A stretch of 36,475 nucleotides of DNA, from contig JAGWXV010000007.1 of the NCBI GenBank assembly GCA_018969705.1, positions 1-36,475 of the forward strand. Reading direction: 5' to 3'. The notes beneath the pieces were generated by a model. The model saw only the letters and a program-made list of their open reading frames with translations. It made no database searches and was not told the origin of the DNA. The DNA comes from Betaproteobacteria bacterium (lineage in GTDB: Bacteria; Pseudomonadota; Gammaproteobacteria; Burkholderiales; Burkholderiaceae_A). Positions within the stretch are counted from its first letter, which is position 1. The number at the start of each line of letters is the position of its first letter. The position numbers were made by a program, and so were the translations under genes. Of the stretch, positions 1 through 36,475 are shown in pieces.

Positions 1-56
1 TTTTGCCTAGGGAATACCCCGTACAGCCACGCCGGACGGGCCTTTGCGGGAAATAG

Positions 57-1448
57 TTAAAAAAACCCGGCGCTCACTTGAAACAGTTTCTCGACCCTGG
101 GAATCATGCGCTTATCGGCCACAAAAAGAATCACGTGATCATCGCCTCGGATCTCTGTGTTGTGGTGCGCCATCAGCACCTGCGGCTGGGCCGAATCAAC
201 ATTGCGGACCAGGGCCACAATGCTGCAGCCCGCGGGTAGATCGATTTCCTGGATCTGGCGGCCCACCACCTTAGAGGTGTTTTTCCCGCCATGGGCCACG
301 ATCTCCAGGGCCTCGGCCGCCCCTCTGCGCAGGCTATGGACGGCCGCAACATCGCCGCGCCGCACATATTTCAGGAGTTCCCCGATCGTTGCATGTGAGG
401 GGGTAATCGCAACATCCAGCTGGCCGCCCTCCATCAGTTCGGCGTAGGCCCTGCGATTAATCAGGGCAATCACCCGCCGGGCGCCCATTTTCTTGGCCAA
501 TAGCGCCGACATGATGTTGTTCTCATCGTCATTGGTCAGAGCTAAAAAAAGATCCATGCCACTGATGTTTTCTTGGGCCAGGAGCTCCTCATCAGTAGAG
601 TCGCCATGCAGCACCAGGGCCTGGCCGCTGAGCTGCTGGGCTAAGGCGCTGCACCGGGGTCGGCTGCCTTCAATAATCTTTGGCGTCATATAGCCCGAGA
701 CACCTCGGGCCACCCGCATGCCGATATTGCCGCCGCCGGCAATCATCATTCGCTTTACTGCATGGGCTTCTTTACGCAGCTCTTTGGTGATTTGTCGAAT
801 GTGCTGTCGGGAGGCGAGAAAAAATACTTCGTCGCCCGCTTCAATCATGGTGTCGCCGTCCGGCATGATGACCCGATTGCCACGAAAAATGGCAACGATG
901 CGCGATTCGATATGGGGCAAATGGTCACGAAGGTCGCGCACAGGATGGCCAACGATTGGACTCACCGCATCGGCTTTCACCGCCACCAGGCTCACGGCAC
1001 CTTTCACGAAATCAATGACCTGTAGGGCCTCGGGAATTTCGATGAGTCGAATTAAATAATCGGTGACCGTCTGCTCGGGGCTGATTGCCAAATCCACTGC
1101 AAAAGCCTCTGGGGCCATAAGATCAGGATTTTGAATCCACTGTGATGAGCGGAATCGGGCGATACGCTTGGGCACATTGAATCGTCGATGGGCCAAGGCA
1201 CAGGCCACAAGGTTGACCTCGTCATCGGCGGTGACGGCAATCAAGATGTCGGCATCCTGCGCGCCGGCATCCTCGAGCACCGTCAAAGAAGTCGCGTTGC
1301 CGCAAATGGTGCGCAGATCAAAACGCTCTTGGAGTGCGGCAAGATTCTCGGGGCTGGTGTCGACTACGGTAATGTCATTGCGTTCCAGCACCAGCTGCTC
1401 TGCAAGGCTTGCGCCTACCCTGCCAGCGCCCAAAATCAGAATTTTCAT
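57..1448 (-). CDS. trkA: Trk potassium uptake regulator TrkA
   Basis: Peripheral, cytoplasmic NAD-binding subunit that gates a Trk-type K+ channel. The 463-residue protein is a tandem duplication of RCK_N plus RCK_C, the usual TrkA length. The first Rossmann loop is GAGRVG at residues 7-12 and the second is GGGNIG at about 238-243, each followed by an acidic residue at the end of the second strand. The ATG start at 1448 is preceded by a good ribosome site (AGGCGG, 5 bases upstream). It lies 15 bases behind the ntrX-like gene and is the last gene visible in the minus-strand operon. Its channel partner TrkH is not in the window; it could lie beyond the left edge. The family call is secure. Confidence 0.95.
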   Translation of the reverse strand: MKILILGAGRVGASLAEQLVLERNDITVVDTSPENLAALQERFDLRTICGNATSLTVLEDAGAQDADILIAVTADDEVNLVACALAHRRFNVPKRIARFRSSQWIQNPDLMAPEAFAVDLAISPEQTVTDYLIRLIEIPEALQVIDFVKGAVSLVAVKADAVSPIVGHPVRDLRDHLPHIESRIVAIFRGNRVIMPDGDTMIEAGDEVFFLASRQHIRQITKELRKEAHAVKRMMIAGGGNIGMRVARGVSGYMTPKIIEGSRPRCSALAQQLSGQALVLHGDSTDEELLAQENISGMDLFLALTNDDENNIMSALLAKKMGARRVIALINRRAYAELMEGGQLDVAITPSHATIGELLKYVRRGDVAAVHSLRRGAAEALEIVAHGGKNTSKVVGRQIQEIDLPAGCSIVALVRNVDSAQPQVLMAHHNTEIRGDDHVILFVADKRMIPRVEKLFQVSAGFF

Positions 1449-1463
1449 TGCCGCCTAAACAAA

Positions 1464-2168
1464 TCAGCGCTTATCGATGCCGAGCTGCTTTAGTTTTCGA
1501 TACAAATGCGTACGCTCAAGACCTGTGCTTTCTGCGACACGGGTCATGCTGCCAGACTCTTTTTCAAGGTGATACACGAGATAAGCCCGCTCAAAGTTAT
1601 CGCGGGCTTCCCGCAGTGGCGCATCAACGTCAATGGCAGCCAGGGTCTGCTGCGCCATTTCACGGGCCGACAGCGGCGGTCGAACTGCCTCGGCCTGCGC
1701 CGGGCGGGTCGCCAGCGGCGGCGGGGCAGGGTCGTATTCCGTCTCCGGCTCGCGCTGCAGTGAATAGTCGGAAGCCTTCTCGGCCGATGGTGAAGCCTGC
1801 TTTGTGCGCCGGGTAAGCGCGGACTCAATCGTCTGAAGCAGCTTGGTTAACGCAATTGGCTTTTCAAGAAAATCGATAGCGCCGATGCGGGTTGCTTCCA
1901 CCGCAGTCTCGATCGTGGCATGGCCCGACATCATGATGACGGGCGCGGTAAGCTTTTGCTGGGCGGCCCATTCTTTTAAAAGTGAGACGCCATCCATGTC
2001 GGGCATCCAGATATCGAGCAGCACGAGGTCGTGACGCTTGTTGAGATGGAGGTCTCTTGCCTGTGCGGCATTCTCGGCAAGCGATACCGAATAGCCCTCG
2101 TCCTGCAGGACTTCGCTTAAGAGCTCCCGCACACCGATCTCATCATCAACAATCAGGATGTCAGCCAT
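1464..2168 (-). CDS. NtrX-like response regulator, receiver plus Fis-type HTH, no AAA+ domain
   Basis: DNA-binding response regulator, the likely partner of the NtrY-like kinase encoded just upstream. Residues 1-120 are a receiver with the acidic pair D8/D9, phospho-acceptor D52 (LLDIWMPDMDG), S81 and K103. Residues 125-180 are a Pro/Ala-rich linker. Residues about 185-234 are a Fis-type helix-turn-helix ending in RTHLYRKLKQLGI. Canonical NtrX/NtrC proteins are about 450 residues, with a sigma-54-activating AAA+ ATPase between these parts; here the GAFTGA loop and Walker motifs are absent, so it probably cannot remodel sigma-54 polymerase. The start overlaps the kinase stop by 8 bases. The regulated genes are unknown; trkA follows in the same operon. 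Confidence 0.88.
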   Translation of the reverse strand: MADILIVDDEIGVRELLSEVLQDEGYSVSLAENAAQARDLHLNKRHDLVLLDIWMPDMDGVSLLKEWAAQQKLTAPVIMMSGHATIETAVEATRIGAIDFLEKPIALTKLLQTIESALTRRTKQASPSAEKASDYSLQREPETEYDPAPPPLATRPAQAEAVRPPLSAREMAQQTLAAIDVDAPLREARDNFERAYLVYHLEKESGSMTRVAESTGLERTHLYRKLKQLGIDKR

Positions 2169-4392
2169 AGTGGCGCTTATTCTCGGTGATCACCGCCGAA
2201 TTGTCGGTCGCATTTTGAAGTTTCGCAAATTCAACACAGGCAACTGCGCCCGCATCATCCGACGGCCAAAGTTCGGATCGATTCAGAAGACGGACTCGGC
2301 CATGATTTTCTTCAACAATTTTTTTGACAATCGCCAGGCCGAGGCCGCTGCCTTTGCTCTTGCTGGTGAAATAAGGCTCAAAAAGCCGCGAACGGGCCTC
2401 GGCACTGATACCCGGCCCGTTATCGAGCACCGATAGACGAACCCACGGGCTGGCTGCGGCCGATTCTGAAGTGGCGGACTTTGCCGAATCCAGCAGTTCC
2501 AGCTTGAGCCGAATGCAGGCCTCGACCTGATCGCCCACTGCATCCTGTGCGTTTTGAATCAGGTTGTGCACCACCTGAATCAGTTGAGCCCGATCCACAG
2601 AGACCCAGAATTGCTCAGCCTGCTCGGGCCATTGGATGCGGCGGTCATTGCTGTAGAGGGGATAGATTTCTTTGAGCAAACGGCTCAAATCGACGGGCTC
2701 AGGGTTGGGTGCCGGCAGGCGCGCGTAATTACGAAACTCGTCCACCATGGCCTTTAATGCCATCACCTGATTGACGATCGTTTGCGTGGATCGGCCTAGC
2801 AGTTCGGCATCCTCAGGCCCAAGACGATCATGCAGCCGGCGCTCAAGCCGCTCGGCAGATAACTGAATCGGAGTCAGCGGGTTTTTAATTTCATGGGCAA
2901 GCCTGCGGGCCATGTCGGCAAAATCTCGGGATCGCTGGGCAGCGAGAAGCTCTCCGATATCATCAAAAATCACGACATACTGGGCCGGCTTGCCTGGAAG
3001 CCGTGAGCCACTGACAAACAGGGTCAGCACTCGGCCGTCTTGCTGGGTGGTTTCATGCTGAAACTGGATCTCATCGCGATCCCTCAGGCCGCGTGTTAGC
3101 TGGTCACTGCAGGAGCCCACCACCGGCAAAAGTGACAACGGGCGAAGCCGTTCCTCGCCAAGGCCTGCCGCAATAATGCGTTCCGCACTGGTGTTGTAAT
3201 CCACCAGCCGCCACTGGGCATCCATCACCATCACCCCCGCCGAGAGGTGGCCGAGCACCTGCTGCAAAAATAAATTTGATTCCTCCAGGCGAAGTCGACT
3301 GCGCTGGGCGAGTTCACGGGCCTCGTTAAGCTGCGCCGTCATTTCGTTAAAAGACCCCACCAAAACGTTGAGCTCATCAGCAGATCGGAGGTCATACCGC
3401 AGCGGTCGATAGTCCCCGGAAGCCACTGCTTTAGTCGCCCGCTCCAGCTGACGTAGCGGCCCAGCAAGCCAGCCGCTAAGCAAAAGCGCCGTCAATAACG
3501 CGCCAAAAAAAGCCAGCAGCAGCGTCAACAGCAAGGTGGCGCCGTAAAGTTTTCGCAGGCCCTCTTTGCCCAAAGCCAGCTGCTGATAATCGCGAACACC
3601 GTCGTTGAGGGCCTCAAGATTTCTGGCAAGCGCGGCAGGCACCTGCTCGACCCATTGCACAAAGCGGGTCTCATCGCCCTGGGCAGAGACTCGGCTGGTC
3701 ATTGCGATAGCACGGACTTGAAGGCCCTTCTCCGGCCCCGACAAGACGGGCTCTACTGAAACAAACTGCCGTGCAACACGGGCCCGATTCAGGGCGTCGA
3801 TTGGCGGCAACTCCGGAACAAGAGTGCCCAGCCGGGCACTTCGGCTCGCAAGCACAGCGCCCGCGCCAGTCATCACCAAAACATCAACACCCTCGCGGCT
3901 ATCCACCACACGCTCGATAGTCCCAATCATCTGGTTGGTGGGCGAGTCTTCCAACAGGATGACCAGTCGCCTCGCTTTGGCTAGCGCATCGACCTGAATG
4001 CCATCCAGCGAAGCCCGGCCCAGCGAAACGCCAGACTCAAGAGCCACGTTCACGCCCTGGCTAAACCAGCTGTCGATGGTTTTCGCAAGAAACTGGGCCG
4101 AAACAAATGACACCAAGGCCACCGGAACCGCGCCGATTAGGGCAAACGCGATCGCCAGTCGAATCATGATCCGGGTGCCAAATTCGCCGCGTCGGAATCT
4201 GCGCCAAACCCGAACAATCACGCCGATGGTCAGCCCGACCATTGCCAATGCAACCGCCCCGCTCGCGCCGACGAGCCATGGATAAAACTGATCGAGCGCC
4301 GAGCTGCTTGAACTTGCTGAAGCCAGCAGCAGCATCAGCACCACCGCCAGCACGACGACCAGCAGTAGCGCGATCCTTAATGCCAGGCTCAT
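2161..4392 (-). CDS. NtrY-like membrane sensor histidine kinase
   Basis: Inner-membrane histidine kinase of the NtrY family, 743 residues from the chosen start. Three membrane segments lie near the N-terminus (about 3-24, 38-60, 75-100), then an extracytoplasmic region, a fourth membrane helix near 285-310, a HAMP linker, a PAS domain (about 370-480), the HisKA box LAHEIKNPLTP with phospho-histidine H500, and a HATPase domain with an N-box (NLIQNAQDA), a G1 box (DNGPGIS) and a G2 box (GSGLGLAIVKK). The start at 4392 was chosen because its ATG overlaps the stop of the DUF4390 gene in an ATGA; a longer frame opens at 4455. The signal sensed is not evident. Nitrogen or redox sensing is known for relatives but not shown here. 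Confidence 0.9.
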   Translation of the reverse strand: MSLALRIALLLVVVLAVVLMLLLASASSSSSALDQFYPWLVGASGAVALAMVGLTIGVIVRVWRRFRRGEFGTRIMIRLAIAFALIGAVPVALVSFVSAQFLAKTIDSWFSQGVNVALESGVSLGRASLDGIQVDALAKARRLVILLEDSPTNQMIGTIERVVDSREGVDVLVMTGAGAVLASRSARLGTLVPELPPIDALNRARVARQFVSVEPVLSGPEKGLQVRAIAMTSRVSAQGDETRFVQWVEQVPAALARNLEALNDGVRDYQQLALGKEGLRKLYGATLLLTLLLAFFGALLTALLLSGWLAGPLRQLERATKAVASGDYRPLRYDLRSADELNVLVGSFNEMTAQLNEARELAQRSRLRLEESNLFLQQVLGHLSAGVMVMDAQWRLVDYNTSAERIIAAGLGEERLRPLSLLPVVGSCSDQLTRGLRDRDEIQFQHETTQQDGRVLTLFVSGSRLPGKPAQYVVIFDDIGELLAAQRSRDFADMARRLAHEIKNPLTPIQLSAERLERRLHDRLGPEDAELLGRSTQTIVNQVMALKAMVDEFRNYARLPAPNPEPVDLSRLLKEIYPLYSNDRRIQWPEQAEQFWVSVDRAQLIQVVHNLIQNAQDAVGDQVEACIRLKLELLDSAKSATSESAAASPWVRLSVLDNGPGISAEARSRLFEPYFTSKSKGSGLGLAIVKKIVEENHGRVRLLNRSELWPSDDAGAVACVEFAKLQNATDNSAVITENKRHYG

Positions 4393-5030
4393 TGAGTGCT
4401 TCCTGGTCCTGACAGACTCAGCTGCGGCCTTACCCACTCCGTTGAAAGATTCCAATCGCGGTTGGTCAGCGCATTTAATTGCAGTGGCTTTGGAAGCTGT
4501 GAGCTATCAAGGCGGGTTCGGAATCTAATTTCATAGGCATCGGGTGCCTTCACAACCTGTTGCATCAGATCTTGTATCGGCAGCTCTGCGGCGCCGGGCA
4601 CGACCTGCCACTGACGTACATTGAGCGTCGCAGCCAAGGCCTCGTCAAGGTTGGCGGTCATAAGAAGCAATTGCTCGCCCTGGCTAACACGGTATTGCTG
4701 AGTCACAGAATGAAAACTTAGCCGTAGGGGTCGAGACTGGCTGAGTAGTCTTTCGTTAAACCAGTACCATCGCTTTTTTAAAATTTCGAACTCAGCAGAG
4801 AAAACCAAAGGCACGCCGCGCTTTAAGGCATCAATCAGCACAGAGTTCAGTGTCACCTGAACATCAGCATCAATCGTCCATGCATTTTCTGCCGCCAGGC
4901 TGAGTACGGGCCGAGATAAACGAACCGACTCCGTCTCGTTAGCGCGCGCGACCAAGCCCGGCATCAGCATGGCGATGATGAGCATCACCTGCGTCAGGGC
5001 CATCATGCTTCTGCTTCTGAAACCTGGCAT
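4389..5030 (-). CDS. DUF4390 family exported protein
   Basis: Small secreted or membrane-anchored protein of unknown function, 213 residues. The N-terminus is a clear signal peptide: basic MPGFRSRS, a hydrophobic stretch, then GLVARANE as a cleavage-like site. The mature part (VQVTLNSVLIDALKRGVPL, KRWYWFNERL, RLSFHSVTQQYRV) matches the DUF4390 family as I remember it, which sits between rsmB and ntrY in betaproteobacteria. The start at 5030 is preferred because AGGATGGA lies just upstream; other in-frame ATGs are at 5066, 5051, 5042, 5006 and 5003. Every option overlaps the end of rsmB by at least 65 bases in another frame. Translational coupling to the kinase by ATGA suggests a periplasmic role linked to NtrY, which is inference only. 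Confidence 0.85.
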   Translation of the reverse strand: MPGFRSRSMMALTQVMLIIAMLMPGLVARANETESVRLSRPVLSLAAENAWTIDADVQVTLNSVLIDALKRGVPLVFSAEFEILKKRWYWFNERLLSQSRPLRLSFHSVTQQYRVSQGEQLLLMTANLDEALAATLNVRQWQVVPGAAELPIQDLMQQVVKAPDAYEIRFRTRLDSSQLPKPLQLNALTNRDWNLSTEWVRPQLSLSGPGSTQ

Positions 5031-6327
5031 AAAAAAATCCATCCTGATCATTTCCGCATTCTGCATTGGTCACAGGCAAAAGCCTGCCGGGGGAGGGCAG
5101 CGGCCGCGCGTCCGGGGTCCGGCCCAGGAAGGCCGACTCCTGTGCCTCGCCCTCCGCTGCGAACACTGAACAAGTCACAAAGATCAATTCTCCCCCGGGA
5201 AGCAGCCTTCGCCAAAGGGTATCCAGCATTCTGCGTTGGGTATCAACGACAGCCTTCAGGCCTGCCGGGTCTCTTCGCCAAGGAATCTCAGGCTGGCGGC
5301 GCGCAATGCCGGAGCCCGTGCAAGGCGCGTCCAGCAAAATCAGATCAAAGTGAGCATCAAGCCCGGGCTGCTTGCTCCAGCCGCTCTCATCAAGAACGTC
5401 AAGCAGAACAAACTGCAGGCTGGATTGGGCAGTCGGAAGAATGCGAGCCCAATCATCTCGCATTCTTTTTAAGCGCGCCGGCGAAACATCCGCCGCCCAT
5501 ATTTCAGCCTGAACGCTCTGCGCAATCGCGAAGGTCTTGCCGCCGGGCGCAGCGCATGCATCGAGAATTTTTGGCGGCCGGCCCAGCCGACGACAAAACT
5601 CTTGTACTGGATCAATGACAAGTTGTGCGGCGCTGTCTTGCACGCTCGCCCAGCCTTGCGAGAAGCCAGGTATCTCGGTGACCGGCACCGCCGGCTCTAT
5701 CGCAACAGCATTTCGGCCCACCGAATATCCGGCCAGCCCTTTGTCGTTTAACGCATTGATGAACTGCTGAAATTCAAGATACGGCTCGCAAAGCCGAACC
5801 GTCAGCGGGGCCCGCGTAATCAAGGCATCCAAAATCGCCTCTGCCCCGTCTTTGTGGTCTGCGTAGACGCGCTCAATCCACCAGGCAGGCGCATTCCAGC
5901 GGGCAATTGGCTGCTCGCGATCTTTTGCGCTGGCCACCGGGTCCGACAAAGACGCCCGCAGCAATGCATTCACAAATCCAGCGACTTTTTTTGCTGCGAT
6001 ATCAGATCGGCCGGCAGCCCGAGTCAACTCCTTTGCGGCAGCGACCGCTTCGTCAACAACAACGTAGGATTCACGCAGCATCTGATCAATTGCGGCCCAG
6101 GCAATCGCCAACAAGGCAAGAATCTCGGGATCTGGTTTTTGTTGAGCAAGCCGGCCACAGCGGACCTGAGCGAGGCCCCAGTAGCGCGTGCCCCGATAAA
6201 CAAGATCGGCAACGGCGGGTGTGCGGGGTACGGCCGCGCCCTGACCGCCCGACAGTCGATGCGCGATCGCCCGGGCGGCGGCAGCAAAGCTGGCCGACAG
6301 TGGTGGGCTGCCGACAGGCCTACCCAT
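4939..6327 (-). CDS. rsmB: 16S rRNA (cytosine-967-C5)-methyltransferase RsmB
   Basis: Methylates C967 of 16S rRNA using S-adenosylmethionine. The 462-residue protein has an N-terminal NusB-like RNA-binding domain (about 10-150) and a C-terminal Rossmann methyltransferase with the SAM loop [10 protein letters not shown], the DAPCTGSG motif and the catalytic-cysteine motif VTCSVF. The family normally ends near DGFFYARxxK; here about 22 more residues follow, rich in H, D, A and G. That tail is the region that overlaps the signal-peptide coding part of the DUF4390 gene in another frame, so it is probably a read-on extension. The start at 6327 overlaps the htpX stop by 8 bases. Confidence 0.95.
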
Positions 6328-7174
6328 TCATGGCCCGAGCGAACTCTCGCAATCGGGCAATACGATCCTCTGTCGCTGGATGGGTTGAGAAAAGGCCTGC
6401 CACGCCGCGGGCCGATAACGGGTTCATGATCATCATCTGTGCCGTCTCAGGGTGGCGCTCGGCCGCCTCAAACGGTACGCCCCTAGCGTAGTGGTCTATC
6501 TTTTCAAGTGCGCTGGCTAAGGCGAGGGGATCGCCAGAAATTTCGGCGCCGCCACGGTCGGCTTCGAACTCTCGGGCTCGAGAAATCGCCATTTGAATCA
6601 GGCTGGCGGCAAGCGGTGCAAGCAGCATTACCGCGATGGTCGCGACTGGATTGCTTGGCCGGCCCTCAGAATCTCGGCCGCCAAACAGCATTGCAAAGTT
6701 AGCCAACGCAGAGATCGCGCCGGCCATCGTAGCCGAAATCGTCGAAATCAAAATGTCGCGGTGGGCCACGTGGGCCAGCTCATGGGCCATCACGCCCCGC
6801 ATCTCGCGAGCCGAAAGTAGCCGCATGATGCCGGTGGTCGCGGCGACCGCCGCATTCTCGGGATTTCGGCCTGTCGCAAACGCGTTCGGCGCCTGGTCGT
6901 CAATGATGTAGACCCGCGGCATCGGGAGGCCCGCCTTATCGGCGAGCTCCTGCACCATGTTGTAGAGCTCAGGGGCAGTTGAGCCATCTACCTGCTGGGC
7001 GTTATACATCCGCAACACCAGCTTGTCAGAAAACCAATAGGCCCCAACATTCATTAAGAGCGCGAACCCTAGGGCTAAAAGCATCCCGCTCTGGCCGCCC
7101 AGAGATGCCCCGATGACACCAAACAGCGCAACAATCGCTGCCATCAAAACCGCTGTTTTTAGCCAATTGAACAT
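6320..7174 (-). CDS. htpX: Membrane zinc metalloprotease HtpX (M48)
   Basis: Inner-membrane zinc protease that removes misfolded membrane proteins. At 284 residues it has the normal HtpX length. Two N-terminal membrane helices (about 5-25 and 30-48) precede the cytosolic catalytic part with HELAH at 131-135; H131 and H135 are zinc ligands and E132 the catalytic base. The third ligand is probably E202 in the REFEAD motif. Another hydrophobic pair lies at about 147-165 and 178-198. The ATG at 7174 follows a strong ribosome site (AGAGGA). Ten bases separate it from fmt, and its end overlaps rsmB, so it is expressed within the def operon. Confidence 0.96.
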
Positions 7175-7184
7175 GCCATTCCTC

Positions 7185-8141
7185 TCACTCAGTTAAATTG
7201 AAACGCTGGCCTACTCTGACCGGCCAGCCGTTTAAAAATTCCCGCATCTTTAGCCTACGGCCGCCCGGCCGCTGTGCGGCCCCGATTGTGATCGCCCCCT
7301 CGCCGCAGGCGACAGCCAAGCATTCCTGATCAGCCTTAATAATTTGTCCTGGAATCGGATTTTTCAAGGCCTCGGACCAAAGCCCCGGCTCAAAGCACTT
7401 CACCGACTCGCCTCCAAGGCGCGCAGTCGCGCCGGGCGCGGGATCATAAGCCCGAATCTGGTCGCGGACTGTTAACGCCGGCTTTGACCAATCAACTTCC
7501 AGGTCGGCTTTACTAATTTTATGCGCGTAGATCACACCGTCTTCGGCCTGGGGCCATGGCCTTCGACCAGGAAGCGGAAATTCCTTAAGAAGATCAACAA
7601 TTCCTCGGGCACCCATGTCAGCCAGGCGGTCGTGCAGGCTTTGAAAATTATCGTCGGGACCAATCAGACATCGATATTCTGCCCAGACCGGTCCGGTATC
7701 CAGGCCCTCTTCCATCTGCATCAAGGCGATTCCGGTCTCGCGATCTCCTGCCGCAATGGCGCGCTGAATCGGTGCGGCGCCGCGCCAGCGTGGCAAGAGC
7801 GATGCATGAATATTGATGCACCCATACCGAGGTATCTCCAAGGCCTTGGGCGGAACAATAAGGCCATAGGCCACCACAACCATCACATCTGGCGCGAGCT
7901 GACGGAGTTGATCAAGTGCCGGGCCTGATTCAGGGTGGCTCGCCTTCAAAGATGTGGGCTGCATGACCAGCAGGCCAAGACGGCTTGCCTCCCGCTTTAC
8001 GGGACTTTCCAGCAACTGCCGGCCCCGGCCGCTGGGCCGGTCGGGCTGCGTCATCACCGCAACACAGTCATGGCCCGCTTCAATAAGTGCGAGAAGCGAG
8101 GCGCGAGCAAACTCCGGCGTCCCGGCAAAAGCAATCCGCAT
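7185..8141 (-). CDS. fmt: Methionyl-tRNA formyltransferase
   Basis: Transfers a formyl group from 10-formyltetrahydrofolate to initiator Met-tRNA. The 318-residue protein has the family length. The N-terminal Rossmann part carries the formyl-transferase triad N110, H112 ([18 protein letters not shown]) and D148 (EEGLDTGPV). The C-terminal part (about 210-318) is the OB-like tRNA-binding domain with the typical [11 protein letters not shown] segment. It lies 18 bases after def and 10 bases before htpX. The pairing with deformylase is the classic bacterial arrangement. Confidence 0.97.
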
Positions 8142-8159
8142 TAGTTTAGGCTGCCTGAT

Positions 8160-8720
8160 CTAGGCCTTCTGGGCCATTCGGTCGTGACGGCGAGAGAACT
8201 CCTGATCCACTTCAAAGGCACCGCTTTCTTTTGCCTTCATCATTTTGGTTTTGATTCGGCCCTGCTTTAGCCGAGACAAATAGTCCACAAAGACTTTTCC
8301 GTCGAGATGATCGATCTCGTGTTGTATGCAGACTGATAACAAACCATCGGCCTCAAACTCGATGGTTTGACCATGTTGATTGAGGGCCCGAACTCGAATT
8401 CGATCTGGCCGCTCCACGTCATCAAAAATTCCGGGCACCGACAGGCAGCCCTCTTGAAAGAATTTTTTTTCCGCGCTTGCCTCGATAATTTCAGGATTAA
8501 TGAGAATGCGAAGGTCGGAGCGGTCTTCAGAAACATCCACCAAGATCATGCGCTCATGAATGTTCACTTGTGTGGCGGCCAGGCCAATCCCTGGGGCGGC
8601 ATACATTGTCTCTGCCATGTCATTGGCAATGCTTCGAATCCGATCATTCACCTCACAGATCGGCTGCGCAACGGTCCTTAGCCGCTCATCTGGGTAGTGC
8701 AAAAGCTCAAGAATCGCCAT
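8160..8720 (-). CDS. def: Peptide deformylase
   Basis: Removes the N-terminal formyl group from new proteins. From the ATG at 8720 it has 186 residues; a TTG one codon upstream is less likely. The three deformylase motifs are intact: GIGLAATQ with Q50, EGCLSVPG with C92 and QHEIDHLDG with H134, E135 and H138, giving the metal ligands C92, H134, H138 and the catalytic E135. The length and the basic C-terminal tail suit a class I enzyme of Gram-negative type. It is the first gene of the minus-strand operon that runs to trkA, so the promoter must be in the 85-base gap shared with dprA. An A8 run occurs in its coding strand near 8463-8470. Confidence 0.97.
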
Positions 8721-8805
8721 CAATCTGCCTCTCTAGTACGGCCGGACGATTTCACCGGCGCTATTGACTCGGTAATGTGCTGCCAAAAACTGAGCCCTAA
8801 GCCCC
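8721..8805. promoter_or_regulatory. Divergent def/dprA intergenic region
   Basis: An 85-base gap between two divergent genes that must hold the promoter for the def operon and probably one for dprA. TTGACT at 8764-8769 resembles a -35 box reading toward dprA, but the matching -10 position is poor. No hairpin or operator is obvious. Confidence 0.35.
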
Positions 8806-9765
8806 ATGAGTATTCAATCCGCGCCTTCGCTTTTTTCTATTCTTGATTCAGATTCTGATTTTCCCACGGCCCTTCAACAGGCGCATCCACCCGTTCGCGA
8901 ATTGTTCGGCCTGGGCAGTGAAGCCTATGCCCGGCAACTCTTTCGAAAGCCGGGTGTGGCAGTCGTTGGGAGTCGGCAGGCCACCGTCCAAGGCTGCGCC
9001 GATGCAACGCGGTTCGCGGCAGCCCTCTCGAGGGCGGGCCTAGCCATTATCAGCGGCCTTGCCCAGGGCATCGACTCTGCCGCGCACCGTGGCGGGTTGT
9101 CGGGCCACGGCAAGACAGCAGCAATTTTAGGAAATGGGCTCGATCAGATTTATCCGCGGCAGCATGCCGGCCTTGCAAAAGAGATCCAGCTACAGGAGGC
9201 CTGCCTGCTGACCGAATATCCGGCCGGCACCCCCGCCAGGCCCCAGCACTTCCCGAACCGAAACCGAATCATCGCCGGTCTTTGCCGGGCAGTGCTCGTC
9301 GTGGAGGCAATGCCAAAAAGTGGCTCTCTGATTACGGCTCGGCACGCGCTCGATCTTGGCATTGATGTGTACGTCATACCGGGCTCTATCCATCTTCCGC
9401 AAAGTGCGGGCTGCAATCAGCTCATTCGCCAAGGTGCGCAGACAGTTCAGTCGCCAGAGCAGCTGCTCGAAGATCTTGGGCTTAAGCAGCCTGCCGCAAC
9501 GGCTCGAAAAACCAAAGCAAGTGACCCGGGTCTTCTGCCCGGCCCAGACCTTTTCGCCAAGTCGGCCTGCCTCACGCCCGAGCAGGCCCAACAATTGCAG
9601 CGGCTTTTGGGCTGCCTAAATGCCCACCCGCAAGACATTGAAGCCCTTGGCCACCTGACCGGCCGGGAGTCAGTTAGCCTTTATGGGGATTTGTTGCTTT
9701 TGGAACTCATGCGACTTACCGCCCGAACGCCTGAGGGAAAGTGGCAAAAAATAGGTCTTTTATAA
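8806..9765 (+). CDS. dprA: DNA processing protein DprA, without N-terminal SAM domain
   Basis: Single-stranded-DNA-binding protein that loads RecA during natural transformation. The 319 residues hold the Rossmann-like core with VVGSRQAT (about 53-60), GLAQGIDSAAHRG, the PNRNRIIAGL motif and SGSLITARHALD, followed by a C-terminal winged-helix domain (about 255-310). Proteobacterial DprA usually has a SAM-like N-terminal domain before the DxxYPxxL segment; here the protein begins almost at that segment (DSDFPTAL, 17-24). The gap to def leaves no room for the domain. I see no ribosome site before the ATG. The family is secure; competence cannot be inferred from this gene alone. Confidence 0.94.
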   Translation: MSIQSAPSLFSILDSDSDFPTALQQAHPPVRELFGLGSEAYARQLFRKPGVAVVGSRQATVQGCADATRFAAALSRAGLAIISGLAQGIDSAAHRGGLSGHGKTAAILGNGLDQIYPRQHAGLAKEIQLQEACLLTEYPAGTPARPQHFPNRNRIIAGLCRAVLVVEAMPKSGSLITARHALDLGIDVYVIPGSIHLPQSAGCNQLIRQGAQTVQSPEQLLEDLGLKQPAATARKTKASDPGLLPGPDLFAKSACLTPEQAQQLQRLLGCLNAHPQDIEALGHLTGRESVSLYGDLLLLELMRLTARTPEGKWQKIGLL

Positions 9766-9857
9766 ATAGTAAGCACTAGCTTTATTATTTTTATTTTGAC
9801 CGAGTAGCAAAAAATATTTGCTCCAGCCCAAACTGCTCGCCTATGATCCGCGCCTCT

Positions 9858-12392
9858 ATGGACAAAGCTCTGGTCATCGCAGAAAAGCCCAGCGTCGCCT
9901 CAGACATCGCCAAGGCTTTGGGCGGATTTACAAAACACGACGACGTCTTTGAGCGGGACGACATGGTGATCGCCTCGGCAGTGGGCCACCTACTGGAGAT
10001 CGTGGCTCCCGAAAAGTACGACGTAAAACGCGGTAAGTGGTCTTTTGCACAACTGCCGGTCATACCCCCAAATTTTGACCTCCAGCCGATCGCGAAAAGT
10101 GAGGCAAAGCTCAAAACCCTGTCTAAATTAATCAAGAACAAAGAAGTGGGTCGGCTGATCAATGCTTGTGACGCCGGCCGAGAAGGTGAGTTGATTTTTC
10201 GCTACATCGTTCAGCACACCAAGGCAAAGCAGCCTATAAGCCGGCTCTGGCTTCAGTCCATGACGCCTGCTGCGATCCGAGATGCGTTCGCCCAGCTACG
10301 CTCCGACCAGGAATTAATGCCCCTCGCCGACGCGGCCCGCTGCCGCTCTGAAGCAGATTGGCTGGTCGGCATTAACGGCACCCGGGCCATGACCGCCTTT
10401 AACTCCAAAGAGGGCGGCTTTTTCCTCACCACAGTTGGCCGTGTGCAGACCCCGACGCTGGCGGTGGTGGTCGGGCGGGAAGAAGCAATTCGGCGGTTTG
10501 TAGCGCGAGACTACTTTGAGGTGATTGCAACATTTGATTGTCAGGCCGGCCAATACCAGGGCCGTTGGGTTGCGCCTGACTTCAAGAAAAATGACGCCGA
10601 TCCTGAGCTCAGGCCGGAGCGCATATGGCAGGCGGCGAGCGCGGATCGCATCGTTGCCGAATGCCAATCCAAGCCTGCTGTGGTTCGCGAGGAGAGCAAA
10701 CCTTCGTCACAGTCAGCGCCAGCGCTGTTTGACCTTACCAGCCTGCAGCGAGAAGCTAATGCCCGCTTCGGATTTTCCGCCAAGAACACACTCGGCCTTG
10801 CCCAGGCGCTCTATGAGCGGCACAAGGTACTGACTTATCCAAGAACGGACTCCAAGGCCCTCCCCGAAGACTACATTGGCACGGTACAGACCACCATCGA
10901 ATCGCTTGGTGCGGCAGCTGAATTCGCAGGGTTTGCCAAAGACATCGCACGCAACAAATGGGTTCGACCCAACAAGCGCATCTTCGATAACAGCAAGGTC
11001 TCAGACCACTTCGCGATTATTCCCACCGGCGTGCTGCCGAAATCGTTATCCGAGCCTGAGCAAAAGATTTTTGATCTTGTCACCCGCCGACTTCTGGCGG
11101 TGTTTTATCCGGCCGCTGAATTTCAGGTCACAACCCGGATGAGCACCATCGGGCCCCACCAGTTCAAGACAGAAGGCAAGGTCCTCACTAGCCCTGGCTG
11201 GATGGTGGTTTACGGCAAAGATGCGGCATCTGATGACGCTGTACTCGTTGCGGTCGGCGCCTCGGAAAAGCCCACCGCACGCCTCGTTGAATCGAAGCCG
11301 CTAAAAACGCGGCCGCCCGCCAGATACAGCGAGGCCACACTTTTGTCTGCCATGGAGGGCGCAGGCCGACTTGTCGACGATGATGAGCTACGGGAGGCGA
11401 TGGCGGGCAAAGGCCTTGGAACTCCGGCAACACGGGCAGCCATTATCGAGGGCCTACTGGCCGAGAAATATTTGCTGCGCGACGGCCGAGAGCTCATTCC
11501 AACCGCAAAGGCATTCCAGCTTATGACACTGCTTAGGGGCCTGGATGTCAAAGAGCTGTCGCTGCCCGAACTGACCGGGGAGTGGGAACACAAGCTCCGT
11601 CAGATTGAAAATGGTTCCTTGTCTCGCGAAAACTTCATGCGAGAAATCGCTCAAATGACAGAGCACATTGTCAGCCAAGCGAAGAATTACACCAACGACA
11701 CCATTCCGGGTGACTATGCCACCCTAAAAACACCCTGCCCAAAGTGCGGGGCGACTGTAAAAGAAAACTATCGTCGATTCGCATGCTCATCTTGCGATTT
11801 TTCGATTTCCAAAATCCCAGGAGGCCGGGCATTCGAAATTTCTGAGGTGGAATCCCTATTGAAAGATAAGGTGTTCGGTCCAGTAGATGGTTTTCGCAGC
11901 AAGCTTGGCCGGCCGTTTATGGCCAGCCTGAAAATTACTGCGGAACATAAGCTTGAATTTGATTTTGGCAATAGTGGATCTGAGGCTGATGTCGAGCCCG
12001 TTGATTTCAGTGGTCAAGAGCCTCTCGGGGCGTGCCCTAAATGCGAAGCATCAGTGTATGCCCACGGCACCTCATATGTCTGCGAAAAAAGCGTTGGGCC
12101 AACGCCCGCTTGTGACTTTAGAACCGGCATGATGATTCTGCAGCAAGCAATCTCGGCCGATCAGGTTAAAAAACTGCTTGAGTCTGGAAAAACGGATCTT
12201 TTGGATGGCTTTGTTTCTGCGCGCACGCGGCGTAAATTTAAAGCGTTTTTAGTGAAGACTCCCGGGGGGAAAATTGGCTTCGAATTTGAGGCAAGACCAG
12301 TAAAATCGCCCAAAGGTCCGGAAGACAAAAAGGTAGGGGCCACCAAAACCTCTAAACCTACTCGGTCACGCGCAAGCAGCAAGGCCGCTTAA
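9858..12392 (+). CDS. topB: DNA topoisomerase III (type IA)
   Basis: Type IA topoisomerase that relaxes or decatenates DNA through a single-strand break. From the ATG at 9858 it has 844 residues; another ATG at 9843 adds MIRAS and is less likely because MDKALVIAEKPSVA is the family N-terminus. The Toprim domain has the IAEKPS glutamate and DAGREGELI. The active tyrosine is Y327 in LTYPRTDS. Two C-terminal zinc ribbons follow (CPKCG from about 627 with CSSC; CPKCE later), then a basic Ala/Ser/Lys tail. TopB rather than TopA is supported by the N-terminus and DAGREGELIFRYI. Its stop is one base from the stop of the convergent nucleotidase gene. No ribosome site is evident. Confidence 0.93.
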   Translation: MDKALVIAEKPSVASDIAKALGGFTKHDDVFERDDMVIASAVGHLLEIVAPEKYDVKRGKWSFAQLPVIPPNFDLQPIAKSEAKLKTLSKLIKNKEVGRLINACDAGREGELIFRYIVQHTKAKQPISRLWLQSMTPAAIRDAFAQLRSDQELMPLADAARCRSEADWLVGINGTRAMTAFNSKEGGFFLTTVGRVQTPTLAVVVGREEAIRRFVARDYFEVIATFDCQAGQYQGRWVAPDFKKNDADPELRPERIWQAASADRIVAECQSKPAVVREESKPSSQSAPALFDLTSLQREANARFGFSAKNTLGLAQALYERHKVLTYPRTDSKALPEDYIGTVQTTIESLGAAAEFAGFAKDIARNKWVRPNKRIFDNSKVSDHFAIIPTGVLPKSLSEPEQKIFDLVTRRLLAVFYPAAEFQVTTRMSTIGPHQFKTEGKVLTSPGWMVVYGKDAASDDAVLVAVGASEKPTARLVESKPLKTRPPARYSEATLLSAMEGAGRLVDDDELREAMAGKGLGTPATRAAIIEGLLAEKYLLRDGRELIPTAKAFQLMTLLRGLDVKELSLPELTGEWEHKLRQIENGSLSRENFMREIAQMTEHIVSQAKNYTNDTIPGDYATLKTPCPKCGATVKENYRRFACSSCDFSISKIPGGRAFEISEVESLLKDKVFGPVDGFRSKLGRPFMASLKITAEHKLEFDFGNSGSEADVEPVDFSGQEPLGACPKCEASVYAHGTSYVCEKSVGPTPACDFRTGMMILQQAISADQVKKLLESGKTDLLDGFVSARTRRKFKAFLVKTPGGKIGFEFEARPVKSPKGPEDKKVGATKTSKPTRSRASSKAA

Positions 12393-12393
12393 T

Positions 12394-13299
12394 TTATTTT
12401 TGATTAATTACGCCTGAGCGCACATGGCCGGTAGGGCCTGCGGCTGCCCCGGACTCACAATGCCGGGTCTGGTCATCAAAGAAAAAGTCCGGCTCAAACT
12501 CTTTTAAAAAGTCACCTTTGTTTAGACCACCGAGAAACATTGCCTCATCAATCTCAATATTCCAGTCAATCAGGGTGCGGACCGCCCGCTCGTGGGCGGG
12601 TGCTGAGCGCGCGGTCACCAAGGCAGTGCGAATGCGCATGGTTTGAGCTTCGCGGGTTTCTTGCTGCAGTCGATGTAAGGCCTCTAGCAGCGGCTTAAAT
12701 GGCCCGGGCGGCAACGGGGTTTCGGCCCGCTGTGCCTCGTGGGCAACAAAGGCATCTAAGCCTTGGGCCTGGTAAATCCGCTCAGCCTCATCGCTAAACA
12801 AAACCGCATCACCATCAAACGCAATACGTAGTTCGTTAGGGAAATTTTCTGCGGCCCTGGTGGAATGGGGATAAACGTGAGCGGCAGGGTAGCCCGCCTG
12901 CAACGCATCTTCTACATCCGAACCATTTGCCGACAAAAACAAGTGGGCGCCTAGCGACTTCAGATATCGATAGGGCGACCGGCCGCGTGTAAACACGCCG
13001 CGCTGAATCGGCAAACCGTGACGCTGGGCAGATCGGTAGACCCTTAGGCCTGATACCGGATCGTTGCGCGAGAGCATCACAATCTCAACACGATGATGGT
13101 CTGGCCGATTAAACGCCAGCAGCTTCCTTACAAGGGAAAAAGCAACACCAGGATTTGCGGGGATCTGCAGCCGCTCGCTTTGCAACTGCATATACGCCCG
13201 ATCGTCTGCCTGCTCAAAAAGCCGGTTTTCCTCTTCAAAATCAAACAGCGCCCGCGAGGATAATGCAATAACCAGCTGATCAGAAAGATCGGTTGGCAT
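12394..13299 (-). CDS. Cytosolic 5'-nucleotidase family protein
   Basis: Likely hydrolyses nucleoside 5'-monophosphates in the cytoplasm. The 301-residue sequence resembles the bacterial relatives of eukaryotic cytosolic 5'-nucleotidase I: the start LVIALSSRALFDFEEEN, the segment VEIVMLSRNDPVSGLRVY, HLFLSANGSDVEDAL, the acidic IAFDGDAVLFSDEAE and the terminal DFFFDDQTRHC. The FDGDAV and FFDDQ stretches look like the metal-binding acidic motifs of a HAD-like fold; I assign that from resemblance. The ATG at 13299 has GAGGG upstream. It lies 14 bases after gyrB on the same strand, so it is probably co-transcribed with it. Confidence 0.8.
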   Translation of the reverse strand: MPTDLSDQLVIALSSRALFDFEEENRLFEQADDRAYMQLQSERLQIPANPGVAFSLVRKLLAFNRPDHHRVEIVMLSRNDPVSGLRVYRSAQRHGLPIQRGVFTRGRSPYRYLKSLGAHLFLSANGSDVEDALQAGYPAAHVYPHSTRAAENFPNELRIAFDGDAVLFSDEAERIYQAQGLDAFVAHEAQRAETPLPPGPFKPLLEALHRLQQETREAQTMRIRTALVTARSAPAHERAVRTLIDWNIEIDEAMFLGGLNKGDFLKEFEPDFFFDDQTRHCESGAAAGPTGHVRSGVINQK

Positions 13300-13313
13300 T
13301 GTGGCGGCCCTCT

Positions 13314-15791
<2,478 letters not shown>

Positions 15792-15816
15792 TTAATAGTC
15801 TCGATTTAATTGGGAT

Positions 15817-16944
15817 TTAGATCCGCATTGGCATTACAACGTACTTAAACTCAGGGTCACTTTCTGAGGTGATCAATGCGCTTGCGTTGGGGTCTTGTAA
15901 AGCGATGTGAATGGAGTCGCTTTTCAGGTTAGATAAAACATCAATTAGATATTGAACGTTAAACCCAATATCAACCGATTCGCCTTGATACTCCACCTCA
16001 ATATCGTCAGAGGCTTCTTCTTGTTCTGCGTTTGTCGAGGATATCTTGAGTGAGCCCGCAGAAAGGGTAAGTCGTACCCCTTTAAATTTATCGGTTGTCA
16101 AAATCGCGGCACGCTGCAAAGCCCCCAAAAAAAGCTCGCGATTGATTGGCACGATCTTTTGATGTTGAGCGGGGATAACGCGCTGGTAGTCTGGGAACTT
16201 GCCTTCAATCAGTTTTGATAAAAGCTCAACTTGACCGAAACGGAATCGGGCCTGGTTTGAAGCGAGTTCTATCGTAACGGGGTTATCAGAATCATCGAGT
16301 AATCGTTGGCATTCAATGACTGCTTTTCGTGGAATGATGACTTCTTGACGTTCGCCATTAATTTTGATTTCTACCTCTTTGGTTTCCTGTGTAACCGCGC
16401 TGTAGGCGAGCCGATGACCATCCGTTGCTACTGCTTTGAGGCTTGATTGATCAATCACCAGCAACAATCCGTTGAGGTAATAACGAATATCTTGCTGAGC
16501 CATAGCAAAATGCACGAGATGAAGGAGTTGCCTTAATGTGCGCTGAGGCAGTGTAATACTTGCTGGGTATTGATCTGCTGCAACAACAGTTGGGAAATCT
16601 TCGGCCGGGAGTGTCTGAAGGCTGAATTTCGCTTTACCTTGGGTGAGTGATAGTTTTTTGTTGGCGTAGGAAACGGTAATTTCATGCTGTTCTGGCAGCG
16701 CCCTAAGGATATCCAGAAGCTTTCTGGCTGCTACCGTGGTGGATAAAGGTTCATCTCCTGTTGCCATCTCAGAAGATGTTTGAATTTGCATTTCAATATC
16801 AGTCGAGCAAAAAGTGACATTTTGCAGTTTTTTGCTAATCAATACGTTGGAGAGTATTGGAAGTGTATGCCGGCGTTCGACAATCCCAGTAACAGTTTGT
16901 AGCGGCTTGAGTAAAGCGTCTCGCTGAGCTTTGATAAGAATCAT
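15817..16944 (-). CDS. dnaN: DNA polymerase III beta sliding clamp
   Basis: Ring-shaped clamp that tethers DNA polymerase III to DNA. The 375 residues match the family length (366 in E. coli). The N-terminus (LIKAQRDALLKPLQTVTGIVE with RRHTLPILSNVLI) and the terminal YVVMPMRI are diagnostic. The ATG at 16944 has no ribosome site; the upstream bases are almost pure A/T because they belong to the predicted unwinding end of the origin. A TAATTT lies 8 bases before the ATG on the coding strand and could be a -10 box giving a very short leader. GC content is visibly lower than in mnmG or the ntrY operon. Confidence 0.97.
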   Translation of the reverse strand: MILIKAQRDALLKPLQTVTGIVERRHTLPILSNVLISKKLQNVTFCSTDIEMQIQTSSEMATGDEPLSTTVAARKLLDILRALPEQHEITVSYANKKLSLTQGKAKFSLQTLPAEDFPTVVAADQYPASITLPQRTLRQLLHLVHFAMAQQDIRYYLNGLLLVIDQSSLKAVATDGHRLAYSAVTQETKEVEIKINGERQEVIIPRKAVIECQRLLDDSDNPVTIELASNQARFRFGQVELLSKLIEGKFPDYQRVIPAQHQKIVPINRELFLGALQRAAILTTDKFKGVRLTLSAGSLKISSTNAEQEEASDDIEVEYQGESVDIGFNVQYLIDVLSNLKSDSIHIALQDPNASALITSESDPEFKYVVMPMRI

Positions 16945-17141
16945 AATATTTAAAATTAGGATTAGTAGATAAGGGGGCTGAAAGCTGTGGATATGTTGGC
17001 TGACAGGTTGGCAGGCCTACTGCGTAAGGAAATTAAAAACTGGGGATAACTTTTGAGTAAGTTATTGAGGTTGTGTACAACCTGGGGCGCATCGTTTTTG
17101 GGGCTTAAGTTTTGCCCAAACGGTTTTGGTTTACTCACAGC
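16945..17141. other. Candidate replication origin oriC (dnaN-dnaA spacer)
   Basis: A 197-base spacer, the longest gene-free stretch here. It has DnaA-box-like nonamers on the minus-strand sense: TGTGGATAT at 16986-16994 (one mismatch to TGTGGATAA), TGGGGATAA at 17041-17049 (one mismatch) and TGTGTACAA at 17072-17080 (one mismatch to the TTATACACA variant). TTATCCACG at 17142-17150 adjoins it. Next to the first box are a G-rich cluster (16973-16977), TAGTAG-type trinucleotides (16956-16968) and an A/T-rich end (16942-16957). Gene strand preference switches here. The dnaA-rpmH gap is the alternative site, but it is only 138 bases with one box. Confidence 0.6.
17068..17083. repeat. Perfect 7-base inverted repeat in the origin spacer
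   Basis: AGGTTGT-GT-ACAACCT, a 16-base palindrome with a 2-base centre. It encloses a DnaA-box-like TGTGTACAA. A dimeric regulator of replication or DnaA itself could bind; no family is recognised. Confidence 0.55.
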
Positions 17142-17150
17142 TTATCCACG
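17142..17150 (+). promoter_or_regulatory. DnaA box overlapping the dnaA stop codon
   Basis: TTATCCACG differs from the consensus TTATCCACA only at the last base. Its first three bases are the complement of the dnaA stop codon TAA, so the box continues the origin array into the gene end. Confidence 0.6.
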
Positions 17151-18515
17151 GAGTTGTTGTTCAAGGACATGGAGTTGATGATTAAGCTCGGCGTTTCTTG
17201 GGCGCAAATCAGAGATTTTTTTGACAGCATGAAGCACTGTAGTGTGATCGCGACCACCAAACAAGTCTCCGATCTCAGGGAAGCTTTTTTGAGTGAGCTC
17301 TTTTGCAAGATACATTGCAATTTGTCTCGGCAGTGCAATGTTGGCCGGCCGGCGTTTGCTATACATGTCAGCGACTTTAATATTGTAGAAGTCGGCGACA
17401 GATTTCTGAATGTTTTCGACTGAGATAAGCGTTTTTTGTAGTGAGAGAAGGTCTTTAAGTGCTTCACGCACTGTTTCATTAGACGGCCCACAGTTATGAA
17501 AATCGCAGTAAGCAATTATTTTTTTCAGTGCACCCTCAAGTTCGCGCACATTTGAACGCAGCTGTTTGGCAATAAAAAATGCCTCTTCTTCTGGCAAGGC
17601 AAACGATTCGATGTCTGCTTTTTTCATCAGAATCGCAACACGCATTTCTAGCTCTGGGGGCTCAATTGCAACGGTCAGGCCAGACGAAAACCGTGTCAAC
17701 AATCGAGGATTGATCTCGCCAAGTTCTGTGGGATAGGTGTCGCTCGTGATGATGATTTGTTTTTGGGCCGCAATGAGGGCTTCGAAAGCATAAAAGAATT
17801 CTTCTTGAGTTCGTTGTTTGCCGGCAAAAAACTGAATGTCATCGATCAGCAGTAGATCAAGCGAGTGGTAATACCGCTTAAACTCATCAAAAGATTTGCG
17901 TTGGTAGGCCTTTACGACATCACTGACATAGGCCTCGGCATGAATGTAACGGGCGCGAGCATTTGGGTTTCGTTGTGTGAGCGCATTACCCACCGCATGA
18001 ATTAAGTGGCTCTTGCCAAGACCCACACCGCCATAAATAAAAAGCGGGTTATAGCCCCTACCGGGATTGTCAGCGACCTGAAGGGCCGCTGCCCGGGCCA
18101 ATTGATTGGCTTTTCCTGGAACAAAAGTCTCGAAACTCCAGTCAATATTGAGACGGCTTTGTGAGACAACGGATTCAGGTAAGTTTTTTGTGTTCTTAAG
18201 TTCGGGTGGCGCGGCTGTGGCGGCTGCTGGTTGCGGGGACTCGGAGTGGGCCGGCGGCACTACCTGGCCGTTAATTTCGATTTCAAGCTCAACAGGGGTG
18301 CCGAGATGGCTGGACCACCAGGCGCTTAGGGCCGAAGAAAACTGATTTTTGGCCCAGCTTTGTTTAAACCGGGTTGGCGCGGACAGCACGACACGGCTGC
18401 TCTGACCGCCTTGATCAATGCGAAGCAAGGCAAGCGGCTTAAACCAGGTCTGGAATTGCTGGCCCGGCAATTCCCGCTCAAAGTGCAAAAGGCAGTCTTG
18501 CCACAGCGATTCCAT
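17142..18515 (-). CDS. dnaA: Chromosomal replication initiator DnaA
   Basis: AAA+ ATPase that binds DnaA boxes and melts oriC. The 457 residues comprise domain I (1-85, [24 protein letters not shown]), a Pro/Ala linker (about 88-120), the AAA+ domain with Walker A GGVGLGKS at 162-169 and Walker [11 protein letters not shown], and DNA-binding domain IV with the signature [15 protein letters not shown]. The ATG at 18515 has no ribosome site; TAAAAT at 18522-18527 (minus strand) lies 6 bases before it, so the mRNA may be leaderless. A perfect DnaA box at 18542-18550 covers the presumed -35 region, which fits autorepression. It reads toward dnaN and gyrB. Confidence 0.98.
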
Positions 18516-18521
18516 GTTTGG

Positions 18522-18550
18522 ATTTTACCGGATTAAGAGAGTTATCCACA
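18522..18550 (-). promoter_or_regulatory. Presumed dnaA promoter with overlapping DnaA box
   Basis: On the minus strand TAAAAT (18527-18522) is a good -10 box 6 bases before the dnaA ATG. The -35 position, 17 bases further, falls in TGTGGA, a poor -35 but part of the perfect DnaA box TTATCCACA (18542-18550, plus-strand sense). Binding there should block polymerase, the known mode of dnaA autoregulation. Confidence 0.5.
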
Positions 18551-18593
18551 GGCTTGGCTCTAGGCCTGGCTGGCCTCGACCCCGGGTTTGTCT

Positions 18594-18599
18594 TATACT
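18594..18599 (+). promoter_or_regulatory. Possible -10 box of the rpmH promoter
   Basis: TATACT matches the -10 consensus in five of six positions and lies 54 bases before the rpmH start. The -35 position 17 bases upstream (TGGCCT) is weak. It is the only good candidate in the 138-base gap shared with dnaA. Confidence 0.35.
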
Positions 18600-18653
18600 G
18601 CTCTGTTACTTTCTGAACCCTATTTGGGACAGAACATTTGTTGGGAAAACGAA

Positions 18654-18788
18654 ATGAAAAGAACCTTTCAACCCTCGGTTGTACGACGAAAAAGAACCCA
18701 CGGCTTCCTTGTTCGGATGAAGACCCGAAGCGGCCGGGCTGTCATTCGAGCCCGTCGTGCCAAGGGACGCAAACGCCTGTCGGTCTAA
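18654..18788 (+). CDS. rpmH: 50S ribosomal protein L34
   Basis: Smallest large-subunit ribosomal protein, 44 residues, the usual length. The sequence [18 protein letters not shown] with the basic tail [13 protein letters not shown] is diagnostic. The ATG at 18654 was chosen from the conserved N-terminus; the frame is open further upstream without homology. It faces dnaA across a 138-base gap and is followed 38 bases later by rnpA, the universal bacterial order. Confidence 0.97.
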
Positions 18789-18795
18789 CGGCGAC

Positions 18796-18822
18796 CAGCC
18801 TGCGGGCTGAGGGGTCTAGCCC
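18796..18822 (+). other. Two mutually exclusive short hairpins before rnpA
   Basis: CAGCC-TGCG-GGCTG (18796-18809) and GGGCT-(9 bases)-AGCCC (18804-18822) share bases, so only one can form. The second places GAGGGG, the likely rnpA ribosome site, in its loop. A regulatory effect on rnpA is conceivable but unproven. Confidence 0.3.
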
Positions 18823-18826
18823 TGTC

Positions 18827-19222
18827 ATGGGCAAGTATGATTTTCGATTGCGATCCCCGGAAGAGTTTCGTCGAGCCCTTCGGTCGCGGCCTGCGGGCCG
18901 AAGCGGCGCTGCCGTGGTCTACAAAATTTCGCTCGATAGCGGGTTTCGACTTGGTTTTGTTGTGCCAAGAAAACTGATTCGACACGCAAACCAAAGAAAT
19001 CGCGTAAAGCGCTGGTCTCGTGAATTGTTTAAAGAGTGCTTAACTAAAACCTTGGCCCTTAATCCTGCAACCCAACCGTTCGCTTTAGTGGTGCGCTTAG
19101 TGGGCACAGTGAATCCTGGCTGGGCAGCGCCCCGCGGACCAGGCCGGGCAGAGCTTCAAGCGCTTTTTGAAAAAACAACCAAGGGTTTTATTGCGTCACC
19201 ACCCACCAGTGGGTGCCCATGA
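18827..19222 (+). CDS. rnpA: Ribonuclease P protein component
   Basis: Basic protein cofactor of the RNase P ribozyme, which matures tRNA 5' ends. From the ATG at 18827 (MGKYDFRLRSPEEFRRALRS) it has 131 residues, normal for betaproteobacteria. The RNA-binding RNR motif is present as NQRNRVKRWSRE. The frame is open upstream across rpmH without homology, so the internal ATG is preferred. A GAGGGG ribosome site lies about 13 bases upstream. The end overlaps yidD by an ATGA. Confidence 0.95.
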   Translation: MGKYDFRLRSPEEFRRALRSRPAGRSGAAVVYKISLDSGFRLGFVVPRKLIRHANQRNRVKRWSRELFKECLTKTLALNPATQPFALVVRLVGTVNPGWAAPRGPGRAELQALFEKTTKGFIASPPTSGCP

Positions 19223-19458
19223 AGAGATTTCGTGTCTCTTTTTTGGGGGTGGCACTCGTCCGGCTGTATCAATGGACTGTTCGGCCAATCATCGGCCCGA
19301 GATGTCGGTTTCTGCCCCACTGCTCTGACTATGCGATCGAGGCGTTTGATGAGCATGGCTTGTTCTCCGGGGCATGGTTGAGCGCAAAACGGCTCTGCCG
19401 GTGTCATCCTTGGTGTGATGGCGGTCTGGATCCCGTGCCGCGGCAACACCATCGTTAA
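19219..19458 (+). CDS. yidD: Membrane protein insertion efficiency factor YidD
   Basis: Small membrane-associated protein that assists YidC-dependent insertion. The 79 residues begin MKRFRVSFLGVALVRLYQ, an amphipathic or membrane helix, followed by the three-cysteine signature CRFLPHCSDYAIEAF and RCHPWCDGGLDPVP. The ATG at 19219 overlaps the rnpA stop, indicating translational coupling; a GTG two codons upstream is less likely. Its place between rnpA and yidC is standard. Confidence 0.94.
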   Translation: MKRFRVSFLGVALVRLYQWTVRPIIGPRCRFLPHCSDYAIEAFDEHGLFSGAWLSAKRLCRCHPWCDGGLDPVPRQHHR

Positions 19459-19493
19459 TCTTTGACCCCTTCTGCTGAATAGCCCAAAACACA

Positions 19494-21209
19494 ATGGATA
19501 CTCGTCGCGCAATTCTTTGGATAATTTTTTCCATGAGCCTTTTGTTGCTCTGGGATGCTTACATGAAGCACTCCGGTCAAGGCTCGTTCTTTGGTGGGCC
19601 GGTAGTTTCCACCCCGGCGCCTGAAAAGTTGGGCACGGTCGCAGCAACCACAGGACAGGTTTCAGCCCCGGCGGCCCCCAGGCCGGATTCCACTGCAATT
19701 CCGAGTGCATCGAAGGCGCTGTCGCCGAGCGCCCAGCCAGCCGGGCCGGGGCCTACCATTGCGGCGGGCGCAGGCGCGGAAAAAATAACGCTTGTCAACA
19801 ACGAGATTGAACTCGAGATTGATTTACAGGGCGCGCGGATTGTGCGTGCGGTTCTGCGCGATCAAATCTCAGAGGCGTACGACGGCCAACGCGTAGTGTT
19901 ATTTGATCTTGCTGCCTCCCGTCGTTACGAAGCCCAGTCGGGCCTTGTTGGCCAGTCGGCCGCTCAGGTGGCTTTTCCGAATCACACATCGCTATTTAAA
20001 AAAGGCCCCTTGCGTGAGGATCTTGATCCGAAGCGGCATGCAGTGCTGGTGTCCGAGTCGGGCGGTGTGAAGCTCACCAAAACTTTTTCGTTGGACGAAA
20101 AAGGCCACACAATTCGCGTTGCACATACCCTACAAAACACTGGCGCCGATGCGCTCGCGCCGATGATTTATTTGCAGTTGATGCGCGGCGGCGATCGGCC
20201 ACCCGGGGAGAGCCAGTTCTATCAGACCTTTATGGGCCCGGCGGTATTTACCCAGGAAGGCAAGTTTCAGAAAATCGATTTTTCTGAAATCGAAAAAAAC
20301 AAAGCCACCTACGTAAAGAACGCCAACGACGGCTGGTTTGGCATCATTCAGCATTATTTTGTAAGTGCATGGATTCCGAAAAACGACGCACCCCGAGAGT
20401 TCTACACCCGGCGCATTGAGAACAATCTCTATAGCATCGGATTGATTCAAGCGCTGCCTTCAATCCCGCCTGGCGCCCAACAGACCCACGAGGCGACGCT
20501 ATATGCTGGGCCGCAGTTGCAGAGCGTATTGGAGAAGCTCGCGCCCGGCTTGGATTTGGTTGTTGATTATGGCTGGCTGACATTTCTCGCTAAGCCGATT
20601 TATTGGCTGTTAGAGCAGCTGCACGGCCTGGTTGCCAACTGGGGATGGGCGATCGTGCTGCTGACCGTCATCATTAAACTGATCTTCTATCCATTATCGG
20701 CGGCCAGCTACAAATCAATGGCCAAGATGAAGGCGGTCACACCACGGTTGATGAAATTGCGTGAGCTGTATGCCAACGATAAGGCCAAGCTAAATCAGGT
20801 AATGATGGAGTTGTATAAGACCGAGAAGATTAATCCTCTGGGAGGCTGCCTGCCGATCCTTGTTCAGATTCCGGTGTTTATTGCCCTTTACTGGGTGTTG
20901 TTGGCCAGCGTAGAGATGCGTAATGCGCCATGGGTTGGATGGATTGCAGATTTATCGGTTCCTGATCCTTATTTTATTTTGCCCATCATCATGGCCATCA
21001 CGATGTTTATTCAGACCAAGTTGAATCCGCCGCCGCCCGATCCAATTCAGGCGAAGGTGATGATGGCGATGCCGATTGTTTTTTCGGTGTTCTTTTTCTT
21101 TTTCCCAGCAGGCCTGGTGCTGTATTGGCTTGTGAATAACGTGCTGTCCATCGCTCAGCAATGGGCGGTGATGCGACAGATTGAGCGGGCTGCGGCTGCC
21201 CACCGCTAG
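19494..21209 (+). CDS. yidC: Membrane protein insertase YidC
   Basis: Inserts membrane proteins alone or with SecYEG. The 571 residues have Gram-negative YidC architecture: an N-terminal anchor helix (about 7-24, ILWIIFSMSLLLLWDAY), an Ala/Pro-rich linker, a large periplasmic beta-sandwich domain (about 95-360), and five C-terminal hydrophobic stretches starting near 355, with clear helices at 380-400, 448-475, 488-508 and 521-555. The cytosolic coiled region with KMKAVTPRLMKLRE and NPLGGCLPILVQIPVF is diagnostic. I see no ribosome site before the ATG at 19494. Confidence 0.97.
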   Translation: MDTRRAILWIIFSMSLLLLWDAYMKHSGQGSFFGGPVVSTPAPEKLGTVAATTGQVSAPAAPRPDSTAIPSASKALSPSAQPAGPGPTIAAGAGAEKITLVNNEIELEIDLQGARIVRAVLRDQISEAYDGQRVVLFDLAASRRYEAQSGLVGQSAAQVAFPNHTSLFKKGPLREDLDPKRHAVLVSESGGVKLTKTFSLDEKGHTIRVAHTLQNTGADALAPMIYLQLMRGGDRPPGESQFYQTFMGPAVFTQEGKFQKIDFSEIEKNKATYVKNANDGWFGIIQHYFVSAWIPKNDAPREFYTRRIENNLYSIGLIQALPSIPPGAQQTHEATLYAGPQLQSVLEKLAPGLDLVVDYGWLTFLAKPIYWLLEQLHGLVANWGWAIVLLTVIIKLIFYPLSAASYKSMAKMKAVTPRLMKLRELYANDKAKLNQVMMELYKTEKINPLGGCLPILVQIPVFIALYWVLLASVEMRNAPWVGWIADLSVPDPYFILPIIMAITMFIQTKLNPPPPDPIQAKVMMAMPIVFSVFFFFFPAGLVLYWLVNNVLSIAQQWAVMRQIERAAAAHR

Positions 21210-21254
21210 CCGTGGGGTGCTCGTGGGCCTGGCCTAAGGTAGTGGCGCACTGAG

Positions 21255-22658
21255 GTGTCGCGAGACACGATAGTTGCAATTGCGACCGCCGCTGGGGGGG
21301 GTGCGGTGGGTATTGTGCGTGTTTCTGGCCCCGCAGCACGCTTCATTATGCAGGAGGTCTGCGGTAAGGCGTTGGCTGCTCGACATGCGACCCATCTTCC
21401 CTTTCTTGATGGTCGGGGCAATCCAATTGACGACGGACTCGCGATTTTTTTCCCTGGCCCAAACTCCTACACCGGCGAAGATGTTTTGGAGCTTCATGGC
21501 CATGGCGGCATTGGGGTGCTCTCTGCAATTTTAAATCGATGCCTTTTGCTTCAATTGAATGCGACGGGCCGCCCGGCAGGTCGGATTCGTCTCGCAGAGC
21601 CGGGAGAGTTTACGCGTCGTGCATTTTTGAACGACAAGCTTGATCTTGCCCAGGCAGAGGCGGTCGCGGACCTGATTAATGCCGGATCAGAGCGTGCAGC
21701 CCAGAGCGCCTTGGCCTCATTGCGCGGGGTTTTTAGTCGGGCGGTCGAGGGCCTACAGCAGCAGCTTATTGATTTGCGTGTGCGCGTAGAGGCCTGCCTT
21801 GATTTTCCGGAAGAGGATCTTGAGTTCATTGCGCGCGAGGGCGTGGCGCAGCGGCTGCTGGAAATCCAGGCCAGCTTAAAGGAGACCTTGCTGGCCGCTC
21901 AGCAGGGTGCGGCCTTGCGTGACGGCCTACGCGTGGTTTTGGTGGGTGCGCCCAATGTGGGCAAATCATCTTTGCTGAATGCGCTTTCGGGCCAAGAGGT
22001 TGCGCTAGTCACTGAGATCGCTGGCACAACCCGCGATCGCATTGTTCAGGAGATTGTTTTGCAGGGCCTGGTGATTCATGTGGTGGACACCGCGGGTCTG
22101 CGACAGACCGAGGACGCGGTTGAGCAGTTGGGAATCGCGCGTACTTGGCAAGAGGTTGAGCAGGCCCAAGCTCTATTGCTGCTGCGTGACGCAAGCGGTG
22201 AGATTGCTATTGATCGCGAATTGGAGCGTCGGGTTTTAGAGCGCGTACCGCCCATGTGCCAGGTGATCGAAGTCAACAACAAGACTGATTTGTTGCCCAC
22301 GAAAAGGCCGGTACCGCCTTTGAGCTCAGAGACGAATACTGCAGTCAGGGGCTCAGTCATGATCTCTTCGAAAACTGGTCAGGGCCTGGATCAATTGCGC
22401 GCAATGTTGATTGAGATTGCTGGCTTAAGTGAGCAGCCCGCAGTCGGGGTTTTTTCGGCGCGTACGCGCCATCTACAGGCCCTGCTCCAGGCACAGGCCG
22501 ATTTGCTCGCCGCCGAAACGCATCTTCACCAAGAGCAGCTTGAGTTATTGGCCGAATGTTTGGGCCGGGCGCAAGGCCATCTTGCTGAAATTACTGGAGA
22601 ATTTTCCGCTGACGATTTGCTTGGCGAAATCTTTGGTAGTTTTTGTATCGGCAAATAG
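21255..22658 (+). CDS. mnmE: tRNA modification GTPase MnmE
   Basis: With MnmG it forms the carboxymethylaminomethyl group on U34 of certain tRNAs. The 467 residues have the N-terminal tetrahydrofolate-binding domain (about 1-120), a helical domain, an inserted G domain and the terminal FCIGK with the essential cysteine. G-motifs are intact: GAPNVGKSS (K237), AGTTRD, VDTAGLRQ and NKTD. The start is GTG at 21255, with TAAGG about 15 bases upstream. An uninterrupted G8 run at 21294-21301 encodes part of the AAGGGAVG loop. Its partner mnmG lies 8 kb downstream on the same strand. Confidence 0.97.
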   Translation: MSRDTIVAIATAAGGGAVGIVRVSGPAARFIMQEVCGKALAARHATHLPFLDGRGNPIDDGLAIFFPGPNSYTGEDVLELHGHGGIGVLSAILNRCLLLQLNATGRPAGRIRLAEPGEFTRRAFLNDKLDLAQAEAVADLINAGSERAAQSALASLRGVFSRAVEGLQQQLIDLRVRVEACLDFPEEDLEFIAREGVAQRLLEIQASLKETLLAAQQGAALRDGLRVVLVGAPNVGKSSLLNALSGQEVALVTEIAGTTRDRIVQEIVLQGLVIHVVDTAGLRQTEDAVEQLGIARTWQEVEQAQALLLLRDASGEIAIDRELERRVLERVPPMCQVIEVNNKTDLLPTKRPVPPLSSETNTAVRGSVMISSKTGQGLDQLRAMLIEIAGLSEQPAVGVFSARTRHLQALLQAQADLLAAETHLHQEQLELLAECLGRAQGHLAEITGEFSADDLLGEIFGSFCIGK

Positions 22659-22676
22659 TCAGTCTGGTGGCCGTAC

Positions 22677-23192
22677 TCAAGCCGGTGTTTCAGGCCGCTC
22701 TTCAAACCGGCCAGCGGCGGTATTTTTCTGGGCGCGGTCAGCAGGAAATATCTTTCCGTTCATTGCGATATAGGTGCCGGCCTGCAGAAACTGAACCGCG
22801 GCGCAGGCGAATCCAAAATTAAATAGGGCATCAGATTGCTCAAGACTCGCGGGAATCATGGCGCCAGTAAAGACAATGGTTTGGTGTTCTTTGCGATGCA
22901 GCATTGTCGTTCTGGCGCTCTCGGCCATGGTGTCAGTGCCGTGTAGAACAACGATTTTTGATTCTGGGGTTTGGCTGATTTTCTGTGCCAGTTGTTGGCG
23001 GTCGTGATCGACCATTTCGAGGCTGTCGATCAACATCACGGTCTCAGCCCTCCAGGGGGCGGCGATTCTGCAGCGTTCGGCCCAGTCGGCGACTCGGGAT
23101 CGGTCAAAACCTAGCCGGCCAGCTTCGGGGAGATAAATCTTTTCAATTGTTCCCCCGCAACTCAGGAAAACCAAGGGTTCATTTATGGCCAT
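22677..23192 (-). CDS. Small asparaginase N-terminal-domain protein
   Basis: Single-domain relative of type I/II asparaginases, 171 residues; complete enzymes have about 330 and a second domain. The two catalytic threonine motifs are recognisable: CGGTIEK with T15 and LHGTDTMAES with T86 and D87, plus DSLEM with S57. The TGAMIPASLEQSDALFNFG stretch and terminal MNGKIFPADRAQKN fit a family of short, uncharacterised asparaginase-like proteins known in proteobacteria. Whether it hydrolyses asparagine is unknown. It converges on mnmE with an 18-base gap and diverges from pckG. No ribosome site is seen. Confidence 0.8.
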   Translation of the reverse strand: MAINEPLVFLSCGGTIEKIYLPEAGRLGFDRSRVADWAERCRIAAPWRAETVMLIDSLEMVDHDRQQLAQKISQTPESKIVVLHGTDTMAESARTTMLHRKEHQTIVFTGAMIPASLEQSDALFNFGFACAAVQFLQAGTYIAMNGKIFPADRAQKNTAAGRFEERPETPA

Positions 23193-23276
23193 AGCGGACA
23201 GACTGAAATGTTAAAATTTGCACAATGCGCAATCATGGCACCAAACACCAGCGTGCCTAAATAAAAACACAAGACT
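23193..23276. promoter_or_regulatory. Divergent promoter region with near-perfect inverted repeat before pckG
   Basis: An 84-base gap. TTGCACAATGCGCAA at 23218-23232 is an inverted repeat with only one mismatched arm position and a single central base, the form of an operator for a dimeric regulator. TAAATA at 23258-23263 could be a -10 box for pckG. The regulator is not recognised. Confidence 0.4.
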
Positions 23277-25139
23277 ATGCAGAACGCCATTCCAGAGTAC
23301 GTCAAACACCAGGGGCTGATTCAATGGGTCCAAACGATTGCTGCCAAGACGAAACCTGATCGGGTCGTATGGTGCGATGGCTCCGCAGAGGAGTCCGACC
23401 GGCTGTGCCAGGAGATGGTGAAAGCGGGCACACTAAAGCGGTTGAGTGCGATCAAGCGGCCCAATTCATTTCTCGCCTGGTCGGATCCCTCTGATGTGGC
23501 GCGGGTTGAGGACCGCACTTTCATCTGCACCGATCGGCAGGAGGATGCGGGCCCGACCAACAACTGGCTGGCGCCAGACGAAATGCGCAAGACTCTCGAC
23601 GGCCTCTTTGAGGGCTGTATGCAGGGTCGCACTATGTATGTCATTCCATTTTCGATGGGGCCGCTCGGATCGCCGATCGCACACATCGGGGTCGAGGTCT
23701 CTGACTCACCCTACGTTGTGGTCAATATGCGGCTGATGACCCGCATGGGCCGCGCGGTCTACGATGTGCTTGGCGCTTCAGGCGAATTTGTCCCCTGCGT
23801 GCATTCAGTCGGAATGCCTCTGGCCAATGGCGCACGCGATGTGAGCTGGCCATGTAATGCAACAAAGTACATTGTTCACTTTCCTAAAACGCGGGAAATT
23901 TGGTCGTATGGATCGGGCTACGGCGGCAATGCGCTGCTGGGCAAAAAATGCTTTGCGCTGCGCATCGCCTCATCGATGGGCCGCAAAGAGGCCGAGTCCG
24001 GTGCGGCAGGTTGGCTCGCAGAGCACATGCTGATTCTTGGGGTGCAGGCCCCCTGGGGCAGAAAGTATCACGTCGCTGCCGCCTTTCCATCGGCCTGCGG
24101 AAAAACAAACTTCGCGATGCTGATCCCGCCGCAAGGACTGGATCAGGGTGGCTGGAAGATCACCACAATTGGCGATGACATTGCATGGATCAAGCCGGAC
24201 GCAGAGGGCCGGCTGCGCGCGATTAATCCAGAGAATGGTTACTTTGGCGTTGCCCCCGGCACCAACGAAAAAACCAATTTCAACTGCATGGCATCGCTCA
24301 AAGAGCACGTTATCTTCACTAATGTCGCGCTCACCGATGACGGAGATGTCTGGTGGGAGGGTATGGGCAGCCCACCGGCCCACTGCCTGGACTGGCAGGG
24401 CCGTGATTGGACTCCGGAGATCGCGAAGGCCGAGGGCAGAAAAGCTGCCCACCCGAATGCCCGTTTCACCGTCTCCTCAGTTCAGAATCCGGTCATCGAT
24501 GTCGAATGGGATAACCCACAGGGCGTTGTGATTGACGCCTTTATTTTTGGCGGCCGGCGCTCGACGACGGTGCCGCTGGTGACCGAGGCCCGCAACTGGG
24601 AAGAGGGCGTCTATATGGCGGCGACCATGGGCTCTGAGACCACCGCTGCTGCAGCTGGACAGCAGGGCGTAGTGCGTAGAGATCCATTTGCGATGCTGCC
24701 ATTTTGTGGCTACAACATGGCTGAGTATTTTTCGCATTGGCTTGAGCTGGGCGCAAAGCTAGGCCATCGCGGTGTGCCGCTGCCGAAGATTTTTTGCGTG
24801 AATTGGTTCAGGACAGACGAGCAGGGCCGCTTTGTTTGGCCTGGCTTCGGAGAGAACGCCAGGGTCTTAAAGTGGATGCTTGAACGCATAGAGGGCAGGG
24901 CGCAGGGCGCCGAGCATGTGTTTGGTATCACCCCGCGCTATGAAGACATCGACTGGACTGGGCTGGCCTTTTCGGCTGATCAGTTTTCTCGAATTACTGC
25001 GATTGATGGAAAATCATGGCAAGAAGAGTTTGCTTTACACGCAGAACTTTTTGAGAAGTTGCGCCATGGCCTTCCGGCCGCGCTCTTGAAAACGAAGTCT
25101 GTTTTTGAGTCTCGGCTTGAGCAGCGTCTTGCTGCTTAA
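23277..25139 (+). CDS. pckG: Phosphoenolpyruvate carboxykinase (GTP)
   Basis: Interconverts oxaloacetate and phosphoenolpyruvate with GTP, at the junction of the TCA cycle and gluconeogenesis. The 620 residues match the GTP-dependent class. The P-loop SACGKTN begins at S272 with the reactive cysteine C274; GDDIAWIK is the metal/nucleotide motif; [23 protein letters not shown] and the terminal [19 protein letters not shown] also fit. There is no ribosome site before the ATG at 23277. Its stop shares the TTAA at 25136-25139 with the convergent MOSC gene. Confidence 0.97.
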
Positions 25140-25747
25140 TCCTTAAGTAGCCGCTGATATTCCTGGGCCACAGTAATATCGCGTGGCCCGGCCTTGACGC
25201 ATATGTCATCACCCGCCTTGACTCGGCCCTCACGAACGACTGCGGCATACCAGCCCGAAAGCCCGTTTTGCATCATGAGCTTGGCGGCGACATTGGAGCG
25301 CATTTTTGCGTTGAATTTGTAGCAGGGCTCCCGTGGCTTGGTCACACGCAGGATGAGTTCCTGACCAATTTCTAGAAGATCACCGATCCAGAGCTGGGAC
25401 TCCATCAGGCCCTGGACGCACAGATTTTCTCCAACCACACCGAAGCAATGTTCTTGGTCGGCAAGCCATGGATAGGCGGTCTTCCAAAAATCGTAGTGTT
25501 CGATGGGATAGCAGTAGATCGCCTTATCAATTCCACCATGAACGCTGAGGTCGGCCTGCTCGTCAACGTCAAGCCCTAATTTGCCGCAGCTGATGAAGGC
25601 GGGCGAACTCAGGGTGCTGATGGCTGATTTGTGAATGCCTGAAGCGACTCGATGTGGCTCCTGGTCGGCGTGCTCGCGTCGAATTAATATGGGCTTTACT
25701 TTTCCGGCGCAGATCGCAAGCAGTTGCGGATTTTTTTGGCCAGACAT
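25136..25747 (-). CDS. MOSC domain-containing protein (YiiM-like)
   Basis: The MOSC domain is the C-terminal domain of molybdenum cofactor sulfurases; stand-alone YiiM-type proteins reduce N-hydroxylated substrates or bind sulfur through a cysteine. The 203 residues contain [43 protein letters not shown] and the cysteine motif [14 protein letters not shown], as in YiiM (PRxPCWK). A C-terminal helical tail follows. The ATG at 25747 has AAAGG upstream. It lies 14 bases after pdxA on the same strand, so the two are probably co-transcribed. Substrate unknown. Confidence 0.88.
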
Positions 25748-25761
25748 GGGCGCCTTTTGCT

Positions 25762-26748
25762 TCAGTGATTCATTAAGGAAGGCTGCTCTTGCTCTTGCTG
25801 GCTTGCCAGTCGATCGGCCAGTGCAATGGCTGCAAGCAGGGAGCCAGGATCTGCAATCAGCTGTTCCGCAATATCAAAGGCGGTTCCGTGATCAACGCTG
25901 GTTCGAATAAAGGGCAGGCCGAGTGTCATATTGACGCCTTGATCGAGGCCCAGATACTTAATCGGGATTAAGCCTTGGTCGTGGTATTGAGCAATGACGA
26001 CATCGAATTCTTTGGCCTGGCGGGCCCGCATGAATACGGTGTCTCCCGGCCAGGGTCCCGAGACATCGACCCCCAGGCTTTTTGCCTGCGCCACCGCGGG
26101 CCCAATGATGTCCAGGTCTTCGCGGCCAAAGAGGCCAGCTTCGCCTGCGTGCGGATTCAAGCCCGCTACCGCGATTCTTGGGGCGGCTATCCCAAGCTGC
26201 TGGCAGGCGCTTTGCGCGAGCAAAATAGTCTTTACTAGGTCCCGGATGTTCAGGCCGTCGATCATGTCTTTCAGCGCGACGTGTACCGAATTCAGCACTA
26301 CCTTGAGCTCAGGATTAACCAGCATCATGCGGACGGCGGGCGGAGCGGAAGGGCTTGAGAGCTCGGCCAGCATCTCTGTGTGGCCTGGCCAGGTGTAACC
26401 GGCAAGCGCCAGAGACTCCTTCTGAATCGGGGCGGTTACCAGCCCAGCTGCTTCACGAAACATGCACCTGCTAACCGCTTGACGGATTGATTCAAATCCG
26501 GCCTGACCGGCACTTTTTCCCACTTTTCCAGTTAAAATTTCTTCTTTTTTCCATCTTATAGGGAGAAAATTAATATTTTTAGTGGAAATTTTTAACTTTT
26601 TTCCTAGATCGATAAACCATTCTGGATCTCCGGCCACAAGTAAGGGCCGGGCTGCCGCAGAGCCAGCGAGCCAGCTTGAGACCGCCTTCAGTACGACCTC
26701 TGGCCCGATGCCCGCGGGGTCTCCAGATGTCACAATTAAAGGTTTCAT
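25762..26748 (-). CDS. pdxA: 4-hydroxythreonine-4-phosphate dehydrogenase
   Basis: NAD-dependent enzyme of the DXP-dependent pyridoxal phosphate pathway. The 328 residues are typical: N-terminal TSGDPAGIGPEVVLKA, the substrate and metal motifs YTWPGHTEML, NPHAGEAGLFG, QYHDQGLIPIKYLG and VDHGTAFDIA, whose histidines bind the divalent metal. The related PdxA2 clade (erythronate catabolism) cannot be fully excluded from sequence reading. It is usually found near surA/ksgA; here it pairs with a MOSC gene. A Lys/Ile/Asn-rich segment (bases 26530-26610) is much more A/T-rich than the rest. Confidence 0.93.
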   Translation of the reverse strand: MKPLIVTSGDPAGIGPEVVLKAVSSWLAGSAAARPLLVAGDPEWFIDLGKKLKISTKNINFLPIRWKKEEILTGKVGKSAGQAGFESIRQAVSRCMFREAAGLVTAPIQKESLALAGYTWPGHTEMLAELSSPSAPPAVRMMLVNPELKVVLNSVHVALKDMIDGLNIRDLVKTILLAQSACQQLGIAAPRIAVAGLNPHAGEAGLFGREDLDIIGPAVAQAKSLGVDVSGPWPGDTVFMRARQAKEFDVVIAQYHDQGLIPIKYLGLDQGVNMTLGLPFIRTSVDHGTAFDIAEQLIADPGSLLAAIALADRLASQQEQEQPSLMNH

Positions 26749-26815
26749 CCGGCGATCCTAGCAAGAAGGCCTGTTTTGTCGGCAAAAACGGTGTCTTTTA
26801 TTTAAAAAATTCGAA

Positions 26816-27619
26816 ATGTGGCTTGAATTCGGAGCGGCGGGCGGCCCTGAGGGCGGCGTGTTGCTGATCCTGGGCCTGGCGGCCTTTGCTGCCGGACTGG
26901 TCGACGCTGTTGTCGGTGGGGGCGGCCTAATTTCGGTGCCCGCACTGTTTTCTTTTGTTCCTAATGGCTCAGCTGGCACCCTGTTGGGGACGAACAAGAT
27001 TTCATCGGTGTCGGGCACTGTTTTTGCCGCCTATCGATATGCCCGGGGGGTCCGCCTGGACTGGAATCCCTTGGTACCGGCGTTGGCAGGGGCTTTAGTT
27101 TTTTCGTGGCTTGGCGCTGCTGCTGTGAGCCTTCTTCCGCGGGCTTTTGCACAGCCTTTGGTCTTGATGATGCTGGTGTTGGTGGCGTTTTCGACCCTGC
27201 GCTCACGAGAGATGGGCGCCCATCATGCCCCACGGCATTCTGTGGGGGTGCAACGTTGGATGGGGCTTTTGGCGGGCGCGGTTCTCGGTTTTTATGATGG
27301 ATTTTTTGGCCCGGGCACGGGCGCTTTTTTGGTCTTCATTTTTGTACGTTTCTTTGGTTATGATTTCTTACATGCCTCAGCTTCCAGCAAGCTGATTAAT
27401 CTCACTACCAACCTGGCTGCGCTGGCGTTTTTTGTTCCGTCGGGCGAGTTTTTTCTGGTCGCGGCCTTCTTGATGGCAGCCTGCAATGTCGTCGGCGCCT
27501 TGATCGGAACTTCGCTGGCTGTTTTAAAGGGAAGCGGTTTTGTTCGGCGCTTTTTTCTTGTGCTGTTGTTTGTCCTGATCCTAAAAATGGGGTGGGGCAC
27601 TTTGGAGATGCTGATATGA
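26816..27619 (+). CDS. TSUP (TauE/SafE) family membrane transporter
   Basis: Inner-membrane permease of the sulfite/sulfonate exporter (TauE/SafE, DUF81) family, 267 residues. About eight hydrophobic segments are visible, arranged as two repeats: [26 protein letters not shown] near 20-45 and [25 protein letters not shown] near 155-180 carry the paired Gly-rich signatures. Family members export sulfite, sulfoacetate, sulfolactate or other organic anions. It is joined by ATGA to a CoA-acylating aldehyde dehydrogenase gene, which suggests export or import of a metabolite of that pathway (inference). No ribosome site is visible before the ATG. Confidence 0.9.
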
Positions 27620-29133
27620 ATTCACCACAACACCACCTTGGACAAGCCATGGTGCATAACTGGATTAATGGCCGGGCCTCTGCCGCCCCAAACCGGGCGG
27701 CCCCCGTATTTAATCCTGCAACAGGCGAGATCGCGCGCGAGGTGCTGCTGTCTTCTGCTGAAGAGACGCACCGCGCGATCGAATCCGCGTCGGCCGCTTT
27801 TGTGGGCTGGGCAGCCACGCCGCCCGTGAAGCGGGCCCGGGTGATGTTTGCGTTTAAGGCTTGGATGGAACGCAATATGGATGCCCTTGCCCATGCGATT
27901 ACCGCCGAGCATGGAAAGACCTTCGACGACGCAAAGGGCGAGGTCCAGCGTGGGCTTGAGGTGGTTGAGTTCGCCTGTGGAATCCCGCACCTTATGAAAG
28001 GGGAGTACACCGAACAGGTTGGCGCGGGCATCGACGCTTGGAGCATGCGTCAGCCGATCGGTGTGTGTGTTGGCATTACGCCGTTTAATTTTCCTGTAAT
28101 GGTGCCTTGCTGGATGTTCCCGGTAGCGATTGCCTGCGGCAATAGTTTCGTACTGAAGCCCTCAGAGCGGGATCCCTCCCCTTCGTTGATGATGGCGCAG
28201 GGCTTAAAAGAGTGCGGACTTCCTGATGGTGTATTCAATGTCATTCAAGGCGATAAAGAGGCCGTTGATGCACTGCTTTCTCATCCGAAGGTTGCAGCGG
28301 TAAGTTTCGTGGGCTCTACACCGATCGCAAAACTTATTCACGAGACTGCATCACGCCATGGTAAGCGCGTCCAGGCGCTTGGCGGCGCGAAGAATCATCT
28401 TGTGGTGATGCCCGACGCAGATCTGGATCAGGCGGTGGATGCGTTGATTGGCGCAGCCTACGGATCTGCGGGGGAGCGCTGCATGGCGATTTCTGTCGCA
28501 GTAGCGGTGGGCGGCGTGGCCGACGCATTAATTGCAAAGGTTGCCGAAAAAGCGAGAGCGATTCGTGTGGCGCCGGGCGGCCAGCAGGGGGCCGAGATGG
28601 GCCCATTGGTGTCCGTAGCGCACCTTGAAAAAGTTCGTGGCTATGTGGATGCGGGGGTTGCAGAGGGCGCGGCCTTGGTCGTCGATGGGCGTGGACTAAA
28701 AGTTGCGGGCCATGAGAGCGGGTTTTACATTGGCCCTTGCCTTTTTGACCATGTAAAACCATCAATGAAGATTTATCTTGAAGAGATTTTTGGTCCCGTA
28801 CTCAGTGTTGTGCGCGTGAAGAATTTTGAAGAAGCGCTCGCGCTTATCCATGATCATGCATTCGCAAACGGGGTTGCCCTCTTTACGCGGGACGGCGATA
28901 GCGCCCGAGAGTTTGCCTCCCGCATTCAGGTTGGAATGGTGGGCATCAATGTACCGATTCCGGTGCCGATGGCGTTTCATTCGTTTGGCGGCTGGAAGGA
29001 TTCGCTTTTTGGCGATCACCACATTCACGGGCCGGAAGGCGTGCGGTTCTATACGCGCTATAAAGCGATTACTCAACGGTGGCCAACTGGAATTCGATCG
29101 GGGGCGGAATTTGTTATGCCGACAATGAAATGA
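27616..29133 (+). CDS. mmsA: CoA-acylating methylmalonate-semialdehyde dehydrogenase
   Basis: Oxidises methylmalonate or malonate semialdehyde with NAD+ and CoA to propionyl-CoA or acetyl-CoA, releasing CO2, in valine, beta-alanine or inositol breakdown. From the ATG at 27616 it has 505 residues. The aldehyde dehydrogenase fold has [16 protein letters not shown], the glycine motif [10 protein letters not shown] and the catalytic motif GERCMAIS with C289. The last motif and the C-terminal [22 protein letters not shown] are specific for MmsA. The start overlaps the transporter stop in ATGA; another possible ATG is 27649. The end overlaps gabD in ATGA. Confidence 0.93.
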
Positions 29134-30572
29134 AGATGAAGACTCAGGGATATATCAACGGCCGCTGGGTGGCCGCAAAGTCAGGCCGGGAGTTCGATGT
29201 GTTGAATCCGGCCAATGGCGAGAAGATCGCAAGTGTCGCGAATATGGGCCGTGAGGACACACTCGAGGCTGTTGCTGCCGCGCATGCGGCTTTCGATGGC
29301 TGGAAGTCCAAGACATCGAAAGAGCGCAGCATCCGAGTTCGCGCCTGGTACGAACTGATTTTGCAGCATGCCGATGCGCTGGCGATGCTGATGACCTCCG
29401 AGCAGGGTAAGCCTCTGGCCGAGGCCAAGGGCGAGGTGATCTATGGTGCCTCTTTTGTTGAGTGGTTTGCCGAAGAGGTGAAGCGGTCCTACGGTGATGT
29501 CATTCCATCGCCCGCACCCGGCCGAAAGCTTCTGGTGTTTAAAGAGCCGATTGGGGTGGCAGCAGCGATTACGCCATGGAATTTTCCGCTGGCCATGATT
29601 ACTAGAAAGTGTGCGCCTGCTATCGCCGCAGGATGTACTGTGATTGCAAAACCTGCAGAGGCGACCCCGCTTACCGCGCTTGCGTTGGCCGATCTTGCGG
29701 AGCAGGCGGGCATACCCGCGGGGGTATTTAACGTGGTGGTCGGCGATGCCGCAGCCGCCCCTGAAATCGGTCTCGTGCTCTGCCAGGACACTCGGGTCAA
29801 AAAAGTGTCCTTTACGGGGTCGACTGAGGTGGGCCGTATTTTGCTGCGGCAATCCGCGGATACCGTCAAGAAACTCTCGCTGGAACTCGGCGGCAATGCG
29901 CCATTTATCGTGTTCGATGATGCTGACATTGATGCGGCAGTCGAGGGTGCGATGGCCTCGAAATATCGCAACGCCGGACAGACATGTGTTTGCGCGAACC
30001 GTATCTATGTGCAGGACGGTGTTTACGACAGCTTCGCGAAAAAGCTCTCCGATAAGGTTGGCCAGCTTCGCGTGGGGCCTGGAGTTCAGCCGGGCGTTCA
30101 GGTCGGTCCGCTGATTGAGGCTGCGGCTTTGGAGAAAGTGCAAAGCCATGTCTCGGATGCGGTATCGGGCGGCGCTAAGGTTTTAGTGGGGGGTAAGCCC
30201 CATGCGCTGGGCGGCCTATTTTTCGAGCCGACAGTGTTGGCCGAGGTCAAGTCTTCGATGCTGATCTCCCGGGAAGAAACTTTTGGCCCTGTGGCCCCGC
30301 TGTTTCGATTTAAAACGGAAGAAGAGGCCATTGCGATGGCCAATAACACCGAATATGGGCTCGCAGCGTATTTTTATTCTCGAGACGTCGGCCGCATCTT
30401 CAGGGTCTCCGAGGCCCTAGAGTCCGGTATGGTCGCAGTGAATACGGGAAACTTTTCGACAGAGGTCGGCCCTTTCGGTGGGGTCAAGCAGTCAGGGCTC
30501 GGCCGCGAGGGCTCGAAATATGGGCTTGATGAGTATTTAGAGATTAAATTCGTTACGATTGCGGGGCTCTAA
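29130..30572 (+). CDS. gabD: Succinate-semialdehyde dehydrogenase family protein
   Basis: NAD(P)-dependent aldehyde dehydrogenase of the GabD family, 480 residues from the ATG at 29130 (overlapping the mmsA stop). Motifs: [42 protein letters not shown] with the general-base glutamate, and [11 protein letters not shown] with catalytic C286 and second cysteine C288, the CxC typical of this family. GabD-family enzymes also act on other semialdehydes, including 3-sulfolactaldehyde in sulfoquinovose breakdown, so the substrate is not fixed. It ends the three-gene transporter-mmsA-gabD operon, 63 bases before mnmG. Confidence 0.88.
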
Positions 30573-30596
30573 GTCCAGGCAATTCGTTCTGGCCGA

Positions 30597-30620
30597 GTCG
30601 GCCTCCGAGAGGGGGCCGAT
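30597..30620 (+). other. Strong RNA hairpin with GAGA tetraloop before mnmG
   Basis: CGGCCTCC (30599-30606), loop GAGA and GGGGGCCG (30611-30618) form eight pairs with one G-U, extendable by a T-A pair. GAGA is a GNRA tetraloop. No T-run follows, so it is not a classical terminator. The purine-rich right arm is the only ribosome-site-like sequence near mnmG. Confidence 0.6.
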
Positions 30621-30635
30621 GTTTCACGTGAAACA
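30620..30635. promoter_or_regulatory. parS: parS centromere site
   Basis: TGTTTCACGTGAAACA is a perfect 16-base palindrome identical to the canonical bacterial parS bound by ParB. It ends at the base before the mnmG ATG and lies 2.6 kb before parA-parB. I found no second copy in the window. Confidence 0.95.
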
Positions 30636-32567
30636 ATGATTTTTCCTAAAAATTTCGACGTCATCGTGGTCGGCGGCGGCCACGCAGGCACCGAGGCGGC
30701 CCTTGCCGCGGCTCGGATGGGCTGCGCCACGCTGCTATTGACCCATAGCCTCGAGACCCTCGGACAGATGTCCTGTAATCCGTCGATTGGGGGCATTGGT
30801 AAGGGCCATTTGGTTAAAGAGATCGATGCCCTGGGCGGTGCGATGGCGATTGCCACGGATGAGGCCGGAATTCAATTTCGCATTCTCAATAGTTCCAAGG
30901 GCCCAGCGGTCCGTGCGACTCGGGCTCAGGCGGATCGCGTTCTCTACCGAAAGGCCATCCGTAGTCGGCTTGAGGCGCAGCAAAATCTCTGGCTTTTCCA
31001 GCAGGCGGCAGACGATATTTTGGTAGAGGCCGACCGAGTTTCGGGAGTACGAACCCAGTCGGGCATTGAGTTTAAGGGCCACAAGGTCGTGCTGACGGCC
31101 GGCACTTTTTTAGATGGAAAAATCCATATTGGCCTGGAGAACCACCCTGGGGGCAGGGCGGGGGATCCGCCTTCGATTCGACTTTCAGCCCGCTTAAAGG
31201 AACTGAAATTGCCTCAGGGCCGGCTCAAGACCGGCACCCCGCCAAGAATTGATGGCCGCACAATTAACTATTCGGTTCTGGCAGAGCAGCCCGGGGATTC
31301 ATCGCCCATCCCGGTCTTTTCTTTCATGGGAAATCCGGCCATGCACCCGCAGCAGGTGCCCTGCTGGATTACGCACACTAACCCAGAGACCCATGAAATT
31401 ATTCGATCGGGCCTGGATCGTTCGCCGATGTTTACCGGCGTGATTGAGGGGGTCGGCCCGCGGTATTGCCCCTCAATTGAGGACAAGGTACATCGCTTTG
31501 CGGATAAGGCCTCCCATCAGATTTATCTCGAGCCCGAGGGCCTGACGACCCATGAGGTCTATCCCAACGGTATTTCAACAAGCCTTCCCTTCGATGTTCA
31601 GCTGGCCCTTGTCCGCTCGATGCGGGGACTCGAAGAGGCCCATATCTTGCGGCCTGGCTACGCCATTGAATACGATTATTTTGATCCCCGCGGCTTGAAG
31701 CCATGGCTCGAGACCAAGCCAATTTCGGGCTTGTTTTTTGCTGGCCAAATTAACGGGACCACTGGCTATGAGGAGGCCGCCGCCCAAGGGCTCTTGGCGG
31801 GTCTTAACGCAGCACTTCAGGTTTTGCAGCGGGATCCGTGGGTACCGGCTCGGCATGAGGCCTATCTGGGCGTGCTGGCTGACGATCTTGTTACCCGAGG
31901 TGTGACCGAGCCTTACCGAATGTTTACGAGTCGGGCGGAGTATCGGCTGAGCTTGCGCGAGGACAATGCCGACCTTCGGCTCACCGAGGCTGGCCGAAGG
32001 CTGGGCTTAATCGGCGAGTCTCAGTGGCAGGCATTTTGCGAAAAGCGGGAGCTCATCGAGAAAGAGTCAACGCGACTGCGCGAGGCGCTGGTCGGCCCTA
32101 AGCGCTTCCCCTTGGGCAGCCTTGAAGCGGTGGTCTCGGCCGGCCTGGATCGAGAGATCACCGCCATGGAGCTGCTGAAGCGGCCTGAGGTCCGTTGGCG
32201 GGATCTGGCTGCAATGGTTGATCATCAAGGTCAGATGCCCATACAGCCCCCTGTGGAGCTGCCAGACTCGGTCGTAGAGCAGGTTGAAATTCAGGCTAAA
32301 TATGCGGGCTACATTGCTCGCCAGCAGGATGAAGTGGCCCGCAATCAGGCCCAGGAGCGGTCCAACATCCCCGAAGCCATGGACTATGGGGCGGTCCGCG
32401 GCCTGTCGATTGAGGTTCGGCAAAAGCTTGAGACGATCCGGCCCACGACCCTTGGCCAGGCCGCTCGAATCTCGGGGGTGACGCCTGCGGCCATTTCGCT
32501 GCTTTGGATTCATCTGAAGCGCTTGCGGGCAGTCCAGCAGCTCGACTCCGGTCAGAAGGCGGCCTAG
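30636..32567 (+). CDS. mnmG: tRNA uridine-5-carboxymethylaminomethyl modification enzyme MnmG
   Basis: FAD- and NADH-dependent partner of MnmE in U34 tRNA modification. The 643 residues have the N-terminal FAD loop [40 protein letters not shown], the catalytic-cysteine motif RYCPSIEDK with C278, the [19 protein letters not shown] segment and the C-terminal MnmE-binding helical domain ([16 protein letters not shown]). The ATG at 30636 directly follows the last base of parS, so no ordinary ribosome site is present; the nearest purine run lies inside a hairpin. It starts the mnmG-rsmG-parA-parB operon. Confidence 0.97.
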
Positions 32568-32570
32568 CCT

Positions 32571-33272
32571 GTGGGCAGATCCCAGGCGGCCCAGGATTTG
32601 GGGCCAGCAGAGGAGCGGGTTTCGGCCGCATGTGCATCGGCCGGGGTTGCGCTCTCAGCACCCCAGGCTGCGATGCTCGGCCATTATCTTGAGTTACTCA
32701 ATCGCTGGAATCAGGTTCATAGCCTTACTGCGATTGAGTCCCCGGACGAACAAGTGACCAAACACATCTTGGATAGCCTGGTGGCCTGGCAAGCGGCGCT
32801 GCGGGCCTGCGGCGGCCTTGATAAGGGCCTGATCGCGGATGTTGGTAGTGGCATGGGCGCTCCGGGAGTCGTCTGGGCTGCGGTCATGCCAGAATCTCGG
32901 TTTGATCTGATTGAGCGGCAACAAAAAAAAGCGGCGTTTTTGCGGCATGTCATCGGACAGCTGGGCTGGGCTGGTCGGGTTAGAGTGATCGAATCTGATG
33001 TCAGGGACCTCTCCGGAAAGCTGAGGGCGGATCTTGTTACCTCTCGGGCATTTGCGGATTTGCAGTCATTTCTGGCGCTCACAGCAGGAATTTCTGGCCC
33101 CGGGACGTGGTGGGCGGCAATGACTGGGCGTCAGAATAAAAAAGTTAGTGAACATTTACTCATAAAAATGGCCAATCAGAGTATAGAACTTCGGACCTGC
33201 CCGGCGATTCGTTTGGACGTGCCCGGCCTTTCTGCCGAACGGCATTTGATTTTGGCGACACGGGAAAAATGA
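32571..33272 (+). CDS. rsmG: 16S rRNA (guanine-527-N7)-methyltransferase RsmG
   Basis: Methylates G527 of 16S rRNA; loss gives low-level streptomycin resistance in other bacteria. The 233 residues include LNRWNQVHSLTAI, the KHILDSL segment, the SAM loop ADVGSGMGAPGVVWA and VTSRAFADLQSFL. It is slightly longer than usual because of an Ala-rich N-terminus; the GTG at 32571 lies 3 bases after mnmG, and a later start is possible. An A8 run at 32933-32940 encodes QKKA. The stop overlaps the parA start in ATGA. Confidence 0.95.
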   Translation: MGRSQAAQDLGPAEERVSAACASAGVALSAPQAAMLGHYLELLNRWNQVHSLTAIESPDEQVTKHILDSLVAWQAALRACGGLDKGLIADVGSGMGAPGVVWAAVMPESRFDLIERQQKKAAFLRHVIGQLGWAGRVRVIESDVRDLSGKLRADLVTSRAFADLQSFLALTAGISGPGTWWAAMTGRQNKKVSEHLLIKMANQSIELRTCPAIRLDVPGLSAERHLILATREK

Positions 33273-34060
33273 GCGCCCGGATTTATGCGATTGCCAACCA
33301 GAAGGGGGGCGTAGGAAAGACTACGACCGCCGTAAATCTGGCCGCTGCGCTTTCTCGACTCGGCGAGCGTGTGCTGCTGGTTGATCTTGACCCCCAGGGC
33401 AACGCCACGATGGGAAGTGGCATCGACAAGCAGGCCGTAGCCCAGACGGTCTACCCGGTGTTGCTTGGTTTGGCGGGGGCCGCCGATGCGCGGCTTCACT
33501 CCGCCGACGGCGGCTACGATGTTTTGGCCGCCAACCGTGATCTGGCGGGCGCCGAGATTGAGCTGGTGGGCCTTGAAGGCCGCGAGCATCGTTTGGCGGG
33601 CGCATTAAAAGCGGTGGCAGAGGACTACGATTTTGTGGTCCTGGACTGCCCGCCCTCGCTCTCTCTTTTGACCTTAAATGGGCTGTGCGCGGCGCACGGA
33701 GTCATCATTCCGATGCAGTGCGAATATTTCGCACTCGAGGGCCTGTCCGACCTTGTGAACTCAATCAAACGGGTTCATGCGAACCTTAATCCAGAAATCG
33801 AAGTGGTTGGGCTTTTAAGGGTCATGTTTGATCCTCGAATGACGCTTTCTCAGCAGGTTTCAGACCAGTTAGTGGCCCACTTCGGGGATAAGGTATTTCG
33901 GGCCGTGATTCCTCGCAACGTCAGGCTCGCGGAGGCGCCAAGCTATGGCCAGCCCGGCATTGTCTATGACCCTGGCTCGCGTGGCTCGAAGGCTTATCTT
34001 GAGTTTGGGGAAGAACTGATCAGCCGGCTCGGCCGAGCTGAGCAAATGGAGGACGTGTGA
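33269..34060 (+). CDS. parA: Chromosome partitioning ATPase ParA (Soj)
   Basis: Deviant-Walker ATPase that positions ParB-parS complexes on the nucleoid. The 263 residues contain NQKGGVGKTTT (signature lysine K12, P-loop K17), LVDLDPQGNATMGSG and VLDCPPSLSLLTLNGL. The short N-terminus without an HTH marks a chromosomal ParA rather than a P1-type plasmid protein. It overlaps rsmG by ATGA and parB by GTGA, so the genes are translationally coupled. Confidence 0.97.
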   Translation: MSARIYAIANQKGGVGKTTTAVNLAAALSRLGERVLLVDLDPQGNATMGSGIDKQAVAQTVYPVLLGLAGAADARLHSADGGYDVLAANRDLAGAEIELVGLEGREHRLAGALKAVAEDYDFVVLDCPPSLSLLTLNGLCAAHGVIIPMQCEYFALEGLSDLVNSIKRVHANLNPEIEVVGLLRVMFDPRMTLSQQVSDQLVAHFGDKVFRAVIPRNVRLAEAPSYGQPGIVYDPGSRGSKAYLEFGEELISRLGRAEQMEDV

Positions 34061-34959
34061 GCAGCTTGAAAAAGAAGGGCCTCGGCAGGGGACTAGATGC
34101 ACTTTTAGGCGGGACGAGCCCGGCCTCAACGCAAAAAAGCGCGCAGCAAAGCCTGGCGATTTCTCTGCTCAAGCCCGGCAAATACCAGCCCCGGCAGGCC
34201 ATGGATGGTCAGAGCCTTGAGGAGCTTGCTGACTCAATTCGTGCCCAAGGAATTATGCAGCCGTTGCTCGTTCGGCCGCTTGCCCGCTCGGCAGCGGGCG
34301 CGCCGAGCTACGAGATCATTGCAGGCGAGCGCCGATTCAGGGCGGCCCAGATTGCGGGCTTAAAAGAGGTGCCCGTCCTGGTGCGCGATGTCGATGATCA
34401 GGCCGCGCTGGCGATGGCGTTGATTGAAAACCTGCAGCGCGAGGACCTCACCGTGCTGGAGGAGGCCCAGGGCATCGATCGACTGATCCGCGAGTTTGGG
34501 CTGACCCATGAGCAGGCGGCCAAGGCGGTTGGCCGATCGCGAAGTGCCACTACAAATCTTTTGCGCCTTCTTCAGCTTCCGGCCCCAGTTCAGCAGTTGC
34601 TTCGCGATCAAACTATAGACGCGGGCCATGCACGCGCGCTCTTGCCGCTGCCATCGGCTTTGCAGCGAACCCTTGCCCAGCGCATCGTCGCCGAGGGCCT
34701 CTCGGTTCGCGAGGCGGAGCGACTCGTGGCCAAGTCACAGGCTGCGATCGCCCCAAAGAAGTCGGGCGCAAAAACAGCCCCTGCCGCTTCGCGTGACTGG
34801 ATGCGGGTCCAAGATCAGATTTCTGACGCACTCGGCCTGCCGGTCGTGCTCAAGCAGGCCCGAGGTGGACGCGGCGAGCTGACGATTCGTTTTTCGAATA
34901 TGGATGAACTGGACGGCGTTATTGCTTTGTTGGTCCCAGAGGGCCTGCCAGAGACTTGA
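34057..34959 (+). CDS. parB: Chromosome partitioning protein ParB (Spo0J)
   Basis: CTP-dependent clamp that loads at parS and spreads along DNA. The 300 residues begin KKKGLGRGLDALLGG, the N-terminal ParA-activating segment. The CTPase domain has YQPR near 43-46, IRAQGIMQPLLVRP and GERRFRA at 90-96. The central HTH that reads parS follows (LTHEQAAKAVGRSRSATTNLLRLL) and DAGHARALLPL. A basic/Ala linker leads to the C-terminal dimerisation domain. The start is GTG overlapping the parA stop. Its target parS is present before mnmG. Confidence 0.97.
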   Translation: MSSLKKKGLGRGLDALLGGTSPASTQKSAQQSLAISLLKPGKYQPRQAMDGQSLEELADSIRAQGIMQPLLVRPLARSAAGAPSYEIIAGERRFRAAQIAGLKEVPVLVRDVDDQAALAMALIENLQREDLTVLEEAQGIDRLIREFGLTHEQAAKAVGRSRSATTNLLRLLQLPAPVQQLLRDQTIDAGHARALLPLPSALQRTLAQRIVAEGLSVREAERLVAKSQAAIAPKKSGAKTAPAASRDWMRVQDQISDALGLPVVLKQARGGRGELTIRFSNMDELDGVIALLVPEGLPET

Positions 34960-34997
34960 TCGGACAGCGTGATGACGCTCTGATGGCCGGGCTTAAA

Positions 34998-35027
34998 TTG
35001 ACACCTGATCTTGGGCACGGCTATCCT
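34998..35027 (+). promoter_or_regulatory. Probable promoter of the atp operon
   Basis: TTGACA at 34998-35003 is a perfect -35 box. TATCCT at 35022-35027, 18 bases on, matches the -10 box in four of six positions. It lies in the 130-base gap between parB and atpI. Confidence 0.6.
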
Positions 35028-35089
35028 TTGGGGCCCTTTAGTGCAGTGAATTACGCCCTGAGATTTGGGGCGAGAAAAAAGATAAAAAA

Positions 35090-35467
35090 GTGTTGATTGC
35101 GGTTGGACTTCAGGCCGTCGTCACATTGCTCTTGGGGGTTTTAGTTTTGCTGGTGTGGGGCCCAATGCAGGCCCTGTCGCTAGTGGCTGGGGGAGGCTCA
35201 ATCGTTATTCCGAATGCCTTATTGGCGATGCGGATCAAGGCCAGCGCCTCCCATGTTGTGCCCGTCGTGCTGTTGGTGGGCGAGTTTCTAAAGCTTGGCC
35301 TGTCGGTCTTGTTGTTGTGGCTGTGTAGCCAATGGATTGTGCCCCTGTCATGGGGAGCTTTCATTGCTGGAATCATTGTTGCGCTGAAGTCCTTGCTGCT
35401 GGCGCCCTGGTTTCAGCAGCGCTGGGATCAACACACAGCGCCCGCGTCGGGCGAGCCGGGCGGGTAG
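35090..35467 (+). CDS. atpI: ATP synthase subunit I (AtpI-like)
   Basis: Small membrane protein that helps assemble the c-ring of F-type ATP synthase. The 125 residues form four hydrophobic segments (about 3-24, 28-48, 55-78, 82-105). GGGSIVIPNALLAMRI and GEFLKLGLSVLLLW match the ATP-synt_I family. The start is uncertain: no ATG exists in the open frame, GTG at 35090 is used, and TTG at 35093 is possible. The lysine-rich stretch before it has no clear ribosome site. Its place just before atpB supports the call. Confidence 0.85.
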   Translation: MLIAVGLQAVVTLLLGVLVLLVWGPMQALSLVAGGGSIVIPNALLAMRIKASASHVVPVVLLVGEFLKLGLSVLLLWLCSQWIVPLSWGAFIAGIIVALKSLLLAPWFQQRWDQHTAPASGEPGG

Positions 35468-35552
35468 TGCGTGAAAAGAATTTAGAATGTCAGGCGCTTT
35501 AAGGGATATTGAAAATTGCAGTTTTGATTTAGAAAAATAAGAGCAAAAACGA

Positions 35553-36383
35553 ATGGCATCCAATACCGCCCCAACCGCTTCCGAATACATTATTCATCAC
35601 CTGGGGCATCTCACGACAACTGGTAAGCCTCAGGAGTCGATTGTCGATTTCTCCGTGCTGAATCTGGACACCATGTTTTGGTCGGTCTCTATGGGGCTGC
35701 TGGTGATCCTGCTGCTCTGGTCGGCAGCGCGCAAGGCTACATCTGGCGTGCCGGGCCGCTTTCAGGCCGCTGTCGAGCTTGTGGTGGAGTTGGTCGAAGA
35801 GCAGTCAAAGTCAATCGTGCATGGCAATCGTCAGTTCATCGCCCCGCTGGCGCTCACGGTGTTTCTGTGGGTGATTTTTATGAACGCCCTGGATCTCTTG
35901 CCGGTGGATTTGCCGCACTTTTTATTTGCCGTGACGGGCTTGGATAGCGTTATTCATTACCACCGGATCGTGCCGACGGCGGATTTGAATGGAAGCCTCG
36001 GCATGGCGCTCGGTGTGTTTGCCTTGATGATTTTTTATAACGTCAAAATCAAAGGCCTGGGCGGTTTTGTCCATGAACTGTTTTGTGCGCCGTTTGGATC
36101 CCATCCTGCACTCTGGCTACCGAACCTTGGACTGAACATTATTGAGTTTGTTGCCAAGACTGTTTCGCTTGGCATGCGGCTTTTCGGAAATATGTATGCC
36201 GGCGAGCTCGTCTTTTGTTTGATTGCTCTGCTGGGCGGCACGGCGACACTGTTTGGTTTTGTTGGCCATGTGATCGCTGGCTCCATCTGGGCGATCTTCC
36301 ATATCCTGATCGTGTTACTCCAGGGCTTCATTTTCATGATGCTGACCTTGGTGTATCTCGGCCAGGCTCATGAGGGGCACTGA
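35553..36383 (+). CDS. atpB: ATP synthase F0 subunit a
   Basis: Forms the proton half-channels next to the c-ring. The 276 residues have about six membrane segments and a proteobacterial N-terminal extension ([13 protein letters not shown]). The essential arginine is R209 in [17 protein letters not shown]. Other signatures are [15 protein letters not shown] and [19 protein letters not shown] at the C-terminus. The ATG at 35553 has only a weak AAGAG upstream. It lies 85 bases after atpI. Confidence 0.97.
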
Positions 36384-36450
36384 AAAAACATCAGAGCCTG
36401 GTTTTTTTGAAGAAGAAGTTTTTATTGTTTATTCCCACTGAGGAGTTGTT

Positions 36451-36475
36451 ATGACGAACGTTGCTTTTGTTGCTC
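36451..36475 (+). CDS. atpE: ATP synthase F0 subunit c, N-terminal fragment cut by window edge
   Basis: Only eight codons (MTNVAFVA) and one base are present before the window ends. A strong ribosome site GAGGAG lies 5 bases upstream, much better than that of atpB, as expected for the highly expressed c subunit. The identity rests mainly on operon position (atpI-atpB-atpE). Confidence 0.75.

Follow-up and report, generated by a model that had tools for sequence, protein, structure and literature searches.

Described unwinding elements and the layout beside dnaN

In Bacillus subtilis, the DnaA filament starts at a DnaA box, and neighbouring DnaA molecules capture two bases of each trio while the third faces away (PMC10721633). 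In an assay with B. subtilis DnaA, a single-base deletion that shifted the register slowed unwinding, and also deleting two adjacent base pairs restored it (PMC6669920). The bacterial basal unwinding system (BUS) has been predicted in 1755 of 2070 species, using a search rule that combines a box with at most two mismatches, at least three contiguous NAN trios and a spacer of 0-16 nt (PMC8287927). A further described case is the oriC2 DUE of Helicobacter pylori (PMC8235120). Our comparisons with these systems draw on excerpts of the four reports.

The window analysed here is a stretch of 36,475 nucleotides in which, in plus-strand reading, gyrB, dnaN and dnaA (all on the minus strand) are followed by rnpA, yidC and mnmE on the plus strand. 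The rnpA match scores under the curated cut-off, and rpmH, which precedes rnpA, was read from the sequence. The relatives of the encoded DnaA come mostly from Burkholderiales. Between dnaA and dnaN lies a gap of 197 bp, the dnaN end of which reads on the minus strand as ATATCCACA GCTTTCAGCCCCC TTA T, triplets and AAT ATT ATG. Written out from 16994 to 16942, the minus strand is ATATCCACA GCTTTCAG CCCCC TTA T CTA CTA ATC CTA ATT TTA AAT ATT ATG. The features of the locus are as follows.

18542..18550, plus strand: consensus DnaA box TTATCCACA upstream of dnaA, perfect match
17142..18515, minus strand: dnaA (TIGR00362, 536.6 bits, full-length protein)
17142..17150, plus strand: inverted DnaA box TTATCCACG, overlapping the dnaA stop codon, from the sequence
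17072..17080, minus strand: weak DnaA box TTGTACACA, 2 mismatches
17041..17049, minus strand: upstream DnaA box TTATCCCCA, 1 mismatch
16986..16994, minus strand: putative DUE-proximal DnaA box ATATCCACA, 1 mismatch to TTATCCACA; a box with at most 1 mismatch here in 7/7 g1 genomes
16973..16977, minus strand: C cluster CCCCC before the first triplet, from the sequence
16970..16972, minus strand: TTA, the first triplet (trio 3'-AAT-5'), 13 nt behind the box; 7/7 g1 genomes have YTA at 13 nt, order-wide peak at 13/14 nt
16969..16969, minus strand: one additional T, shifting the register; T in 6/10 and A in 4/10 layout-bearing family members
16951..16968, minus strand: six contiguous triplets CTA CTA ATC CTA ATT TTA (trios 3'-GAT GAT TAG GAT TAA AAT-5'), from sequence and score
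16943..16972, minus strand: least stable 30-bp stretch of the window, by nearest-neighbour energies
15817..16944, minus strand: dnaN (TIGR00663, 334.5 bits), ATG at 16944-16942

The box at 18542-18550 probably serves dnaA autoregulation. The original prediction had described a DnaA box, a G/C cluster, trinucleotide repeats and an A/T-rich end on the minus strand, and this layout was correct, both by direct reading and by a score of 9 that shuffled sequences did not match (see below). The predicted agreement with the basal unwinding element in order and polarity is likewise supported by what the excerpts of PMC8287927 and PMC6669920 describe. Its trinucleotide repeats needed amending: triplets are present, but they do not keep one register, as the main run comes only after a TTA at 13 nt and one further T, a one-base shift that had been missed. 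The G/C cluster recurs in relatives: counted from the box, offsets 9, 10 and 11 are G or C in 9/10, 8/10 and 10/10 layout-bearing family members, respectively.

With the predicted BUS (PMC8287927) the element shares a box within two mismatches of TTATCCACA (ATATCCACA has one) and at least three contiguous central-A trios, seen as six contiguous NTN on the complementary strand; the box lies 5' of the triplets and reads into them, the antisense score being 0. It differs by its distance. Between the conserved box and the main run lie 17 nt, where the published limit is 16, the spacer is 13 nt if the lone TTA is counted, and the rule is passed only via TTATCTACT, the box letters of which are not conserved. 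When the reimplemented rule was applied to the last 110 bp of the ten layout-bearing gaps of the family, it returned nothing in four (G001, G002, G006, G015), TTATCTACT as the box in two (G000, G004), a match elsewhere in the gap in two (G007, G011) and a run of three triplets 13 nt behind the correct box in two (G003, G005).

The B. subtilis incC BUS (PMC6669920, PMC10721633), as far as the excerpts go, also consists of a box, a short G/C stretch, central-A trios on one strand and an A/T end at an origin beside dnaA. In contrast to it, the present element has a single clear box in place of the box 6/7 pair, an extra base after the first trio and an array that reaches the dnaN ATG. The H. pylori oriC2 DUE resembles it in its box, GC-rich stretch, CTA triplets and AT-rich end and differs in having two fused boxes of another consensus; the excerpted account mentions no triplet shift (PMC8235120). 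Polynucleobacter-type origins (L073, L075, L082) agree in place, box and TTA at 13 nt, whereas their register is contiguous (13, 16, 19, 22, 25) and the way to dnaN is longer, with AAGGA before dnaN. In place and order the element is ordinary for a bacterial origin; as to its kind it is a BUS whose layout departs from the published rule. No description of a shifted DnaA-trio array was found in the PMC full texts searched.

Comparison with shuffled sequences and duplex stability

We scored the layout as the number of consecutive NTN triplets plus the number of CTA triplets behind a box with at most one mismatch, at a spacer of 8-20 nt. By this score, chosen together with the spacer range after the element had been seen, the element reaches 9 (six contiguous NTN, three CTA). 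None of 2000 dinucleotide shuffles of the gap reached 9, nor did any of 100 shuffles of the whole window, read on both strands, where the maximum was 6. The next independent match in the window scores 3; a row with score 5 is the same element shortened by the scan length. The 209 bp from 16942 to 17150 contain three boxes with at most one mismatch, compared to a shuffle mean of 0.06, and three were reached by 0/2000 shuffles. Among non-overlapping stretches of the window, the element region is the third least stable at 50 bp and the seventh at 100 bp by nearest-neighbour energy. A search of Rfam gave no match at gathering scores.

Conservation in the genus and family

Family f1, to which the window belongs, was represented by 26 genomes, 22 of them with a DnaA match (one short and weak) and 21 with a usable gap. 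All seven genomes of g1, the genus of the window, have a box with at most one mismatch followed by YTA at 13, 17 and 26 nt. The layout also occurs in G007 and G015 and, with a two-mismatch box, in G011. The pattern TATNCACA-N13-YTAWYTA has exactly one match per genome in the seven g1 genomes, G007 and G015, always just before dnaN; among the 26 family genomes there are two extra matches (one each in G014 and G020) with neither dnaA nor dnaN nearby, and reversing the pattern as a control likewise gives two matches in the 26. The contiguous pattern TATNCACA-N13-YTAYTAY is found in 0/26 family genomes.

We aligned the ten layout-bearing gaps, using all seven g1 genomes and with YTA at 13 and 17 as the selection condition. 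The triplet letters at 22, 27 and 28 are identical in 10/10, as are those at 14, 15, 18 and 19, which were selected for; invariance is independent of the choice of rows only at 22, 27, 28 and 36 and in the box letters. The shift also occurs in four of the eight g2 genomes (G007, G011, G013 and G015, of which G013 lacks a good box), the other four having contiguous triplets, as do 6/6 genomes of g3 (the triplets of G020 contain N letters). These states of g2 and g3 were assigned by eye and then mapped on a DnaA tree of 29 rows, giving the shift in all seven g1 genomes (one clade, 100/100), 4/8 of g2 and 0/6 of g3. The mapping implies five changes over 26 labelled rows (five of them outside the family), or at least three by starred branches. 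Given five changes on the tree, a single origin of the shift is not supported.

The g3 loci (L016, L017, L019, L020, L021, L117) keep triplet arrays before dnaN and have a box with at most one mismatch upstream of dnaA in 0/6. In four of the six there is no such box in the dnaA-dnaN gap either, yet a 12-residue stretch of DnaA, which we take to be the recognition helix, is unchanged.

Triplet registers across Burkholderiales

For the order-wide survey, gaps were collected from 80 named loci and 50 others, then from 118 of 120 further loci (two were without a dnaN match); for two of the 118, the end of dnaA is an estimate. Scored for contiguous triplets only, 113 distinct gaps from the 130 loci reach at least 5 in 24 cases in sense and in one in antisense, compared to a mean of 1 and a maximum of 3 in 20 rounds of mononucleotide shuffling. 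The other 89 of the 113 gaps lie below 5, many at zero. As G001, G003 and G007 scored poorly in this way, a shifted register was looked for.

With the named set kept apart, the remaining 168 loci (50 + 118) yielded 155 distinct gaps of at least 40 bp. A box with at most one mismatch is present in the last 110 bp of 66/155 and absent from 89/155. Behind the 66 boxes, YTA peaks at 13 nt (22 gaps) and 14 nt (18), compared to 2.2 on average over offsets 0-12; YTA at 13 or 14 nt thus marks 40/66 box-bearing gaps, which come from 17 families. In these 40 gaps, where shuffling leads to an expectation of about 3.6 YTA per position, further YTA follow the first in register at +3 (17 gaps), +6 (10), +9 (8) and +12 (12), shifted by one at +4 (14), +7 (9), +10 (8) and +13 (10), and shifted by two at +5 (1), +8 (5), +11 (1) and +14 (2). 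From these counts, ladders hold register 0 or +1 and seldom +2. The 14/40 gaps of the +4 class comprise nine from f1, four from f21 and one from f50, and since most are from related genomes, the shuffle test of this class overstates independence.

Lineages differ in where the extra base falls: behind the first trio in g1, behind the second in individual genomes from f4 and f14, and at both of two steps in f21. In f21 (G045, G132, G195, G250; L116, L213, L245, L251) triplets recur every 4 nt, at offsets 14, 18 and 22 (YTAT TTAT CTAT), and this spacing is seen in 4/5 f21 genomes with a box.

The dnaN-side position is not universal in the order, given the 89/155 gaps without a box and 14/80 named loci with a gap of just 2-3 bp. 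In these 14, from Bordetella, Achromobacter and others (L034, L040, L043, L047, L049, L053, L057, L062, L071, L080, L094, L102, L106, L108), so short a gap means that the unwinding site is probably elsewhere. One locus, L032 (CAMAZF010000001.1, titled Bordetella parapertussis MAG), has the same dnaA-dnaN gap as G013 and a DnaA 67% identical to that of the window; its species name looks wrong.

Position of the chromosome origin

The assembly containing the window has 1.45 Mb in 214 contigs, a state that points to a metagenome-assembled genome. As it is too fragmented for a skew curve, skew was taken from the complete genome G001 of the same genus, sampled as 40 20-kb stretches that together cover 800 kb of its 2.05 Mb. 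Of the 22 stretches between dnaA and 1.07 Mb, 20 have positive skew, and all 18 from 1.10 Mb onwards are negative. The local minimum lies at +2830, 2.8 kb from the start of the record and 1.2 kb beyond the gap. Exact TTATCCACA boxes number three in the first of the 40 stretches and one each in two others, with none in the remaining 37. In the window itself, the skew curve stays flat between about 11 and 16.5 kb and has its minimum at 11351, 5.6 kb from the element. The skew check proposed with the original prediction, carried out on G001, thus finds the sign change at the dnaA end of the contig, but skew cannot tell the dnaA-dnaN gap apart from the rpmH-dnaA gap, which lies about 1.4 kb away. 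The location of the element at the origin is, in this respect, supported indirectly by the sampled skew of a relative.

The original prediction also placed the melting site at the 5' end of dnaN. Here it is supported: the window has its box cluster, its triplets and its melting minimum in or at the dnaA-dnaN gap and none of them in the rpmH-dnaA gap, in which the score scan found one DnaA box and no triplet array. Taken together, the score, the conservation, the skew of the relative, the absence of a box-triplet unit upstream of dnaA and the low stability very probably identify the element as the origin unwinding element. Judged from sequence, then, it is with high likelihood the BUS-type strand-opening site of the chromosome origin, situated between dnaA and dnaN, with its end at the dnaN start codon.

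Alternative readings of the element

The origin might instead melt in the rpmH-dnaA gap, the boxes before dnaN being merely regulatory. The perfect TTATCCACA at 18542-18550 would fit this, as would the perfect box upstream of dnaA in 15/15 g1 and g2 genomes (0/6 in g3) and the failure of skew to separate the two gaps flanking dnaA. Two g2 genomes also have at least three NTN at 13 nt from the upstream box on the strand leading away from dnaA, namely G013 (CTA GTA CTA) and G011 (six NTN, one YTA). Against this, the rpmH-dnaA gap is without a box-plus-triplet array in the window and in five of the other six g1 genomes (G001 being covered for 37 bp upstream), and the shifted layout occurs upstream of dnaA in 0/21 family genomes. 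Unshifted triplet matches there were seen in G003, G010, G011 and G013, and only that of G013 resembles a trio run; G003 has three NTN, none of them YTA, and G010 a five-NTN run without YTA behind a two-mismatch box. In the window, moreover, the rpmH-dnaA stretch is the more stable (best 30-bp energy -1.21 vs -0.978 for the element), and we regard melting upstream of dnaA as very unlikely. Still less probable, and scarcely to be expected, is a sequence conserved for dnaN expression and not for replication. It does end at the dnaN ATG, the expected place of a ribosome site, but the element contains no ribosome-site-like match of at least 4 nt and has a DnaA box at fixed spacing instead; in other families, e.g., Polynucleobacter, the box-triplet unit stands farther from the ATG, with a ribosome-site-like stretch between.

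Within the preferred reading as an unwinding element, the register can be read in other ways. The published rule, as reimplemented, returns TTATCTACT (16972-16964, two mismatches) in the window and also in G004, and if this were the true DUE-proximal box, the trios would be merely ATC CTA ATT TTA. The 9-mer drifts in other relatives (TTATTTATT, TTAACTATT, CTAACTACT), however, while triplet letters 22, 27 and 28 are the same in 10/10; TTATCTACT was rejected as a box on this drift, and we consider it highly improbable. A more serious competitor, with a substantial minority share of the probability, is that TTA at 13 nt is no trio, leaving a BUS with a plain 17-nt spacer, one register and no 4-nt step. 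The six-triplet run is self-sufficient, and, according to the excerpts of PMC8287927, the published spacer may exceed 16 if a weak second box falls within it. No second box with at most four mismatches follows within 3 nt of the first, however (the window has five to six mismatches there, and four at 4 nt only). YTA at 13/14 nt is moreover the first-triplet position across the order, genomes with contiguous arrays included, and the first YTA persists in 7/7 g1 genomes, its first base alternating between C and T.

A possible four-nucleotide step of the DnaA filament

In the proposed mechanism, DnaA would bind the box at 16994-16986, aided by the upstream boxes, and the filament would then cross the C cluster and capture the trio strand, i.e., the complement of TTA.T.CTA CTA ATC CTA ATT TTA. 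This strand reads 3'-AAT A GAT GAT TAG GAT TAA AAT-5'. The duplex would open at about 16972-16943 for helicase loading. With the first trio at the usual 13 nt, the next would follow after a 4-nt rather than a 3-nt step, and the extra base would probably join the base that is left outside the pocket in the B. subtilis structure. Since the extra base adjoins the uncaptured third base of the first trio, one DnaA pair would span four bases.

Because a one-base shift slowed unwinding in B. subtilis (PMC6669920), a conserved one is unexpected, and its natural conservation is a real puzzle unless the first TTA is unused. We tentatively suggest, at somewhat less than even probability, that in several lineages of Burkholderiales the DnaA filament makes a step of 4 nt, an extra uncaptured base being tolerated or selected at a fixed place; ladders would shift by +1 and rarely by +2, and a contiguous-trio rule would miss or mis-assign such origins. 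The conserved shift matters because register counts in vitro in B. subtilis (PMC6669920) and because a possible place for an extra base is suggested by the structure (PMC10721633), as far as the excerpts describe them. If mixed 3- and 4-nt steps were true, shifted ladders may be present in part of the 15% of origins for which no BUS was predicted (PMC8287927), and filament flexibility would be directly measurable.

Compared with B. subtilis DnaA, the trio-contact residues of the window DnaA are in part identical and in part changed (contact sites E194, S198, V201, Y204, K213, K233, E239). E194, S198, V201, Y204 and K207 stand at the places of B. subtilis E183, N187, I190, I193 and N196, and K213, K233, Q234 and E239 at those of R202, K222, E223 and E228. 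The arginine finger R275 is at the place of R264.

The start of dnaN and a possibly displaced site in one relative

In f1 the ladder ends at or near the dnaN start codon, and 18/21 genomes are without even a 4-nt ribosome-binding match, compared to 38/137 gaps in other families. In this family, the ribosome site seems to have given way to the unwinding element. In the window, dnaN is without a clear ribosome-binding site at 16925-16944 and the triplet ladder extends to the ATG; in G017 the last triplet extends into the dnaN ATG.

In G013 (L008), a perfect box upstream of dnaA is followed by CTA GTA CTA at 13 nt, reading away from dnaA, and no good box stands before dnaN. The unwinding site of this genome may have moved upstream of dnaA.
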